The notes below the pieces were generated by a model, which worked only from the letters and a program-made list of their open reading frames with translations, made no database searches and was not told the origin of the DNA. The position numbers and the translations under genes are program-made. Of a DNA stretch of 64,000 nt, positions 1 to 64,000 are shown one piece after another (the stretch's first letter is position 1; each line of letters starts with the position of its first letter). The stretch comes from Kineosporia succinea (GTDB lineage Bacteria > Actinomycetota > Actinomycetes > Actinomycetales > Kineosporiaceae): positions 806,001 to 870,000 of the forward strand of contig NZ_JAUSQZ010000001.1 of assembly GCF_030811555.1 (NCBI RefSeq). The letters are read 5' to 3'.

Positions 1-813
1 GAGAATGACCTCGATGCCGGCCTCGTGCAGCGCCCGCACCATGGCCTTGAACTCCTGCACCTGCGAACCCGGCGTGGGCAGCGAGCTGTACTTCGGGTCG
101 GGCGCGAAGAACCCGATCGTGTTGTAACCCCAGTAGTTCGACAGGCCCTTGTCGAGCAGCGTGGAATCGTTCGCGAAGTGGTGCACCGGCATGAGTTCCA
201 CGGCCGTGACGCCGAGAGCCTTGAGGTGGTCGATGATCGCCGGGTGCGCCATCGCGGAGTAGGTGCCGCGCATGGCTTCCGGGATGTCGGGGTGCGTCTG
301 GGTGAGGCCCTTGACGTGCGCCTCGTAGATCACGGAGTCGGCGTACTCGTGCTGCGGCGGCCGGTCCGTGCCCCAGTCGAAGAACGGGTTGATCACGACC
401 GAGCGCGGCATCGCGGCGGCCGAGTCCTCGTCGTTGCGGCTGTCCGGGTCGCCGAAGTCGTAGCTGAACAGGCTCTGGCCCCACTGGAACTGGCCGTCGA
501 TGGCCTTGGCGTAGGGGTCGAGCAGCAGCTTGTTCGGGTTGCAGCGGTGCCCGGTGGCCGGGTCGTAGGGGCCGTGCACCCGGTAGCCGTAACGCTGCCC
601 GGGCTCGATGCCGGGGATGAAGGCGTGGTGCACGAAGGCGTCGACCTCGGGCAGATCGATGCGGGTCTCGTTGCCCGCGTCGTCGAACAGGCACAGCTCG
701 ATCCGCTCGGCGACCTCGCTGAACAGGGCGAAGTTCGTGCCGTACCCGTCGTAGGAGGCCCCCAGTGGATAGGCCTTGCCGGGCCAGACCTGGTGCGGAG
801 CGGCGTCAGACAT
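1..813 (-). CDS. glgX: Glycogen debranching enzyme GlgX, N-terminal part (cut by window edge)
   Basis: Predicted to hydrolyse alpha-1,6 branches of glycogen or related alpha-glucans in the cytoplasm. The 271 codons present carry the CBM48/isoamylase N-terminal domain (YPLGASYDGYGTNFALFSEV near residue 16) and enter the GH13 barrel (YEAHVKGLTQ, ELMPVHHF, NYWGYNTIGFFAPDPKYSS). The catalytic Asp/Glu residues lie beyond the edge, so activity cannot be judged. The ATG at 813 has a purine-rich stretch (AAAAAAGGGACA) just upstream. It is divergent from dps across about 270 bp. GlgX rather than TreX/isoamylase is chosen from the overall start and FAPDPKY region; the two are close relatives. Confidence 0.88.
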   Translation of the reverse strand, partial: MSDAAPHQVWPGKAYPLGASYDGYGTNFALFSEVAERIELCLFDDAGNETRIDLPEVDAFVHHAFIPGIEPGQRYGYRVHGPYDPATGHRCNPNKLLLDPYAKAIDGQFQWGQSLFSYDFGDPDSRNDEDSAAAMPRSVVINPFFDWGTDRPPQHEYADSVIYEAHVKGLTQTHPDIPEAMRGTYSAMAHPAIIDHLKALGVTAVELMPVHHFANDSTLLDKGLSNYWGYNTIGFFAPDPKYSSLPTPGSQVQEFKAMVRALHEAGIEVIL

Positions 814-1000
814 GAAGATGTCCCTTTTTTCTGCGACGGGGAGGTTGAAGCGCGACTGAACTGCACCACGGAAAACCGCACTCCGCCACCGGACGGCAGG
901 GACCTCAGCTCAGGGACGAACCCGATTCTGACCAGCCACTCTTAGTAGCACCTAAGTCCTCCAAGATCCGCCCGGAAGCCCCTGACCTGCGGCGATGAGC

Positions 1001-1019
1001 ATAGGTTAGGCTCACCTAC
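1001..1019. promoter_or_regulatory. IdeR/DtxR-type iron box upstream of dps
   Basis: The 19-mer ATAGGTTAGGCTCACCTAC matches the IdeR/DtxR consensus TTAGGTTAGGCTAACCTAA at 16 of 19 positions. It sits 68 bp upstream of the chosen dps start. Iron-loaded IdeR/DtxR commonly controls iron-storage genes in actinobacteria; whether it represses or activates here is not visible. A poorer partial dyad (CTTAG-N6-CTAAG) lies near 941-956. Confidence 0.75.
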
Positions 1020-1043
1020 TTCTTTTGACAGAATCAAAAGAAG
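1019..1043. promoter_or_regulatory. Perfect 10-5-10 inverted repeat abutting the iron box
   Basis: CTTCTTTTGA (1019-1028) and TCAAAAGAAG (1034-1043) are exact reverse complements separated by CAGAA. The repeat starts at the last base of the iron box and ends 43 bp before the chosen dps start. It is AT-rich in a GC-rich genome, as operators of dimeric regulators often are; a Fur/PerR-like or other stress regulator is possible. An mRNA hairpin is the alternative. Confidence 0.5.
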
Positions 1044-1086
1044 GGTCCAGGCTCGTGCTCAGCACCCCGAGAGAAGGAGCATGACC

Positions 1087-1584
1087 ATGACTACCATCGC
1101 TTCCGCCAACACCGGCATGAACGGCTTCCACGCCTCCGCGATCCTGGGCGCGAACCTCCAGCGCGTCCTCGTCGACCTGGTGGCCCTGCACCTCTACGGC
1201 AAGCAGGCCCACTGGAACATCGTGGGCAAGAACTTCCGCGACCTGCACCTGCAGCTCGACGAGATCGTCGACCTGGGCCGCGAGCACAGCGACACGATCG
1301 CCGAGCGCATGCGCGCCCTCGACGTGGTTCCCGACGCCGGCCCCAAGGCCGTGTGCGCGCAGACCACGCTGACCGACTTCGGGTCCGACGAGGTCGACAC
1401 CACCGAGGCCGTCGACAAGATCACCGTGATGCTCCGCGAGGTCGCCGCCACCGCGCGCGCCGTGCACGACGACGTCGACAGCGAAGACCCGACCACGGCC
1501 GACCTGCTGCACACGATCATCCACGACCTGGAGAAGCAGGCCTGGCTGATCTCCTCGGAGAACCGCAAGCCGCGTAAGGCCTGA
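1087..1584 (+). CDS. dps: Dps family DNA-protecting ferroxidase
   Basis: Ferritin-like Dps protein, expected to form a dodecamer that oxidises and stores iron and protects DNA. The ferroxidase signature is present: KQAHWNIVGKNFRDLHLQLDE, with the His, Asp and Glu of the inter-subunit site, and the C-terminal helix EKQAWLISSE. Start choice: AAGGAG at 1074-1079 is 7 nt from the ATG at 1087 but only 1 nt from the in-frame ATG at 1081, so 1087 is preferred (165 aa, normal length). An iron box and a second dyad lie directly upstream. It converges on the PfkB kinase gene. Confidence 0.93.
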   Translation: MTTIASANTGMNGFHASAILGANLQRVLVDLVALHLYGKQAHWNIVGKNFRDLHLQLDEIVDLGREHSDTIAERMRALDVVPDAGPKAVCAQTTLTDFGSDEVDTTEAVDKITVMLREVAATARAVHDDVDSEDPTTADLLHTIIHDLEKQAWLISSENRKPRKA

Positions 1585-1617
1585 TCTCACCAGCACAATG
1601 AGGGACGCGTCGGTCAC

Positions 1618-2616
1618 CTACGGGTGACGGTCCGCCTCTGAAGGGCCCGGGTCCCGGAAGGACCGCGCGAGCGCGGCGAACCCCGGATGACCCGCGGCAC
1701 CCCGGTGCCGCAGCTTGTGCCTCACCAGGCACATTCCGAGCTGCACACCCTGTTCCAGATTTCGCGGGTGGGGACTGCCGGCTACCAGCATGGCCAGCAG
1801 TCCCGCCGCGAAGACATCCCCGGCACCGGTGGAATCGGCGATTTCATCCGGTGTCAGCGGCGTTCGGGACACCACGAAGTATTCGTCCCCCGCGACGACC
1901 GTGATCCCGCCGGGCGCCTTGACCAGTCGCGTCGCCCCGAACCGGTGCCCCTCCAGCAGTTCCTGCTCGGCCCGGTTCAGCAGCAGGTGATCGGCGAGCC
2001 CGATGATGCCGAGGATCTCCGGCGTCGGCTCCGCGCACCAGACGTGCCCCGGGTCGACCGTGATCACCACCCCGGGCGCCCGCTCACGCAGCGCGCCGAG
2101 CAGCCGCAGCAGCACCGCCGGCGTCTCCGGGTCGAGGAACGACGTCACGTGCACCACCCGGGCCCGGGCCAGGTAGGCGAGCACCTCGTCGAAGCGCCCG
2201 GCCAGATACCGCGCCGTCTCCTCGTTCGCCCCGATGTGGGTGAGCAGCGTGCGGTCCCCGTCGTGGGTGAGGGCCAGGCACGTCCCCGGCCGGCGGGACG
2301 AGTGCCCGAGCACGCTCAGGTCGACGTCCCCCCGGTCCGCGAAGCCGTTGAAACCCGCGCCCGCCACCCCCACGTACCCCAGGGACAGGCCGAGGTCGCA
2401 CGCGCTGAGTGCCTCGACCACGTTGAACGACGAGCCACCGGCCGTGACCGTGACCCCTGACGCCTCGAGGCGCGGGAGCAGGGCGACCACCACGTCCTCA
2501 GGCACTGCCGTCTCGGTGCCGAGCGGCCCCGGCAGGGGCGACCCGGCGGGCAGAGGCGCGATGTAGTCGAGGTTGAGCGCACCGACGGCAACGACGTCGA
2601 ACATGGCGCCCATCAT
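1618..2616 (-). CDS. PfkB family carbohydrate kinase
   Basis: ATP-dependent sugar kinase of the ribokinase/PfkB fold, about 332 aa. The N-terminus MFDVVAVGALNLDYI is the usual first strand and substrate-binding turn. The C-terminal signature DSTGAGDVFAAGLL holds the GAGD motif with the catalytic-base Asp. The mid region (TVDPGH, LLLNRAEQELL) is typical. The substrate cannot be told from sequence. Start is uncertain: ATG codons at 2616, 2613 and 2604 lack a clear ribosome site, and 2604 begins the conserved fold. It converges tail to tail with dps with only 33 bp between. Confidence 0.85.
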   Translation of the reverse strand: MMGAMFDVVAVGALNLDYIAPLPAGSPLPGPLGTETAVPEDVVVALLPRLEASGVTVTAGGSSFNVVEALSACDLGLSLGYVGVAGAGFNGFADRGDVDLSVLGHSSRRPGTCLALTHDGDRTLLTHIGANEETARYLAGRFDEVLAYLARARVVHVTSFLDPETPAVLLRLLGALRERAPGVVITVDPGHVWCAEPTPEILGIIGLADHLLLNRAEQELLEGHRFGATRLVKAPGGITVVAGDEYFVVSRTPLTPDEIADSTGAGDVFAAGLLAMLVAGSPHPRNLEQGVQLGMCLVRHKLRHRGAAGHPGFAALARSFRDPGPSEADRHP

Positions 2617-2656
2617 GCACGGCCCCGGTCGTGCGCGGGCCCCGCACCGTTCTCGG

Positions 2657-2911
2657 TCAGTCCATCAGGCCGGCGTCCTGGCCCGAGGCGCCCTCCTTCT
2701 GCTCGGGCTGCGGGCCGTCGGCCACCTGACCTCCAGTGAGCTGCTCGTCCGACTTCTGCGACGGGTAGCCGGCGAAGCCCTCCTTCTCGTCCGGAGCGTC
2801 TTCGGGATTGCCGCCGCTGCGCACGTCACCGGTCTTCTTCGCGGCCGGGTCGGGGTCGCCGGCGTTGACGCCCTGCCGTTCGACCAGGTCGTTCGTGTCG
2901 TTGTCACTCAT
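2657..2911 (-). CDS. Small acidic disordered hypothetical protein
   Basis: 84 residues, rich in Asp, Glu, Gly, Gln and Pro, with no hydrophobic core, signal peptide or recognisable domain (starts MSDNDTNDLVERQG). An AAGG stretch lies about 7 nt before the ATG at 2911. An overlapping frame on the same strand is nearly as long but is Arg/Thr/Ala-rich, as shadow frames in this DNA usually are. I do not recognise a function. It may share a transcript with the sugar kinase 40 bp downstream. Confidence 0.5.
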   Translation of the reverse strand: MSDNDTNDLVERQGVNAGDPDPAAKKTGDVRSGGNPEDAPDEKEGFAGYPSQKSDEQLTGGQVADGPQPEQKEGASGQDAGLMD

Positions 2912-3060
2912 CGTCCGACCTTGTCATCAATAACCCGCTGTCGCACTCGCATCGCACCCTGACCCGAGGCGTCCAGTTTTCCGCGTGAGTCATGCGCAGA
3001 ATCGAACGATCCGCAGCCGGATTCGGATCTGACTCCGGGGGTTCGTCAGGGGGATCAGTC

Positions 3061-3753
3061 ATGAGCAGGCACTATCCGGTCATCAGCCATCGTGTGCTCG
3101 ACGGCGCGCCGCCGCCGGCACCAGAACCCGGTCGCACGAGGGTTTTCCGCCTCGACGACGGGCGGCACGTCCTGTCCGACGCGGCGGCACCGGGCACGCC
3201 GGTGGTGGCCGTCACCGAGATCGACATGAGTGAGCAGGTCGACGTCCGGGTGCACACGCGGCTGAGAGAACGCCGTCTGTCGCTGGGCACGCCGATCCGG
3301 GTGGTGTTGCGGTGCAGCGTGTTCGACCCGGTGGAGGTGGCCCAGACCCGCACGAGCCTGGCCGTCGCCCAGCTGCACGAGCACCTGACCGGGGCGGTGC
3401 TGGTGATCGCGAAGGCCACGCGGCGCGGGCCGGGCTTCGACGACCGGTTGCGCCAGATGCTCGCGACGCGGCTCTATCCCCCGCCCGCGCGGCACGCGGT
3501 GCCAGGGATGAGGATCGAGGTGCTGGAGGTGTCAACGGGGTTCGCCGACCGGCCTCGGCGATCCCGGGCCGCGGGTGCTGCCGGTTCTTCGGCCGGGCTG
3601 ACCGAGTCGGCACGGCAGGCGGGCACCTACTACGGCGACGGCTCGTACGGCGGTTCGGGGCATCACGGCTCGGGACACCACGGCTCGTCCGGCTACTCGG
3701 ACTCCGGCTCGTCGGACTCGTCCGGCGGCGGGGGCGGCGGGGGCAGCTGGTGA
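3061..3753 (+). CDS. Hypothetical protein with Gly/Ser/His-rich tail
   Basis: About 230 aa from the ATG at 3061, which follows a GGGGGATC ribosome site; an upstream in-frame ATG at 2992 would only add a Gly/Ser-rich extension. Residues 1-165 look like a folded alpha/beta domain (TEIDMSEQVDVRVHTRL, LAVAQLHEHLTGAVLVIAKATRRG). The last 50 residues are low complexity (GSGHHGSGHHGS, then Ser/Asp-rich, then a Gly run). No signal peptide or membrane segment. Function not recognised; the His/Gly tail could bind metal or be a flexible linker. Confidence 0.55.
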   Translation: MSRHYPVISHRVLDGAPPPAPEPGRTRVFRLDDGRHVLSDAAAPGTPVVAVTEIDMSEQVDVRVHTRLRERRLSLGTPIRVVLRCSVFDPVEVAQTRTSLAVAQLHEHLTGAVLVIAKATRRGPGFDDRLRQMLATRLYPPPARHAVPGMRIEVLEVSTGFADRPRRSRAAGAAGSSAGLTESARQAGTYYGDGSYGGSGHHGSGHHGSSGYSDSGSSDSSGGGGGGGSW

Positions 3754-4013
3754 CGGCAGCCCGGCCGCCGCATCTTCGGTCCACCACCTCACCGGAGGGC
3801 TGAGAGTGGGCCGGTGAACCTCACCACCCTCGCCCGCCCGATCCACCGAAACCCCTTACGAGACAGTAATTCCCGAGCCGCGTCCAACCTGGTGCAAGGC
3901 CGGCGCGCGCGAGCGCGTCGACACCACCGCCACCGGGGCCTTCGCCGAGCCCGCCCACCTGAGCCGGCGCGCCGCGTCCGTCGTCTGGCCCGCCGACCGC
4001 ACCCGCGAACGTG

Positions 4014-5261
4014 CTAAGGCTGGTGCCCGGCGTACTCGGACTCCGGGATCAGGTCTTTCGTGAAGGGTGCCCGCAGCGTCGGCAGCAGGTGCCGGAAATT
4101 CCACACCAGCGCGGCGATCGCGATCAGGCCGTAGACCGCGCTCAGGATCAGCCGCCCCTGGGTGCCGGTGACCGGGAACTGCACCAGAAACAGGATCAGC
4201 AGGAGCCAGGCCGAGCGGCGGTGGAAGTGCAGGCCGAGGATGAGCGCGATGCCGAGCATGGTCTGCGTGGCGGTCAGCAGCACCTCTTCGACCTGCCGGT
4301 CGTCGAGCGGGAGCGCCGCACTGCCGCCACCCGCCCAGTAGGCCATGGGCAGCGAACCCACCAGCAACGTCCACTGATTCACCTTCGACGAGATCAGCGT
4401 GCCGATCGCCGCGGTGGCGTTGCCGCGCGCGGCGAACATGATCGCGATGATGAACTCCGGCGCCTCGGACGCCAGCGGCGCCACCCACTGCACCAGCAGG
4501 AACTCGTCGACGCCGAGGGCACCTCCCCCGTCGACCAGGCTGTGCGCGAACGGCTCGGCCGCGAGCAGCACCACCACCGCGGCGAACCCGAACAGGGCGA
4601 CGAGCGTGATCCGGCGGGCGCGGGTGGGCAGGGCACCGATGACGGCGGACGTGCCGCGCAGGTTGGGTTCCTCGACCTCACCACGGCTGAGCCGCCAGGC
4701 GTAGAACACGAACCAGGCGAACAGCACCACGCCCATCCAGACGTGGATCTGGCCGGTCAGCGGCATGACGAACGCGAAGATGCCCGCCGCGAGCAGGAAT
4801 CCGAGCTCGAGCCGGTTACCGGCGTCGAGCGGCAGTGTGTGCCCGCGCCGTTGGTGCACCCGCTTGAGGCCCCACAGACCGACCAGCACCACGACCGGCC
4901 AGCCCAGCCCGAGCAGCAGCCGGTTGGAGCCGGTCATGTTGGCGGCGGCGTACTGCACGTAGGCCGGGTCGCTGCCCGCGGTGTAGGCGTAGTAGAGGTC
5001 GACCGCGTACTCCGGCAGCACCGCGATCAGGGCCAGGATGGCGATCGCGAGCCCGCCGGAGATGTCGACCTGGGCCGCCTCCGCCGCCCAGGCCAGCACG
5101 AACGAGGCCGCGAACACCGCCGCCCCGAACACGAGAATGGCTGCCACCGGCTCGATCTCGGCACCTAACAGGCGAATGACGACGGCCGGGGCGGCCAGCA
5201 GCACACACAGTCCGACCGACCGGACCAGCCGGCTCCTGTGCGTGGTGACGCTGTCGCTCAC
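4014..5261 (-). CDS. Sodium/calcium exchanger family cation antiporter
   Basis: Predicted inner-membrane cation antiporter of the Ca2+/cation superfamily, with about ten hydrophobic segments. Both inverted alpha repeats are visible: alpha-1 (GGLAIAILALIAVLPEYAVD) and alpha-2 (APLASEAPEFIIAIMFAARG followed by GNATAAIGTLISSKVNQW), each with the acidic PE residues that line the ion pathway. Start: GTG at 5261 has GAGGAGA 8 nt upstream (415 aa). The frame stays open further 5', but that stretch is repeat DNA with a 22-bp period and is not credible protein. The exported ion (Ca2+, Na+ or K+) is unknown. Confidence 0.85.
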   Translation of the reverse strand: MSDSVTTHRSRLVRSVGLCVLLAAPAVVIRLLGAEIEPVAAILVFGAAVFAASFVLAWAAEAAQVDISGGLAIAILALIAVLPEYAVDLYYAYTAGSDPAYVQYAAANMTGSNRLLLGLGWPVVVLVGLWGLKRVHQRRGHTLPLDAGNRLELGFLLAAGIFAFVMPLTGQIHVWMGVVLFAWFVFYAWRLSRGEVEEPNLRGTSAVIGALPTRARRITLVALFGFAAVVVLLAAEPFAHSLVDGGGALGVDEFLLVQWVAPLASEAPEFIIAIMFAARGNATAAIGTLISSKVNQWTLLVGSLPMAYWAGGGSAALPLDDRQVEEVLLTATQTMLGIALILGLHFHRRSAWLLLILFLVQFPVTGTQGRLILSAVYGLIAIAALVWNFRHLLPTLRAPFTKDLIPESEYAGHQP

Positions 5262-5317
5262 AGTCGTGGTCTCCTCATCCGGGGCTGCCGGGCACCAGCA
5301 TGCGCGGACGCCGCGAA

Positions 5318-5446
5318 CCCGGCCATTCCAGACGTCGGACCCCGCCGTTCCAGACCTCAGGCCCGGCCGTTCCGCACGTCGGCCCCAGCCGTTCCACATG
5401 TCGGGCCCGGCCGTTCCACACGTCGGGCCTGGTCGCTCCCGGCCTC
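5318..5446. repeat. Six tandem copies of a 22-bp degenerate repeat
   Basis: A GCCGTTCC-like core recurs at 5322, 5344, 5366, 5388, 5410 and 5432, exactly every 22 bp. Consensus is roughly CCGGCCGTTCCACACGTCGG plus GC. The middle copies are most alike and the outer copies most diverged. A 22-bp period is not a multiple of three, so this is unlikely to be coding. It lies between the antiporter start and the pectate lyase terminator. Function unknown: operator array or simple tandem duplication. Confidence 0.8.
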
Positions 5447-5468
5447 GGGAGGGATCCGCCAAAGCAGG

Positions 5469-5498
5469 CCGGTCCGGCCCCTCGCGGGACCGGACCGG
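5469..5498 (-). terminator. Likely terminator of the pectate lyase gene
   Basis: CCGGTCCG (5469-5476) and CGGACCGG (5491-5498) form an 8-bp stem with further GC pairing inside. On the minus strand the hairpin starts 42 nt after the pectate lyase stop and is followed by a short T-containing stretch (TGCTTT). Confidence 0.55.
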
Positions 5499-5539
5499 TC
5501 TTCTTCCCCTGAAAGCCGCCGTTCGGCAGCGGGTCTCGC

Positions 5540-6412
5540 CTACTTGTAGGTGATGTCCGAGGAGGAGTACTTGCAGTACGTGCCGTCGGCGCCGGAGCCG
5601 GTCTTGGTCGGCTCCTTGCCACTGCTGTTACCGGTGAACTTGTCGCAGATGGAGATCTTCTTGCTGTCGTCGTACAGCCGGATCCACTTGAACGTGGCGG
5701 TGTCCTTGTAGTTGGTGTTGATGCCGGCCAGCGACTTGCCCGGCGAAACCGCGATCACGTTGTAGATCTCGACGTTCTTCTGGTACTGCGTCGAGCAGTT
5801 GCCGCACGAGCGGAACAGCTTGCCGAAGTCCTGGACGACGAAGTTCTGGATGATGAACCGGCCGGGGCCGTTGTCCTGGAAGACCTTGTCGCTGGCCTTC
5901 TTCGCGCCGCCGCCGTCGATCTGCATGATCTGGCCGGAGACCTTGCCCTTCTGCGTGGCGGCGTCCTCGCCCACGTCCTCCCACCAGACGTTCTGCAGGA
6001 GGCAGGTGCCCTCACAGTGCACGCCGTCGCCGGCCTTGTTGCCGATGATGACGTTCTTCAGGGTGCCGCCGTTCTTGACCACGAACAGCGGGTCCTGGCT
6101 CTCGGACTGGTCGCCGCCCCAGCCCTGGAACCGCTTGAGACCACCGTCGTACGTGCCGCTCACGGTCTTGGTGGCGGTCAGGTTGGTGGTGCCCTTGGCC
6201 GTCGGCCAGGTCAGGCTCAGCGCACCGGCCTTGGTCGGGATCGCGACCGGCGTGGAGGCGGCGGCCGCCGTGGTGACGGACGTGCTGCTGGTCGCGGCGG
6301 TGGCCACGGTGCCGGCGGCAGCGGCCAGCACGACGGCGGCGGCGATGCCGGTCCAGACCCGTCGACGGGTGCTGAACGCGCGCTTCAAACGGCCACGCGA
6401 GGGGCTTTTCAT
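5540..6412 (-). CDS. Secreted pectate lyase, PL3 family
   Basis: Extracellular lyase expected to cleave polygalacturonate or pectate by beta-elimination, Ca2+-dependent. A Sec signal peptide spans about residues 1-40 (basic MKSPSRGRLKRAF..., then Ala/Val-rich core). The mature domain is a short right-handed beta-helix typical of PL3: GDGVHCEGTCLLQNVWWEDVGEDA, QIDGGGAKKASDKVFQDNG, QNFVVQDFGKLFRSCGNC, with several Cys able to pair. Length 290 aa fits the family. Start ATG at 6412 has GGAAAGGGA about 7 nt upstream. A terminator follows at 5469-5498. It stands alone, with no other pectin genes in view. Confidence 0.88.
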   Translation of the reverse strand: MKSPSRGRLKRAFSTRRRVWTGIAAAVVLAAAAGTVATAATSSTSVTTAAAASTPVAIPTKAGALSLTWPTAKGTTNLTATKTVSGTYDGGLKRFQGWGGDQSESQDPLFVVKNGGTLKNVIIGNKAGDGVHCEGTCLLQNVWWEDVGEDAATQKGKVSGQIMQIDGGGAKKASDKVFQDNGPGRFIIQNFVVQDFGKLFRSCGNCSTQYQKNVEIYNVIAVSPGKSLAGINTNYKDTATFKWIRLYDDSKKISICDKFTGNSSGKEPTKTGSGADGTYCKYSSSDITYK

Positions 6413-6731
6413 GCGGATTCCCTTTCCGGGGCGGACGACGGCGCTCCGAGTGCGCCGTCGATTCAGACACAGGGGGCCGGTAAGCCATCAGGCCCGCCCT
6501 GAACGGGCCTGAATGCAGCCGGGCGGGCCTGCCCTGAACAGGCCCACGCAGCCGTTGCGCTCACCGGCGCCCCGCGCTTCTGACGTCCCCTAAGTCCGCC
6601 GCCGGGGCCGAAAGGTTGCCCCGCCCGGGGAATTTTTCTCCCCCGGCCGTGAACCCTTGCGGCGAAAGGCCTCCGACCAGGCGGGAGAACGCTCCGAACA
6701 CCCCCGGCTACAGTCGGCCCACACCTGGATC

Positions 6732-6764
6732 AAGGAGACAAAGAGGATGTCCACATCCGGTTGA
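6732..6764 (+). other. Strong ribosome site with a five-residue open frame
   Basis: AAGGAG at 6732-6737 is 9 nt from ATG 6747, which encodes only MSTSG before TGA. A perfect hairpin follows about 50 nt later. This could be a leader peptide, a small RNA with a fortuitous start, or the head of a broken gene; I cannot tell which. Confidence 0.3.
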
Positions 6765-6813
6765 TTGGCGCCAGAGCCCGCACACGCTGAACTGAAGACG
6801 CGGCCTCTGACCG

Positions 6814-6848
6814 CCGTGACCGGCTCCCCCATCTGGAGCCGGTCACGG
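6814..6848. terminator. Perfect 14-bp hairpin, terminator-like
   Basis: CCGTGACCGGCTCC (6814-6827) and GGAGCCGGTCACGG (6835-6848) pair perfectly around the 7-nt loop CCCATCT. There is no T tract on either strand, which is common in high-GC actinobacteria. No gene obviously ends here. Confidence 0.5.
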
Positions 6849-7093
6849 CCGGAAGGCACCGCGTCCCGCCGACATCCCTCCGTCGCGGTCGTGGTGCAGG
6901 TGCGTGCCCGGTTCGGGCCCCCGTGGGGCGGGCCCCTCGGGGCCGGGCGCGCACCGCCTCGTCACCCCCGAAAGCCCATCAGTCACAGGTCGCCCGCTGA
7001 ATCACCGCGACCGGCCGCGGCTCCCACAGCCCGCCCCGGTTCGTGCCACCCCTTCCGGGCCCACCAACGACGTCTCACCGAGCCACCGGCCGG

Positions 7094-7828
7094 TCACCCA
7101 CGCGTCCCCCGTTGCCCCACCACCGCCGAACCCACCGCCGAACCCACCGCCGAACCGGCCCCGAACAGAACCCCGGCCGCGAACGCGACCGCCGCCCGGC
7201 CACCCCACCCCGACGCCCCCGACAGTCCCGACCATCCCGCCGACCCCCGCAGCCCCGGCCACCCCGAGAGGGTGAGGGAGACGCTCGGCCGGACCGGCGC
7301 GTCGGCCACCGCCCCCGACCGGCCCCCGGACGGCACCACCGTGAGCTCCGGCCGCCCCACCCCGGGCGACGACTGCGCCGGGATACGCGCTCCCGGCACC
7401 GGCACGCTGCGCACCTGCCCGACCGCCAGCAGCACCTTCGACAACGGCGGGCTCTTGCTCTCCCAGACCAGCACCTCCAGCCGCCCGAACCGCGCCAGGC
7501 GGGCGAAGCGGCCGTCGGACGAGGCCACCACGAACCGTCTGCACCCTCGCCCCGCCCAGGCCTCGGCGACCTGCAGCAGCGCGTTGTCGGCGGCATCCCG
7601 CTCGTCACCGACCAGGTGCAGGTCGACCCCCAGCCGGATCAGCTCGGACCGGCGGTCGGGCGCGATGCGCGAACCGGCGCAGGCCGCGATCACCCGCTCG
7701 ACCGGCTGCGCCGCCGCCACCAGCGCGGGCACCTTGGTGCGCACCGTCTGCAGTTTCGGCTGGGCCCCGAGACAGCTCTCCAGATCGAGCAGGAGCACAG
7801 CCCTTTCACTCCCCGTTGTTTTCCCCAC
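7094..7828 (-). CDS. NYN/PIN-like domain protein with C-terminal membrane segment
   Basis: Residues 8-135 resemble a NYN (PIN-fold) RNase domain: LLLDLESCLG with an acidic pair in the first strand, VGDERDAADNALLQ with the mid acidic cluster, and RRFVVASSDGRFARLA, the usual SSDG.F element. A linker with many Pro/Gly/Ser follows, then a hydrophobic C-terminus (AAVAFAAGVLFGAGSAVG) with a short GSAV repeat from 12-bp DNA repeats. GTG at 7828 is my start because the frame is open to 7957 but would overlap the divergent BrkB gene; its ribosome site is weak. A membrane-anchored nuclease is an inference; the first-strand motif is divergent from the canonical form. Confidence 0.6.
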   Translation of the reverse strand: MGKTTGSERAVLLLDLESCLGAQPKLQTVRTKVPALVAAAQPVERVIAACAGSRIAPDRRSELIRLGVDLHLVGDERDAADNALLQVAEAWAGRGCRRFVVASSDGRFARLARFGRLEVLVWESKSPPLSKVLLAVGQVRSVPVPGARIPAQSSPGVGRPELTVVPSGGRSGAVADAPVRPSVSLTLSGWPGLRGSAGWSGLSGASGWGGRAAVAFAAGVLFGAGSAVGSAVGSAVVGQRGTRG

Positions 7829-7939
7829 GAACCGACGATGCCAGAAAGGTGCCGTTCGCCGGAAAGTGCGGCCCCCACGTGCACCACCGGTCTCGGTGAG
7901 CCCCAGCCGTCGCTCCCCCGGATCGCCGATCCGCGCCGG

Positions 7940-8797
7940 ATGCCCGATGCTGATCACGTGCGTCGCAGAGCCTGGTCAGCCGTCCACCAGGCCGTCACCG
8001 GCACCCGCACCCTCCTCACCGGCACCGACACCGCCCTCCTGTCGTCCGGCGCGGCGCTCTACGGCATGCTCGCCGCCGTCCCCACCCTGCTCGTCGCCGT
8101 CGCCCTGGCCGGTGTGCTCTTCGGTCACGACCTGATCGCCGACCTGGGCGCCAGCCTGGCCGCCGCCATCCCCGACGAGCAGGGCGCCGACCGCTGGGTC
8201 GACGGGCTGTTCGGCGCCGGGCTCTCACTGTCCCCGCCGGCCGTGCTGTTCGCCGTGTTCATGGCCTCGGCCTACGGGCGGGGCCTGAGCAAGGCCCTGG
8301 CCCGGCTGGTCCCGGCCGAGCACCGTTCCGACCCGCCGCCGTCGTTCCAGGCCCGGCTGCTCACGCTGCCCCTGCTCGGCCTGGCCCCGCTGATGCTGCT
8401 GGCCCTGCTCGTCATCACGCCGACCGTGGAGAACCTGGAGACCGAGAACGGCCTGGCCGGCGTGCTTCTCGCCTCCTACCTGGGCCTCAACCTGGTGTGG
8501 GTGATTCTCTGGGCGCCGCTGGCCTGGATGTTCCGGGTGGTCGCGCCGGGCCGGCCGCGGTGGCGCTCGGCCGGGATCTCGGCGGTGGTCACGGCCGCGT
8601 TCATCTCCGGCTTCCTGCAGGGCTTCACGTTGTTCCTGGCCCTGCCCGTCGACCTCGGGCGGCCGTTCGGCGGGCTGACGATCGTCGGCGTCACCACCGC
8701 GCTGCTGCTGTGGCTGTGGGTGCTGCACGCCGTGATCTGCGTGGGCTATGCACTGACCTGGTCGATCGACAGGATGCTGGACGACGCAGCCGACTGA
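7940..8797 (+). CDS. YihY/BrkB family integral membrane protein
   Basis: About 285 aa with six hydrophobic segments. It fits the YihY/virulence-factor-BrkB family: LSSGAALYGMLAAVPTLLVA near the N-terminus, AYGRGLSKALARLVPAEH, and the C-terminal LLLWLWVLHAVICVGYALTW. The usual family function is unproven; some members were once annotated as RNase BN. Start ATG at 7940 lacks a good ribosome site and GTG 7958 is an alternative. It ends 14 bp before the esterase gene and is probably cotranscribed with it. Confidence 0.78.
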   Translation: MPDADHVRRRAWSAVHQAVTGTRTLLTGTDTALLSSGAALYGMLAAVPTLLVAVALAGVLFGHDLIADLGASLAAAIPDEQGADRWVDGLFGAGLSLSPPAVLFAVFMASAYGRGLSKALARLVPAEHRSDPPPSFQARLLTLPLLGLAPLMLLALLVITPTVENLETENGLAGVLLASYLGLNLVWVILWAPLAWMFRVVAPGRPRWRSAGISAVVTAAFISGFLQGFTLFLALPVDLGRPFGGLTIVGVTTALLLWLWVLHAVICVGYALTWSIDRMLDDAAD

Positions 8798-8811
8798 CCA
8801 CAGGAGCAAGG

Positions 8812-9759
8812 ATGCCCCCGCAGACGCCCGGCCCGATGCCCGCGTTCGACCCCGAGATCCAGGCCGTCTGGGACGAGATCGGCGCACCCCCGGCCACCAT
8901 CCAGGAGGCACGCGACCAGGCGGTGCCCGTACCTCCCGAACTTCTCACCGCCGACGGTCTTTTCACCGTCGAAGACCGTGCGCTGCCCGATCTCGGCATC
9001 AGCCTGCTCATCATCCGCCCGGTCCGGGCGCAGGCCCCCACCGGCGCCCTGTACTGGATCCACGGCGGCGGGATGTTCGCCGGTGACAACCGTTCCGGCG
9101 TGGTCGGGGAGGCCCTGGTCGCGGCCCGGGAGTTCAACCTGGCCGTGGTCTCGGTGGAGTACCGGCTGGCCCCCGAGCACCCGCACCCCGCGCCGGTCGA
9201 GGACTGCTACGCCGGGCTGGTCTGGACCGCCGGGCACGCCGCCGAGCTGAACATCGACGCCGGCCGCATCATCTGCGCCGGGGGCAGCGCGGGCGGAGGC
9301 CTCGCCGCGGCCGTCACCCTGCTCGCCCGGGACCGCGGCGGCCCGGCCCTGCTCGGCCAGATGCTGCTGTGCCCGATGCTCGACGACCGCAACGACACCG
9401 TCTCGGCGCGGCAGGTCACCGACACCGGCACCTGGACGCGCAGCAGCAACGAGACCGGCTGGACGGCCCTGCTCGGCTCCGGGGAGGCCGACCCGTACGC
9501 CGCCCCGGCCCGGGCCACCGACCTGTCCGGGCTGCCGCCCGCCTACATCGACGTCGGCTCGTCGGAGGTGTTCCGCGACGAGGACGTGGCCTACGCCTCG
9601 GCCATCTGGGCGGCCGGTGGGGCAGCCGAGTTGCACGTCTGGTCCGGAGGTTTCCACGGCTACGCGGTGCTGGCACCCGGCACCCGCGTGGCCCGCGACA
9701 CGGTGGCCGCGCGTCACGCCTGGTTGCGGCGGGTTCTCGAGCCCGGCGGCGGTTCGTGA
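8812..9759 (+). CDS. Alpha/beta hydrolase, HSL-type esterase/lipase
   Basis: Cytoplasmic carboxylesterase-like enzyme of the hormone-sensitive-lipase family, 315 aa. The HGGG oxyanion-hole motif is at about residue 84 (YWIHGGGMFAGDN), followed by VEYRLAPEHPHPAPVEDCYAG and the nucleophile elbow CAGGSAGGGLAAA. The acid is likely in DVGSSEVFRDE and the His in SGGFHGYAV. AGGAG at 8802-8806 gives a 5-nt spacing to ATG 8812. Natural substrate unknown. Likely in one transcript with the upstream membrane protein. Confidence 0.9.
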   Translation: MPPQTPGPMPAFDPEIQAVWDEIGAPPATIQEARDQAVPVPPELLTADGLFTVEDRALPDLGISLLIIRPVRAQAPTGALYWIHGGGMFAGDNRSGVVGEALVAAREFNLAVVSVEYRLAPEHPHPAPVEDCYAGLVWTAGHAAELNIDAGRIICAGGSAGGGLAAAVTLLARDRGGPALLGQMLLCPMLDDRNDTVSARQVTDTGTWTRSSNETGWTALLGSGEADPYAAPARATDLSGLPPAYIDVGSSEVFRDEDVAYASAIWAAGGAAELHVWSGGFHGYAVLAPGTRVARDTVAARHAWLRRVLEPGGGS

Positions 9760-9886
9760 AGGACGCGGTGGCGCCGGTGGACGGGGCGGCGCACCTTGAC
9801 GGCGACAGCCCTTTCGTGACGGACCGTGTTCTCGCCGTTGCCCTTTGGGGCCGTGGAGGGGGTCACGCGATGCCCTAGGCTCATCG

Positions 9887-11542
9887 ATGATGGCAGGCCT
9901 GCGACGCACAGCGGCGACCTGGTGGCGGGCGGTTCGGGGGGCGAGCCGCGGCCGGGTCGTCTACGAGTGCGCCCTGATGCTGTTCGCCGCGCTGACGAAT
10001 CTCAGCGGCGTCGTGTTCGTCAACTACACCGAGGTCGGCTCCACCGAGCTCCTGCTCTCCCTGGGCACGGCCGCCGCCGCGCTCGTGCTGGTGCCGCTGC
10101 GCCTGGTCCGGCCGGTCACCGCTCTGGTGCTGGGCTCGGTGGTCAGCATCCCGGCCGGGGGCACGTCGCTGCTGATCTCCATCCTCAGCGCCAGCACCGG
10201 CTACCGCGCCAAGAAGCCACTGGCCATCGTCTTCGGCTACTCGGTGGCGCTGGCCTGCGCGATCTGCGGGGTGATGGCGCAGACCGACCCGGCCGATTTC
10301 GGGCCGATGGGCGCGCCCCTGTTCGGCCTGACGCTGTTCGCCTTCATGTGCGTGCTGCCCGGGGCGATCGCCGCGATGATCGCGCAGCGCCGCCTGCTCG
10401 TCATGACCATGCACCAGCGCAACATCGAGCTGCACGCCGAGCGCCTCCTGGTGGCCGGCCAGGCCCAGGCCCGCGAGCGCAACCGGATCGCCGCCGAGCT
10501 GCACGACTCGCTGGGCCACCGGCTCACGCTGATCTCGATGTACGCGGGCGGTCTTTCACAGAACCCGACACAGAACCCGACACAGAACCCCGCGGCCGCC
10601 GGGGCACGCACCCCGACCACCACGTCCACCGTCGGCATCCACGAAGAAGACCCGCGCACGCGCGCCGTGGGCCTGCTGCGCGACACCTCGTCGCAGGCCA
10701 TGACCGAGCTGCGGCAGATCCTGAAGGTGCTGCACCAGGACGAGCCCGCGGCCGGTGGTGGCCGCAAGCTCGACGAGGTCGAGCAGACCGTGGAGGCCGC
10801 CCGGCAGACCGGCACCCTGATCGAGCTGGTGCGGGTGGGGCAGCCGCGCCCGCTCTCGCTGCTGGCCGAGCACGCGGGCTACCGCGTCGTTCAGGAAGGC
10901 ATCACCAACGCGCTGAAACACGCCGGTGGGGCGCCGGTGCGGGTCGAGGTCCGCTACGACGACGAGGCCCTGTTCATCGAGGTCCGTAACCGCGCCGGGC
11001 GTCCGCACCCGGGCCCGAGCAGCGGGCAGGGGCTGCACGGGCTCACCGAACGCGTGCGGCTGGCGGGTGGCGTGCTGTCGCAGGGGCCGACGGACGACGG
11101 GTTCCGTCTGGGGGCGATGTTGCCGTACGAGGCGGACGTCCCCGCTCCGGGCCCGGCCCCGGCCAGCGACTTCCCGCCCGACCTGATCAGGCGCAGCAGC
11201 CGCCGCCAGCGCATCGGGTTCACCGCGGTGGTGCTGGCCCTGCTGGTCACGCTGGGCTCGTGCGTGGGCTGGGCCGCCACGCTGCCGGGCACGATCCCGA
11301 TCGAGGCGTCGGTGTACCAGGCCGTTCGGGTCGGCGACGACCGCGACCGGCTGCGGCACCTGCTGCCCGAGGAGGAGGTGGCCTCGACCCGTACCGACGA
11401 GCAGGGCCGGACCTGCGAGACCTTCCTCGGCGACGTCACCGAGCAACCCGACTTCGAAGAGTACGAAATCACTTACGAGTTCTGCTATTCCGGCGACAAG
11501 CTGGTCTCCAAGCAGAAGGTACGCACGGAGGGAACCCCATGA
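9887..11542 (+). CDS. NarL-type sensor histidine kinase with extracytoplasmic C-terminal domain
   Basis: About 551 aa. Residues 1-165 contain four to five membrane segments. A HisKA_3 dimerisation domain follows (ERNRIAAELHDSLGHRLTL, phospho-acceptor His in ELHDSLGH), then a HATPase domain (N box NALKHAGG; G box GQGLHGLTERVRLAGG). Unusually, after the kinase there is another membrane helix (IGFTAVVLALLVTLGSCVGW) and about 85 residues predicted outside, with RTCETFLGD and YEFCYSGD carrying two Cys. A 12-bp triplicate repeat encodes NPTQNPTQNP after the H box. The stop overlaps the response regulator start (ATGA). Start is uncertain: ATG 9887 or 9890 without a clear ribosome site. A paralogue lies at 27381-28979. 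Confidence 0.88.
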   Translation: MMAGLRRTAATWWRAVRGASRGRVVYECALMLFAALTNLSGVVFVNYTEVGSTELLLSLGTAAAALVLVPLRLVRPVTALVLGSVVSIPAGGTSLLISILSASTGYRAKKPLAIVFGYSVALACAICGVMAQTDPADFGPMGAPLFGLTLFAFMCVLPGAIAAMIAQRRLLVMTMHQRNIELHAERLLVAGQAQARERNRIAAELHDSLGHRLTLISMYAGGLSQNPTQNPTQNPAAAGARTPTTTSTVGIHEEDPRTRAVGLLRDTSSQAMTELRQILKVLHQDEPAAGGGRKLDEVEQTVEAARQTGTLIELVRVGQPRPLSLLAEHAGYRVVQEGITNALKHAGGAPVRVEVRYDDEALFIEVRNRAGRPHPGPSSGQGLHGLTERVRLAGGVLSQGPTDDGFRLGAMLPYEADVPAPGPAPASDFPPDLIRRSSRRQRIGFTAVVLALLVTLGSCVGWAATLPGTIPIEASVYQAVRVGDDRDRLRHLLPEEEVASTRTDEQGRTCETFLGDVTEQPDFEEYEITYEFCYSGDKLVSKQKVRTEGTP

Positions 11543-12243
11543 CGGACGCGCCGGTCCGGGTCTTGATCGCGGACGACGACGCCTTGGTGCGCGGAGGCAT
11601 TCGCTTCGTGCTCTCGATGGTCGAAGGGATCGACGTGCGCTGGGAGGCCGGCGACGGGGCCGAGGCCGTCGTCCTGGCTCTGGAGCACCGCCCCGACGTC
11701 GTGCTCATGGACGTGCAGATGCCCGGCACCGACGGGCTCACCGCGCTGCTGAAACTGCGGGCGGCCTGGCCGGAGGCGGTGGTCATCATCCTGACCACGT
11801 TCGGCGAGAGTGACTACATCACGCGGGCTCTGGCCGGCGGGGCGGCCGGGTTCCTGCTGAAAGACGCGGCGGCCGACGACCTGGCCCGGGCGATCCGGGC
11901 GGCCGCGAACGGTGACGCGTTCCTGTCCCCCGCGGTCACCCGTCAGCTGCTCGACGGCATGTCGGCGCCCTCCGGTGCCCCGGTGGTACCGGAGGCCTCG
12001 CGGGCGCCGGGCATCGAGGTGCCCGAGTTCGCCGCGAAGGGCCTGGCCGAGCTGAGTGCCCGCGAGCGCGAGGTGCTGGTGCTGGTGGCGCAGGGCCTGT
12101 CGAACGCCGCGATCAGCACGCAGCTGTGGATCAGCGAGGCGACGGTGAAGACGCACGTGAGCCGGGTGCTGACGAAGCTGGGCTGCGAGAACCGGGTGCA
12201 GGCGGCGCTGATCGCGCACCGCCTGGGGCTCATGCAGTCCTGA
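11539..12243 (+). CDS. NarL/FixJ family response regulator
   Basis: Two-domain transcription factor, 234 aa. The receiver domain has the acidic pocket (LIADDDALVRGG), phospho-acceptor Asp in PDVVLMDVQMPG, the Thr switch in ILTTFGE and Lys in FLLKDA. The C-terminal LuxR helix-turn-helix reads LSAREREVLVLVAQGLSNAA and ATVKTHVSRVLTKLG. It overlaps the kinase stop by 4 nt, so it is the cognate partner. Its 3' end overlaps the convergent Clp-N gene by 14 nt. Target genes are not visible. Confidence 0.95.
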   Translation: MTDAPVRVLIADDDALVRGGIRFVLSMVEGIDVRWEAGDGAEAVVLALEHRPDVVLMDVQMPGTDGLTALLKLRAAWPEAVVIILTTFGESDYITRALAGGAAGFLLKDAAADDLARAIRAAANGDAFLSPAVTRQLLDGMSAPSGAPVVPEASRAPGIEVPEFAAKGLAELSAREREVLVLVAQGLSNAAISTQLWISEATVKTHVSRVLTKLGCENRVQAALIAHRLGLMQS

Positions 12244-13210
12244 GCAGCTCCGTCGGGCTCACCCCCAGGGCGCTCAGAAGCCTTCCGCTGCGGTTGTTCT
12301 CGACGCAGACCAGGCGCTCGAGCACCGACCGGGTGCCCTGCGGCCAGTCGCCGTACGAGCTGGGCAGCGGCACCGCGTCGCGGCCCAGCTCGGTGACGGC
12401 CATCGCCTCGCGCACCTTCTCGTGGTCGAGCCCGGCGTCGAGCAGGGCCTGCCCGCCGCCGTAGCGGGGCTGGGCCTGCCGGGCCATGTGCGGGTAGGCG
12501 CGGGCGACCTGGTGGGTGGTCAGGAGGGCGAGCAGCACGTCGTCCGAGCTCATCCGGCGGCCCTGCTCGCGGGCCAGCTCGTCGGCCTCCAGCCGCACCC
12601 AGAACACCGGGTCGGCGGCCAGGTTGTCGGACGACAGCCGCATCAGGAACCTGCGGATGCGGCCCATCACACCGCGGCCCTGGGGTTCGTAGCGCGCCCG
12701 GCCGATCAGCGCGTCGCGGGTGCGGTGCAGGTCGGGGTGCAGGCGCTCGGTGCGGGCCGGCACCCGGCCCTCACGCAGGGCCTCGCGCAGTTCGGCGACG
12801 TCGACCCCGCAGTCGGCGAGCACGCCCACGGCCCGGCTCTGCGAGTCGCCGAGGATCGCCAGCAGCACGTCGAGGGGCTCGCGCTCGGCACCGCCGGTGA
12901 CCGAGGAGCCGGCCTGGGCCCGGTCGAGCGCGGCGGCCGCGGCGCTGGAGAACGTCATCGTCCCGGTCGCGCCCACGGCCATCAGCCGGTTCACCGAGCC
13001 GGTCTCCGGAGCCTCGGCCCCGACCAGCTCCCGCAGTACCCCGTCGGTGACGTCGTAGGCGTCCAGCGCGTCACTGATCCCGTCGACGTGCGACATGCCC
13101 CGCAGCAGGTGGTGGGTGCCGATCACCTCGTCGGCGTGGAAGAACGCCCGGCCCCACACGATGGTGAACTCGTCGCTGCAGGGGAACGGTGGCCGCACTG
13201 TCGTGTCCAT
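12230..13210 (-). CDS. Clp N-terminal repeat domain protein without ATPase
   Basis: 326 aa. The beginning (DEFTIVWGRAFFHADEVIGTHHLLRGM) matches the Clp R/N-domain helix and its GTEHLLLGL-like signature, and a second stretch (ALDRAQAGSSVTGGAEREPLDVLLAILGD) repeats it. A further Clp-N-like half is visible later (ELAREQGRRMSSDDVLLALLTTH). No Walker motifs are present, so it is not a Clp ATPase. It could act as an adaptor or substrate-binding protein for ClpC, by inference from the N-domain's known role. The 3' end overlaps the response regulator gene tail to tail. Confidence 0.7.
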   Translation of the reverse strand: MDTTVRPPFPCSDEFTIVWGRAFFHADEVIGTHHLLRGMSHVDGISDALDAYDVTDGVLRELVGAEAPETGSVNRLMAVGATGTMTFSSAAAAALDRAQAGSSVTGGAEREPLDVLLAILGDSQSRAVGVLADCGVDVAELREALREGRVPARTERLHPDLHRTRDALIGRARYEPQGRGVMGRIRRFLMRLSSDNLAADPVFWVRLEADELAREQGRRMSSDDVLLALLTTHQVARAYPHMARQAQPRYGGGQALLDAGLDHEKVREAMAVTELGRDAVPLPSSYGDWPQGTRSVLERLVCVENNRSGRLLSALGVSPTELLRTA

Positions 13211-13316
13211 GGCCCGATCTTGCTCTGCACCGGGTGGTGAACGCGTCGGCCAACGGTCGGACCTTGACTACGACCGAAGTCGTACTCGCCCGTCGGGGTG
13301 AAGGCCCGCGCGGCCG

Positions 13317-14297
13317 GTGCCGAGTGACCCGTTCGTGGACGTGCATCTGTACACCTGGGCGATCACGGCCGCCGTGCTGGTCGTCGTCCTCGGCCTGGAC
13401 GTGCTCGTCATCGGCCGCGACGTGCACGAGCCGTCGATGCGGGAGGCCGGCACCGCCGTCACCGTGTTCGTGGTGCTGGCCGTGGTGTTCGGCCTCGGGG
13501 TGCTGGCCACGAGCGGCAGCCGCTACGCGGGCGAGTTCTTCGCGGGCTGGCTGACCGAGTACAGCCTGTCGGTCGACAACCTCTTCATCTTCCTGATCCT
13601 GATGGCGAAGCTGCGGGTGCCGCGGGAGCTGCAGCAGTACGCGCTGACCGTCGGGATCATCCTGGCGCTGGTCTTCCGGGGGGTGTTCATCGCCGCCGGG
13701 GCGGCCGCGATCAGCCGGTTCTCGTGGGTGTTCTTCATCTTCGGGGCGTTCCTGATCTACACCGCGGCGAAGCTCGTGGCCGACTACCGCGACCACGGTG
13801 ACGACGACGAGGTCACCGAGAACGCCCTCATGCGCTTCGTGAGCCGGCGCTTCCCGAGCACCGGCACCTTCGAGGGCCGGGCGCTGACCGTGGTGCGCGA
13901 CGGGCGTCGGCTGATCACCCCGATGCTGTTCGTCGTCGTCGCGCTGGGCAGCACCGACCTGCTCTTCGCCCTCGACTCGATCCCCGCGATCTACGGGCTC
14001 ACCCAGGAGCCCTACCTGGTGTTCACGGCCAACGTGTTCGCGCTGATGGGGCTGCGGCAGCTCTACTTCCTGATCGGCGGGCTGCTGCAGCGCCTCGTCT
14101 ACCTGTCGCTGGGACTGTCGTTCATCCTGGCCTTCATCGGGGTGAAGCTGGTGCTGCACGCCCTGCACGAGTACGACCGGGCCGGCTGGGCTCCCTTCGA
14201 CGGGGAGATCCCGATCTGGCTGTCGCTGGCCGTCATCATCGGCACCCTGGTCGTGACGACGGTGGCGAGTCTGACGGCCGGCTCCCGCAAGCGCTAG
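13317..14297 (+). CDS. TerC family integral membrane protein
   Basis: 326 aa, eight to nine membrane segments. Family hallmarks: WLTEYSLSVDNLFIFLILMA with the conserved Asp/Asn in the membrane, and the second repeat STDLLFALDSIPAIYGLTQEPY. TerC/Alx-type proteins have been linked to metal-ion (Mn2+) export and tellurite resistance in other bacteria; which applies here is unknown. The GTG start at 13317 has only a weak GAAGG about 11 nt upstream. Its last four bases overlap the convergent thioredoxin-TPR gene. Confidence 0.9.
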   Translation: MPSDPFVDVHLYTWAITAAVLVVVLGLDVLVIGRDVHEPSMREAGTAVTVFVVLAVVFGLGVLATSGSRYAGEFFAGWLTEYSLSVDNLFIFLILMAKLRVPRELQQYALTVGIILALVFRGVFIAAGAAAISRFSWVFFIFGAFLIYTAAKLVADYRDHGDDDEVTENALMRFVSRRFPSTGTFEGRALTVVRDGRRLITPMLFVVVALGSTDLLFALDSIPAIYGLTQEPYLVFTANVFALMGLRQLYFLIGGLLQRLVYLSLGLSFILAFIGVKLVLHALHEYDRAGWAPFDGEIPIWLSLAVIIGTLVVTTVASLTAGSRKR

Positions 14298-15454
14298 ACG
14301 CTGAGCCTCAGCAACGCCTCGGCCATCGCCCGCTGGTGCTGCGTGAGCGGTGGCTCGGCGGTCTCCATCGCACGCCGCAGTTCTGAGTCCATGCCCGCGA
14401 CATCTCCGCGCAGCAACAGGATCCGGGCCTTGCGGAAGTGCGCCCACGCGCTGTTCGGCGTCACGGCCAGGGCCTCGGCCATGTCGTGGTCGGCCTCGTC
14501 GTGCCGGCCCACCTGGGCCAGGGCCAGGGCGCGCGCCGAGCGGGCGTAGGCCACCGAGAACTCGTCGAGGGTCCCCGCGATGGCTGCGTCGAGGTCTTTC
14601 ACGGCCGTGGCGCCTCCTCCGTTGTCGGCCAGTACCTGTCCCCGCGAGTTCAGGAGGTGGTCCGAAGCCGGATCCATCTCGAGAAGACTAGAGAAATCAC
14701 GAATGGCGGTTGCCGCATCCCCGGCATACCAGGCGGTCATAGCTGAATTCATGAGGCTTTCACGGTCGGGGCCCGACGTGAACTCGGCCGTTCGCCCCGG
14801 TTCCGTCGACATCGCGGGCATCGCGGGCACCGCCGCCACCATCGGCATCGCGGGCACCGTCGGGATCAACGGCGACATCGCGGCGGTCATCAGCGGCTCG
14901 CCCGTCATCATCGCCCCGGCCTCGGTCAGCGGCCGCGCGGCGGTGAGCGGGCTGCCGAGCGACCGCGTCGCGCTGCGGAGATCGGCGAACGGCGAGGCCT
15001 CCGGCAACTCGACGGCGGAGTCCGGACGCGCCTCACCGGCAGGCCCCTCGATGTAGGGCGACCCCGCCTCACCGGTCTCCGCCATCCAGAGCATCCATTC
15101 CTGGAGCTCCTCGCCCATGTCGGCGGCGGCCACCTCGTCGACGGCCTCGGACAGCTGGCCGGCCGGCATCACGCCGGCGAACCGGCGGCAGGGCAGGCCG
15201 TCGCGATAGACCACGATGCTGGGCAGGGCCTTCAGGTCGTGCCGGGTGGCGAGTTCGCGCTGGCCCATCGCGTCGACGGTCCACACCGCGACCTCGGGCC
15301 GGCGGCGCACGAACTCGTCGAGCTCGGGCCGGAACTGGCCGCACGCCGGACTGGAGTCCATGAGAAAGATCAGGACGTTCAGCCCGGTGCCCAGCACCTG
15401 GTCGTGCCGTTCGGTCGTCAGTGCATTCCTCATATCGAGGATCACGATAAGCAC
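14294..15454 (-). CDS. Thioredoxin-fold protein with TPR repeats, no CxxC
   Basis: 386 aa. Residues 20-105 have a thioredoxin fold (NVLIFLMDSSPACGQFRPEL, cis-Pro loop ALPSIVVYRDG), but the active site has a single Cys (SPACGQF) instead of CxxC. A low-complexity Pro/Met/Ala linker spans about 165-215. TPR-like helices follow from 230 (AWYAGDAATAIRDFSSLLEMDP, AHFRKARILLLRGDVAGM). It resembles co-chaperones of the YbbN type, so a scaffold or holdase role is more likely than redox catalysis. Start GTG at 15454; ATG 15433 has no ribosome site. No signal peptide. Confidence 0.72.
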   Translation of the reverse strand: MLIVILDMRNALTTERHDQVLGTGLNVLIFLMDSSPACGQFRPELDEFVRRRPEVAVWTVDAMGQRELATRHDLKALPSIVVYRDGLPCRRFAGVMPAGQLSEAVDEVAAADMGEELQEWMLWMAETGEAGSPYIEGPAGEARPDSAVELPEASPFADLRSATRSLGSPLTAARPLTEAGAMMTGEPLMTAAMSPLIPTVPAMPMVAAVPAMPAMSTEPGRTAEFTSGPDRESLMNSAMTAWYAGDAATAIRDFSSLLEMDPASDHLLNSRGQVLADNGGGATAVKDLDAAIAGTLDEFSVAYARSARALALAQVGRHDEADHDMAEALAVTPNSAWAHFRKARILLLRGDVAGMDSELRRAMETAEPPLTQHQRAMAEALLRLSV

Positions 15455-15520
15455 GCCGACCCCGGTTCACGAAAAAACAATGATGGACGGCGAACACACC
15501 GGCCAATATTTAACCCGTCG

Positions 15521-16228
15521 TTACTTCGGCAGGCGCATGACGTAACCGGCATGGTGCAGCTCGGGCCGATCGCCCCCGGTGAACTCGCCGAAGGCCCAGA
15601 ATCCGGTGTCGTCGAGATAGACCACCCGGTCGCGCCAGACCCGGTAACTCCCCTGCCAGGCGTGACGCCGGCCGGCCCGGGTCTCGTCGTAGCGGCCGTG
15701 CTCGTCGAGTTCCTGGTGCAGGTATCCGGTGCGGTCGATCCAGATGCCCAGCCGCGGGTCACCGGGCGGCAGGGGCCGCAGCACCACGTCCGTCACCGCG
15801 TCCGTCACCGCGTCCGTCACGGCGTCCCTCCCGGTGTCGTCGACAGCCATCAGCCCCGGCACCACGGCCCGCCTCCCCCCGAGCACCAGCGCCACCAGAT
15901 CCACCGGCCGCACGATGAACGCCCCCACCGCCTCCTCGCGTCCGACCGGCCGGCGCACCACCACGAAGTCCGCCCCGTTGCCCACCGCGATCTCCTTGTC
16001 GCGGAACCGCTCCCGGGCCGGCCGCTGCCCCTCCAGCGTGCCCACCACCAGCGGCACCACCGTGGCGCCCCGTCCGTCGATCGTGACCACCGGCGTCCCC
16101 TCGTGCACCCCGCCCACCGCGGTCACGCGACCGTCGGTCACACTCACATCCCCCACGATGGGGGACGTCGTGGCACCGACCCTCAGGACGGTCGCCTCTC
16201 TCACGCGCAGGTCGGTCGCAGAACTCAT
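15521..16228 (-). CDS. Amidohydrolase-like N-terminus fused to Atu4866 domain
   Basis: 235 aa. Residues 1-50 look like the beta-sandwich start of a metal-dependent amidohydrolase (LRVREATVLRVG, GDVSVTDGRVTAVG, TIDGRGATVVPL), but the following barrel with its HxH metal site is absent. The C-terminal 90 residues (LGIWIDRTGYLHQELDEHGR, YRVWRDRVVYLDDTGFWAFG, YVMRLPK) match the small beta-barrel Atu4866 family. A 12-bp repeat encodes AVTDAVTDAVTD between them. Start ATG at 16228 is chosen; the open frame continues to 16285. Function unknown; this may be the fossil of a larger fusion. Confidence 0.65.
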   Translation of the reverse strand: MSSATDLRVREATVLRVGATTSPIVGDVSVTDGRVTAVGGVHEGTPVVTIDGRGATVVPLVVGTLEGQRPARERFRDKEIAVGNGADFVVVRRPVGREEAVGAFIVRPVDLVALVLGGRRAVVPGLMAVDDTGRDAVTDAVTDAVTDVVLRPLPPGDPRLGIWIDRTGYLHQELDEHGRYDETRAGRRHAWQGSYRVWRDRVVYLDDTGFWAFGEFTGGDRPELHHAGYVMRLPK

Positions 16229-16470
16229 ACCGGCGACCCTAGGCAGAACGCGCCCGCCGCACAGTGGGTGCGTCACTCCCACCATCGCCCGATCGCTCCC
16301 GGCCCGGCAATAAAGCGGCTTTCACCGCGTCCCTAATTTCCCGTCAAGAAAACCGGGCCGGGTCAATGGAAACTCAAGACCAGGCCAAACCCGGGCCGTA
16401 AAAATCCTTTCTTGCACATAACTTTCGGGAATCTGTACAGTCGGGCGCCCTGACGTGAGGAATGCCCATC

Positions 16471-18300
16471 ATGAAACGCACCCGTCAACGCGGCCCGGTC
16501 ATCGCGGCCGCCGCCCTCGCCGCCGCCGGCCTGCTCAGCGCCGGTGTGGCCACCGTGAGCGCGACGGCCGCCGAGGACGACACCCCCGGGGCGACCACCC
16601 CGTCCACCGTCGGGAGCACCGAAACCGCGCCGCCGCTGGGCGTTGCCGACCGGGGCGCCGACGTGCCGTTCCAGGAGATCGAGGCCGAGGACGCCGCCAC
16701 GAACGGCACCCTGATCGGCCCCGACCGCACCTACGGCGAACTGCCGTCGGAGGCGTCGGGCCGCCGGGCCGTGACCCTCGACGCCGGCCAGCACGTCGAG
16801 TTCACGCTGCCTGCCGCCGCGAACGCCCTGGTGCTGCGCTACAGCCTGCCCGACAGCGAGGCCGGCACCGGGCGCGACGAGTCGGCCGAGATCCAGGTCG
16901 AGGGCTCGAAAGTCGCTGACCTGCCCCTGACTTCGCGCTACGGCTGGTACTACGGCACCTACCCGTTCACGAACACCCCGGGCGACGGCGACGCGCACCA
17001 CTTCTACGACGAGTCACGCACCCTTCTCGGCGAGACGCTGCCCGAGGGCACGAAGGTCCGGGTCGTCGCCGGATCCGAGGGCACCACGGTCGATCTCGCC
17101 GACTTCGAGCTGGTCGCCGACGCCGCCGCGGCCCCCACCGGGTCGCTCGACGTGGTGAACAGCTACGGCGCCGACCCGACCGGCCGGGCCGATGCCACCG
17201 CGGCGATCCAGAAGGCCGTGAACGACGCGGCGGCGCAGGGCAAGGCGGTCTGGCTGCCGGAGGGCACGTTCCGCGTCGACGACCACCTGATCGTCGACGA
17301 CGTGACCGTCGCCGGCGCGGGCCCCTGGCGCACCGTGCTCACCGGTGAGCACGTCGGTGTCTACGGAAAGTACGGGCCCGACGGTGGCCCCAGCGAGAAC
17401 GTGAATTTGAGGGACTTCGCGATCATCGGCGAGGTCACCGCCCGCGACGACACCTCCCCCGACAACGCGATCGGCGGTGCGATGAGCGACTCCGTCGTCG
17501 ACAACGTCTGGATGCAGCACACCAAGGTCGGCGCCTGGATGGACGGCCCGATGGACAACTTCACCCTGAAGAACAGCCGCATCCTCGACACCACGGCCGA
17601 CGGCGTGAACTTCCACCAGGGCGTCACCAACTCGAGCGTGCGCAACACCTTCGTGCGCAACACCGGCGACGACGGCCTGGCCATGTGGGCGCAGACCGAC
17701 GACAACCAGGGCAACACCTTCGCCGACAACACCGTCGTGGCACCGGTTCTCGCGAACAACATCGCGATCTACGGCGGTGAGGACATCTCCGTCACCGGCA
17801 ACCTGGTGGCCGACACCGTGGTCAACGGCGGCGGCATCCACGTGGGCAACCGCTACCCGGGCGTCTCGGGCGTCACCGCGGTGCAGGGCACGTTCGACAT
17901 CAGCGGCAACACCCTGCTGCGCGCCGGAAACCTGGACAGCAACTGGAAGTTCGGCGTGGGCGCGCTCTGGCTCGACGGGCTGAACGAGGGCATCGACGCC
18001 ACGATCAACGTGTCCGGCACGCAGATCCTCGACAGTTCCTACTCCGCGATCCATTTCGTCGAGGGCAGCGTGACCGGGGTGCACCTCACCGACGTCACGA
18101 TCGACGGCACCGGCACGTTCGCCCTGCAGCTGCAGGCGCCGGGATCGGCCACCTTCACCGACGTCGTGGCGAGGAACGTCGGCACCGAGAACCCGGTCTA
18201 CGGTTGCTCGAGCGACTTCACGCTCACGGACGGCGGCGGCAACTCGGGCTGGACCTCCGAGCAGCCCTACTGCGGAGCGTGGCCCGACCCGGTGCACTGA
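16471..18300 (+). CDS. Secreted parallel beta-helix glycosidase, GH87 mycodextranase-like
   Basis: 609 aa. Signal peptide residues 1-34 (basic MKRTRQRG, Ala/Val-rich core, ATA/AE site). Residues 60-215 form a CBM6/35-like carbohydrate-binding module (PFQEIEAEDAATNGTLIGPD ... VDLADFELVADA). From 220 a pectate-lyase-like beta-helix begins (VVNSYGADPTGRADATAAIQ, VWLPEGTFRVDDHL) and continues through repeated coils (VRNTFVRNTGDDGLAMWAQ, LANNIAIYGGEDISVTGN). The pattern and the Asp-rich coils resemble alpha-1,3-glucanase/mycodextranase; exact substrate is an inference. ATG 16471 lies 10 nt after GAGG; an ATG 9 nt earlier would have no spacing. A strong terminator follows. Confidence 0.78.
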   Translation: MKRTRQRGPVIAAAALAAAGLLSAGVATVSATAAEDDTPGATTPSTVGSTETAPPLGVADRGADVPFQEIEAEDAATNGTLIGPDRTYGELPSEASGRRAVTLDAGQHVEFTLPAAANALVLRYSLPDSEAGTGRDESAEIQVEGSKVADLPLTSRYGWYYGTYPFTNTPGDGDAHHFYDESRTLLGETLPEGTKVRVVAGSEGTTVDLADFELVADAAAAPTGSLDVVNSYGADPTGRADATAAIQKAVNDAAAQGKAVWLPEGTFRVDDHLIVDDVTVAGAGPWRTVLTGEHVGVYGKYGPDGGPSENVNLRDFAIIGEVTARDDTSPDNAIGGAMSDSVVDNVWMQHTKVGAWMDGPMDNFTLKNSRILDTTADGVNFHQGVTNSSVRNTFVRNTGDDGLAMWAQTDDNQGNTFADNTVVAPVLANNIAIYGGEDISVTGNLVADTVVNGGGIHVGNRYPGVSGVTAVQGTFDISGNTLLRAGNLDSNWKFGVGALWLDGLNEGIDATINVSGTQILDSSYSAIHFVEGSVTGVHLTDVTIDGTGTFALQLQAPGSATFTDVVARNVGTENPVYGCSSDFTLTDGGGNSGWTSEQPYCGAWPDPVH

Positions 18301-18316
18301 CCCGCTCCCCCTGAAC

Positions 18317-18355
18317 GCGCGCCCCCGGTCGGCCCTGACCCGAACGGGGGCGCGC
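18317..18355 (+). terminator. Intrinsic terminator after the beta-helix gene
   Basis: GCGCGCCCCCG (18317-18327) pairs with CGGGGGCGCGC (18345-18355) to give an 11-bp GC stem 16 nt after the stop codon. No T tract, as is common in high-GC actinobacteria. Confidence 0.75.
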
Positions 18356-18465
18356 TCATGGGGTGTCCGCAGCAGTTCCGGCGCCGGGCGTAGCACTTTC
18401 GTCGCAGCCGCTGATCCGACTCGCGGCCGACGCTCTGGCCGGCACGTCCCGCCAGGATTGTCCGC

Positions 18466-18582
18466 ATGACGACGCAGGCGCACCACCTCGCGGACAACAA
18501 CCAGCCCGGCCGGGTGAGCACCCGCACCGGGCGTCTGCTCGAGGTGCCGGGTCTACCGCCCGATCAGCTGAGAACCGCCTGA
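18466..18582 (+). CDS. Possible 38-residue small protein
   Basis: ATG at 18466 has AGGA about 9 nt upstream and reads MTTQAHHLADNNQPGRVSTR followed by TGRLLEVPGLPPDQLRTA. Composition is less Arg/Ala-skewed than chance frames in this DNA. It overlaps the 3' end of the convergent gene by 19 bp. No family recognised; it could also be a remnant of a larger gene. Confidence 0.25.
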   Translation: MTTQAHHLADNNQPGRVSTRTGRLLEVPGLPPDQLRTA

Positions 18583-19136
18583 CGCGGCCAGCTCAGCACC
18601 CGGAAACCCAGCTCCGGCAGCACTCTTCGAGCCTCGTCGGCATCCTCCACGCAGATCACCCGGCAGGCGTTGCCCGTCGCCCGGGACAGGTGCGCGGCGA
18701 TGTCCTCCAGCTGCTCGTCCGGCACCGCGCCGGGCGGGGCGATCAGCGCCACGTCGAGCCGTTCGGGAAACGTCCGGGCCGTGCCCGCGGCGACCGGGCC
18801 GGCCACCGCGACCCGGGTGACCGGCGGGCAGGTCGCCGCCACGTCGTGCAGCAGGTCCTCTACGCGGAACCGGGCCCCGTCCAGCTCGGACAGGGCCGGC
18901 CACATCATGTTCTCCCGCACCAGCCGGACGTTCTCGTCGACCGGGAAGCCGACGAGCCCCAGCAGGGCCAGCCGGGTCGCGACCTTCTTCAGCTGCTCCG
19001 GCACCACCGAGGCGGCCGTCGCAGCCGAGCGTACGTCGACCAGGCTGTCCCCCCGCGCGTGGCGGCGGGCGAGTTCCGCCACCGCGCGCCCCGCCGCCCC
19101 GGGAAACAGGGTGGCGATGGGGTTCTCGTAGTTCAC
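18564..19136 (-). CDS. Hypothetical protein with winged-helix-like N-terminus
   Basis: 190 aa, GTG start at 19136 overlapping the stop of the ferredoxin reductase gene by 4 nt (GTGA), so it is translated from the same transcript. Residues 1-85 look like a winged helix (ATLFPGAAGRAVAELARRHA, TAASVVPEQLKKVATRLALLGLVG). The second half (VTRVAVAGPVAAGTARTFPERLDVALIAPP) has alternating strands and helices that could be a degenerate nucleotidyltransferase-type fold; that is weak. Together it resembles HTH-plus-NTase regulators but lacks a clear GSxxxxD motif. Function not assigned. Confidence 0.55.
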   Translation of the reverse strand: MNYENPIATLFPGAAGRAVAELARRHARGDSLVDVRSAATAASVVPEQLKKVATRLALLGLVGFPVDENVRLVRENMMWPALSELDGARFRVEDLLHDVAATCPPVTRVAVAGPVAAGTARTFPERLDVALIAPPGAVPDEQLEDIAAHLSRATGNACRVICVEDADEARRVLPELGFRVLSWPRQAVLS

Positions 19137-20473
19137 GAGACCGCTCCCCGGCTGACCCGGATCATTTCCTCGCGCGGCACCACCTTGACGCGCTCACGGC
19201 CGTGCGGCTCCCCGAGGGACTGCTCGTGGGCGTCCAGCAGGGCCCAGCCCTCCACCGTGGTGTACTCCACGGCGCGGTCGTCCAGGTGGTTGACGATGTC
19301 CTCACGGTCCGGGGCATCGGTCTCGGCGAGGTCGGCGAGCAGGTTCTCGACCGTCTCCTTGGCGTCGGACTTGGTGTGCCCGATCAGGCCCACCGGCCCG
19401 CGCTTGATCCAGCCGGTGACGTAGACGCCGGGGACGTGCGCGTCGTCCTCGTGCACGCGGCCGGCCACGTTCGGGATCACACCGCGGTCGTCCGCGAACG
19501 GCACGTCGGCCAGCGGCGTGGACAGGTAGCCGATCGCCCGGTAGACGGCCTGCACCGGGGTGTCCACGAACTCGCCGGTGCCGCGCACGTTGCCGGTGCC
19601 GTCGTACTCCATGCGCTCGGTGCGCAGACCCACGACCTTGCCGTCCTCACCGAGGATCTCGACCGGGTTGTGCATCATGTGGATGACGATCTTGCGGGGC
19701 TTCTGCCCGGCCTCCGCCTCCAGGTACTTCATCAGCCCGTCCACCACCAGACGCACCGACTTGGTCTTGGCGATCGCGGCCTGGCCGGCGTCGTCGATCT
19801 GGAAACCGTCTTCCTCGACGAGCACCTCGACGCTCGGCGAGTGCGACAGCTCGCGCAGCTCCATCGGCGAGAACTTGATGTGCGCCGGACCGCGCCGGGC
19901 GAACACGTGCACGGTGCGCGCCTTGTTGTTCACCAGCCCGCGGTGCACGTTCTCGGCGACCTCGGTGACCAGCTGCTCGTCACCGGGCTTGGCCAGCATC
20001 CGGGTGACGTCGAGCGCCACGTTGCCGGCGCCCAGCACCGCGACCTCCTGCGCGTCCAGCGGCCACTCGCGCGGCACGTCCGGGTGCCCGGCGTACCAGC
20101 TGACGAAGTCGGCCGCGCCGTGGCTGCCCTCGAGCTCCACCCCCGGGATCGCCAGCTGCCGGTCGGCCATCGCCCCGGTCGCGAAGATCACCGCGTCGTA
20201 GTGACGCTTCAGGTCGTCGAGCTTGAGGTCGGTGCCGTAGTCGACGTTGCCGAAGAACCGGATGCGGTCGGCGTCGAGCACGCGGCGCAGGGCCTTGATG
20301 ATCTCCTTGATCCGCGGGTGGTCGGGGGCGACGCCGTAGCGCACCAGACCGTAGGGCGCGGGCAGGCGGTCGAACACGTCGACGCGGGCGCTCTCGTGCT
20401 CACGGGTCAGGATGTCGGCGGCGTAGATGCCGGCCGGTCCGGCACCGACGACGGCCACACGGATGGGGCGCAA
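19133..20473 (-). CDS. fprA: Ferredoxin/adrenodoxin-type NADP+ reductase (FprA-like)
   Basis: FAD enzyme moving electrons between NADPH and ferredoxin, often for cytochrome P450s or other oxygenases. The N-terminal FAD site (RVAVVGAGPAGIYAADIL) and the second Rossmann motif (EVAVLGAGNVALDVTRML) are clear; RYGVAPDHPRIKEI, FARRGPAHIKF and YVTGWIKRGPVGLIGHTKSDA are adrenodoxin-reductase hallmarks. Start is TTG at 20473: GGAGGAAG (complement of 20478-20485) precedes it at ideal spacing, and the Rossmann fold begins three codons later. 446 aa. No ferredoxin or P450 gene is adjacent. Confidence 0.92.
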   Translation of the reverse strand: MRPIRVAVVGAGPAGIYAADILTREHESARVDVFDRLPAPYGLVRYGVAPDHPRIKEIIKALRRVLDADRIRFFGNVDYGTDLKLDDLKRHYDAVIFATGAMADRQLAIPGVELEGSHGAADFVSWYAGHPDVPREWPLDAQEVAVLGAGNVALDVTRMLAKPGDEQLVTEVAENVHRGLVNNKARTVHVFARRGPAHIKFSPMELRELSHSPSVEVLVEEDGFQIDDAGQAAIAKTKSVRLVVDGLMKYLEAEAGQKPRKIVIHMMHNPVEILGEDGKVVGLRTERMEYDGTGNVRGTGEFVDTPVQAVYRAIGYLSTPLADVPFADDRGVIPNVAGRVHEDDAHVPGVYVTGWIKRGPVGLIGHTKSDAKETVENLLADLAETDAPDREDIVNHLDDRAVEYTTVEGWALLDAHEQSLGEPHGRERVKVVPREEMIRVSRGAVS

Positions 20474-20563
20474 GGGACTTCCTCCAGATTCGAAGCGGGG
20501 GGTGCCGGACGGGGCTTTGCCGTGATCACGCACGTTTCGCCCCGACCGACGGGTCAGCCTAGA

Positions 20564-20962
20564 TCAGGCCGCGGCCTTCTTGGTCTCCCAGAAGATCGAG
20601 CCGATCTCGTCGATCTTGGCGAGCAGCGCATCGGCGACCGCCACGTCCCAGGAGCCCTTGGTGCCACCGGCCCCGGCGAGCTTGGTCGCGTCGTTGAAGA
20701 GCTGGTGCAGCTGCGGGTAGGCCTCGAAGTGAGGGGGCTTGAAGTAGTCGGTCCAGAGCACCCAGAGGTGGTGCTTGACCAGGTCGGACCGCTCTTCCTT
20801 GACCTTCAGGGCGCGGGCCTTGAACACCTCGTCGTCGGAGGCCGCGGCCTTGGTGATCGCGGCCTTCACCGACTCCGCCTCGAGCCGGGCCTGCGCCGGG
20901 TCGTAGACGCCGCAGGGCAGGTCGCAGTGGGCCGAGACGTCCTGGGTGGGGGCGAACAGCAT
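20564..20962 (-). CDS. sodN: Nickel superoxide dismutase (precursor)
   Basis: Converts superoxide to oxygen and H2O2 in the cytoplasm as a hexamer. The nickel hook HCDLPCGVYDP is intact, preceded by the short leader MLFAPTQDVSA that must be removed so that His becomes the N-terminal ligand. The four-helix remainder (VKHHLWVLWTDYFKPPHFE, YPQLHQLFNDATKLA) is typical; 132 aa. ATG 20962 has GAGAGG about 10 nt upstream. No SodX-type peptidase gene is adjacent, although the two often neighbour each other. The promoter region has a SoxR-like dyad. Confidence 0.95.
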   Translation of the reverse strand: MLFAPTQDVSAHCDLPCGVYDPAQARLEAESVKAAITKAAASDDEVFKARALKVKEERSDLVKHHLWVLWTDYFKPPHFEAYPQLHQLFNDATKLAGAGGTKGSWDVAVADALLAKIDEIGSIFWETKKAAA

Positions 20963-21000
20963 GGTGAGTGTGCCTCTCGAGCGGGGGTGGGTGCGTACCG

Positions 21001-21031
21001 ACGCTAAAACCTCAACCTCGGTTGAGATCAA
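21001..21031 (-). promoter_or_regulatory. SoxR/MerR-type promoter of sodN
   Basis: On the minus strand a -35 like TTGATC (21026-21031) and a -10 like TAGCGT (21001-21006) are separated by 19 bp, longer than the usual 17. The spacer holds the dyad CTCAACC-GA-GGTTGAG. An over-long spacer with a CCTCAA...TTGAGG dyad inside is the hallmark of SoxR-activated MerR-type promoters. The same layout occurs in front of the flavin reductase gene. Confidence 0.7.
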
Positions 21032-21047
21032 TCAGGAGTGGCCGCGG

Positions 21048-21596
21048 TCACACCCGCCGCCGGGCCGCGTCACGGTCGAGCACGACGGGCACCTCGTGCA
21101 GCGAGCGGTAGGCGCGGTCGTGGTAGAGCAGCGGGCCGCAGGCCGGGCCGAACTCGACCCGGTCGATCTCGGCGAGCACCAGCCAGGCCTCCCCCGCGGG
21201 AATGACCCGCCCGGGGCGTCCCCACATCGTGACCGGGGCGGTCTTGAGCACGGGCAGACCACCGTCGCCGTCCTCCCAGCCCTGCTCGGCGGTGAACCGC
21301 TCGGCCCCGTGCTTGGCGAAGGCGGCCGCGACCAGCACGTCGTCCTCGCCCAGGATCGTGACGGCGAGGCGCTCGCTCGAGACCAGCACGGCGCCGGCCG
21401 AGCTGGTGCGGGCCACCGAGAACGACAGCATCGGCGGCTTCGCGCTGACCGAGGCGACGCTCGAGGCGGTGAGCCCGACCGGCCCGTCGGGGGTGGCGCA
21501 GGTCACCAGGCTGACTCCGGCGGCGTGGTGTCGGAAACCGGCCCGGAAGCGCTCGTTCAGCGACTCGCTGTGCGGGTCGGGTGTTGCGGACGTCAT
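21048..21596 (-). CDS. Flavin reductase family protein (FMN-binding split barrel)
   Basis: 182 aa. Fold markers: FRHHAAGVSLVTC, GLTASSVASVSAKPPMLSFSVARTS, LAVTILGEDDVLVAAAFAKHG, VIPAGEAWLVLAEIDRVEFG, PLLYHDRAYRSL. Family members reduce free FMN/FAD with NAD(P)H or act as reductase partners of two-component monooxygenases. No monooxygenase gene is nearby, so a general redox role is suggested, matching its SoxR-like promoter. GGGAGG lies 8 nt before the ATG at 21596. Confidence 0.88.
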   Translation of the reverse strand: MTSATPDPHSESLNERFRAGFRHHAAGVSLVTCATPDGPVGLTASSVASVSAKPPMLSFSVARTSSAGAVLVSSERLAVTILGEDDVLVAAAFAKHGAERFTAEQGWEDGDGGLPVLKTAPVTMWGRPGRVIPAGEAWLVLAEIDRVEFGPACGPLLYHDRAYRSLHEVPVVLDRDAARRRV

Positions 21597-21626
21597 GGAA
21601 CAGGCCTCCCGGTACTCGTCAGATAC

Positions 21627-21657
21627 ACGCTAAGACCTCAACTCCGGTTGAGGTCAA
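21627..21657 (-). promoter_or_regulatory. SoxR/MerR-type promoter of the flavin reductase gene
   Basis: Minus strand: TTGACC (-35, 21652-21657), 19-bp spacer, TAGCGT (-10, 21627-21632). The flanking bases GACCTCAAC (21634-21642) and GTTGAGGTC (21647-21655) are a perfect 9-bp inverted repeat with a 4-bp centre. It also lies just upstream of the plus-strand chemoreceptor start at 21680, so it could affect that gene. Confidence 0.72.
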
Positions 21658-21679
21658 GGGCAGGTCCCCACCTGTCGAG

Positions 21680-24562
21680 ATGCCGGGGGTGGGGGATGCC
21701 GAGGTTCTCGAGGTGGACGAGGCGGCGCTGGCGGCCGCGTGCGTCGATACGGTCATGGCCGGGTTCCTGGTGCTGGTGGTCGACACCGGCAACGAGGAGA
21801 TCGTGTCGATGACCTGGCAGACGGCGCAGGCGCTGGAGGTCGAGCCGCAGCAGCTGACCGGCCGCACGGTCGAGGAGGTGCTGGGTGTCGCCCTGGGCGA
21901 GCTGCCCGAACCCCAGCCGCGGCCGGGCTGGTCGTCGGGCGACCGGCCGCTGGCGCTGCAGACCCCGGACGCGGTGCGCGCCGTGCGGCTGTCACACCGG
22001 GCCGACCTGGGCCGGCGTTGCGTGCTGGTGCTGCGCGACCTCAGCGAGACGGTCGCCGCGATGGCCGAGTGGCAGGCCGAGCTGCAGGCCCTGACCGAGG
22101 GCACGCTCCAGATCGAGTTCACCACCGACGGCGAGGTGATCGAGGCCGACCGCTGGGCCCTGGAGCGTTTCGGGTACGCCGAGGGTGAGCTCACCGGGCT
22201 CCCGCACACCCAGCTGTGCTCACCGGAGGAGCAGGACAGCCCGGTGCTGCTCGACCTGTGGGAACGGGTCTGCGCCGGGCAGGCGGTGGGCGGGGTGTTC
22301 CGGCGGCGCGACCGGCAGGGCGAGCCGGTCTGGCTGCGGGGGCACTACGTGCCGATTCCGGGCGCCGACGGCAGCATCGTGCGGATCGTGCTGATCGCCA
22401 AGGTGATCGACGGTGAGATGCGGCGGCAGACCGACCTGGAGGGACGCGTCTCGGCCATCAACCGCTCGCAGGCGGTGATCGAGTTCGCCCTCGACGGCAC
22501 CGTCACCGCCGTCAACGACAACTTCCTCGAGATCATGGACTACGAGCGCTCCGAGGTCGTCGGGTTCCCGCACCGCATCTTCGTCGATCCGGACTACGCC
22601 GAATCGGCCGACTACCAGAACTTCTGGGCCCGGCTGCGCGACGGCGAGTTCGTCTCCGGCGAGTTCCACCGGGTGGGCCGCGACGACCGCGACGTCTGGC
22701 TGCAGGCCGCGTACAGCCCGGTGCTCGACCCGGACGGCCGCCCCTGGAAGGTGATCAAGTACGCCCTGGACATCACCGCCGAGAAGAAGCGCACGGCCGA
22801 GTTCGAGGGCAAGGTCGCCGCGATCGACCGGTCCCAGGCGGTGATCGAGTTCGGTCTCGACGGAACCGTTCTCACCGCCAACGACAACTTCCTCACGATC
22901 GTGGGCTACGACCTGGACGAGGTCGTCGGGCAGCAGCACCGGATGTTCCTGGCCGAGGGCGAGGACACCGTCGCCTACGAGGAGTTCTGGCGGCGGCTGC
23001 GCCGGGGCGAGTTCGTCACCGGCGAGTTCCGGCGGCGCACCAAGGCCGGCGTGGACGTGTGGCTGCGGGCGACCTACAACCCGGTGATGGACCCGGACGG
23101 GCGGCCCTGGAAGGTGATCAAGTACGCGCTCGACGTCACCGACGAGAAGATCCGCAACGCCGACTACGCGGGCAAGATGACGGCGATCGACCGCTCCCAG
23201 CTGATGGTCGAGTTCGACACCCAGGGAACGATTCTCGGCGCCAACCAGAACTTCCTCGACCTGCTCGGCTACGCCCGCCACGAGCTGGTGGGCCGGCACC
23301 ACAGTCTGCTGGTGCGACCCGACGAGGCGGAGGGCCCGGCGTACCAGGCGTTCTGGGACCGGCTCGGGCAGGGCGAGTACCACAGCGGCGAGTACCGGCG
23401 GATCGCGCGCGACGGCTCCGAGGTGTGGATCCGCGCGACCTACAACCCGGTGTTCGACCCGGACGGGAATCCGTACAAGATCGTGAAGTTCGCCGTCGAC
23501 GTGACCGCCGAGAAGATGCGGAACGTCGAGATGGGCGGGCAGATGGAGGCGATCGACCGGGCCCAGGCGGTGGCCGAGTTCGACCTCGCCGGCAAGGTTC
23601 TCGCCGCCAACGAGAACTTCCTGCGCACGATGGGTTACGTCGAGGACGAGGTGCTCGGCCAGCCGCACAGCATGTTCTGCTCGCGCGAGTACGTCACCTC
23701 GGACGAGTACCGCGACTTCTGGATGCGCCTGCGCAAGGGCGAGATGATCGCCGGCCGGTTCCAGCGCAAGGGCAAGTACGGCCGCGACGTCTACGTGCAG
23801 GCCAGCTACAACCCCATCCTCGACGTCGACGGCAAGCCGCTGCGGGTGCTCGAGTACGCCTACGACGTGAGCGGTTTCGTCAGCCTGCAGACCCGGTTGC
23901 AGCTGAAGAGCCGGGCGATGTCCGAGGCCGCGCAGAAGCTGGCCGAGGTGACGTCCAACGTGGCCTCACGCTGCACCCGCTCGGACATGATGCTCAGCCA
24001 GGTGCACGACGAGGCCACCAGCGGCACCATGTCCTCCCCCGCGTCCCTCAACGCCCTGTCGGGGATCCAGCGCACGTCCAACCACATCGGCGAGGTCTCC
24101 TCGATCCTGGCCGACCTGGCCCGCCAGTCCAACGCCGCGGCCTTCACCATGTCCGTCGAACTGGGCCGCGACCAGGTGTCCCGTGACAGCCTGGCGGTGG
24201 TGACCGAGGAGGTGCGGCGTCTGGCCGACCGCGCCAGCCAGGCCGCCATGGAGATCACCCGGCTCGTCGAGGACGTGAAGCTCGAGATCAACCACGGGTA
24301 CGAGGCGTCGCGCCGCGGTGAGTCCTCGCTCGGGCGGGTCAGCAGCACGGTCGGCAAGGCCCGCGAGAACGTCGGGACCGCAGCCGAACTGGTGCGCAGC
24401 CAGCAGGTGCTGGTCGCCGACATCATCCGCCTGATCGACGACCTCGAAGACGTCTCCGGCCCGGGCCTCGACCTGCCTCCGGCCCCCACCCCCGACCCGG
24501 AACCCACCGACCCTGACCCGGGCCCGGCCGACCCCGGCACCCCCGAGAGCGCCGGGCGCTGA
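21680..24562 (+). CDS. Soluble multi-PAS chemoreceptor-like signalling protein
   Basis: About 960 aa, no membrane segment. A PAS-like N-terminal domain (residues 10-125) and a second PAS (130-255) precede four tandem PAS/PAC units of 121-122 residues at about 259, 381, 502 and 624, each opening with I(N/D)R(S/A)Q and closing with WKVIKYALDIT-like PAC strands. The C-terminal 170 residues carry a short methyl-accepting domain whose hairpin tip is VVTEEVRRLADRASQAAMEI. A Pro/Asp-rich tail ends the protein. Aer/BdlA-type redox or ligand sensing is likely; His pockets for haem are not certain. ATG 21680 is chosen over upstream codons that overlap the SoxR-like dyad; ribosome site weak. No che genes are in view. 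Confidence 0.85.
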   Translation: MPGVGDAEVLEVDEAALAAACVDTVMAGFLVLVVDTGNEEIVSMTWQTAQALEVEPQQLTGRTVEEVLGVALGELPEPQPRPGWSSGDRPLALQTPDAVRAVRLSHRADLGRRCVLVLRDLSETVAAMAEWQAELQALTEGTLQIEFTTDGEVIEADRWALERFGYAEGELTGLPHTQLCSPEEQDSPVLLDLWERVCAGQAVGGVFRRRDRQGEPVWLRGHYVPIPGADGSIVRIVLIAKVIDGEMRRQTDLEGRVSAINRSQAVIEFALDGTVTAVNDNFLEIMDYERSEVVGFPHRIFVDPDYAESADYQNFWARLRDGEFVSGEFHRVGRDDRDVWLQAAYSPVLDPDGRPWKVIKYALDITAEKKRTAEFEGKVAAIDRSQAVIEFGLDGTVLTANDNFLTIVGYDLDEVVGQQHRMFLAEGEDTVAYEEFWRRLRRGEFVTGEFRRRTKAGVDVWLRATYNPVMDPDGRPWKVIKYALDVTDEKIRNADYAGKMTAIDRSQLMVEFDTQGTILGANQNFLDLLGYARHELVGRHHSLLVRPDEAEGPAYQAFWDRLGQGEYHSGEYRRIARDGSEVWIRATYNPVFDPDGNPYKIVKFAVDVTAEKMRNVEMGGQMEAIDRAQAVAEFDLAGKVLAANENFLRTMGYVEDEVLGQPHSMFCSREYVTSDEYRDFWMRLRKGEMIAGRFQRKGKYGRDVYVQASYNPILDVDGKPLRVLEYAYDVSGFVSLQTRLQLKSRAMSEAAQKLAEVTSNVASRCTRSDMMLSQVHDEATSGTMSSPASLNALSGIQRTSNHIGEVSSILADLARQSNAAAFTMSVELGRDQVSRDSLAVVTEEVRRLADRASQAAMEITRLVEDVKLEINHGYEASRRGESSLGRVSSTVGKARENVGTAAELVRSQQVLVADIIRLIDDLEDVSGPGLDLPPAPTPDPEPTDPDPGPADPGTPESAGR

Positions 24563-24715
24563 CGCTTCTTCGGGCCTGAATCATCTGATCGGCACGGTCC
24601 GGCGAGATCGACGGCAACGCGGCCGCCTCCCGCACCGAGAAGCCGTACGAGGTGTGCGCACCGTCGAGGCCCCCGACATCGGCCGGCCAGAAGCGGGTGC
24701 CCTCCGGAACGACCC

Positions 24716-24745
24716 GACGGCCGGCGCGTTCAGGCGCCGGCCGTC
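24716..24745. terminator. Perfect bidirectional hairpin terminator
   Basis: GACGGCCGGCGC (24716-24727) and GCGCCGGCCGTC (24734-24745) form a perfect 12-bp stem with a 6-nt loop GTTCAG. It sits 15 bp past the 3' end of the minus-strand hydrolase gene and 154 bp past the chemoreceptor stop, so it can serve both convergent genes. Confidence 0.8.
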
Positions 24746-24760
24746 GTCAGTTCACGAACC

Positions 24761-25579
24761 TCAGCCGGCGATCCAGGCGAGGAGGTCCTTGTGCCACTGC
24801 AGCTGCCAGTCACCGTGCACGCCGTGCGGCGCGCCCTCGTAGATCTTCAGCGTGCCCTGCTTGACCAGCTTGATCGACTTCTCGGCCGCGTTGGCGATCG
24901 GCACGATCTGGTCGTCGTCGCCGTGCGCGATGAAGATCGGCACGTCGAGGGCCTTGAGGTCCTCGGTGAAGTCGGTCTCGGAGAACGCCTTCACGCAGTC
25001 GTAGGCGGAGACCAGGTCGGCGGTCATGCCCATGCGCCAGAAGTCGTCCTTGGCGCCCTGCGACACCGGACGGCCGTGGTTGGCGCCGAAGAAGCTCTCG
25101 GCCAGGTCCTTCCAGAACTGCGAGCGGTCGGCCAGCACGTTCGAGCGGATGCCGTCGAAGACCTCGATCGGCACACCGTCGGGGTTGGAGTCCTTGGCCA
25201 CCATGACCGGCGGGACGGCGCCGATGGTCGCGACCTTGGAGACCCGGCCGGCGGCGTACTGCGCGGCGTAGCGGACGACCTCGCCACCACCGGTGGAGTG
25301 GCCGACGACGATGACGTCACGCAGGTCGAGGGTCTCGATCAGCGCGGCCAGGTCCTTGGCGTAGGTGTCGATGTCGTTGCCCGTGGTGGTCACACCGGAA
25401 CGCCCGTGACCACGGCGGTCGTGGGCGATCGCGCGGAAACCGGCGTCGGCGAAGACCTTGAGCTCGAGCGCCCAGGCGTCGGAGTTCAGCGGCCAGCCGT
25501 GGCTGAAGACGACGGGCTGCCCGGTGCCGTGCTCGGTGTAGTAGAGCTCAACGCCGTCGGGAGTGGTGATCGTGGGCAT
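24761..25579 (-). CDS. Alpha/beta hydrolase, non-haem chloroperoxidase-like
   Basis: 272 aa cytoplasmic hydrolase. Motifs: oxyanion region FSHGWPLNSDAW, HDRRGHGRSG, nucleophile elbow VVGHSTGGGEVVRYAAQY, acid in IAHGDDDQIVP, His in GAPHGVHGDW. This is the cofactor-free haloperoxidase/esterase group; the peroxidase name reflects a side activity. MPTITTPDG at 25579 is the usual family start, but its GAGG is very close; ATG 25588 three codons earlier is possible. Divergent from the AraC regulator gene, which may control it. Confidence 0.88.
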   Translation of the reverse strand: MPTITTPDGVELYYTEHGTGQPVVFSHGWPLNSDAWALELKVFADAGFRAIAHDRRGHGRSGVTTTGNDIDTYAKDLAALIETLDLRDVIVVGHSTGGGEVVRYAAQYAAGRVSKVATIGAVPPVMVAKDSNPDGVPIEVFDGIRSNVLADRSQFWKDLAESFFGANHGRPVSQGAKDDFWRMGMTADLVSAYDCVKAFSETDFTEDLKALDVPIFIAHGDDDQIVPIANAAEKSIKLVKQGTLKIYEGAPHGVHGDWQLQWHKDLLAWIAG

Positions 25580-25686
25580 GAGCCTCATGCTTTCTGACGT
25601 GCCGTCGGGGGACTCCACCAGCCTGCCACCCGTGGTCGCTATGTCCCTTGTTCGACAGTCCGGGGAACTTGCGCGAGAGTACGTGG

Positions 25687-26619
25687 GTGCCCGGTGACCC
25701 TCTGTCCGCAGCCCTGTCGATGATCGACGCCCGGTGCGTCCTGGCCCGGGCGATCATGGCCCAGGCGCCGTGGTCGCTCAGCCTGCGCGCCCACGCCCCG
25801 CTCATGCTCGTCGCGCCCGCCCGCGGCGAGTTCTGGCTGCGGGTGCCCGGGGCCGATCGCCGGATCCGGCTGGCCGAGGGCGACGTCGCGGTGGTGCACG
25901 GCGACCTCTGGCAGGTCATGTCCAGCGCCCCCGACCTGGACCCCAGCGACGGCGAGGCCCTGTTCCGGTTCCACGGCGGCAGCACCGTGAACCTCGGCCC
26001 CACGCCCGACGTCGCCGTGGTGGGCTGCCACATCGCCCTCGACCGCACCGGCGAGGAGCTGCTGCTGGCCGCCCTCGAGCCGGTCACCCACATCCGGGCG
26101 ACCGACGGCCAGGCGGGCACCCTGCACTGGCTGCTCGACCGGCTTCTGGCCGAGATGCAGCACCAGCAGGGCGGTTCCGACTTCGCCGCCCGGCAGTACG
26201 CGAGTCTGCTGTTCGTCGAGGTGCTGCGCGGCTACCTGGCCGACCCCACCGGCGCGCCGCCGAGCTGGCTGCGGGTGCTGGCCACCCCGAGCCTGGCCCC
26301 GGCGGTGCACGAGATGCAGGCCGACCCGCAGCGCAACTGGACCCTCGAAGACCTGGCCCGCACCGTCGCGATGTCGCGCACCACATTCGCCGAGCGCTTC
26401 CGCGAGGCCGCCGGCATGCCCCCGCTGACCTATCTCACGCACTGGCGCATGCACCTGGCCGAGCGGGCCCTGCGCGAGAGCGACGCCACGATCGCCGCCC
26501 TGTCGCACTCACTGGGCTACTCCACCGAGTCGTCGTTCAGCCACGCCTTCAAGCGCATCCACGGCATCGCCCCGGGCGCCTACCGGGCCCGCCGGAAGCT
26601 GGCCGAACCCGCCATGTAA
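25687..26619 (+). CDS. AraC family regulator with cupin domain
   Basis: About 310 aa. N-terminal cupin_6-type sensor domain (PLMLVAPARGEFWLRVPG, RIRLAEGDVAVVHGD), linker with HWLLDRLLAEMQ, and a C-terminal double helix-turn-helix (WTLEDLARTVAMSRTTFAERFREAAGMPPLTYLTHWRM then IAALSHSLGYSTESSFSHAFKRIHG). GTG 25687 has GAGAG about 8 nt upstream; a TTG at 25648 lacks one. Such regulators usually sit beside and control the oxidoreductase or hydrolase gene they diverge from, here the chloroperoxidase-like hydrolase. Confidence 0.9.
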   Translation: MPGDPLSAALSMIDARCVLARAIMAQAPWSLSLRAHAPLMLVAPARGEFWLRVPGADRRIRLAEGDVAVVHGDLWQVMSSAPDLDPSDGEALFRFHGGSTVNLGPTPDVAVVGCHIALDRTGEELLLAALEPVTHIRATDGQAGTLHWLLDRLLAEMQHQQGGSDFAARQYASLLFVEVLRGYLADPTGAPPSWLRVLATPSLAPAVHEMQADPQRNWTLEDLARTVAMSRTTFAERFREAAGMPPLTYLTHWRMHLAERALRESDATIAALSHSLGYSTESSFSHAFKRIHGIAPGAYRARRKLAEPAM

Positions 26620-26673
26620 TTGAAGCATCACGTACTAGCCCGCAAGAACTCCGGACGATCGCGCAAGTCCGTT

Positions 26674-27384
26674 TCACCGTTTCGCCCGTAGCCGTGTGCG
26701 CTCGGCCGGGGTGTGCTTCTCGATCGCGTAACTCAGCATCGTGCGGGGCATCCGCGCGGCGTACCGCTCCAGGAACCCGTCGAGCACGGCCCGGTCGCGC
26801 TGCCCGACCTCGCGCAGCATCCAGCCCGCCGCCTTGTGGATCAGGTCGTGCCGGTCGTCGAGCACCGCCGCGCAAAGGCGCAGCGTGTCGTCGTGCTCAC
26901 CGGCGCGCAGCAGGGCGAACGTGGAGATCAGGGCGATGCGCCGGTCCCAGAGGTTCTCCGACACCACGAGCTCGTCGAGCACGGTTCGACGCGAGGGGTG
27001 GGCCAGCAGCCAGGCCCCGATCGTGTCCCGCACCACCGCGTCGACCAGGTTCCAGTTGTTCAGCCGGTGCCGGTTGTCGAGCGTGGCGCGCATCGCGGCC
27101 TCGGGCTCGGTGCGGTAGAGCTCGACCAGCAGCAGCCCACCCAGCAGCCGCACCTCGTTGTACCGGTGCTGCAGCAGCTCGACCGCATCGGAAACCGTTG
27201 CGGCCGAACGGAAACGCCGCACCAGCGCACGGATCGCCGGCACGCTCACCCCGGCGAACTCGTCCCCTTCCCCGTAACCACCCGGGAAGGCCTGGAAGTA
27301 ACGCGCCTTGACCGACGCGTCCTCAGGCGATCCGGCCGCCTCGACGGCCGCAACCATCTCGGTCACGCTCGGCGAAGGCCTCAC
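26674..27384 (-). CDS. AlkD-like DNA alkylation repair protein
   Basis: 236 aa all-helical HEAT-like repeat protein of the AlkD DNA glycosylase family, which removes alkylated bases. Key stretches: KARYFQAFPGGYGEGDEFAGVSVPAIR, NNWNLVDAVVRDTIG (in AlkD the Trp/Asp here stabilise the lesion site; NWD is NWN here), WDRRIALISTFALL, LIHKAAGWMLREVG. GTG start at 27384 overlaps the stop of the upstream histidine kinase gene by 4 nt (GTGA), so the two are translationally coupled. The Asn in place of the usual NNWD Asp is worth noting, though the later D in LVD is kept. Confidence 0.85.
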   Translation of the reverse strand: MRPSPSVTEMVAAVEAAGSPEDASVKARYFQAFPGGYGEGDEFAGVSVPAIRALVRRFRSAATVSDAVELLQHRYNEVRLLGGLLLVELYRTEPEAAMRATLDNRHRLNNWNLVDAVVRDTIGAWLLAHPSRRTVLDELVVSENLWDRRIALISTFALLRAGEHDDTLRLCAAVLDDRHDLIHKAAGWMLREVGQRDRAVLDGFLERYAARMPRTMLSYAIEKHTPAERTRLRAKR

Positions 27385-28979
27385 TCCGACGACGCCCCCC
27401 TCGGCTGCAGCACCCGTTTACCGCTCACCGCACCGTCTTTGAAACAGACCTCGTAGCGCACCTCTCCCCCGTTCTCCGGCTGCACGTACAGGTCGGCCAG
27501 GTACGTCTCACAGAACGACCCGTCGTCGGCGGTACGGGACTCCAGCGAGGTGACCGGCAGCAGCTCCCGCGCGCGGACCTCGTCGTCACCGGGCCGGAAC
27601 GAGTTGAACACGTTCTGCGGCACCGGATCCGGCGACCCCGCGGTGAGGTACGCCCCCACCCCCGTCACCAGCGCCATCGACACCGCTCCGATCACCGCGA
27701 TCAGCCCCAGCCGCTGACGACGCGAGCTGCTCCGGAGCTCCCGGGGAAAACCGCCCGCGGGAGAACGGGTCTCGGGCACCTCCGACTCGTACGGCAGCAT
27801 CGCCCCGAGCCGGAAGCCACCGTCGTCGAGAACCCCGTGCGACAGCACCCCGCCCGCCAGCCGCACCCGTTCCCGCAGCCCGTGCAGCCCCTTGCCGGTG
27901 CTCGGCCCGTTCGAGAAGCGCCCGGGCCGGTTGCGCACCTCCACGAACAACGCGTCGTCCTCGTACCGGATCTCGACCCGCACCGGCGCCCCGCCCGCGT
28001 ACTTCAGCGCGTTCGTGAGCCCCTCCTGCACCACCCGGAACCCGGCGTGCTCGGCCAGCAACCCCAGGGGCCGCACGTCTCCGAGGCGTTCCAGCTCGAT
28101 CAGCGTGCCCGTGCCCCGGGCCGCGGCGACCGTCTCGTCCACCTCGCTCAGGGTCCGGCTCGACGACTGCCCGTCCTGGTGCAGGATCCGCAGGATCTGC
28201 CGCAGCTCCCCCATGGCCTGCGCGGAGGTGTCGCGCAGCAGGGTGAGTGCCTCGGTGACCTGTGGGGTGGTGGTGACGGTGGACGTCGTGGTCGCCCCCG
28301 CGGGCACCATGGACTGCGCCAGTCCGCCCGTGTAGAGCGACATCAGCGTGAGCCGATGGCCCAGCGAGTCGTGCAGCTCGGCGGCGATGCGGATGCGCTC
28401 ACGGGTCTGGGCCTGGTCGGCGACGAGCTCGCGCTCACGGTGCAGCTCCTCGTTGCGCCGGCTCATCGTCATCACGAGCAGACGTCTCTGGGCCACCATC
28501 GCGGCGACGGCGGCGGGCGCGACCGCGGTCAGGCAGAACAGCATCGCGCCGATCAGGATCCCGAACAGCAGGCCCTGATCCGTGCGCGCGATTGCCCCGA
28601 TCGTCATCGTGACCAGCACGAACCCGAATCCGCCGAGCACGGCCCGGGTGCGCCGGGCCCGGTAGCCCGCGCCGGCCGCGAGCGCGATGAGGGTGAAGCC
28701 GGTGCCGAAGTGGATCATCGACAGGGCCGCGCCGAGCCCGAGGGCCGTCATCGGGCGCAGCCATCGCAGCGGCACGATCACCAGGGTGACGAGTGCACCG
28801 GCCAGGGCGTACACCGCGAGGGTGGCCAGGCTGCCGTCCTCGAGCGCGTAGGCGGCGCAGAGCACGAGCTCGGTGAAGGCACACAAGAGGGTCAGGGTTG
28901 TTTCGGAGGCGACACGAATCCACCCCACCTTGCGCACGACCCGGGTGGTGGTGGCTACTTTTTCCCTGAGAAGTCCCAT
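27381..28979 (-). CDS. Second NarL-type histidine kinase, paralogue with C-terminal extracytoplasmic domain
   Basis: 532 aa, same architecture as the kinase at 9887: five membrane segments, HisKA_3 (ERIRIAAELHDSLGHRLTL), HATPase (NALKYAGG; GKGLHGLRERVRLAGG), then a membrane helix (LGLIAVIGAVSMALVTGVGA) and an 80-residue tail predicted outside. The tail shares RPGDDEVRARELLP, SRT, CET.L.D and YEVC with the first kinase. The flexible post-H-box loop is Thr-rich instead of NPTQ repeats. No response regulator is adjacent (orphan); it may signal to the regulator at 11539. ATG 28979 is 34 bp from the divergent hydrolase gene. Overlaps the AlkD-like gene. Confidence 0.88.
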   Translation of the reverse strand: MGLLREKVATTTRVVRKVGWIRVASETTLTLLCAFTELVLCAAYALEDGSLATLAVYALAGALVTLVIVPLRWLRPMTALGLGAALSMIHFGTGFTLIALAAGAGYRARRTRAVLGGFGFVLVTMTIGAIARTDQGLLFGILIGAMLFCLTAVAPAAVAAMVAQRRLLVMTMSRRNEELHRERELVADQAQTRERIRIAAELHDSLGHRLTLMSLYTGGLAQSMVPAGATTTSTVTTTPQVTEALTLLRDTSAQAMGELRQILRILHQDGQSSSRTLSEVDETVAAARGTGTLIELERLGDVRPLGLLAEHAGFRVVQEGLTNALKYAGGAPVRVEIRYEDDALFVEVRNRPGRFSNGPSTGKGLHGLRERVRLAGGVLSHGVLDDGGFRLGAMLPYESEVPETRSPAGGFPRELRSSSRRQRLGLIAVIGAVSMALVTGVGAYLTAGSPDPVPQNVFNSFRPGDDEVRARELLPVTSLESRTADDGSFCETYLADLYVQPENGGEVRYEVCFKDGAVSGKRVLQPRGASSE

Positions 28980-29012
28980 CGACCCCCAGGCTACGGAAAG
29001 CGGGATCCGCGG

Positions 29013-30008
29013 ATGAGCACCTGGACCGAAGATCTCCTCGGCGACGGCTACGAGCGGCGCACCCTCGAGCTCGGCCCCGACCCCGACGGGGAGGGCCGGG
29101 TGACGGCGGTGCTGGTGCGCCGCACGCCTCCGGCCGAGGTCAGGGGGGCCGTGCTCTACGTGCACGGTTTCTCGGACTACTTCTTCCAGACCGCGATGGC
29201 CGACTTCTTCACCGAGCGGGGCTTCGCCTTCCACGCCCTCGACCTGCGCAAGTGCGGCCGGGCCCGGGTGCCCGGTCAGACCGCTCACTACGCGGCCGAT
29301 CTCAGCCGGTACGACGTCGAGCTCGACCAGTCACTGGCGCTGATCGCGCAGGAGCACCCGGGCACCCCCGTCACCCTGGTCGCCCACTCGACCGGCGGGC
29401 TCATCCTTCCCCTGTACCTGCACCGCCGTCGTCCACCGCAGGTCAAGGGCCTGGTCCTGAACAGCCCGTGGTTCGACATGCAGGGCCGGCCCTGGGTGCG
29501 GGGCCCGGGCACCTGGCTGATCCGGGCGGTCGCGAAGACCAGCCCGCTGCGGGTCTTCGCGGTCGGCCCGAGCCCCTACGGCGGCACGCTGCACATCAGC
29601 GGCACCGGCGAGTGGGACTTCGACCTGGCGCTGAAGCCGCTCAACGGTTTCCCGGCCACCGCGGGCTGGCTCAACGCGATCCGCCGGGGTCACGCCCGGC
29701 TGCACCGGGGCCTCGACATCGGCGTGCCGTCACTGGTGCTGCGCTCCGACAAGTCCGACTTCACCCCCGTCTACAGCGAGGCCAGCGACCGGGCCGACGG
29801 GGTGCTCGACGTCCGGCAGATCGCCCGCTGGGCGGGCTGCCTGGGCGGCGAGACCACGGTGGTGCCGATCGAGGACGCGCGTCACGACGTCTTCCTGTCG
29901 CTGCCCGACGTGCGGGTGAAGGCGTACGACGTGGTCGCGGACTGGCTCGACCGGCACCCGGCCCTGCGGACGGGGGCTCAGACCCACGAGCAGCCGGGGA
30001 TCAGCTGA
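29013..30008 (+). CDS. Alpha/beta hydrolase, serine aminopeptidase S33/lysophospholipase type
   Basis: 331 aa. Motifs: GAVLYVHGFSDYFFQTAMAD, FHALDLRKCGRARVPGQTAH, nucleophile elbow TLVAHSTGGLILPLYLH, late acid in LRSDKSDF and His in IEDARHDVFLSLPDV. Related proteins act as monoacylglycerol lipases, lysophospholipases or esterases; substrate unknown. ATG 29013 follows a purine-rich GGAAAGCGGGA. Divergent from the kinase at 28979 with a very short shared promoter region. Its 3' end overlaps the aldo/keto reductase gene tail to tail by 8 bp. Confidence 0.85.
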   Translation: MSTWTEDLLGDGYERRTLELGPDPDGEGRVTAVLVRRTPPAEVRGAVLYVHGFSDYFFQTAMADFFTERGFAFHALDLRKCGRARVPGQTAHYAADLSRYDVELDQSLALIAQEHPGTPVTLVAHSTGGLILPLYLHRRRPPQVKGLVLNSPWFDMQGRPWVRGPGTWLIRAVAKTSPLRVFAVGPSPYGGTLHISGTGEWDFDLALKPLNGFPATAGWLNAIRRGHARLHRGLDIGVPSLVLRSDKSDFTPVYSEASDRADGVLDVRQIARWAGCLGGETTVVPIEDARHDVFLSLPDVRVKAYDVVADWLDRHPALRTGAQTHEQPGIS

Positions 30009-30975
30009 AACCGCTGGGCAGGCGCGGCGTGTAGGGCCGCTCCAGGATCCCGACCTCCTCCTCGGTGAGCTTCAGGCCGACGGCTGCCGACGCGTCCTGG
30101 AGATGGTGTTCCTTCGACGCCCCCACGATCGGTGCCGTCACCGAGGGGTTGGCGAACTGCCAGGCCAGAGCCACCTGGGCCATCGGCACACCGCGCGCCG
30201 CGGCGACCTGCTCGACCGCCTCGACGATGGCCTTGTGCTCGGTCTCGGGGCTGTAGCGCCGGGTCAGGTCGTCGGTGCCGGTGCGCGCGGTCTGCGTGTT
30301 CCAGGGCCGCGCGAGCCAGCCCTTGGCCAGCGGGCTCCACGGGATGCTGCCCACGCCCTGGTCGGCGAGCAGGCCGAACATCTCCCGTTCCTCCTCGCGC
30401 TGCAGCAGGCTGTACTGGTTCTGCATCGAGACGAACGTCGTCCAGCCGTGGATCTCGGCGGTGTGCTGCAGCTTCGCGAACTGCCAGGCCCACATCGACG
30501 AGGCGCCGAGGTAGCGCACCTTGCCGGCCTTCACCACGTCGTGCAGTGCCTCCATCGTCTCCTCGACCGGCGTGGCCGGGTCGAAGCGGTGGATCTGGTA
30601 GAGGTCCACGTAGTCGACGCCGAGGCGGGTGAGCGACGCGTCGATCTGCTCGAGGATCGCCCGGCGCGACAGCCCGGCCCCGCCCGGCCCCTCGCCGACC
30701 GGGAAGAACACCTTGGTGGCCAGCACGATGTCCTCGCGCCGGCTGAACTTCCGCAGGGCCCGGCCGGTGATCTCCTCGGACGTGCCGCCGTGATAGACGT
30801 TCGCCGTGTCCCAGAACGTGATGCCCAGGTCGAGGGCCTGCCGGTAGAACGGCAGCGCCTCGTCCTCCCGAAGGGGCCACCCGGCCCCCGGTTCCGACGG
30901 ATCACCGAAGCTCATACAGCCCAGCGAGATCCGGCTGACCTTGAGCCCGGACCGGCCCAGACGCGTGTATTCCAT
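30001..30975 (-). CDS. Aldo/keto reductase
   Basis: 324 aa NADPH-dependent TIM-barrel oxidoreductase. Catalytic tetrad visible: Asp and Tyr in FWDTANVYHGGTSEE, Lys in VLATKVFF, His in DLYQIHRFDP. Cofactor-binding stretches include IPWSPLAKGWLARPW and TAPIVGASKEHHLQDA. Similar to general-stress AKRs that reduce aldehydes or sugars; substrate unknown. AAGGAG sits about 9 nt before ATG 30975. Confidence 0.92.
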   Translation of the reverse strand: MEYTRLGRSGLKVSRISLGCMSFGDPSEPGAGWPLREDEALPFYRQALDLGITFWDTANVYHGGTSEEITGRALRKFSRREDIVLATKVFFPVGEGPGGAGLSRRAILEQIDASLTRLGVDYVDLYQIHRFDPATPVEETMEALHDVVKAGKVRYLGASSMWAWQFAKLQHTAEIHGWTTFVSMQNQYSLLQREEEREMFGLLADQGVGSIPWSPLAKGWLARPWNTQTARTGTDDLTRRYSPETEHKAIVEAVEQVAAARGVPMAQVALAWQFANPSVTAPIVGASKEHHLQDASAAVGLKLTEEEVGILERPYTPRLPSGFS

Positions 30976-31338
30976 GTTCGAACGGCTCCTTCACCCCGAA
31001 CTGCCGAAACGTCCAACCCCTGGAGCCTACGCGGGGTGACACCCGCCGCAGGAGTAGGCGATGAGGGCCTCGGCGTGGGAGGCTGGGAGCACTGTTTTGT
31101 AGCGCCGATCCGACGCACCGTAGCGGAATGAACGGCAAATGAACGCGAGGTGTCCCGGCGGTCACCCTCCGCCGGACAACGAGAAGGCTGATCATGAACG
31201 GCTTTTGCGGCCGCAGATTATGCACGACGCACACCGAGTTGCATGCGGATTCAAGCATTAGCCCGTGTGACGTAAAAAGTTCGGGCGAAAAAGCCGAAAA
31301 CGGTCATTCGGTCTTGTCTCTTGAGCTTCTATGAGGGC
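30976..31338 (+). promoter_or_regulatory. Leader region of the acyltransferase gene
   Basis: 345 bp between the aldo/keto reductase start and the acyltransferase frame. The first half is ordinary GC-rich sequence. The second half (31180-31320) is AT-richer and contains a 46-codon leader reading frame with a strong ribosome site. No obvious terminator hairpin or riboswitch was recognised. Confidence 0.4.
31194..31334 (+). CDS. 46-residue leader reading frame before the acyltransferase gene
   Basis: ATG 31194 has an excellent ribosome site (GAGAAGG, about 6 nt upstream). It encodes MNGFCGRRLCTTHTELHADS then a polar tail, ending in TGA at 31332-31334, five bases before the acyltransferase GTG at 31339. 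The spacing suggests termination-reinitiation coupling. Three Cys (residues 5, 10 and 25) hint at a sensing leader but this is speculative. No homologue recognised. Confidence 0.4.
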   Translation: MNGFCGRRLCTTHTELHADSSISPCDVKSSGEKAENGHSVLSLELL

Positions 31339-33660
31339 GTGAAGCAAGCTCCTGTCGACGCGCCCCCAGCAGCCGGGCGCGTCAAGACGACCCCCGCGTC
31401 GTCCCACCGCAACGACATCCAGGGTCTGAGGGCCGTGGCTGTCCTCACCGTGCTGCTGTACCACACCGGTCTGGGCCCCGAGGGCGGCTTCATCGGTGTC
31501 GACGTGTTCTTCGTCCTGTCGGGCTTCCTGATCACCGGCCTGCTGGTGCGCGAGCACGACCGCAACGGCCGTATCTCACTGCCCCAGTTCTGGTCCCGGC
31601 GCGCCAAGCGGCTGCTGCCCGCCAGCTCTCTGGTGCTGGTGGTCACGCTGATCGTCACCCGGTTCTACCTGCCCGCGGGCCGGTGGGACAGCATCGGCTC
31701 CGACGCCATCGCCGCCAGTGCCTATGTGGTCAACTGGCGTCTGGCCGCCGAGTCGGTCGACTACCTGGCAGAAGGTGCCGCGGCGAGCCCGCTGCAGCAC
31801 TACTGGTCGTTGTCGATCGAAGAGCAGTTCTACGTGGTCTGGCCGCTGCTCATGAGCCTCGTGCTCCTGGCGCGCACCCGCAAGGTCGCCATCGCGGTCA
31901 TCGCCCTGGTCACGGCCGGCTCGTTCGCGCTGGCGCTGGCCACCTACGACGCGCAGACCTACTTCACCACCCAGACCCGGGTGTGGGAGCTCGCCGCCGG
32001 CGCGCTCGCCGCCGTGGTCATGGCCAGCTCCCGGCACCAGCGCTTCGCCGCCAACCCGCCGCGCTGGACCGGTCTGCTCAGCTGGGTCGGCCTGGCCGGC
32101 ATCCTCGCGCTGCTGTTCGTGGTCAAGCCCGCCACCATGTGGCCCGGCCCGATGACCGGCCTGGTCGTCGTGTGCACGCTGCTGGTGCTCGGTTTCGGCG
32201 CCCACCCGAACAGCGCCGGGGCGGTGCTCTCGCTCAAGCCGATGACCTGGCTCGGCGACATCTCCTACTCGCTCTACCTCTGGCACTGGCCGCTGGTGAT
32301 CTTCGCCGAGCGCGACGGGGTGCTGACCACGGCCGAGGGCTGGTACATCGTCGCGGCCGGCATCGCGCTCGCCACGGCCACGTACTTCCTGGTCGAGCAG
32401 CCCGCCCGCAAGGTCAGGTTCCTGGCCCCGGCCAAGTTCGGCATCGCCACCGGCCTGATCCTGGTGCTCGTCGGCGCGGGCACCGGTCACGCGCTCACCG
32501 TGGCCCGCTCGGTGAAAGACCCGGTGAACGCCCAGGGAGCCGCCGCCACGATCAAGCTGCAGAAGGTCGCCAGCGCGCTGGCCCCCCGCCCGGAGGAGGC
32601 CGGGGCCGACAACGGTGAGATCTACGACCGCGACTGCCCGGGCAACTACGCCGACTCGACGCCGAACCCGTGCGTGTTCGACTTCCGGGTCAACGGCGAG
32701 GGGCCGCGGGTGATCGCGGTGGGCGACTCGAAGATGGGCCAGTGGATCCCCGCGCTCATCCCGATCGCCAAGGAACACCACTGGCAGCTCACGTCGATCA
32801 CCAAGGCGGGCTGCGCGTTCTCCGACATCCAGCGGTTCCAGTCGCCCGGCAACGTCTACACGTCGTGCGTGATGTGGAACCAGGCGGTGCTGCAAGAGGT
32901 GCAGAAGCAGCGCCCGAACCTGCTCGTCACCACCCAGCTCGAGAACTACGCCACGATCAGGAACGGCGTGGGTCTCAAGGGGGACGACAACCGCGCGGAG
33001 ATGGTGCGCGGTCTCGACGTGCGGCTGCGCCAGATGAAGCGCGCGGGCATCCCGGTGGTCACGATCGCCGAGACCCCCCGCATGCTGCGCAACATGCCCG
33101 ACTGCGTCAGCCTCAACCTGAAGAACCTGATGGAGTGCTCGCGCTCGCGGCCCTACGCGCTGCGCAACGCCGGCATCGTGAAGGCCGCGGCCGAGAAGAC
33201 GCAGACCCCGGTCGTCGACCTGAACAACAAGCTCTGCGCCGACAAGCGCTGCCCGGCCGTCATGGGCAACATGCTCATGTACCGCGACGACCACCACCTC
33301 ACCGCCACCTACGCCCGCACCCTGGCACCGTTCCTGCAGGAGCAGATGGCCCCGGCGCTCGAGGGCTACAAGATCCGTAAGTGGATGCTGGGTGACGTGG
33401 GCGCGATCGCCCCGACCCCGATGGCGGACGCGCCGGTCACCCCCCGCGCGCCCCGCCCCTCGAGCGGTGCGAACGGCACGGGCGAACGTGAGGACGCGTC
33501 GGGCACCGGATCCTCGAACGGCACCGGATCCTTGAACGGCACCGGTGCTGCGAACGGCTCGGGTGCTGCGAACGGCTCAGGCACTTCGAACGGCTCAGGT
33601 GCCGCGGTCGATGCCGAGGCGGCCACGGGTTCCCGGCCCCAGGTGACCGCCACTCCCTGA
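31339..33660 (+). CDS. Acyltransferase-3 / SGNH fusion (OafA-like)
   Basis: 773 aa integral membrane enzyme that transfers acetyl or other acyl groups to cell-surface glycans. N-terminal acyltransferase-3 domain with about ten helices (HRNDIQGLRAVAVLTVLLYH, FIGVDVFFVLSGFLITGLL, SLSIEEQFYVVWPLL). The C-terminal periplasmic SGNH hydrolase-like domain has AVGDSKMGQWIPAL and YRDDHHLTATYA. A low-complexity tail of NGTGSxNGSG repeats (18-bp DNA repeats, 33510-33600) ends the protein. GTG 31339 is favoured because the leader frame stops 5 nt before; TTG 31321 is an alternative with no ribosome site. Sits alone, followed by a strong terminator. Confidence 0.88.
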   Translation: MKQAPVDAPPAAGRVKTTPASSHRNDIQGLRAVAVLTVLLYHTGLGPEGGFIGVDVFFVLSGFLITGLLVREHDRNGRISLPQFWSRRAKRLLPASSLVLVVTLIVTRFYLPAGRWDSIGSDAIAASAYVVNWRLAAESVDYLAEGAAASPLQHYWSLSIEEQFYVVWPLLMSLVLLARTRKVAIAVIALVTAGSFALALATYDAQTYFTTQTRVWELAAGALAAVVMASSRHQRFAANPPRWTGLLSWVGLAGILALLFVVKPATMWPGPMTGLVVVCTLLVLGFGAHPNSAGAVLSLKPMTWLGDISYSLYLWHWPLVIFAERDGVLTTAEGWYIVAAGIALATATYFLVEQPARKVRFLAPAKFGIATGLILVLVGAGTGHALTVARSVKDPVNAQGAAATIKLQKVASALAPRPEEAGADNGEIYDRDCPGNYADSTPNPCVFDFRVNGEGPRVIAVGDSKMGQWIPALIPIAKEHHWQLTSITKAGCAFSDIQRFQSPGNVYTSCVMWNQAVLQEVQKQRPNLLVTTQLENYATIRNGVGLKGDDNRAEMVRGLDVRLRQMKRAGIPVVTIAETPRMLRNMPDCVSLNLKNLMECSRSRPYALRNAGIVKAAAEKTQTPVVDLNNKLCADKRCPAVMGNMLMYRDDHHLTATYARTLAPFLQEQMAPALEGYKIRKWMLGDVGAIAPTPMADAPVTPRAPRPSSGANGTGEREDASGTGSSNGTGSLNGTGAANGSGAANGSGTSNGSGAAVDAEAATGSRPQVTATP

Positions 33661-33672
33661 GGTCTCCGACGA

Positions 33673-33712
33673 ACAGAGGCTGCCGCGTCCCCCCGGACGC
33701 GGCAGCCTCTGT
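33673..33712 (+). terminator. Perfect 18-bp hairpin terminator
   Basis: An uninterrupted 18-bp stem (33673-33690 with 33695-33712) closes a CCCC loop 12 nt after the acyltransferase stop. Arms begin ACAGAGGCTGCC and end GGCAGCCTCTGT. One of the strongest hairpins in the window. Confidence 0.85.
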
Positions 33713-33893
33713 CGTTCTGGTAGCGGCACCGTTCACGAACCCCGGCAGCTGTTCGCCGATGGACCGACCGCTTCCACCGATCTTGGCCGCTCTGCCCCCG
33801 CACCCGGCCCGTTCTCGGGCGTGAGCAAGGGCGCACGTCACCGGCCCGCGCTCCGGTGGCCAACCCGGGCGGACCGGTTCCAGCGCGGACGGG

Positions 33894-34733
33894 CTACGGC
33901 TTGCGGGCCACCCCGGCCCAGTACCAGGCCGACTTCGCGTCGGCATCGTCACCGGCGGGCCGGGGCCAGGCCTTCACCGGCACCAGACCGGACTCGACGA
34001 GTTCCCAGTCGCCCAGGAACGCGGCGACCTCGTCGTGCGAGCGCGGCACGAAGGTCATGCCCGAGGCGCGGGCGGCGCCGGCCACCTCGGCCACCACCGG
34101 CGGGTCGAAATCGGCCGTGGGGTGTGTGATCGCGATGTAGCTGCCGGAGGGCAGGGCGTCGCGCAGCTGCGCGACCGACTCGTGGATGCCCTCGGAATCG
34201 TCGATCAGCATCAGCACGGCGATGAGCATGAGCGCGACGGGACGGTCGAGGTCGAGCTGTTCCTTCAGGTCGGCACTGCCGAGGAACTGCTCGGGCTCGC
34301 GCACGTCGGCGTCGATGTAGGCGACCTGGCCGACCTCGTTGCTGATCATCAGCGCCCGGGCGTGGGCGAGCACGACCTGGTCGTTGTCGGCGTAGACCAC
34401 GTGCGTGTCGGGCGCCACGGCCTGGGCGGTCTCGTGCAGGTTGGGACTGGTCGGGATGCCGGTGCCGATGTCGATGAACTGCCGCACCCCCTGATCGGCC
34501 AGGTAGTGCGTGACCCGCGTGACGAAATCGCGGTTGGCCCGGGCCATCTCGCGCATCGAGGGGATCTTCTGCAGAAAGAGCTCGGCCAGCTCACGGTCGG
34601 CGGCGTAGTTGTCCTTGCCGCCGAGCCAGTAGTCGTACATCCGCGCGGAGTTGGGCACGAGATGGTCGGGGTGCGGCGTGGTGAGGCGCTCGCTCCCGGC
34701 ATCTGTCTCCGACCCGGCACTTGACTCGCTCAC
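33894..34733 (-). CDS. SAM-dependent methyltransferase, DUF574/Methyltransf_19 type
   Basis: 279 aa, an actinobacteria-specific family. Signature NSARMYDYWLGGKDNYAADR at about residue 28, SAM-binding glycine stretch FIDIGTGIPTSPNLHETAQ, acidic strand end VVYADNDQVVL, and DADVREPEQFL. The acceptor substrate is unknown for nearly all members. GTG 34733 has GGGAGGG at good spacing. Divergent from the three-gene membrane cassette. Confidence 0.9.
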   Translation of the reverse strand: MSESSAGSETDAGSERLTTPHPDHLVPNSARMYDYWLGGKDNYAADRELAELFLQKIPSMREMARANRDFVTRVTHYLADQGVRQFIDIGTGIPTSPNLHETAQAVAPDTHVVYADNDQVVLAHARALMISNEVGQVAYIDADVREPEQFLGSADLKEQLDLDRPVALMLIAVLMLIDDSEGIHESVAQLRDALPSGSYIAITHPTADFDPPVVAEVAGAARASGMTFVPRSHDEVAAFLGDWELVESGLVPVKAWPRPAGDDADAKSAWYWAGVARKP

Positions 34734-34886
34734 GGTTACCCTCCCGTTCCGCGCCAGGACGGGCACCCGGCGTCTTTGTCGCTTCCGTGCCGGTTCAGGG
34801 TATCGACCGCGACCGTCGGAGCAGCACCGTGAAAGCCCCTGAATCTGGACATGCGACGCCGTCTCACCTCGCGGATGATCTTCGGT

Positions 34887-35480
34887 ATGCGGACACGGCT
34901 GTTCACCGCCCCGTGGTGGGTACACGCACTGATCTCAGCACTCTTCTTCGGCCTTGCCACCCCTGCCATCCAGAAGGTCATCACCCCCGAGCGAACCACG
35001 CTCGGCCTGGTGCTCTCCGGGGTGGTCACGGCCGTCCTGGCCGGCCTGATCTTCGGCCGGTTCATCGCCGACGCCAACCGCCGTGCCTTCGAGTCCGCCG
35101 GGCTCGACCAGCTCGACGCGTCCGAGCGCGACGAGGTGATCCGCGCCGCCTACGGCCGGGAGGTCCCGCGCGATCCCCGCCTGCGCCGGAAGGCGCACGA
35201 CCTGGCCGTCCCGCAGATGGCCGACCTCGAGGGGCAGCGCGGGCAGAGCCTCGTCTTCATGGGGGGCGCGGCCCTGGTCTTCCTCACCCTCGCCGTCATC
35301 GATTCCCCGCGCTGGCTCATTCTTCTCGCCCTCCTCGCAGTCGGTCTCCCGGTGTTCTGCCTGCGCCGCGAACGGGCCGCCGACCGCGTCATGGCCCTGG
35401 CCGAGAACCCCGACGAAAAGGCCTCCCAAGGAGAGCCTCTCGACGACACTCCCACCGACCGGCACCGGCCCACGGCGTGA
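34887..35480 (+). CDS. Tandem-paralogue membrane protein 1
   Basis: 197 aa, four predicted membrane helices in two pairs (WWVHALISALFFGLATPAIQ and LGLVLSGVVTAVLAGLIFGR; SLVFMGGAALVFLTLAVI and WLILLALLAVGLPVFCL). Between them is a cytosolic helical stretch (RFIADANRRAFESAGLDQLD ... VPRDPRLRRKAHDLA) shared with the next two genes. ATG 34887 aligns with the MRTRL/VRTRL start of the second paralogue; upstream ATGs at 34851 and 34875 are possible. The stop overlaps the next start (GTGA). Family not recognised. Confidence 0.7.
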   Translation: MRTRLFTAPWWVHALISALFFGLATPAIQKVITPERTTLGLVLSGVVTAVLAGLIFGRFIADANRRAFESAGLDQLDASERDEVIRAAYGREVPRDPRLRRKAHDLAVPQMADLEGQRGQSLVFMGGAALVFLTLAVIDSPRWLILLALLAVGLPVFCLRRERAADRVMALAENPDEKASQGEPLDDTPTDRHRPTA

Positions 35481-35983
35481 GAACCCGCCTCCTCACCCTC
35501 CCCTGGTGGGCCCTCGCCCTGGGCCTCGGCGCCTTCTCCACGATCGTCGTCGCCGTCGTGCTGCACTCCGCGGCCCCCGGCCGGGAAGCCGTGGCCGTCC
35601 CGGCCGGTGTTCTCCTCGGCCTGGTTCTCGGCCGTCTCGTCGCCGACACCAACCACGAGGCCGTCGCCGTGGCCGGGATCGTCAACGGCCACGACCTGGG
35701 CCGGGCCATCCACGCGAGCCGACGCGGCCCCGTCCCCACCGATCCGCGGGTGCGCCAGGCCGCGCTCCGACTGGCCGCCTGGCGTCTGAGCCGTTTCGAG
35801 TCGCAGCGCTCGGTTTCGCTGCTGGTGTCCGGCGTGGGCTTCCCGGTCTACGCGGTGCTGGCGATCATCTCGTCGCCGTGGTGGTGGGCGGCCGCGGCCC
35901 TGTTCGCCGTCAGCCTGCTCGAGACCTGGCTCCTGCCCGGCCGTCTGGCCCGGCGTGTCCACACCCTGGAGCACCCGGCGTGA
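35477..35983 (+). CDS. Tandem-paralogue membrane protein 2
   Basis: 168 aa, same plan as its neighbours: VRTRLLTLPWWALALGLGAF at the start, two helices, the middle segment RLVADTNHEAVAVAGIVNGH ... VPTDPRVRQAALRLA, then two helices rich in Trp (ISSPWWWAAAALFAVSLL). GTG 35477 overlaps the preceding stop, and its own stop overlaps the next GTG. No enzymatic motif seen; shared xxDPRxRxxA(H/L)xLA suggests a common cytosolic function. Confidence 0.72.
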   Translation: MRTRLLTLPWWALALGLGAFSTIVVAVVLHSAAPGREAVAVPAGVLLGLVLGRLVADTNHEAVAVAGIVNGHDLGRAIHASRRGPVPTDPRVRQAALRLAAWRLSRFESQRSVSLLVSGVGFPVYAVLAIISSPWWWAAAALFAVSLLETWLLPGRLARRVHTLEHPA

Positions 35984-36558
35984 TCCCCGGCCTCGTCACC
36001 ACGCCCCGCTGGATCCCCGCCGTCCTCGGCGGGATCGGCGCCGGGGGCCTGGTCTACGCGTTCCTGCCGGCGGTCGCCCCGGGCCCGGCCGCTCCACGAG
36101 TCCTGGTCGGCGTGGCCACCGGTGTGATCCTGGGACTGCTGGCCGGGTCGCTCACCGCCGAGGCCACCCGCCGGGCCGCCGCCGTCGCTGAGCTGGACAC
36201 CCCGGACGAGCTGAAAAAGGCTCTGCGAGCAGCCCGTTCCGGCCCGGCCCCGGCCGACCCCCGCATCGGCGCCGCCGCCCATCGGCTGGTGACGTGGCAG
36301 AGGCACCGGGCCGAAGAAGACCGGGCCGCCGCCGGCTGGACCGTCGTGCCCGGCTTCGCGTTCAGCGTGGTGCTGGCCCTCCTGGCGACACCGTGGCTCC
36401 TGCTGTTCTCGGCCGGTTTCGTGGTGCTGCTCGTGCGGGCCCGGCGCCGCCCGGCCCAGCTGGCCCGACGGGCCGAAGCCCTGTCGCAGAGCAGGTCAGA
36501 ACACCAGCAGCAGGATCGCGGCCAGCACCGCGGTCCCGATCAGGCTGACGGCCAGTGA
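35980..36558 (+). CDS. Tandem-paralogue membrane protein 3
   Basis: 192 aa. Starts VIPGLVTTPRWIPAVLGGIG with two helices, then SLTAEATRRAAAVAELDTPDE and APADPRIGAAAHRLV equivalent to the middle segment of the other two, and a final helix pair (FAFSVVLALLATPWLLLFSAG). GTG 35980 overlaps the previous stop by 4 nt. The last 25 residues (Gln/Arg/His-rich) look like read-on sequence after the natural end, and an antisense small frame overlaps them. Function unknown. Confidence 0.68.
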   Translation: MIPGLVTTPRWIPAVLGGIGAGGLVYAFLPAVAPGPAAPRVLVGVATGVILGLLAGSLTAEATRRAAAVAELDTPDELKKALRAARSGPAPADPRIGAAAHRLVTWQRHRAEEDRAAAGWTVVPGFAFSVVLALLATPWLLLFSAGFVVLLVRARRRPAQLARRAEALSQSRSEHQQQDRGQHRGPDQADGQ

Positions 36559-36621
36559 CCCGGAACATCCCAGCCACTGCGGCCTGCTGCTCCACCGCGC
36601 CGCTCCCGCCCGGTCAGACAC
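36496..36621 (-). CDS. Possible 41-residue single-helix membrane protein
   Basis: GTG 36621 to TGA 36496. It reads MSDRAGAARWSSRPQWLGCS and then one hydrophobic helix LAVSLIGTAVLAAILLLVF at the very C-terminus. A perfect tail-anchor-like helix right up to the stop is unusual for a chance frame, but there is no clear ribosome site and it overlaps the 3' end of the plus-strand gene by 63 bp. Confidence 0.3.
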   Translation of the reverse strand: MSDRAGAARWSSRPQWLGCSGSLAVSLIGTAVLAAILLLVF

Positions 36622-36755
36622 CCGCGGGCCCGCAGCTCGACCCCGGCCCGGCCGATCCAGCCGGCCACCGGCGTCCCGCCACTCAGCCGCCCCCTCGCGA
36701 AGGTGAGCCGACAGCGGCGGCCGACCACCACGTCCACCATTGGTAGAACTGTCGC

Positions 36756-37376
36756 ATGTCGGATCTGAACTCGTGGTGGCGCAGCACCGTCGGCCCCGAA
36801 TGGCACACCCACACCTGGGCCACCTTCGCGGCGACCGCCCCCGACCCCCTCATCAAGAACGCCCTGGCCTGGGCGCAGCAACCTGCCCACGCCCTCTACG
36901 TGCGCTCGGCCTCGTTGCGGCAGGCCTTCGCGGTGGCGCTGGCGACCGCCCAGCAGGCCGCCGCCACCATCGCCGACGAGCGGGGCTACAGCCCGCACCT
37001 GCTCGCGATCGGCCGGCTCGACGAACTGTCGCTGCCCGAAGACCCTGACCCCGCCCTGACCGCGGCCAACCAGGCCAACCCGCGCCGCGAGGGCTGGACC
37101 GCGCTCGACACCCGCCGTCAGTACCTCGACGAGTACGCCAAGCCGCTCGAGCGCGCCGATCTCACCGTGCTGCGCCTGCCGCCGCAGGGTGACGCCGAGC
37201 GGGTTCTCGACCAGATAGCGGACGCGCGGCGCAACTACCTGAGGCCCACCATCCTTGCGGGGGTGGTGCTTCCGCACGAGTTCGCCGCGACCTACGGAGA
37301 CGCCATCGCCACCCGTTTCGGATTCCCCGAAAGACCGTCACGACTCACCGTCCTCGACCTCGACCACGTCGAATAG
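36756..37376 (+). CDS. Hypothetical protein
   Basis: 206 aa soluble mixed alpha/beta protein (SDLNSWWRSTVGPEWHTHTW, RQAFAVALATAQQAAATIAD, LPHEFAATYGDAIATRFGFP). Ala-rich helices in the first half, a polar second half with TRRQYLDEYAKPLERADL. No signal peptide, membrane segment or family motif recognised. Its last 39 bases overlap the convergent sialidase gene, and no ribosome site is clear before ATG 36756. Confidence 0.5.
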   Translation: MSDLNSWWRSTVGPEWHTHTWATFAATAPDPLIKNALAWAQQPAHALYVRSASLRQAFAVALATAQQAAATIADERGYSPHLLAIGRLDELSLPEDPDPALTAANQANPRREGWTALDTRRQYLDEYAKPLERADLTVLRLPPQGDAERVLDQIADARRNYLRPTILAGVVLPHEFAATYGDAIATRFGFPERPSRLTVLDLDHVE

Positions 37377-39158
37377 CCGCACCGAGATCTCCCGCCCCGC
37401 CTCCCATATCGCCAGGATCCGGTGGCCGGCCACGTGCACCAGGTCCGAGTACGCCGCGCCGTTGCCCACCGCACCGACCCGGATGATCGTGTACGCGGGC
37501 CAGGTGCGGCCCACGTCGGGTGACACGTTGATCGCCAGGTTGTAGCGCCCGGTGAAGTCCTGGTGGTTGGTCGCGACCAGACGCCCGTCGGGCAGCACGA
37601 GGATGTCGTCCTGCACCGGCGTGGACGGCAGGCTGTAGTTGCGGGTGGCGGGCGTCCAGGTCAGGCCTTCGTCGGTGCTGGTGGCCCAGTACTTGAAGCC
37701 CGGCGGGTTGTTGTCGATGTTCCAGCGGATGTGCGCGACCAGGGTGCCGTCGGGCAGCTGGGCGGTCTGGATCTCGTTGGTGCGGTCGGTCTCGATCAGG
37801 CCTCCGATCCGCCAGGTCTCGCCGTGGTCGTCCGAATAGATCACGTGTGCCCGCCAGGTCGACAGCGCCGGATCGAAGTGGTTGCAGGGCACCAGAAGAC
37901 GGCCACCGGCGAGCTGCTCGGCACCCCCCGGGCCGGTCGCGTACCAGCGCCATGCCGGATCCTTGACCGACGAGGTGATCTCGGCGACGGGAGCCCAGGT
38001 CACCCCGTGATCGTCCGAGAAGGTGCGGTAGACGCGGCGGGTGTCCTCGGACGTCCCCTCGTTGATCTCCTTCTCGGTGTCCGTGGCGCGGTTCCCGGTG
38101 AGCAGCAGGTGCAGCCGCCCGGTCGAGCGGTCGACGATCGGCACCGGGTTACCCAGGGTGTTCACGCCGTCGTCGGCCACGAAGAACTGCGGCCCCCAGC
38201 TGATCCCGCCGTCGGTGGAACGCCGGGCCACCGTGCCGATGTGGCCCGCGTCGGCATCGCCGTTCCAGCGGTGCTCGGCGAAGATGACCAGACTGTCGTC
38301 GTCACACCGCACCACGGCCGGAATGCGTGCGCGCCCGCCGGTATTCACCGAGATCACCGCGGTCTGCTCGTCACTCGCCGGCACCACGGCCGGAGGTGTC
38401 GACGGGATGTCGTACTGCTCGATCAGATACGTGCGGACGTCGTCGAGCTGTTGCGCGGTCGCCTCACCTTTGATCACGAGAACGGCGAAAAGGTCGACAC
38501 CCGCGTTGATCCCGCCCAGGCGCAGCGGATCGGCGTTCGCCACGGTCCCCGCATACGTGTCGTCCACGCCGGAGAACCCGCGGGAGAAGTCGCCGTCGAT
38601 CGCGGCCCGCAACTGGTCGCCGTCGAGCGCCAGCTCATACAGGTGCACCGCGCCGATGTTCGTGGCCGTGGTCTCCGCGTGCGTGCGCAGCGCCCGGTCG
38701 CGGCCCCGGTCACGCGCGAGGAACTTCGTGCCCATCGAGGCGTCGCCGAGCCGTTCCAGGTAGATCGCGTACGCGTCGCCCTTGCGCAGGAACTTGTTCA
38801 GGGGGTCGGTGGTGGCCATGCTGCGATTGCGCCCGACCAGCAGGATCCGGAAGTCACCGTCGTCCGGGTTCAGCGCGTCGTCGTGCGCGATGTCCAGAAA
38901 GCACAGCTCCACCGCGGCATTCGCACTGGTGAAGCGCACCGCGGGCCATTGCCTCAACGCACCTGCCACCCATGATGGACGCCTGTCCGCCCGGCTCTGT
39001 CTCGCGGCGAACCCACCGTCGCGGGTGTCGCACCACGCCTGCACGCGGCCGTCGTCCGCCCGTTCCACCCCCTGGTGCGAATACAGTTCCAGCGTCAGCA
39101 GGCGGCCGAGAATCGCCGATGGTTCGCTCTGATCGACCATCCGCCCGACGTTACCCAT
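37338..39158 (-). CDS. Sialidase-type (BNR repeat) protein with N-terminal lectin-like domain
   Basis: 606 aa. Residues 30-240 look like a concanavalin/LamG-type jelly roll (AVHLYELALDGDQLRAAIDG, DPLRLGGINAGVDLFAVLV). The C-terminal six-bladed propeller has the GH33 RIP motif (GGRARIPAVVRCDDDSLVIF, AEHRW) and five Asp boxes: STDGGISW, SDDHGVTW, SDDHGETW, STDEGLTW, SPDVGRTW. Expected to hydrolyse terminal sialic or related acids. There is no signal peptide or TM segment from either ATG 39158 or 39140, which is odd for a sialidase. Start lacks a clear ribosome site. Overlaps the convergent hypothetical gene. Confidence 0.82.
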   Translation of the reverse strand: MGNVGRMVDQSEPSAILGRLLTLELYSHQGVERADDGRVQAWCDTRDGGFAARQSRADRRPSWVAGALRQWPAVRFTSANAAVELCFLDIAHDDALNPDDGDFRILLVGRNRSMATTDPLNKFLRKGDAYAIYLERLGDASMGTKFLARDRGRDRALRTHAETTATNIGAVHLYELALDGDQLRAAIDGDFSRGFSGVDDTYAGTVANADPLRLGGINAGVDLFAVLVIKGEATAQQLDDVRTYLIEQYDIPSTPPAVVPASDEQTAVISVNTGGRARIPAVVRCDDDSLVIFAEHRWNGDADAGHIGTVARRSTDGGISWGPQFFVADDGVNTLGNPVPIVDRSTGRLHLLLTGNRATDTEKEINEGTSEDTRRVYRTFSDDHGVTWAPVAEITSSVKDPAWRWYATGPGGAEQLAGGRLLVPCNHFDPALSTWRAHVIYSDDHGETWRIGGLIETDRTNEIQTAQLPDGTLVAHIRWNIDNNPPGFKYWATSTDEGLTWTPATRNYSLPSTPVQDDILVLPDGRLVATNHQDFTGRYNLAINVSPDVGRTWPAYTIIRVGAVGNGAAYSDLVHVAGHRILAIWEAGREISVRLFDVVEVEDGES

Positions 39159-39345
39159 TCCCCGCCGAACGCACGAGGCATTCCCGTCGCCCCTTCGGTG
39201 AGTGGCTCCGGTGAGCGGCTTCAGTGAGCGGCTTCGGCGAGCGGCGTGGACCTCGAAGTGACCTGCGAGTACGTGCGAAGGTCGTCCCTGTCGTCAAAAG
39301 GTGGCGTGCGAAGCGCACTTCAGCACCCACGTGCTCAGGGGGATC

Positions 39346-39885
39346 ATGTCTGCCTCATTCATCCACCGCCCCACGTTCATCCATCGACCGGGGGTCACGC
39401 GGCGCACCACGCTCGGACTCGGAGCGGCCGCCGGGCTGGTCGCCGCCACCGGACTGGGCGTGGAGGCGGCCCGGGCCGAGCCCCGCAGCAGCCGGGCCTG
39501 GGTGTTCACGCGCTCGACGTTCCACGCCGGCAACCGCACGATCCGCCTGCACCACCTGCGCGAGGGGCGCAACGACTTCTTCACGGCCGGTGCCGCCGAG
39601 GCCGAGCTGCTGAGGAGCCGCCTGACCTACGTCGCCGAGAGCTCGCTGTGGGTCTACTGCGTGACCGATCCGGCCGACGCTCCCCCGAACTCGAAACCGT
39701 TGCAGCGTCTGTGGAACGCCTCGGTGAATCGCCACCTGTTCACGATCGACGAGGCGGTGGCCCTCGACGCCCGCCGGCACGGATGGGAGCCGCAGGCCCA
39801 GTACCCCACGCCCTACCTGCTTTCCGAGAAGCCGAAGTCCACGTCCGCACCCGTTCAGCGACTGCGCCTGAGGGAGCCCCGATGA
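39346..39885 (+). CDS. Tat-exported DUF5648-like repeat protein
   Basis: 179 aa. A twin-arginine signal RRTTLGLGAAAGLVAATG ending near ARAEP exports it folded. The mature part has DUF5648-type motifs: RLWNASVNRHLFTIDEAVALDARRHGWEP, and a diverged copy before it (RLHHLREGRNDFFTAGAAEAELLRS). Such repeats (LYN..T..H.FTT...E...L...GW) occur in secreted and cell-wall proteins of unknown role. AGGGGG lies 4 nt before ATG 39346. The stop overlaps the next gene's ATG. Confidence 0.65.
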   Translation: MSASFIHRPTFIHRPGVTRRTTLGLGAAAGLVAATGLGVEAARAEPRSSRAWVFTRSTFHAGNRTIRLHHLREGRNDFFTAGAAEAELLRSRLTYVAESSLWVYCVTDPADAPPNSKPLQRLWNASVNRHLFTIDEAVALDARRHGWEPQAQYPTPYLLSEKPKSTSAPVQRLRLREPR

Positions 39886-40442
39886 CCGTCACCCGCCGCA
39901 CCCTGCTGGGCCTCCTGGCCGCCCCGTCGCCGTCCGGCCCGCACTTCTACACCACGAACCCGACCGAGAAGCGCGCCCGGCTGGCGGCCGGATACGTCGA
40001 CGAGACCGACGCGTCCTCCAGCATTTTCGTCTTCACCCGGCCCCTGCTGCACGTGGGCTTCGCCACCGTGCCCCTGTTCCGGCTCTACCACCCCACCACG
40101 CACGCCCAGCTCTTCGCGACGAGTGCCCCCGAGGCGGCCAGGGCCGTGCGCGACCTGGGCTTCCGCGACGAGACCCGCCTGGACTCACCGTTCGTGCTGC
40201 CGGTTCCCGCCGGCCGCCCCGCCCCGCCCGGCGCCGTGCCCCTGCTCGTCGCACGGCACCCGGGTTCCGGGGATCACCTCTACACCACGAGCCCGAGCGA
40301 AATGACGCACGCGACGGCGCACCTCGGCTACGAGCCGGTCGAGTCGGGCATCCGCCCGCACGTGCTGAGCGGCTGGGCCATGGCGGAGGGCCTGATCGCA
40401 GTGCGGCTGCACCGCCTGCGCGGCCCGATCGTCTCAGCCTGA
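39882..40442 (+). CDS. DUF5648-like repeat protein with a degenerate Tat signal
   Basis: 186 aa, ATGA-coupled to the previous gene. It starts MTVTRRTLLGLLAAPSPSGP, a twin-arginine motif with only a short hydrophobic stretch and no clear cleavage site. Three repeat units are visible: GPHFYTTNPTEKRARLAAGYV, LYHPTTHAQLFATSAPEAAR and HPGSGDHLYTTSPSEMTHATAHLGYEP. Probably a partner of the upstream protein. Whether it is exported by its own signal or held by the partner is unknown. Confidence 0.62.
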   Translation: MTVTRRTLLGLLAAPSPSGPHFYTTNPTEKRARLAAGYVDETDASSSIFVFTRPLLHVGFATVPLFRLYHPTTHAQLFATSAPEAARAVRDLGFRDETRLDSPFVLPVPAGRPAPPGAVPLLVARHPGSGDHLYTTSPSEMTHATAHLGYEPVESGIRPHVLSGWAMAEGLIAVRLHRLRGPIVSA

Positions 40443-40495
40443 CCTGAGCCGTCGCCCGCCGGGCGGGCGGGATCGGCCGGCGGCGGGGCTCGCGA

Positions 40496-40530
40496 GCGCG
40501 GAGGTGGACGGCAGGGGTCCGCCTCCGCGC
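40496..40530. terminator. Hairpin terminator between convergent genes
   Basis: GCGCGGAGGTGGAC (40496-40509) pairs with GTCCGCCTCCGCGC (40517-40530) with one mismatch. It lies 8 nt from the stop of the minus-strand giant gene and 54 nt from the DUF5648-like gene stop, so it can serve both. Confidence 0.7.
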
Positions 40531-40537
40531 CCGGCGG

Positions 40538-43500
40538 CTACGGCACGGCGATCTCGACCGCCGCCATCTGCCACTTGCCCTTCTCCGGCACCGTCGCGCC
40601 CATCGTCACCGGACCGGTCTTGGTGGTGGGATCGGTCAGGCGCTGCACCCAGAACGTCTCCTTGTTCGAGTCGTCGAGGAACTCGTGCACCATCGACTGC
40701 CCCGGGTCGACCACGTGGGCGACCGGGCGCTTGGCATCGTGACCGACCGCCCAGATCTGCGAGCCGGCCTTCTTCGCCGTCAGCGCCACCTGAGGCCGCT
40801 TGTCGTTGCCGTCCGCCTTACCGGTCGACACCGCTGCCGACGCGGCGCCCTCGAAGGCCACCACCGTGATCGAGCCGCTCATCCGGCGGTCGTCGATCAT
40901 CGCCGTCACCACGTCGCTGAACGGCTTGTCGGTCCAGGCCTGCCAGATGTCCGCCGCCCCCGACGAGACCGACGAGTTCACCGCCCGCTTCCAGGTCAGA
41001 CCACCACCGCTGACGCTGGTCTGCTCCTTCTCGTTCTCCTTGCGCTGGTTGGCCGCGACGAAGGCCACCAGCAGGCGCCTGTCGCCCGTGGTGGTGACCT
41101 TCGGCGAGGTGAGGCCCTTGCTGGGCTTCGGGAAGTCGGCCGACACCACGACGTCGACCTTCAGCCCGGCACTCGGCCTCGCCGCCACCGTGATCTTCAG
41201 TGGCCCGCTCGTCACGTTGCCCTTGTCGTTGACCGCCTTCACCGTGAACGTGAAGTCGCCCGCCCGGGTGGGGGTTCCGGCGATCTCACCGGAGGACGCG
41301 AGGGTCAGTCCGTCGGGCAGCGCACCGGACGCGACGGCGAACGTCGGTGCCGGGTCTCCGGTCGCGGTGACGGTGAACGAGTAGGGCGTGCCCAGATCGG
41401 CCGCCGGCGGCGCACCGGAGGTGATGACCGGCTTGCCCGCCTCCGGGTCGGCCATCGTGATCGTGAACGAGTCCGACTCGACCGATCCGGCGCTGTTCGT
41501 CGCCTTCACCGTGAAGCTGAACTTTCCGGCCTGCGTGGGGTTTCCGGTCAGCGAACCGTCGGACTTCAGGGTCAGTCCCTTCGGCAGCTCGCCCTGGCCG
41601 AGCGTGAACTCCGGCGCCGGCGAACCGCTCGCCGTGAAGGCGAAGCTGAACGGCTTGCCCAGCTCCGCCGAGGCCGGCGGGGCCGCCGAGGTGATCACCG
41701 GCGCGGTCGACGTTGCGTAGGTGACCGTGCCCGCGGCCGGGTCACCGGTCACCGGCGTCACCGGGAGCTCGACCTCGGAGATGTCCGCCGCGCTGAAGCC
41801 CTTCGCGAACGACACCACGTACGTCGCCGGGTCGTGCCCGAGGAAGCGGTACTCCCCCCGGGCGTCGGTGAACCCGACGTCGACGATCTCGCCGTCGTGC
41901 TTCAGCTGAACCAGCGCCCCCGGCACCGGGTTCCCGGACTTGTCCTTGACCACGGCCGTCACCACCGCGCCGGGCTTCAGCTCGAGCGTGACCGTCTGGT
42001 CGCCGTTCAGTTCGAGCGCCTGCTCCACCGGGTCGGTGCTGAGCGACCCGGCCGTGAGCCGGTAACCGCCGGCCGGGGCGCTGAGCTGGATCATCCCGTT
42101 CTCGTCGGCCGAGCCCGAGACGACCGCGACCCTCTCGTCGTCGAGAAGGGCGGCCACCGCGTCCTTCACCGGCTTGCCCGCCGGGTCGAGCAGCGTGACG
42201 CGGACCTTCGGGGCCACCGCCGCGCTGATGTCACCGATCGCGGTCGGCCCGGCCACCGCGAACGTCCGCGCCGTTTCGGCGGACGTCCCCCCGATCCAGG
42301 TCCCGCTGGTCGCCGGGTCGGACGACCAGGCGTAGACCCGGTAGTCACCGTCCGGAAGGTTCGCGACGGTGAACGTCCCGTCGTCCGCGACCTGCGCACC
42401 CCGGGTCACCCCGGCACCGACGACGGTGACCTGCCCGTCGTCGGGCTGGGTGGTGCCGGACCGCACGAGGCGACCGGTGATCGTCCCCGCGGCCGACGCA
42501 CTCACCCGGGCCGCCTTGGCCGCCTTGGCCGCGTCGGCCGCCTTGGCCGCATTGGCCGCATTGGCCGCCGGAACGCTCGGCTGCACCAGGGCATCGAGGA
42601 AGTCGGCGAGCGGGTAGCCCGGCATCTCGGTCGGCAGGTTGTGGTGGTTCAGCGCGGCGCTGTGCCGGTTGATGCCCGTACCCCCGGTGTCGATCGTCCA
42701 CTGCCGCCGGTGGGCCGACTCGTCCTCGATCGTCGCTCCCGTGAGCAGGCAACCGTCCTTGGTGTTCGTGGTGGTGGCCACCTTCACCCCGGCGGCCTGC
42801 GCCTCGCGGATGACGTCGCGGGCCCAGGTCGGGCCGCTGGCCCGGGCCAGGGTGCTCACCCTCTGGATGATCCGGCCGGTGCGCTGGTCGAGCCGCAACG
42901 CGACCGTGGCGGCGTCACCGACCCATCGGCGCCAGTCGTCTTCCTTGAACCCGCACTGCCCGATGCTGATCGTGTCGACGATGACCTCCGGCTTCACCGC
43001 TCCGTCGACGGTGACCACATTCGCGATGATCTTGCTGTTCCGCCTGCGCAGCGCCTCCTCGAGGATGCCGAGCGACTCGTAGCCCCCGAGCGAGTGCCCG
43101 ACCAGCGTGTACCGCAGGTCGGTGCCGTAACGCTCCTGCCAGCAACTGCGGTACCGGGCCAGGGCGTCGAAGAAGTCGGCGCCCTTCGCGTTGCTCTTGA
43201 TCAGGACGTTGCCCAGCTCCTCGATGGTCTCCTCGCTGGTGAACTTACGGGGCACGAACGTCACTCCGCCCGCGCCGTAGCAGTCGACGTCCGCTCCGTT
43301 GTAGGAGAACTCGAGCAGCGTCCGGTTCGGCGCGCTGCGCGACGCACCGGCCACGAACCCTCGGGCGGTGAAGTAGTCGAGCAGGTTGCCCGGCACGTCC
43401 CGCACGTTCGTCCCGCCGTCGCGGCCATCGCACCCGTTGGTGGCCATCGAGCCCAGCCAGCCGTCCGCCCGGGCACGGTCGGGGCACACGACCGGTTGCG

Positions 43501-46500
43501 AGACGCTCGCCTCACCGGGTTCGAGACTGGTCGTGAGCCCGCTCGCCAGCACCACCACGTCCTTCACCGCGCACCCGGTGGTCAGCACCTCCTCGGTGGC
43601 CGCGGGTGCGTCACCCGAGATGCCGACCGCACTGGCGCTCAGCCGCAGCTTCTCGCCGCGGTGGATCACCACGTCCTGGGCCTGCGTCTCGAACTGGGTG
43701 GGCCCGTCGTCGAGGGTCTTCTCGGTCGCCGCCGGATGGCTGAACCGGTAGGAACGAAGCCCGAACTCGTCGCTGTACCGATAGGTGACCCGGACGTTCC
43801 GGGACTCCTCCCCGTCCGCCAGACACACCGTCCCCGATCCCCCGCGGGTGTCGAAACTGATCGACGCGACCGGCTCCCGCGCGTCCTCCAGGGGGGTCAC
43901 CGAACGCAACGGGTGCAGCATGATCGTGCGCCCGTCCACCACCGTGCTGATGGCGAAATACACCGCCTCATGGGGGACGAGGTCACGCACGATCGCGCGC
44001 AGGTGGCCGTCCTTGGTGGGAACCACGGTGGTGTCCACCTGAACCGGTTCGGTGCCGAATTCCTGGTTGCGCTTCGGCGTCATGAAGACCTTGTACCCGG
44101 TGGCCTGGTAGGACGCGGGGAGCGGCTCCCAGGTCAGGCCCGCCTTGGCCTTCAGCGGGGTGACCGTGAAGTCGTAGTCACCGCCGTAGTGGTGATTCAC
44201 CGGGTGGGTCTTGATCTCGATCGGGAAGTAGCTGTTGCCACCGGTTTTCACCACGAACGACTTCTCCAGGTCGACCACCCCGGAGACCTCCGGCACCAGG
44301 ATGTACTCGTGCTCGACGGTGGCGCCGGCCTTGAGTTCGGCGACGGAGAAGGTGCGTTCCTGCAGGGGCTGGAAGATGTAGTTGCCGTCCGGGTTGGGCA
44401 GCAGCTCGACGGACGCGTTGTAGATCGGCACGTCGGCCACGTTCGTCAGCCGCACGGTGGCGTAGTAGGGCTGGTCGACGTGGGCGGTCTCGTCCACCTC
44501 GAAGTCCATCTTCAGCGCGCTGCCGCCCCAGACCTTCAGCGGCTTCGACAGTTCCGCGTGCATGGTGAGCGGTTCACCGATGGGCTCGAGCACGCCCGCG
44601 TAGTCGGCGCTGAGCGTGTACTCGCCCTCCTTGTCACCACGCACGATCCAGGTCGCGGCCTGGCTGGCGCCACCCGCGACGCGCGGCACCGAGACGGTCG
44701 TGCTCTGGGCCGGGGTGAGCGGCGCGAGCGCCAGGCCCTCGGGCAGCGTGAGCGTGGCCGTGCCCTGGTCGAGGTTGAAGGGGTCGGGCGCCAGGTTGGT
44801 GACGAGCATCTGGACCTGGAAGAACTCCTTCAGCCACTTGGCCTTTCCGGGAACGATGAGCCAGAGGATCTCGGGCTTGTCGTCGACCAGGTGCACCGCC
44901 ATGGTGACGGTGCTGCCGGCGTACTCGAACGTCGCCGTGCCGCCTCCCCCGCCGCAGGACGCCTCGACCGATCCGTCGGTGGCCGCCGGGCACGCCGGGA
45001 ACGACGTGCCGTTGGTGATGCCGGTCAGCGGAAGCGGTTCCGGCGCGGGCTGACCCGGCAGCGGGTCGAGCGCGATGTGCACCTCGAACTCGTACACGTT
45101 CTGGTTCACCGGGTCGTCCGGGTCGATACCGGCCTCGATGATCTCCTCGCGCGTCAGCGGTTCGGAGGTCAGCTCGGACGTGGCCACCCGCCCGGCGGTC
45201 ACGGTTAGCGTGAGCTCACCGCTGCCGTCCTTCACCGTCGCCTGGCCCGAGGCCGGCACGTAGCCCTGTTTCCAGGCGTAGACGGTGTACTCGCCGTCGG
45301 GCAGCTGCAGCACGCCCTCGCCGGTGGCGGCGGTGACGGCGCTGAACCGCTTGCCGTCGGCCGCCTGCACCTGCACGTTCGCGGAGCCCAGCGGCGACGA
45401 GCCGTCGGTCACCGTGATCTTGAGCCCGGGCTCCCTGGGCACCGGCGTCACCGTCACGGTGACCTCGTCGGTCTTCAGCTCACCGTTCATCTGCACGGTG
45501 AGCTTGGCCGTGTAGGTGCCGGGTTCGGTGTAGGTGTGCTCGACGCGGGCGCCCTCGCCCGTCGTCCCGTCGCCGAACGCCCAGCGGTAGGCCTCGATCC
45601 CGGCCGAGGGGGTGGACGCGGAACCGTCGAACTGCACGGCCGTGTTCACCACCGCGGACTGATCGTCACCGGCCCTGGCCCCCAGAGGAGCGTCCGGGGC
45701 GACCCGCACGATGGCCGTGCGGGCGTCCGACGCCTTGCCGTCACTCACCACGAGACGCGTGATGTACGTGCCCGGCCGGGCGTAGGTGTGGGCCACCTCG
45801 GTCCGGGGCAGCCGGCCGGCCTCCCTGGCCGTGCCGTCGCCGAAGTCGAGCGTGTAGCTGAGCTCGTTGTTCTCGGCATCGGTACCGCCGATCTCGGCCT
45901 GCACCTTGAGCGGGGCGACGCCGGTCACCGGGTCGACCCGCAGCTGCGCGGTCGGCGGGGTGTTGCTGCCGGCGCCGGTGACCGTGGCCCGGAACGACGA
46001 GGACGTGCTTCCGGACGCGTTGCGCACCGACACCGAGCCGACGAAGACACCCGTGCGGTTGTAGGTGTGGGTCGGTGAGAACTGCGTGTACGGCGGGGCG
46101 ATCTCGCCCGTGCCGGTCGTGCCGTCACCCCAGTTCACCGTGTAGTTGAGCGTGCCGCCGCGGGGGTCGGACGCGTTGATGTCGAGCGTGGCGGCCAGCG
46201 GCGCCGGGCCGGTGAGGCCGTGCGGGGTCACCGACAACGCGATGGCGTTGTTGTCGACGGTGACGTTGGTGTCGGGGGCGTACCAGATGTGATTGCTGTT
46301 GCCGAACGGGTCCTGCCAGTACAGGTACGTGCGCAGTACCGTCTCCCCCTGCGGCAGGGATCCGGTCGGGATGGTCGTCTTCCAGGTACCCGCCGCGGAC
46401 ACGGCCGGCACGTCGAAGCATCCGTAGTTGTTCAGGCAGAAGTACACCCGCTGGATCGCCACGTTCTCGCGCGGCTTGAACTCGAAGGTGCTCAGCCCCG

Positions 46501-49036
46501 AGAGCGTGCTGCCCTCACCGGGCCGCAGCACCGTGCCGAACGGGCCGCGGTCGACGCCGACGCGGTTGGTGGCCTCGGCCGTGCGGGAGCCGTTCTCGGC
46601 CCGGATCCGCACGGTGTAGGCCCCGGCCGGTACGTCCTCTCCGTCCTCGTCCTTGCCGTCCCAGGCCGGGGAGTACTGGTAGTAGCCGCAGTTCGAGGTA
46701 CCGGTCGCGTCGTCCTGCCGGTCGAGGCGCCGCACCACGCCGGCCTCGTTCTCGATCGTCACCTGCACGGACGCGTTCTCCGACAGGCAGAAGCGCGGGG
46801 TGTACGTGTCTTCGTAGCCGTCACCGTCCGGGGTGAAGTAGGTGTCTCCGTCGAGGCTGCGCACCTCCAGGTCGTTCGCGATCGTGACCGGGACGGTGAT
46901 CCACGACTGCTGGCTCTGCCCGAACTCGTCCACCCAGTCGACGTACGCCTGGAAGCGGTTGGCGCCGGCGTTGCACAACCGGCTGCTCGCCGTTCCTTCG
47001 AAAAGGCCGTCCGCAGAGGCGCTGTAGTCCGTCGAGAGCCAGGCGTAGTTCTCGCACCGCACGTAGACCCCGCGGACGTCGACGCCCTCGGCCGGCCGGA
47101 ACTGCCAGGCGATGTCACCGTTCACCGTGTCGTCGGCCTTCGGCGTCACGAACGCACCGCGCGGCGAGGTGATCAGAGCGATCTGGGCCGACTCCTCGGT
47201 CTTGTCTCCGCGCTGCCCGGTAGCCTCGATGTGGAAGGTGTAGCGGCCGTCGGGCTGCAGCTCCCCTTCCCCGTCGCGGCCGTCCCACTCGACTCCGTAG
47301 CTGTAGTAGGAGCATCCACCCGAGCGGGCGATCCCTTCCTCGAGAGTGCGGACGACCCGGCCCGCCGCGTCACGGACCGTCGAGGTGACGGTCGCGTCGG
47401 CGTTCAGGCAGTAGGACGTGTACCAGCGGTCGCCGGGCCCGTCGTCGTCCGGGGTGAAGGCGTGATCGCGCTGGCGCAGGTTGATGGTGGGGGCGTTGGT
47501 CAGGGTGACCCGGTTCGACGTCGTCCAGTAGTGCACGTTGTTGAATCCGTCGCTCCACTCGACGTAGGCGATCACCGGCACCTCGCCGGCCCCGCACGGC
47601 ACCGAGTCGAACTCGCCCCGGTAGGTGCCGTCAGCGTCCGGGGTCGTCTGCTGGCTGCTGTAGGGATTGCGGGGGCAGCCGACGTAGACGCGCTGGATCG
47701 CGACGTTCTCGGCCGGTTTGAAGACCCAGGCCACGTTGCCGGAGATCTCGGCGCCCTCGGCGGGCGTGACCAGCTGCCCGCGGGTCCCGACCTCGACACC
47801 GATGCGCCGGGTCGCCTCGCCGGTGCGTCCCTCGGCGTCGGTCGCGGTGACGGTGGCCGTGTAGACACCGTTCGCGACGACGTCACCGGCTTCGTTCTTG
47901 CCGTCCCACTCGAAAGCGGTGGCGTAGTAGTAGCACCCGACGACCCCGTTCACCTCCGCGTAGGTGAGCCGCCGTACCTCCCGGCCCGACGCGTCCTCGA
48001 TCGAGACGACGACGGAGGACTTCTTGGTGAGGCAGTAGTAGACGGTGCTGCTGTCGTCGATGGAGTCGCCGTCGGGGCTGAAGTAGCGCTCGCCGCTCTG
48101 GATCGACACCGTGGGTGCGTTCGAGACGGTCACCGGGACGGTGGGCGAGCGCCACCAGTGCCCGTAGCCGAAGTCGTCCTGCCAGTACACGTCCAGGTAG
48201 AGACCGTTGGCACCGGAGTTGCAGCGGTTGGAGTCGAACGTGCCGTTGTGGGTACCGCTCACACTGTCGACCCGGGCCAGCAGGCTCGGCTGGCAGTAGA
48301 GATACAGGCTCTGCACCGCAACGTCGTCGCCGGGCTCGAACCGCCAGGCCACCGCGTCCCCGCCGATGGTGCTCTCCGGCTCGGGGCGCTCCAGGGCACC
48401 GATCTGCCCGGTGAAGACGCCCACCGTGCGGAACGCTTCAGCGGTCTCACCCTCACCGTTGGTGGCGGTGACCCGGATGCGGTACTCGCCGTCGGCCACG
48501 ACGCGTCCGTCGTCGGTGGTGCCGTCCCAGGAGACGACCTGGCTGTACCACCAGCAGGGTGACGACCCACTGCGGGCGATGCCGGAGTCGATGGTGCGGA
48601 CCACCCTGCTCTGACTGTCGAGCACCTCGACGTCCACGAGGGCGGACTCGGTGAGGCAGTAGAGCGTGTCCATCCGGTCTTCCTGCCCGTCACCGTCCGG
48701 GGTGAAGTAGGCCGAGCCGGAGTTCATCGTGACCGCGAAACCCTCGGCTGCCGAGGCGTATCCGTAGACGCCGAGCACCGAGGCGAACATCAGGAACAGC
48801 GCCGCCCACCAGGTGCGGGCCCGCAGCAGGAGCTGCGGCACCCACACTCCCGCCCCCCGCGTCCCGGGCACCCGCAGGCCCGGCACCCGCTGCCGGATCT
48901 GACCGAAAACGTAGGACAGCAGGGAGGATTCGCTCGCGTGCCGATGCGCCCGGCGCCGTCGACGGCGAGAGGTGTGCCGGGCCTTCGCCAACACGGCGAC
49001 GGTCAGCACGAAGGCGAGGAGCGACGTCTCGATCAC
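40538..49036 (-). CDS. Giant surface protein: FlgD-like Ig, PKD, lipase-like and putative Ig domains
   Basis: 2832 aa. GTG 49036 has AAAGGA about 6 nt upstream. Residue 5-20 helix, an Arg run, then a second helix (ALFLMFASVLGVYGYASA, about 75-95) suggest membrane anchoring or a long signal. Residues 100-935: four modules of about 207 aa, each a FlgD-like Ig (YFTPDGDG ... WDG.D..G...DG.Y) plus a Cys-bearing Ig-like domain. Then three PKD domains (NWGDGTTG, DFGDGTAR, AFGDGTTG), carboxypeptidase-regulatory-like and Fn3-like stretches. At 1825-2145 a lipase-type alpha/beta hydrolase with TLVGHSLGGYESLG and conserved Cys. After an Ala/Lys repeat come regulatory-like domains and He_PIG-like Ig repeats (ITSAAPPASAELGKPFSF; LPKGLTLKSDGSLTG), and a 200-residue unknown C-terminal domain. 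Confidence 0.85.
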   Translation of the reverse strand: MIETSLLAFVLTVAVLAKARHTSRRRRRRAHRHASESSLLSYVFGQIRQRVPGLRVPGTRGAGVWVPQLLLRARTWWAALFLMFASVLGVYGYASAAEGFAVTMNSGSAYFTPDGDGQEDRMDTLYCLTESALVDVEVLDSQSRVVRTIDSGIARSGSSPCWWYSQVVSWDGTTDDGRVVADGEYRIRVTATNGEGETAEAFRTVGVFTGQIGALERPEPESTIGGDAVAWRFEPGDDVAVQSLYLYCQPSLLARVDSVSGTHNGTFDSNRCNSGANGLYLDVYWQDDFGYGHWWRSPTVPVTVSNAPTVSIQSGERYFSPDGDSIDDSSTVYYCLTKKSSVVVSIEDASGREVRRLTYAEVNGVVGCYYYATAFEWDGKNEAGDVVANGVYTATVTATDAEGRTGEATRRIGVEVGTRGQLVTPAEGAEISGNVAWVFKPAENVAIQRVYVGCPRNPYSSQQTTPDADGTYRGEFDSVPCGAGEVPVIAYVEWSDGFNNVHYWTTSNRVTLTNAPTINLRQRDHAFTPDDDGPGDRWYTSYCLNADATVTSTVRDAAGRVVRTLEEGIARSGGCSYYSYGVEWDGRDGEGELQPDGRYTFHIEATGQRGDKTEESAQIALITSPRGAFVTPKADDTVNGDIAWQFRPAEGVDVRGVYVRCENYAWLSTDYSASADGLFEGTASSRLCNAGANRFQAYVDWVDEFGQSQQSWITVPVTIANDLEVRSLDGDTYFTPDGDGYEDTYTPRFCLSENASVQVTIENEAGVVRRLDRQDDATGTSNCGYYQYSPAWDGKDEDGEDVPAGAYTVRIRAENGSRTAEATNRVGVDRGPFGTVLRPGEGSTLSGLSTFEFKPRENVAIQRVYFCLNNYGCFDVPAVSAAGTWKTTIPTGSLPQGETVLRTYLYWQDPFGNSNHIWYAPDTNVTVDNNAIALSVTPHGLTGPAPLAATLDINASDPRGGTLNYTVNWGDGTTGTGEIAPPYTQFSPTHTYNRTGVFVGSVSVRNASGSTSSSFRATVTGAGSNTPPTAQLRVDPVTGVAPLKVQAEIGGTDAENNELSYTLDFGDGTAREAGRLPRTEVAHTYARPGTYITRLVVSDGKASDARTAIVRVAPDAPLGARAGDDQSAVVNTAVQFDGSASTPSAGIEAYRWAFGDGTTGEGARVEHTYTEPGTYTAKLTVQMNGELKTDEVTVTVTPVPREPGLKITVTDGSSPLGSANVQVQAADGKRFSAVTAATGEGVLQLPDGEYTVYAWKQGYVPASGQATVKDGSGELTLTVTAGRVATSELTSEPLTREEIIEAGIDPDDPVNQNVYEFEVHIALDPLPGQPAPEPLPLTGITNGTSFPACPAATDGSVEASCGGGGGTATFEYAGSTVTMAVHLVDDKPEILWLIVPGKAKWLKEFFQVQMLVTNLAPDPFNLDQGTATLTLPEGLALAPLTPAQSTTVSVPRVAGGASQAATWIVRGDKEGEYTLSADYAGVLEPIGEPLTMHAELSKPLKVWGGSALKMDFEVDETAHVDQPYYATVRLTNVADVPIYNASVELLPNPDGNYIFQPLQERTFSVAELKAGATVEHEYILVPEVSGVVDLEKSFVVKTGGNSYFPIEIKTHPVNHHYGGDYDFTVTPLKAKAGLTWEPLPASYQATGYKVFMTPKRNQEFGTEPVQVDTTVVPTKDGHLRAIVRDLVPHEAVYFAISTVVDGRTIMLHPLRSVTPLEDAREPVASISFDTRGGSGTVCLADGEESRNVRVTYRYSDEFGLRSYRFSHPAATEKTLDDGPTQFETQAQDVVIHRGEKLRLSASAVGISGDAPAATEEVLTTGCAVKDVVVLASGLTTSLEPGEASVSQPVVCPDRARADGWLGSMATNGCDGRDGGTNVRDVPGNLLDYFTARGFVAGASRSAPNRTLLEFSYNGADVDCYGAGGVTFVPRKFTSEETIEELGNVLIKSNAKGADFFDALARYRSCWQERYGTDLRYTLVGHSLGGYESLGILEEALRRRNSKIIANVVTVDGAVKPEVIVDTISIGQCGFKEDDWRRWVGDAATVALRLDQRTGRIIQRVSTLARASGPTWARDVIREAQAAGVKVATTTNTKDGCLLTGATIEDESAHRRQWTIDTGGTGINRHSAALNHHNLPTEMPGYPLADFLDALVQPSVPAANAANAAKAADAAKAAKAARVSASAAGTITGRLVRSGTTQPDDGQVTVVGAGVTRGAQVADDGTFTVANLPDGDYRVYAWSSDPATSGTWIGGTSAETARTFAVAGPTAIGDISAAVAPKVRVTLLDPAGKPVKDAVAALLDDERVAVVSGSADENGMIQLSAPAGGYRLTAGSLSTDPVEQALELNGDQTVTLELKPGAVVTAVVKDKSGNPVPGALVQLKHDGEIVDVGFTDARGEYRFLGHDPATYVVSFAKGFSAADISEVELPVTPVTGDPAAGTVTYATSTAPVITSAAPPASAELGKPFSFAFTASGSPAPEFTLGQGELPKGLTLKSDGSLTGNPTQAGKFSFTVKATNSAGSVESDSFTITMADPEAGKPVITSGAPPAADLGTPYSFTVTATGDPAPTFAVASGALPDGLTLASSGEIAGTPTRAGDFTFTVKAVNDKGNVTSGPLKITVAARPSAGLKVDVVVSADFPKPSKGLTSPKVTTTGDRRLLVAFVAANQRKENEKEQTSVSGGGLTWKRAVNSSVSSGAADIWQAWTDKPFSDVVTAMIDDRRMSGSITVVAFEGAASAAVSTGKADGNDKRPQVALTAKKAGSQIWAVGHDAKRPVAHVVDPGQSMVHEFLDDSNKETFWVQRLTDPTTKTGPVTMGATVPEKGKWQMAAVEIAVP
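46230..48735 (-). repeat. Four ~622-bp protein-coding modules
   Basis: The PDGDG-encoding box recurs at about 48691, 48067, 47447 and 46824, a period of 620-624 bp, inside the giant gene. Each period codes one FlgD-like Ig plus one Cys-containing Ig-like domain. Copies have diverged strongly in sequence, so they are old duplications. Confidence 0.75.
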
Positions 49037-49152
49037 GATGGTCCTTTGAGGAGTGGCGGGGTACTGCACCGACCATGGCCACAAGCGGGCTCACAGTAAC
49101 CTCAAAGATCCCGGCGGCATCAGTTGTTCAGACCGGGCCGTACGGTTGAGAA

Positions 49153-49868
49153 CTAGGCGGTAGGAACTGGGTTCGTTTTCACCCGGGCGATCGGAAGCGT
49201 CGCCGGTAGGCAAGCGGTGAGGGCCGCCAGCGCCAGAAATCCCCGAACCCAGCCTTGTGCCTGCACCACGTGGCCGATCAGGGGAGCCGAAATCGCGATA
49301 CCCAGGGCGCTGGCCGAGTTCATCCAGGTCATGGCCTGAGTGATGATGGTGGACGAGGTGGTCTCGTGGAGCAGGACCGCGGCGGGGATGAGAACGAGGG
49401 CCACACAACCGCCGACGATGGCGTATCCGACGAGCATGAGCCCGAGGTTCGGAACACCGCTCAGCAGAGCTGTTCCCACGGTGATGACGAGACCGGCGGC
49501 CGTCATGACGACCCCGGCCAGGGCCGGGTTCCGGTGGGCCAGCGCGAAGGCCGAGATCACCAGGCCGATGCCGCCGAAGAAGAAGCCCATCGTCACGTTC
49601 ACGGCCACAAGCACGACAAAGGGCTTGATGACGAGCGGACTGCGGCTTTTCGGGCCGGGACGCCGTGCGCTCGAGGGTGGTTCACTGGATCGGGCGGTCA
49701 GCAGACCGGTCATCCCGACGGTCACCAGGATCATGGCCAGGAGCAGACCGCCCCGGGACGAGGCGCTGTCCATGGCGGTCGACGAGGCGAGCCACCTGTG
49801 GCCCGAGAGCGGCATCGGCGGCGGTGAAGACGCCGGAGGCTGTGCCCGCGAGGCTCCAGGAGCCCGAG
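49153..49868 (-). pseudogene. Decayed MFS transporter
   Basis: The 3' half is a good MFS C-terminal bundle in one frame (KPFVVLVAVNVTMGFFFGGIG, LVGYAIVGGCVALVLIPAAV, ALGIAISAPLIGHVVQAQGW). Just upstream, in another frame (about 49757-49840), lies TM2 plus MFS motif A: ASGVFTAADAALGPQVARLV then DRHGQRLV. TM1 and TM3-TM5 are missing. So the gene has lost its start, suffered an internal deletion and a frameshift, and abuts the SRPBCC gene stop. A translated C-terminal fragment from 49872 is possible but would not transport. Confidence 0.72.
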
Positions 49869-50327
49869 TCAATCAGTCAGGTGCGGCCCGGCCGGGTAGG
49901 TCGCCAGCACCGAGGGCACACCTTCGGTCAGCATGGTGCGCCGCACCTTGCCGAGCAGCCTGGACATGGCGAAGCCACCGACGCCGCTGAACCCGGTGTG
50001 CTTCCAGGTGAAACGAGTTCCGCCACTGATGCTTTCCAGAGTGTAGGTGACATCCGTGACGCGCTCGTCCGCCTCGTCGCCCTTCCAGGTGTAGCGCAGG
50101 GAGTGGGGTGCCTCCACGGAGAGCACCTCGCAGTACACGACGCCGGCCCAGCCGATCGTGGGCTTGCCGATGAAACGGAAGCGGGTGCCCGGCTCGGTCG
50201 CGAAGCCTTCCGGACGTCCGCCCTTGCCCGTGGTGGTCCACCGTGCGACGTAGGCCGGGTCGGTCAGGACCTCCCAGACGACCTCGATCGGGTACGGGTA
50301 CTCGCGGACGACCTCGTACTCACTCAC
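49869..50327 (-). CDS. SRPBCC/START family (AHSA1-like) protein
   Basis: 152 aa helix-grip fold protein binding a hydrophobic ligand or lipid: VREYPYPIEVVWEVLTDPAY, GTRFRFIGKPTIGWAGVVYC, SGGTRFTWKHTGFSG. GTG 50327 has GAGGAG 5 nt upstream. Divergent from a TetR regulator gene over a triple operator, so TetR is its likely controller. The decayed MFS lies directly downstream and was probably its operon partner, which suggests a former drug-efflux module. Confidence 0.85.
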   Translation of the reverse strand: MSEYEVVREYPYPIEVVWEVLTDPAYVARWTTTGKGGRPEGFATEPGTRFRFIGKPTIGWAGVVYCEVLSVEAPHSLRYTWKGDEADERVTDVTYTLESISGGTRFTWKHTGFSGVGGFAMSRLLGKVRRTMLTEGVPSVLATYPAGPHLTD

Positions 50328-50346
50328 GACGACTCCTCATCACCAG

Positions 50347-50423
50347 CCTGGCCTACCGCGCGGTAGGCCAGGCTTAACCTACCGCCCGGCAGGCCAGTGT
50401 CAAGCCTGCCGCTCGGTAGGCTT
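50347..50423. promoter_or_regulatory. Three palindromic TetR-type operators
   Basis: Three dyads of the form CCTRCCG-N2-CGGYAGG with centres near 50359.5, 50385.5 and 50412.5, spaced 26-27 bp. The first is a perfect 26-bp palindrome (50347-50372, core GCCTACCGCGCGGTAGGC). The second core is 50378-50393 and the third 50402-50423. They fill the gap between the divergent SRPBCC and TetR genes, so both promoters should be under autoregulatory TetR control. Confidence 0.8.
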
Positions 50424-50429
50424 GGCGGC

Positions 50430-51059
50430 ATGAGCGAAGGGAAGCGGGGCGGGGACAAGACGCGGCGGGAGGCGCAGCGCGTCGCTTTCGAGCTGTTCAC
50501 CAGCCAGGGCTACGAAGCCACGTCACTGCGCGAGATCGCCGAGCGTCTCGGCATCAACAAGGCCTCGCTCTATTACCATTTCCGCAGCAAGGAAGCGATT
50601 TTGGTGTCGCTCTTCACCGAGCGGGCACAGGAGGCCGAAGACCTGGTGACGTGGGTGCGCGAGCAGCCGCCGGGCGCGGACCTGCTGGAGCGGGCCGTGA
50701 TGCGCTGGGTGGACTCGTTCTCCACCGACAAGCTGCGGGGCATCCGGTTCATGGCCGCGAACCCGCACATCGGGCGCAGTCTCAGCGCAGCCGAGGGCGA
50801 CCGCATCGGTAGCGGGCTGAACGAGCTGGCCGAGCTTCTCAGCGGGCTGCTCCCCCGCCCCACGCCCGTCGACGTCATGCTCGTGCGGATGGCTGTCACG
50901 AGCATCAACGCCGCCGTTCACGCGGCGGCGGGGTCCGAGCTGAACGACGACGACATCGTCGAGGCCGCCCGCACCTCCGCCCGGACGCTGCTGCGCGAGG
51001 TCAGCTCCCGTCAATCGGGCACCACGACCTCGCCGGCCCGCCGAGGGAGCCGGGCCTGA
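50430..51059 (+). CDS. TetR family transcriptional regulator
   Basis: 209 aa. N-terminal helix-turn-helix KTRREAQRVAFELFTSQGYE, ATSLREIAERLGINKASLYYHFRSKEAIL is canonical. The ligand-binding half (residues 75-195) is variable (LERAVMRWVDSFSTDKLRG, VMLVRMAVTSINAAVHAAAG). ATG 50430 starts right after the third operator, leaving a very short leader. Its ligand is unknown; the neighbouring lipid-binding protein and ruined efflux pump suggest a hydrophobic compound. Confidence 0.92.
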   Translation: MSEGKRGGDKTRREAQRVAFELFTSQGYEATSLREIAERLGINKASLYYHFRSKEAILVSLFTERAQEAEDLVTWVREQPPGADLLERAVMRWVDSFSTDKLRGIRFMAANPHIGRSLSAAEGDRIGSGLNELAELLSGLLPRPTPVDVMLVRMAVTSINAAVHAAAGSELNDDDIVEAARTSARTLLREVSSRQSGTTTSPARRGSRA

Positions 51060-51836
51060 TCAGCAGCCTTCCGAATCCGGCAGCAGCGGGCTCGCGGTGA
51101 CGCGGTAGGTCTGGCCGTTCCGCTTCCAGCTCGTGAGCGCCGGAGTACCCGACAGCACCCGGAGCAGTTCATCGTCCGGCGTCAGCACCCGGCACGGACC
51201 GACTCGGGGGAAGGGGACATCGCGGGGCCAGCCTCGGACCGGGCCGGTGCCGCCGGTCTGAGTGGTCACACTCAGGGCAATGCGTTCCGGCCGGATCCTC
51301 CGCGCTGCAGGCATACTCGTGCGCTGCCGGAGTTCGGCCAGGAACCGGGCGCGGGGGTCATCGGTGCCGATCGCCACGAAGGCGCTCACCCGCACGCTGC
51401 CCCGGTAGCGAAAGGTCACCCGCGTCGCGGGAACGGGAGACGCCTCGGCCCGGTCCGAGGTGTCGAGCCCGACCGCCACCGCCGCTGTCACCACGGCGGA
51501 CATCTCACTCGCCGTCAGCTTCACGGCGTCGAGTTCGGCGAGGACGGCCGGGTCGTCCAGGTCCCGGGAAACCAGCCACCCGTCGTCGTAGAGCGTCAGC
51601 GACGGAGCCGCCGGAACGTCCACCATCGACCTCGACATCACGCGCAGGACGACCTCGTCGGCGGATCTGCCGACCGTGGTCCAGATCGCTTGCGGCGACG
51701 TGGGATCGGGCCCGGTGGCGGAGGACGGCACCGTCGATTCAGCCGGACCGCAGGCGGCCAGGACGATGGTCGCGAGCGCGACCAGGGTGTGGCCCACCCG
51801 GCTCCCCGCCCGTCCAGGAGCCGGGTGGGCCCGCAT
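51060..51836 (-). CDS. Secreted lipoprotein of unknown function
   Basis: 258 aa with a lipoprotein signal: basic start, hydrophobic HTLVALATIVLAACGP with lipobox LAAC. The mature part is beta-rich (SPQAIWTTVGRSADEVVLRV, PSLTLYDDGWLV, TRVTFRYRGSVRVSAFVAIG) and ends with Cys (LLPDSEGC). Its ATG overlaps the last base of the metalloprotease stop (TGATG), so it is translated with the protease. It may be an inhibitor, chaperone or anchor for it; no family recognised. Confidence 0.72.
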   Translation of the reverse strand: MRAHPAPGRAGSRVGHTLVALATIVLAACGPAESTVPSSATGPDPTSPQAIWTTVGRSADEVVLRVMSRSMVDVPAAPSLTLYDDGWLVSRDLDDPAVLAELDAVKLTASEMSAVVTAAVAVGLDTSDRAEASPVPATRVTFRYRGSVRVSAFVAIGTDDPRARFLAELRQRTSMPAARRIRPERIALSVTTQTGGTGPVRGWPRDVPFPRVGPCRVLTPDDELLRVLSGTPALTSWKRNGQTYRVTASPLLPDSEGC

Positions 51837-54800
51837 CAGCGGTTCACCGGGACGTCGGTCAGCGACCAGACGAGACGGTCGAGGTGCGCGGGGTCCTTGC
51901 CCCAGATCGACGTGCCCGTGATGGTCAGGCCGTCTTCGGTCGGGTAGGTGCCCCGGATCCGGATCCGGTCGGTGATCTTGCCGGTCCGGGCGTCCGCGAC
52001 CGTGATCCTGCCGTGGGCGCGTCCCCGGGTGCTGGCGTTGATGTTGAAGGTGATCTTCCGGCCGGCGACGACACCGGTTCCGTCGATCGTCTTCAGCGTG
52101 CCCTTCTTGTGGGTGACGACGAAGTCACCGGAGTCCAGTTCCCCACCGAATCGGTAGGCCTGGCTCCCGGTGCGGTCGAACGTCACCGCGTCCCGCAGAC
52201 GCGGAGGCTGCACGGCGTCGACCGTGACGGTCTCCTGCGCGGTGGCCTTGGCGCCGTCGGTGTCGGTCACCGTCAGCTTGGCCGTGTAGGTGCCCGCACG
52301 GGCGTACGTGTGCGAGACCGTGGCGCCGGTGCCGGTCTCGCCGTCACCGAACTCCCAGGCGTACGAGTCGATTCCCTCGACATCGACCGACGCCCCCGCG
52401 TCGAACCGCACCACCAGCGGCGCGTTCCCCTGTGTCGGGTCGAGCGTGAAAGCGGCCGTGGGCAGGTCGTTCACGGGCGTCGTGGTGATCCACACGGTCG
52501 AAAGGGCCGTGCCGCCCTTACCGTCCGCGATGGAGTACACGAACGAGTCCCCTCCGTGGTAGTCCGGCCCCGGCGTGTAGGTGCAGGCCGCCCCCTGGCA
52601 GGCCAGGGAACCCAGCTGCGGGAAGGACGCCGGTTCGAACGTCAGCGGGTCGCCCTCGGGATCGGTGGCCCCCACACTCAGGTCGATGTTCACCGCGGTG
52701 TCTTCCGGGGTGTTCACGAACTGGTCGGGAGCGGACGGCGCGCGGTTGGCGCAGGTCAGCACCAGCCGCAGGTCGGTGACCGGCGGCGGGATGGTGAGGG
52801 TCTCACTGGCCGCGTACGGCAGTGCGGGATCGGCCGCCGAGGTGCAGTTCGGGTGCTCGGCCCTCACCTGGTAGTAGCCGGCCACGACGTCCCAGCCGAA
52901 GTGCCCGTCGGCGGTGGTGAACGACGGGTTGCGCCGGTTGGCCGGGGACATGAGCCCGGAACCGTCGGGCACCTCGGTGAACGGGCCGCTGATGTCGTCG
53001 GAGCGGTAGAGGGTCACCTCGGCGCCCTCGATCGCGTGCCCGGCGGTGTCGACCACGTTGCCGCTCGGGTCGATGTAGACGTCGAACGTGATCACGTTCG
53101 AGGTGCCGTCCGGGCAGGCCAGCGTGATGCTGATCTGCGCGAAACCACTGATCGGGCGCAGGGGTTCGATGGTGGCGGTGTACTCGCCGTCGGCCCCCTC
53201 GGCGAGCGTGCCGTCGCGGCGGGTCTCACCGCCCTGGGTCAGGACCCAGGTGGCCACGCCTCCCTCACAGCCGTGGGTGCGCAGGGTGAGCGGGTCGCCC
53301 CAGTAGAGCACCGGCAGGCCGTCGGGGTTGGTGGAGATGCTCGTGATGCTGGTGCCCGCCGGAGGTGGCGTCGGCAACTGCAGCACGATGTCCTGGCTGG
53401 TGAGGTCGGCCCCACCGTCCGGGATCGTGACCGTGCGCGAACCGGTTTCGGCCCGGGACGAGCCCGGCGGGTAGGCGGTGATCCGGTACTCGCCCGACGG
53501 CAGCCCGGCGACGCTGTACGCGCCGTCGCGGTTGGTCGAGGAGGTGTTGCAGGCCCGGTCACCGCTGGTCGGGCAGACCTGCACGAAACTGTCGGCGAGC
53601 ACGTTCGCCGGGTCGGGCGAGCCGCTGTAGACCGTGCCGGCCACGCTGCCACCCACCGGGACCTGCCCGGAACGCACCCGGAACACGTAGCGGCCGTCCA
53701 TGCTCGAGTCACGTCGGCCGTCGACCAGGGCGGTGGGCGACCCGTCGAGGAACGCGCCGTTGACCCCCGAGTTCGGGAACTCGTCGAACGTGCCCGCGAC
53801 GCCCGTACCGGCCGAGTACCCGGCCCGCACCGCCGTGCCGCCCAGACCGCCCGAGCCGCCCGAGGCGTCCCCTGTTTCCCACTGCGCCTGACCGTAGTTC
53901 ATGACGATGTCGAAGTCGCCGGGCCGGCCACCCGGGTCCTGCGACCGGTCGGTGAGCAGGAGCTGGGCCCGCACCAGCTTGTCCGCCCGGCCGCCGTAGT
54001 AGCCGACCCCGGCGCCGGCCCAGTTGGCGCAGAACGTCTTGCCGTCGGCCGAGGCCCCGTAGGTCACCACGTCGGAGCGCAGGTTGCGGGTGTCGACGTC
54101 GGCGAAGAACGGCGCGATGATCGGCCGGTCGATGTCAGACGTCAGTGCGAACGGGGTGAACGTGTTCATCGGCTGGTCGAACGTGACGTTGCCGTTGTTG
54201 TTGACGTAGAGCGAGTTGTGCGTGTTACCGAAGAAGTTGACGCTGAAGGGCAGGTCGATCCGGTCCGTCGAGCTGTCGTCGTTGCGGCCCAGGATGTTCT
54301 GGGTGCAGGCCGCGAGGTTCTGCACGGCGCCGCCGTTGTCGTCCTTCGGGCTCGCGAGCATCCGGGTCGCCTCGACCGTGGCCTTGACCTGTGCACAGTC
54401 GTCGGTGTCGGTGACACTGCCGACCAGGTTGGCGCAGCCCTGCTGCAGGGCGTTGGCCAGGTCGCGGTAGCGGCTCGTCGACGAGAGCAGGCCCTGCGCC
54501 TCGTAGTAGAGCCGGGCCGCCTTGTCGATACCGAGCCCCCTCACCGGGGTGCCGTTGAACGTCCCCCCATCGGTGATGAGGAAACCGGCCTTGTTGCCGA
54601 CACCGCTGTTGTGGTGCACGCCGCAGTTGTCGTTGGCGACGGCGTCGCACACCTCCTCCGGCGGCGTCTCCTGGTAGATGCTGCTGTCCATGGCGTCGGG
54701 CTGCGGCTCCACGGACCGCGTCGGGTCGGCCAGGTTGCGCGTGACCCCGCTCCCCGCGTCCTCACCGTGCAGCCAGTTGCGGTCGGCCGCGTCGTTGCCC

Positions 54801-56056
54801 AGGCCGTTGGTACGGTCGATGAACTCACCGAACACGTCGGACATCGACTCGTTGATGGCGCCGCTCTGGTCCAGGTACTCCAGCCCGTTCATGGCCGCGG
54901 TGACGCCGTGCGTCATCTCGTGGCCGGTGACGTCGTCGGAGAGCCGCTGCTCGCCGAAGGTCATCGTCGAGGTGGAGTCGTTGTAGAAGGCGTTGCCGTA
55001 CGGGCAGTCGTCGTTGCTGTCGGGGCAGGCGCGCACGATGGCGCTGAGGGTGCTGCCCGATCCGTTGATGCTGTCGCGCCCGAAGCGCTCACGGTAGAAG
55101 GAGTACACGGCGCCCAGGTAGTCGTACGCCTGGTTCACCTGCGGCTCGCCGGCCGCGGCGCCGCCCTCCTCGCGCACCGGGCTGTCGCAGGTGGACGCGC
55201 CCGCGCGGTCGTTCTGGTTGTCGCAGATGCGCCGGACCAGGTCGTTGGCCACCTTGTCGACCTGCACCAGGGGCTGGTTGCTGGCCGCGTCGACGTAGAC
55301 GTCAGCCGCATGCGGCTCACTGTCGCCCTCGGCGCTCACCCGCACCTTCCAGACCAGCTGCGGGTCGGGCTTCTCGGCTCGCCCGAGCAGGCTGGCGTCG
55401 TAGATGGCCTTGGCCGGTGCCACGACCTCGAGGTCGGCCTTCGGCACGTCCCAGTTCTGGCTGGCCTCGGTGACGGCGGTGGTGGTCGCCTGGGCGGGAG
55501 TGACAGCTGCCGTGGTCGATTCACGGACGTCGGGGCTGAGTTTTCCGGTCACACTCACCACCCTGCCCGCCTGGTTCACACGCACCACCAAGCCGGCCAT
55601 CGCCACGGGAACCTCGAGGCGTTTCTGGCTGAAGCGCACCCGCCAGCCGCCGCCCAGGGCCCCTTCGGGTGCGGACGCGGCGAGCTCGGTTCGGGTTGCC
55701 CCGAAAAGAGTTCCGTAACGGTCGATGAACGCCTGGGCGGCCTGTGCCGCCGTGGTGGTGCCTTCGGCGGTCCACGGGTGCCCGGCGGCGAAGCCGACGT
55801 AGCTGACGGCACCGGTGAGCGGGTCGGCGGAGATCTGGGTCTGGCCGTCGCCGGCCTTGACGAGCTGCTCGATCAGCAGCGCGTCGCCGGTGGCGGCGGG
55901 CTTCTCCGGTTCCGGCGCGGTCTTGTGAGTGCTCACGGCCAGAGCCGGTGAAGCACCGAGGACCATGGCGGCGCCACACACGGCGGCCGCTCCGGCTCGG
56001 ACCAAACGTATCCCGGGTCTTTCCACGGCCCTATTTCTGGCTCGCTTGCTGGTCAC
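51836..56056 (-). CDS. Large secreted M4-family metalloprotease with accessory domains
   Basis: 1406 aa. GTG 56056 has GGGGGGAA about 8 nt upstream. Signal peptide to about residue 40 (ASPALAVS). FTP/PepSY propeptide follows (QISADPLTGAVSYVGFAAGH), then a thermolysin-like zinc domain: DDVTGHEMTHGVTAAMNGLE (HExxH), third ligand Glu in GAINESMSDVFGE, proton-relay His in GVHHNSGVGNKAG. After it: nidogen-like (SLYVNNNGNVTFDQPMNTFT), a carboxypeptidase-regulatory-like domain, another Ig-like domain, a cadherin-like domain (DTAVNIDLSVGATDPEGDPL), a PKD (WEFGDGETGTGATVSHTY) and a beta-rich C-terminal domain. Likely secreted digestive or surface protease; accessory domains suggest adhesion to polymers. 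Confidence 0.9.
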   Translation of the reverse strand: MTSKRARNRAVERPGIRLVRAGAAAVCGAAMVLGASPALAVSTHKTAPEPEKPAATGDALLIEQLVKAGDGQTQISADPLTGAVSYVGFAAGHPWTAEGTTTAAQAAQAFIDRYGTLFGATRTELAASAPEGALGGGWRVRFSQKRLEVPVAMAGLVVRVNQAGRVVSVTGKLSPDVRESTTAAVTPAQATTTAVTEASQNWDVPKADLEVVAPAKAIYDASLLGRAEKPDPQLVWKVRVSAEGDSEPHAADVYVDAASNQPLVQVDKVANDLVRRICDNQNDRAGASTCDSPVREEGGAAAGEPQVNQAYDYLGAVYSFYRERFGRDSINGSGSTLSAIVRACPDSNDDCPYGNAFYNDSTSTMTFGEQRLSDDVTGHEMTHGVTAAMNGLEYLDQSGAINESMSDVFGEFIDRTNGLGNDAADRNWLHGEDAGSGVTRNLADPTRSVEPQPDAMDSSIYQETPPEEVCDAVANDNCGVHHNSGVGNKAGFLITDGGTFNGTPVRGLGIDKAARLYYEAQGLLSSTSRYRDLANALQQGCANLVGSVTDTDDCAQVKATVEATRMLASPKDDNGGAVQNLAACTQNILGRNDDSSTDRIDLPFSVNFFGNTHNSLYVNNNGNVTFDQPMNTFTPFALTSDIDRPIIAPFFADVDTRNLRSDVVTYGASADGKTFCANWAGAGVGYYGGRADKLVRAQLLLTDRSQDPGGRPGDFDIVMNYGQAQWETGDASGGSGGLGGTAVRAGYSAGTGVAGTFDEFPNSGVNGAFLDGSPTALVDGRRDSSMDGRYVFRVRSGQVPVGGSVAGTVYSGSPDPANVLADSFVQVCPTSGDRACNTSSTNRDGAYSVAGLPSGEYRITAYPPGSSRAETGSRTVTIPDGGADLTSQDIVLQLPTPPPAGTSITSISTNPDGLPVLYWGDPLTLRTHGCEGGVATWVLTQGGETRRDGTLAEGADGEYTATIEPLRPISGFAQISITLACPDGTSNVITFDVYIDPSGNVVDTAGHAIEGAEVTLYRSDDISGPFTEVPDGSGLMSPANRRNPSFTTADGHFGWDVVAGYYQVRAEHPNCTSAADPALPYAASETLTIPPPVTDLRLVLTCANRAPSAPDQFVNTPEDTAVNIDLSVGATDPEGDPLTFEPASFPQLGSLACQGAACTYTPGPDYHGGDSFVYSIADGKGGTALSTVWITTTPVNDLPTAAFTLDPTQGNAPLVVRFDAGASVDVEGIDSYAWEFGDGETGTGATVSHTYARAGTYTAKLTVTDTDGAKATAQETVTVDAVQPPRLRDAVTFDRTGSQAYRFGGELDSGDFVVTHKKGTLKTIDGTGVVAGRKITFNINASTRGRAHGRITVADARTGKITDRIRIRGTYPTEDGLTITGTSIWGKDPAHLDRLVWSLTDVPVNR

Positions 56057-56774
56057 AATGTTTCCCCCCGTGTATTGAATTGGACGGGGCGAACCGTAGC
56101 CCGGCGGCGTCGACAGGGGTGCGATCGGCACAGAAAGTGGCCTGAACAGTCGATCCTCACCGCGCGGGCTCATGAGCCACGAATGGGAGAAGATGGACTT
56201 GGTCAAACTGATACACCGCAGACCACGGACGCTATCGCCCACCGGCCCCGGTAAATTGAGAATTCTCTTTTAACCGTTGACGAAGAAGGCGCTGAATATT
56301 TCGACACTTGTTGATTCGCCTTGGCTTGCCACCACTTCGTGCACGCCTGGGATGTATCACTCTCCGGCGTTCTCAGTATGCGACCGTCAACCGTACGGTC
56401 CCTCCTGTGCCGATCCGGGGAATCGGAGGTTTCGATTGGGAAATTCGCCTGAAAGGCCTTGTGGGCACGGCTAATCTTCCAATCGCCGCCCGCATCCGGC
56501 GGCGGCCTTCCCTGACAACGGCGTTGGAGGACGGCCCCGGAGATCACCCACTCCGGCACAGCTGGCGCAAGGCCTGGACCCACTCGGCCCCACCCGAACC
56601 TTGAGCCCGGAGGAGTCCGAACCTTGGCGAATGCCCCCCGTTCCGGCCTGCCCGAAATCAAAAGCCGCAAGCAGCATCATCAATTTCTCTAGGCGACATC
56701 AACGCCAGCCTTCAGACCTGTAACACAAAAACACCGGGACTTTCAGTTCACCTCATCGATTGGGCTCACTGGAA
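56057..56774. other. Long intergenic region, AT-richer boundary
   Basis: 718 bp between the protease start and the first glycosyltransferase. GC is lower than in flanking genes. Includes an inverted repeat GACCGT-N7-ACGGTC at 56382-56400 and the palindrome GAGAATTCTC near 56261. A 155-codon minus-strand frame (56203-56670) shows no family motif and was not accepted. Probably holds promoters for both neighbours; no RNA gene recognised. Confidence 0.5.
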
Positions 56775-57941
56775 ATGGTTCGCGTACTGCAGGTCAGCGC
56801 CACTCTTTCATCGCTCGACGGAGGCCCGGCGGAAGCTGCCCTCAACCTCAATCGGGCACTACGCGCTCATGGTGTGGACGCCACCATTGTCTCCACCGAC
56901 CAGCACTCCGCCGGGCAGCTTCCGGACGAGCGCCGCCGGTACATCACCGCGTCGGGCGTGGCCGCCGAGTTGTACCGCGCCCACTGGCCTTTCGGCGTCA
57001 AGGCCTCCATCCGCATGGCTCTCGCCCTGAGTCGTCACGTTCGAGCGTCAGACGTCGTTCACATCCACGGCTTCTATCTCTGGCACGCCGTGCTGGCCGC
57101 GACCTACGCGCAGTTCCACCGCGTGCCCTACCTAATCCAGCCGCACGGCGTCTTCGAGCCCTACCAGGAGCAGCAGTCGACCCGGATCAAGTCACTGTTC
57201 ATGCGATTGGGCGGGCGCCGCGCCCTTCGGCTGGCCTCCGCCATCGCCTTCGACACCGAGACCGAACGCCGGGTGGCAGTGCTGCCCCGCTGCGCTCGAG
57301 CGGTGCGGCGCGTGATCATCGCTCCGGCTCCGCGAGGCCAGCGGCCCAAGGCCCGTGACATCGGCGGCGTCTCGCCGGGGCCGCACATCCTGTTCCTGGC
57401 GCGTATCGCCCCGAAGAAGAGGGTCGATCTCGTCATCGCCGCGATGCCGGAGATCCTGCGCCAGTTTCCAGGCGCCCGTCTCACCATCGCCGGTGACGAC
57501 GCCGAGCACCTCGCCGAGTCCGCCCTCCAGCAGTCGCCCGCCCAGGCCAGGGCCGCCATCACCTGCTGCGGCTTCGTCGAGGGCGTGGCCAAGGACGAAC
57601 TCATCGACTCGGCCGACGTGTACGTGCTCCCGTCGGAGAACGAGAACTTCGGCATCAGCGTGACCGAGGCTCTCGCCGCCGGGCTCCCCGTCGTCATCTC
57701 CAAGAACATCGCCCTCTGGCAACAAGTCCGGGAGCACGAGGCCGGTATCGTCATCGACCAGCTGGACGCGGCCGATGTGGCCCAAGCCGTGTGCACGCTG
57801 TTCAGCGATGCTCAGCGTCTGCACACCGCAGGCAACGCCGCCCTCGACCTCGGCCGAATCCTGTTCTCGGCCGACGCCACCCGCGAGCAGGCGATGAACG
57901 CCTACGAGACGGCGTTGGGCATGACACCTGCGCTGCACTGA
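56775..57941 (+). CDS. Glycosyltransferase family 4
   Basis: 388 aa GT-B enzyme adding a sugar from a nucleotide-sugar donor at the membrane face. N-terminal domain RVLQVSATLSSLDGGPAEAA and DVVHIHGFYLWHAVLAATYA; C-terminal donor-binding domain ILFLARIAPKKRVDLVIAAM, CGFVEGVAKDELIDSADVYV and the EX7E stretch ENENFGISVTEALAAGLPV. It shares VVHIHGFYLxH and IQPHGVFEPYQE with the GT at 59147, so they are paralogues. Start ATG 56775 has a weak GGA only. First gene of the cluster. Confidence 0.9.
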   Translation: MVRVLQVSATLSSLDGGPAEAALNLNRALRAHGVDATIVSTDQHSAGQLPDERRRYITASGVAAELYRAHWPFGVKASIRMALALSRHVRASDVVHIHGFYLWHAVLAATYAQFHRVPYLIQPHGVFEPYQEQQSTRIKSLFMRLGGRRALRLASAIAFDTETERRVAVLPRCARAVRRVIIAPAPRGQRPKARDIGGVSPGPHILFLARIAPKKRVDLVIAAMPEILRQFPGARLTIAGDDAEHLAESALQQSPAQARAAITCCGFVEGVAKDELIDSADVYVLPSENENFGISVTEALAAGLPVVISKNIALWQQVREHEAGIVIDQLDAADVAQAVCTLFSDAQRLHTAGNAALDLGRILFSADATREQAMNAYETALGMTPALH

Positions 57942-58129
57942 GCGCCAGCCGTCGCTGACTCTCTTGATCTCAAGCATTCGTCGTATGGACAGGTCCGTCG
58001 GCCGGTTCATATCCCTACGAAGGCATTCGAGGGAGCCCCTTTCACCGCGCGAAGCGACCGTCACCATGATTCACCTGCGGTAGCCTCCTCGGTACCGATT
58101 GTGACGATACGGAATCGGTGAGCAAATCA

Positions 58130-58182
58130 CCGACGTCGACGTCGGCCATGTACTCATGCCGTCCGGAAGGTCCGGACGGCAT
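58130..58182 (+). repeat. Palindrome and perfect hairpin upstream of the GT2 gene
   Basis: CCGACGTCGACGTCGG (58130-58145) is a perfect 16-bp palindrome. ATGCCGTCCGGA (58156-58167) and TCCGGACGGCAT (58171-58182) form a perfect 12-bp stem with a 3-nt loop, 56 nt before the GT2 start. A weaker dyad ACCGATT...AATCGGT lies at about 58094-58119. The whole 57942-58238 gap has no gene; it may contain a terminator for the first GT or regulatory sites. Confidence 0.6.
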
Positions 58183-58238
58183 CGAGCACCTCGGGACAAA
58201 CCGAGAACGCCGGCGCTCGCAACCGAGGAGGTCTCCAG

Positions 58239-59150
58239 ATGCGGTCCGACTTCAAGATCCCCGTCTCGGTCGTCATTCCGACGAAGAACGAAGAAGCAGG
58301 AATCCTGGAGTGCCTCGCCTCGGTGAAGGCCTTCGAGCAGGTCATCGTCGTCGACTCCGAGAGCCCCGACCGCACGCAGCCGTTGTCCAGGTCCGCGGGC
58401 GCGGAGGTCGTGAACTACCACTGGGACGGTGCGTACCCGAAGAAGAAGCAGTGGTGCCTGGACAACCTGGACCTGCGCCACGACTGGGTGCTCTTCATCG
58501 ACGGCGACGAGCGGCCCAGCGCCGCCCTCGTCTCAGCGATCCGCGAAGCCGCCCGAACCGGCAAGATCGACGAGTTCGGCGCCTTCGACCTGGATCTCGA
58601 CTACCACTTCCTCGGCCGTCCTCTTCGCCACGGCCACCAGGTGGTGAAACGGGCGCTCGTTCACCGCAGGCGCACGGTCTTTCCCGAGCTCGGTGACCTG
58701 GGCGCCCCCGGCATGGGCGAGCAGGAGGGCCATTACCAGCCCACCGTCGACGGGGCCGTGGGCCGGCTGCCCGGGCGCCTGGTTCACGACGACCCGGATC
58801 CGTTCGCGACCTGGGTCGCACGGCACAACCGCTACTCCGACTGGGAAGCCTACCTGCAGGAGCATCCCCAGCTCGCCCACCAGATCCAGCGCCTGCGCTC
58901 GAGCCGCGCCCGGCGCTACCGCGACACCCCGTTCAAACCCCTGGCCTTCTTCCTGTACTCGTACGTCCTGAGGCGCGGATTCCTCGACGGTGCAGCCGGT
59001 TTCCACTACGCCGTCGCTCACTCGTTCTACTTCTGGATGATCTCGGTCAAGCGGCGCGAGGCCCGGAACCTTCCCCCCGCCGGCACCATCGATGTCGACG
59101 CCACCCCCCGGGTCATCGACGTGGACAGATTCACGAAGGAAGTTAAGTGA
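58239..59150 (+). CDS. Glycosyltransferase family 2
   Basis: 303 aa GT-A enzyme. N-terminal nucleotide-binding strand VSVVIPTKNEEAGILECLAS, VIVVDSESPDRT, DXD-like LFIDGDERPS, and C-terminal helices with a hydrophobic stretch (PLAFFLYSYVLRRGFLDGAAG, FHYAVAHSFYFWMIS) that probably lies on the membrane. Related to WaaE-like Kdo/lipid-linked sugar transferases by general shape; substrate unknown. GAGGAGG sits about 8 nt before ATG 58239. Its stop overlaps the next gene (GTGA). Confidence 0.9.
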   Translation: MRSDFKIPVSVVIPTKNEEAGILECLASVKAFEQVIVVDSESPDRTQPLSRSAGAEVVNYHWDGAYPKKKQWCLDNLDLRHDWVLFIDGDERPSAALVSAIREAARTGKIDEFGAFDLDLDYHFLGRPLRHGHQVVKRALVHRRRTVFPELGDLGAPGMGEQEGHYQPTVDGAVGRLPGRLVHDDPDPFATWVARHNRYSDWEAYLQEHPQLAHQIQRLRSSRARRYRDTPFKPLAFFLYSYVLRRGFLDGAAGFHYAVAHSFYFWMISVKRREARNLPPAGTIDVDATPRVIDVDRFTKEVK

Positions 59151-60292
59151 CCCTGAGCGTCATGCGTGTCGCGGCCTCCGTCTCCCCCCTCGACGGCGGC
59201 CCGGCCACCGGAATTCTGGCCCTGTCAAGGGAACTCAGGCTCGCCGGCACCGAGGACACCATCTACGCGACCGACGCGCACGGCGCCGGGCACCTGCGCA
59301 AGACCGACCTGCCGAGCACCAATCAGCCCCACGTCAACCTCTCTCGGGTGCACTCCCCCAGGGCTCTGAAACCCGCGCTCGGCATGTCGATCCGGATCCT
59401 GCTGGGAATCCGCCACGTTGACGTGGTGCACATCCACGGCTTCTACCTGTTCCACAGCGCGCTGGCCGCGGTGACCGCTCGGCTGATGAAGAAGCCCTAC
59501 ATCATCCAGCCGCATGGGGTTTTCGAGCCGTATCAGGAGAAGCGGTCGCGCGGTCGGAAGAACGCGTACATGCGTGTGATCGGTGACCAGGTGCTCCGCC
59601 ACGCGGCGGGACTCATCTTCGCGACCGAGGCCGAACAGGCCAATGCCAAGGCAGTGATCGAGCGCTACTCGCTCACATCGTGGATCATGCCGCTCGGAGC
59701 TGACGCTACCGCTGTTCCGCCGAACCCCCCGGGCACGCCCCACGAGCCGACCGTCCTCTTCCTCGCGCGTCTCGCCTCGAAGAAGCGCGTCGACCTGGCC
59801 ATCAAGGCCATGCCCATCGTCCTTGAGTCTCAGCCTCGGGCAAGGCTTCTCATTGCCGGCGAGGGTGACATGGAACTCGTCGAGACGCCGTTGGCCGAAC
59901 TGGCGCCTGAGGTACAGGAACGCATCAGCGTCATCGGATTCGTCGAGGGCGATGCCAAGGCAGCCGCGTTCGCGCAGGCGGACGCGTATGTGCTGGCTTC
60001 CGAGAACGAGAACTTCGGGATCAGCGTTGCCGAGGCCCTTGCCACAGCGACCCCCGTCATCATCTCCGACCAGGTAGCCATCGCCCCGGCCGTCGAGACC
60101 AGCGAAGCCGGCATCATCGTCTCGTCGCTGACTCCGGAAGCCGTGGCCGACGCCATCCTCAGAGTCCTCGACCCGGACACCAATCAGGTCATGTCCCAGC
60201 ACGCCAAAGAGCTCGCCAACCGCGAGTTCAGCTGGTCGGCCACGGCCCGGACAGCCGAAGGCATCTACCGCGACCTGCTCCCCCCGTCCTGA
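59147..60292 (+). CDS. Glycosyltransferase family 4
   Basis: 381 aa GT-B enzyme, paralogue of the gene at 56775: SVSPLDGGPATGILALSREL, DVVHIHGFYLFHSALAAVTA, YIIQPHGVFEPYQEKRSRG, donor-site VLFLARLASKKRVDLAIKAM and SENENFGISVAEALATATPV. GTG 59147 overlaps the GT2 stop by 4 nt and has AAGGAA 7 nt upstream. The duplication of one GT4 type in a single cluster suggests two similar linkages in the same polymer. Confidence 0.9.
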   Translation: MTLSVMRVAASVSPLDGGPATGILALSRELRLAGTEDTIYATDAHGAGHLRKTDLPSTNQPHVNLSRVHSPRALKPALGMSIRILLGIRHVDVVHIHGFYLFHSALAAVTARLMKKPYIIQPHGVFEPYQEKRSRGRKNAYMRVIGDQVLRHAAGLIFATEAEQANAKAVIERYSLTSWIMPLGADATAVPPNPPGTPHEPTVLFLARLASKKRVDLAIKAMPIVLESQPRARLLIAGEGDMELVETPLAELAPEVQERISVIGFVEGDAKAAAFAQADAYVLASENENFGISVAEALATATPVIISDQVAIAPAVETSEAGIIVSSLTPEAVADAILRVLDPDTNQVMSQHAKELANREFSWSATARTAEGIYRDLLPPS

Positions 60293-60322
60293 CCCTGGCC
60301 ACACCGAGGAGGCTCCAGAACG

Positions 60323-61492
60323 ATGCCCGTACGCAGCGGCGACAAGCCCCGGGTGCTCTACTTCGTCTCCCACCCGATCCCGTACCAGGCACCGATGATC
60401 AAGTACCTGGCCACGACCGGCGACGTCGAGATGCACGTGGTCTTCGCCCGCGACGACGGCCTGGTCTCCTACTACGACCCGGACTTCCAGAAGTCCGTGG
60501 CCTGGGACATCCCGCTCACCGACGGCTACAGCCATGAGTTCCTCCGGATCAGGAGCGGTGAAGCGACCAGCCGGTTCATCAAGCTCACAGAGCTCGTCTC
60601 CTTGATCCAGACGTTCCGCCGGTTCCGTCCGGATGCGGTTTGGGTACACGGTTACGACTCCCGTTTCTCGCTGGCCCTGCTCGCGGCGTGCAAGCTGACC
60701 CGGGTGCCACTGCTGGCCCGCGCCGACGTCGAGGAGTCGGACGCGCATGGCGGCCCTAAGGTCCGCATGGTCAAGAACCGGCTCCTGCGCTGGTACTTCC
60801 CGCACATCAGCGGATTCCTGGCAGTGGGGATCCGGAACGCGAAATTCTACTCGGACCGCGGGGTTCCGGCCCGCAAGATCTTCTCGACCCCCTACGGAAT
60901 CGACAACGTGCGGTTCCAGCAGACGACTGAGTCTCCCGCCTCTTCCGAGGTACCGACCTTCCTCTTCGCCGGCAAGCTGATCCCCCGTAAGCGTCCGCAG
61001 GATGCCATCGAGGCGCTTCGCCGAGTTCCCGCCGCCAAGCTCATTTTCGTCGGAAGCGGTGAACTCGAGCCAATGCTCCGGCAGATGACCGAAGACTACG
61101 GGCTGCAGGATCGCGTCACCTTCGCCGGCTTCGTGAACCAGGCCGACATCGTCGGCTACTACCAGCGAGCTGCCGCGCTGCTGCTGATCTCCGAGCGCGA
61201 ACGCTGGGGTCTCGTGGCCAACGAGGCCATGGCGGCCGGCTGCCCGGTGATCAGTTACGAGGCCGTCGGGTGCAGCCATGACCTGGTGCGAGACCAGGAG
61301 ACCGGCTTCGTCGTGGACACGGGCAATGTCCCGCAGCTGGCCGAGGCGATGACGAAGCTGCTGGACCCGGAACGGCAGCGGGAGCTGTCACGCAACGCCC
61401 GGGAGCACGTGGCCAACTACTCGTTCCACGACGTAGCACGCGGACTGAACGACTCATTGAAGTCTTTGGGTGTCCTCACGCCGGCCGGGTGA
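60323..61492 (+). CDS. Glycosyltransferase family 4 (distinct subgroup)
   Basis: 389 aa GT-B enzyme unlike the other two. VLYFVSHPIPYQAPMIKYLA opening, DAVWVHGYDSRFSLALLAAC, PYGIDNVRF hinge, donor domain FLFAGKLIPRKRPQDAIEAL and EXnE stretch ISERERWGLVANEAMAAGCP. GAGGAGG upstream of ATG 60323 with the same ACCGAGGAGG-CTCCAG leader context as the GT2 gene. Last gene of the plus-strand run; it converges on the membrane protein gene. Confidence 0.9.
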   Translation: MPVRSGDKPRVLYFVSHPIPYQAPMIKYLATTGDVEMHVVFARDDGLVSYYDPDFQKSVAWDIPLTDGYSHEFLRIRSGEATSRFIKLTELVSLIQTFRRFRPDAVWVHGYDSRFSLALLAACKLTRVPLLARADVEESDAHGGPKVRMVKNRLLRWYFPHISGFLAVGIRNAKFYSDRGVPARKIFSTPYGIDNVRFQQTTESPASSEVPTFLFAGKLIPRKRPQDAIEALRRVPAAKLIFVGSGELEPMLRQMTEDYGLQDRVTFAGFVNQADIVGYYQRAAALLLISERERWGLVANEAMAAGCPVISYEAVGCSHDLVRDQETGFVVDTGNVPQLAEAMTKLLDPERQRELSRNAREHVANYSFHDVARGLNDSLKSLGVLTPAG

Positions 61493-61525
61493 CGGCGAGC
61501 AACCCACAGAACCGCTCAAGGCAAT

Positions 61526-62749
61526 TCACTGTCCGGGAGGCTCCGGCGGGGGCCTCCACAGACCCTTGTTCTGTTCGTAGAGGAAGCGCGATCCGGCCCA
61601 GGAGATCTCGTCGGATGTTCCTTCTCCGTCGGAACTCACGGTTTCGCGGATCTCTTTTGCCGGGATCGGGGAATCCTCTTCGGGCGCAGGTGTCTTACGG
61701 GCGGAACGACGGGGATCGTCGCGCAGATCCACCACGTCTACCGATGCCTGGCCATGAGCAGTGCGGCCGTGGTGTTCAGAGCTTCGCCTCGCTCCAGAGG
61801 CCAGCCCTGCCGCGAGAAGTACGGCCTCGACGGCGAATCCACCGGCAACACCCAGCAGAACGCCCGCTGCGAAGAGCCTGTCTTCGTTCTTCACGGCACG
61901 GCTCGTGTCAGCCAGACGAGAGTGTATCTCCGGAATCGATGTCCCCTCCGCCCCCAGGCCGATGGGACTCTCACCGTACTCCGGGGCGAGTGCCGTGGCC
62001 CTCAACAGATCACTGGAACTGAACAACACCTGCAGGTCCGGATTTGTCTCGGTCAGGAAACTGGCCCGAAAATACGTGGCCTTCGGCTTTTTCCAGGTGA
62101 ACGTCATACACCGAGGACCCTGTTCAGGTGAACAGGCCGCTGCGAACTGCCCGAGACCGGGTGTGTGCAAAGCCACGAAGGCACCCGAGTTCACGGAGAT
62201 CGAGTGGCGCGCTCTTCCGGAGATCGTGTACGCGAGGTTGTCAGCGCCCGACCCCTTCGAGTTTCCAGTAGCGGAAAGCATCAACCAGGTACCGGGGGTG
62301 CTGACCCCGAACATGTCTGGGCTTCGCTCGTTCCAGAGACTTCCGGAGCGGCGGCTGATCTCCTCGTGCATGGGCGGGACGACTTCGCTGTGCACGGGAA
62401 CGCTCAAGTCACCTTCGAGGAATACGAGAAGCGCTTTCCTCTTGTCATCCGCGGGCAGGCCCTCAGGCCAGGCGACGTCAATCTCGATCTGGAAGTAGGA
62501 CAGGTCCTTGGTGTCGGACACGCCTTGCATCCAGAGGGCGGCCGGGAGTGGGGCGGACGAGAACCGGACGCGAACCTGAACATCCACATCCTGGCTTTTC
62601 GTGAAGACCTCGACACGACCACGGAACGCCGACGCCGGCGCCCGGGGATGAGCTGATCGGTAGAGATAGACCGCAGGAGCTGAGACGGCGAGGAACGCGG
62701 CCAGTAGTAGGGCCAACCGCAGGGCCGGCCCGCTTCGGTGCCTGCCCAT
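61526..62749 (-). CDS. Bitopic membrane protein of unknown function in the polysaccharide cluster
   Basis: 407 aa. Helix at 10-30 (ALRLALLLAAFLAVSAPAVYL), an extracytoplasmic beta-rich domain to about 290 with two Cys (AAACSPEQGPRCMTFTW), a second helix near 300 (LFAAGVLLGVAGGFAVEAVL) and a cytosolic, charged tail (DLRDDPRRSARKTPAPEEDS). It lies 36 nt downstream of the flippase stop on the same strand and is probably cotranscribed. Could help chain assembly or export. Not recognised. Confidence 0.7.
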   Translation of the reverse strand: MGRHRSGPALRLALLLAAFLAVSAPAVYLYRSAHPRAPASAFRGRVEVFTKSQDVDVQVRVRFSSAPLPAALWMQGVSDTKDLSYFQIEIDVAWPEGLPADDKRKALLVFLEGDLSVPVHSEVVPPMHEEISRRSGSLWNERSPDMFGVSTPGTWLMLSATGNSKGSGADNLAYTISGRARHSISVNSGAFVALHTPGLGQFAAACSPEQGPRCMTFTWKKPKATYFRASFLTETNPDLQVLFSSSDLLRATALAPEYGESPIGLGAEGTSIPEIHSRLADTSRAVKNEDRLFAAGVLLGVAGGFAVEAVLLAAGLASGARRSSEHHGRTAHGQASVDVVDLRDDPRRSARKTPAPEEDSPIPAKEIRETVSSDGEGTSDEISWAGSRFLYEQNKGLWRPPPEPPGQ

Positions 62750-62785
62750 GCTGGCCCGCTCCAGTCCGGGATCTGCGTCTGCCGT

Positions 62786-64000
62786 TTAACCGTTGACGAT
62801 CTGGCTGGCCTCAGACGAGGTCAGATCAACCTGGACGTTTTCCTCTTCCCGCTCCCAGATCGCCCGTGTGCGCCACAGGCAGAAACAGAGCAACAGCACG
62901 GTCACGAACTGCCCCAGCGCTGCCCCGCCGGCCGCCCCCGCCGCGCCGAACTCCTTGGCGCCGTAGGCCTGAGCCCCCAGCTGCACGATCAGCCCGCCCG
63001 AGACACAGAGCGTCGAGTACTTCTCCAGGCGCCACGCCACGAGCGCACCGCTCAGCGGCTGGCAGGCCATCGCGAAAGCAATGGCCAGGCAGAGCAACTG
63101 CAGGGAGTGCACGCTGCCCGCATACGCGCTGCCGAGGAACGTGTTCACCAGCCACGGCGCGAGCAGGGCCACTGTCCCGACGACAGGCAGCGACAGCGAC
63201 ACCGTCAGCAGCGCGCTGACCAGCCCTGAGAAGCGCTTGCTGGCCGCGTCCGCGCTCATTCGCGGGAACACCGCCTGGGTGACCGCCTGTGCTGCCAGAC
63301 CGATCGGGCCCATCCAGCGATTCACAGCCGCGTACTGACCCGCCACCGCAGCGCCCGCGACGTTGTTGACCACGGTGATGTCCAGCGTGCCCAGCGAATT
63401 CACGGTCGCGCTGGCACCCACACCTGAGCGGTCTCGATACGGATGCACCCAGTGATAGCGGACCACCGGCTCGTGAGGCGCGGTCAGGCGCTTCTGCAGC
63501 ACCCGGTAGAGGCAGGCTTCGATCCCGGAGTTGAGAGCCAGCAGCAGCACCAGGAGGTCACCGCTCACCCCTCCTCGCCAGGCCAGGAGGAAGATCAGCA
63601 GCACGCCAGGCACCCGGGAGGTCACGGTAGCTCCGACCACCGCGCCGAACCGGAGTTCAGACCGCAGTGCTACCCCCATGATGAGCGCCAGCGAGTTGCA
63701 GACGAAGAGGACAGCCGCTGCCGCGATCGTGCTCACCGTGAGGGTTCCCCCCGCGAGCGCGGCGATGACACCGACGACCGGGGAGACCGCCAGCACGACG
63801 ACCGCCTTGCTGCGCTGCCACTCGACCAGCTGCAGCGGGGTCATCCGGCCGGCCGAGCGCTCGCGCAGGGCGTAGGTCATGCCGCCGAAGTCGCAGATGG
63901 CCACGGCGAGGATCGCGATGCTGGCCACGGAGGCGGCCGCGCCGTACTTGTCCGGCAGCATGACGCGCGCCGCGAGCAGGTACAGCAGTCCGGTGAGGAT
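62786..64000 (-). CDS. Polysaccharide flippase, MOP/Wzx type (5' end beyond window)
   Basis: At least 404 residues and still open at the window edge, so the start is outside. Many membrane segments: LLYLLAARVMLPDKYGAAAS, ICDFGGMTYALRERSAG, VTSRVPGVLLIFLLAW, NNVAGAAVAGQYAAVNRWMG, AQAVTQAVFPRMSADAASKR. This is the Wzx/oligosaccharide-flippase pattern that moves lipid-linked repeat units across the membrane, matching the neighbouring glycosyltransferases. Ends in a short charged tail (REEENVQVDLTSSEASQ). Confidence 0.88.
   Translation of the reverse strand: MLTGLLYLLAARVMLPDKYGAAASVASIAILAVAICDFGGMTYALRERSAGRMTPLQLVEWQRSKAVVVLAVSPVVGVIAALAGGTLTVSTIAAAAVLFVCNSLALIMGVALRSELRFGAVVGATVTSRVPGVLLIFLLAWRGGVSGDLLVLLLALNSGIEACLYRVLQKRLTAPHEPVVRYHWVHPYRDRSGVGASATVNSLGTLDITVVNNVAGAAVAGQYAAVNRWMGPIGLAAQAVTQAVFPRMSADAASKRFSGLVSALLTVSLSLPVVGTVALLAPWLVNTFLGSAYAGSVHSLQLLCLAIAFAMACQPLSGALVAWRLEKYSTLCVSGGLIVQLGAQAYGAKEFGAAGAAGGAALGQFVTVLLLCFCLWRTRAIWEREEENVQVDLTSSEASQIVNG

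Follow-up and report, generated by a model that had tools for sequence, protein, structure and literature searches.

The window that we analyzed, a 64-kb stretch of Kineosporia succinea DNA, carries at 9887..11542 on the forward strand a gene for a HisKA_3 histidine kinase of 551 amino acids (HK1), which is translated without a break. Hydropathy segments outline a multi-helix membrane region at its N terminus (approximately residues 1 to 165; 9887..10381, forward strand), and Pfam and structure matches place the phosphoacceptor and ATPase domains at approximately residues 165 to 415 (10379..11131, forward strand). The HisKA_3 match (PF07730) has an E value of 1.7e-12 in HK1 and is above the Pfam cutoff in both HK1 and its paralogue HK2; the HATPase_c matches are below the cutoff in both (E = 0.0021 in HK1, at the expected position, and E = 0.00033 in HK2), and residues 255 to 413 of HK1 match DesK structures with an E value of 6.2e-9. 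The probable phosphoacceptor is His206, in the motif ELHDSLGH, with its codon at 10502..10504 (forward strand). For the N terminus and the kinase both to be cytoplasmic, the N-terminal helices, whose count is approximate, would have to be even in number. The HisKA_3 match of HK1 ends at position 37 of 68, and an insertion in the phosphoacceptor region holds a short tandem repeat, QNPTQNPTQNP (10559-10591), that is absent from HK2 and from a further paralogue, HK3.

Beyond the ATPase domain, the polypeptide continues through an Arg-rich stretch into a hydrophobic helix at residues 440 to 468 (11204..11290; best 17-residue hydropathy window, 2.25) and from there into a tail with two cysteines at residues 468 to 551 (11288..11539), which a profile and a predicted model mark as a putative extracytoplasmic domain with a BLIP/BamE-like fold; these features and the codons for Cys510 (11414..11416) and Cys533 (11483..11485) are all on the forward strand. 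Pfam, hydropathy, and the translation thus confirm what a first-pass annotation of this DNA had described, namely, a membrane helix and a two-Cys domain after the ATPase domain. The gene adjoins that of a NarL/LuxR-type response regulator with Response_reg and GerE domains in Pfam (11539..12243, forward strand), and the TGA stop of the former overlaps the ATG start of the latter by four bases (ATGA).

A paralogous kinase of 532 amino acids, HK2, is encoded on the reverse strand at 27381..28979, and Pfam and its alignment to HK1 (52% identity, 286/548 alignment columns) bear out the earlier observation that the two share a layout, together with the motifs GDD....R.LLP, CET.L.D, and YE.C. Its tail domain (27384..27635, reverse strand), delimited from the sequence and a predicted model, contains Cys490 and Cys512, and in both kinases the part beyond the helix comes to ~75 residues. 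A third full-length paralogue, HK3, lies elsewhere in the genome (G000:C1:7843051-7844598). The source genome has 41 HisKA_3 matches and four matches to the tail profile, the latter being HK1, HK2, HK3, and one stand-alone small protein. This third copy, the presence of tails in all six sampled genomes of the genus, and matches in other genera indicate that the arrangement is more than chance.

No regulator was found beside HK2, as a search of the 64-kb window with the HK1 regulator matched only 11539-12243 itself. In all six genomes of the genus, an HK1-type gene has its own regulator, as does the tailed kinase L177; for 12 of the 19 tailed kinases of the genus, searching the surrounding stretches with the HK1 regulator found none. 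Orphan kinases are common enough that HK2 stays eligible as a HisKA_3 (NarL-partner) kinase. In each of these six genomes, ~3 to 16 kb separates the tail match of the HK1-type gene from that of an orphan, so a shared regulator is possible. This proximity suggests that HK2 may use the regulator of HK1, in the way that one regulator serves two kinases in the AbrC system outlined in PMC3098853. At 27381-27384, the stop codon of HK2 runs into the earliest GTG that could start a DNA alkylation repair gene (26674-27384), an arrangement that suggests that the two genes may be translationally coupled.

The first-pass annotation had staked its proposal of a kinase subfamily on the tail being conserved beyond the source genome, and the tail does recur beyond it. 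A three-tail profile that took in the helix was run against 58 relatives and found in six, which are all six members of the window's genus (the source genome included); it was absent from all 52 genomes outside the genus (0/7 other genomes of the family and 0/45 other genomes of the order). A 15-row profile restricted to the domain was run against 394 genomes of the class, with up to 14 candidates scored per genome, so that the counts are lower bounds; it found the domain in at least 50 genomes and at least 17 of 138 genera, one of which belongs to the same order. For a large genus, the phylum, and a candidate AbsA1 discussed below, we used a 36-row profile that has the HK1 tail as its first row. 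With up to 18 candidates scored per genome, this profile was found in at least 176 of the 295 genomes of the genus to which G111 belongs (inferred to be Streptomyces from a match to S. coelicolor primer sequence and an AbsA1-like locus), at up to five places in each, and over the phylum in at least 6 of 296 genomes and at least 4 of 199 genera, our own included. The distribution of the tail is patchy and centered on some families, and we count this patchiness against the input-domain explanation developed below. Tailed relatives annotated as histidine kinases are plasmid-borne in Streptomyces europaeiscabiei, Streptomyces sp. NBC_00984, Streptomyces sp. NBC_01276, and Glutamicibacter nicotianae, and plasmids without annotation carry two further ones, in Streptomyces sp. 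BHT-5-2 and Streptomyces sp. NBC_01435.

We fetched the surroundings of 80 tail matches, comprising 79 of the 82 places that the class scan found outside the source genome (three were left out, two for lying at contig ends and one for its stops) and one place in the window's genus. Seventy-six of the 80 are C termini of kinases, their open frames also encoding the kinase core; the remaining four open frames lack a kinase match. A response regulator adjoins 74 of these 76 tailed kinases, versus neither HK2 nor HK3, which have none nearby. ABC ATPases beside the 76 kinases were counted with a strict motif (0/76) and a relaxed one (8/76, with no control set), and this candidate association was dropped. 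No Pfam or NCBIfam family, those of BLIP and BamE included, was hit by any of the 36 tails with an E value below 0.05 (seven families were hit by one member each, the best at E = 0.057). A search with three tails gave one hit, HCV_NS4a (E = 0.03), which is below its cutoff and was taken as chance. The tail domain therefore seems to be unnamed, and its breadth and fold are apparently undescribed in Pfam, NCBIfam, and the accessible literature that was searched.

The topology of the tail was assessed over 95 tailed kinases (18 of the window's genus, the 76 fetched kinases, and the AbsA1 candidate). All 95 have a hydrophobic window (Kyte-Doolittle value of at least 1.6) between kinase and tail, and the same criterion finds no such window within the last 200 kinase residues of any of them. 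Lysine and arginine are in excess on the kinase side of the helix in 93 of the 95, equal in one, and fewer in one. The tailed kinases extend 123 to 207 residues past the kinase profile in every case, versus 0 to 80 residues in 12 untailed HisKA_3 kinases (10 of the source genome and 2 of Streptomyces), which bears out the statement that canonical kinases end at the ATPase domain. A scan of named genomes with peptide patterns taken from HK1, which are poorly conserved, returned two Streptomyces kinases, both without a tail. Since the kinase must be cytoplasmic and a single helix separates it from the tail, the tails of HK1 and HK2 are predicted to be extracytoplasmic. The universal helix, the positive-inside bias, and the enhanced green fluorescent protein (eGFP) fusion data that reviews report for AbsA1 all support this placement, which had been proposed from HK1 and HK2.

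The two cysteines were counted in 101 tails, 21 of the window's genus and the 80 fetched. Both are present in all 101 (exactly two cysteines in 100 tails and four in one), though the profile was built with these cysteines, which biases its matches toward having them, and the count leaves out two tails, L037 and L040, that lack the first Cys. These two, both from genome G002, are apparently decayed and have no in-frame kinase. The cysteines of a pair are 14 to 23 residues apart, and the second is followed directly by F, Y, or W; in 69 of the 95 kinases, the last 200 kinase residues have no Cys at all. In the predicted models of the HK1 and HK2 tails, the two cysteines fall in the second and third strands, and if these strands pair as a hairpin, the cysteines would be in register within one residue (109 versus 108 to 110 and 106 versus 107). 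The earlier suggestion that the domain is disulfide bonded thus gains a conserved pair predicted to lie opposite each other in both models, and one disulfide presumably closes the domain.

The fold itself was approached through AlphaFold2 models, each built from two window sequences only. The HK1 tail model (pLDDT 83.3, pTM 0.75) and the HK2 tail model (pLDDT 86.8, pTM 0.76) both consist of two helices followed by four strands. In Foldseek, the first 17 rows for the HK1 tail are BamE, BLIP, BLIP-I, the BLIP-like protein 3d4e, and the immunity protein BtiO, at E values of 0.03 to 0.5, and the first 15 rows for the HK2 tail are BLIP, BamE, and 3d4e, at E values of 0.02 to 0.16; no row for either tail has an E value below 0.001. 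VIA-align gives the HK1 tail Z scores of 8.5 with BamE, 8.0 with BLIP, 7.9 with BtiO, and 7.7 with 3d4e, followed by 4ifa (6.3), 4h0a (6.2), 9vnj (6.0), and other names at 4.9 or below, and Z scores of this size, none exceeding 8.5, may reflect only a common arrangement. When the tail profile was run against PDB sequences, the best match was 3d4e (E = 0.28), followed by another at E = 1.7, neither being significant. Because the two models agree and a separate, though nonsignificant, sequence lead points to 3d4e, we accept a BLIP/BamE-like fold of the tail as likely. The first-pass annotation had guessed at a BLIP/SmpA-like fold; BLIP, BamE, and their relatives do top both fold searches, but every E value exceeds 0.001.

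BLIP and BamE are both protein-binding domains. BLIP is a soluble inhibitor composed of two units of this kind, and BamE (SmpA/OmlA) is an outer-membrane lipoprotein of Gram-negative bacteria. The predicted two-helix, four-strand tail resembles BLIP, BLIP-I, and BLP (3e2k_C, Z of 8.0 over 71 residues at 2.9 Å), but it is a single unit attached to a kinase by a membrane helix, and identity in the fold alignments is only 8 to 17%. Its likeness to BamE (5d0o_E, Z of 8.5 over 77 residues, root mean square deviation of 4.2, for the HK1 tail) is likewise qualified, as the tail is actinomycete, anchored in the membrane by a helix, and equipped with a Cys pair, and none of the 36 tails matches BamE in Pfam. 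On the kinase side, the core of HK1 is related to those of DesK/YocF, NarX/NarQ, LiaS, and UhpB, all of which end at the ATPase domain.

The closest known system is AbsA1 (SCO3225), which regulates antibiotic production globally in Streptomyces coelicolor and whose signal is given as unidentified in a review. Two reviews describe AbsA1 as having five membrane helices, one of them C-terminal, with a C-terminal domain that is extracellular according to eGFP fusions and a cytoplasmic part with dual kinase and phosphatase activity. As these reviews describe it, AbsA1 shares with HK1 and HK2 the HisKA_3 core, the N-terminal helices, the single C-terminal helix, and the C-terminal domain, extracellular in AbsA1 and predicted to be so in HK1 and HK2, which gives the layout a precedent. 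We searched for AbsA1 by using S. coelicolor DNA printed in PMC9628970 as a pattern over 392 genomes, and 12 of these matched with three mismatches or fewer, three of them exactly. One exact match, G667, encodes a tailed kinase of 571 residues followed by a regulator of 222 residues, and a peptide synthetase gene and an HPPD-like dioxygenase gene are within 12 kb of the kinase gene. This gene context fits what we take to be the AbsA1/AbsA2 setting in the CDA cluster, and H202, L253, I360, and R365 of the kinase are at what are presumably the positions of the published AbsA1 residues. From its length, gene context, and these residues, we take the G667 kinase to be a candidate for AbsA1 itself or a direct orthologue. 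The 36-row profile matches this candidate at residues 492 to 570 with 76.8 bits.

The layout is thus already known from AbsA1, which apparently has the tail domain too, as the candidate for it does; what seem to be new are the breadth of the domain, its Cys pattern, and its fold. The candidate differs from HK1 and HK2 in having a peptide synthetase gene alongside and a longer, fast-changing linker, while HK1 differs from AbsA1 by the insertion in its phosphoacceptor region and HK2 and HK3 by the lack of an adjoining regulator.

The earlier proposal of a kinase subfamily is supported by a tree in which the 12 untailed kinase domains were set beside 62 tailed ones (a thinned set drawn from 88 of the 95): all tailed domains fall on one side of a single branch with support of 98/81, present in 98% of bootstrap trees and matched by none of 500 shuffles, although the untailed rows are few and mostly from the source genome, some long branches meet, and closer untailed relatives may exist. 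Within the tailed branch, the AbsA1 candidate belongs to a different sub-branch from that of HK1 and HK2. The tail is under purifying selection that is less strict than that on the kinase core. Its dN/dS is 0.18 to 0.51 in six pairs from the genus, 0.36 to 0.45 in three more distant AbsA1 pairs, and 1.81, 1.81, and undefined in the three closest AbsA1 pairs, where very few changes underlie it; values for the kinase core are 0.07 to 0.28 over all twelve pairs and 0.10 to 0.28 in the genus pairs. The N-terminal bundle has values of 0.32 to 0.64 in the genus pairs, and the AbsA1 linker has values of 0.73 to 0.81 in the distant pairs. Over its 24 codons, the HK1 helix gives 0.89 and 0.97 between the source genome and two others and 0.23 in a third pair.

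We favor, with a probability of about 0.6, the reading that HK1 and HK2 are AbsA1-type kinases in which the tail is the main input domain, binding a partner outside the cell and thereby shifting the balance between kinase and phosphatase activities. Such a kinase would be built from an N-terminal bundle, a cytoplasmic HisKA_3/ATPase core, a linker, an outward-leading helix, and a disulfide-closed BLIP/BamE-like domain. The partner bound by the tail, whether in the envelope or extracellular, would most likely be a protein or peptide, given what BLIP and BamE bind, and the tail, being tethered by one helix, would alter the docking of the ATPase domain on the phosphoacceptor helices. Altered docking would, in turn, shift the kinase/phosphatase balance of HK1 toward the regulator encoded at 11539-12243. 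That the tail senses a signal and tunes the kinase we infer from the material above, as we do the fold, the disulfide, the binding of a ligand, the class of that ligand, and the path of transmission. The faster evolution of the tail relative to the core and the weak constraint on the HK1 helix in two pairs are counted against the input-domain reading, as are the absence of a regulator beside 12 of the 19 tailed kinases of the genus, the fold matches that fall short of significance, and the two-sequence basis of each model. A more ambitious form of it, which we put forward tentatively and consider doubtful, is that the tail is an unnamed, widespread receptor domain of actinomycete kinases whose binding of extracellular proteins or peptides resembles that of BLIP and whose signal passes along the helix straight into the ATPase domain, with free copies acting as competing or partner subunits.

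An unlikely alternative is that the helix and tail serve as a structural anchor, holding the ATPase domain near the membrane or stabilizing the dimer, and that the N-terminal helices sense the state of the membrane or its lipids. HK1 and the AbsA1 candidate do have a hydrophobic N-terminal bundle, at least as variable as the tail (0.32 to 0.64), as a sensing part may be, and no ligand of the tail is known; yet a folded domain with both cysteines kept in all 101 tails would hardly be needed for anchoring, and the domain also occurs in stand-alone, single-helix copies, so it is useful apart from anchoring a kinase.

These stand-alone copies bring in a second explanation, which we consider to be improbable to the same degree, in which an accessory membrane or secreted protein, maybe a stand-alone copy itself, docks on the tail and is the real sensor. 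The copy in the source genome (L210:5035-5394; G000:C1:7460034-7460393) has 119 residues, with one helix and a tail-type domain, and its gene is 70 bases behind that of a HAMP/HisKA kinase, itself behind an OmpR-type regulator gene. Single-helix copies occur in other genomes as well. The protein-binding habits of BLIP and BamE, the closest folds, and the existence of such copies favor docking, but no recurring accessory gene was noticed near the kinases (the systematic count covered ABC ATPases only, 8/76), and the stand-alone gene of the source genome follows an OmpR-type system, with different neighbors at five other loci. The candidate role of stand-alone copies as parts of two-component systems holds in the source genome, was not seen at those five loci, and was dropped as a general rule.

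It is rather improbable that the cysteines form a redox switch, with the oxidative state outside the cell making or breaking their disulfide and so setting kinase activity. The pair is kept throughout the 101 tails, 14 to 23 residues apart, and is opposite by strand registry in both models, but a structural disulfide would give an identical pattern, and three stand-alone copies that have no kinase keep the pair too. Finally, two decayed copies and the three closest AbsA1 pairs, in which the tail, on very few changes, shows no sign of constraint (1.81, 1.81, and undefined), lend something to the idea of a vestigial or neutral extension, but the dN/dS of 0.18 to 0.51 in the nine more distant pairs, the retention of Cys and Gly, and the spread over at least 17 of 138 sampled genera make it very improbable indeed.

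The input-domain reading that we prefer bears on a regulator of antibiotic production as well as on K. succinea. If the outside domain of AbsA1 is a BLIP/BamE-like unit shared with many other kinases, the search for its ligand would have a defined 80-residue target, with a conserved Cys pair to mutate, and the profile of the tail would offer a way to spot this input domain in other actinomycetes. Were the receptor reading true, the signal would take a route that differs from the usual one, from the N terminus to the phosphoacceptor helices. The tailed kinases also raise the mechanistic question of how a histidine kinase may be controlled by input at its ATPase-domain end.
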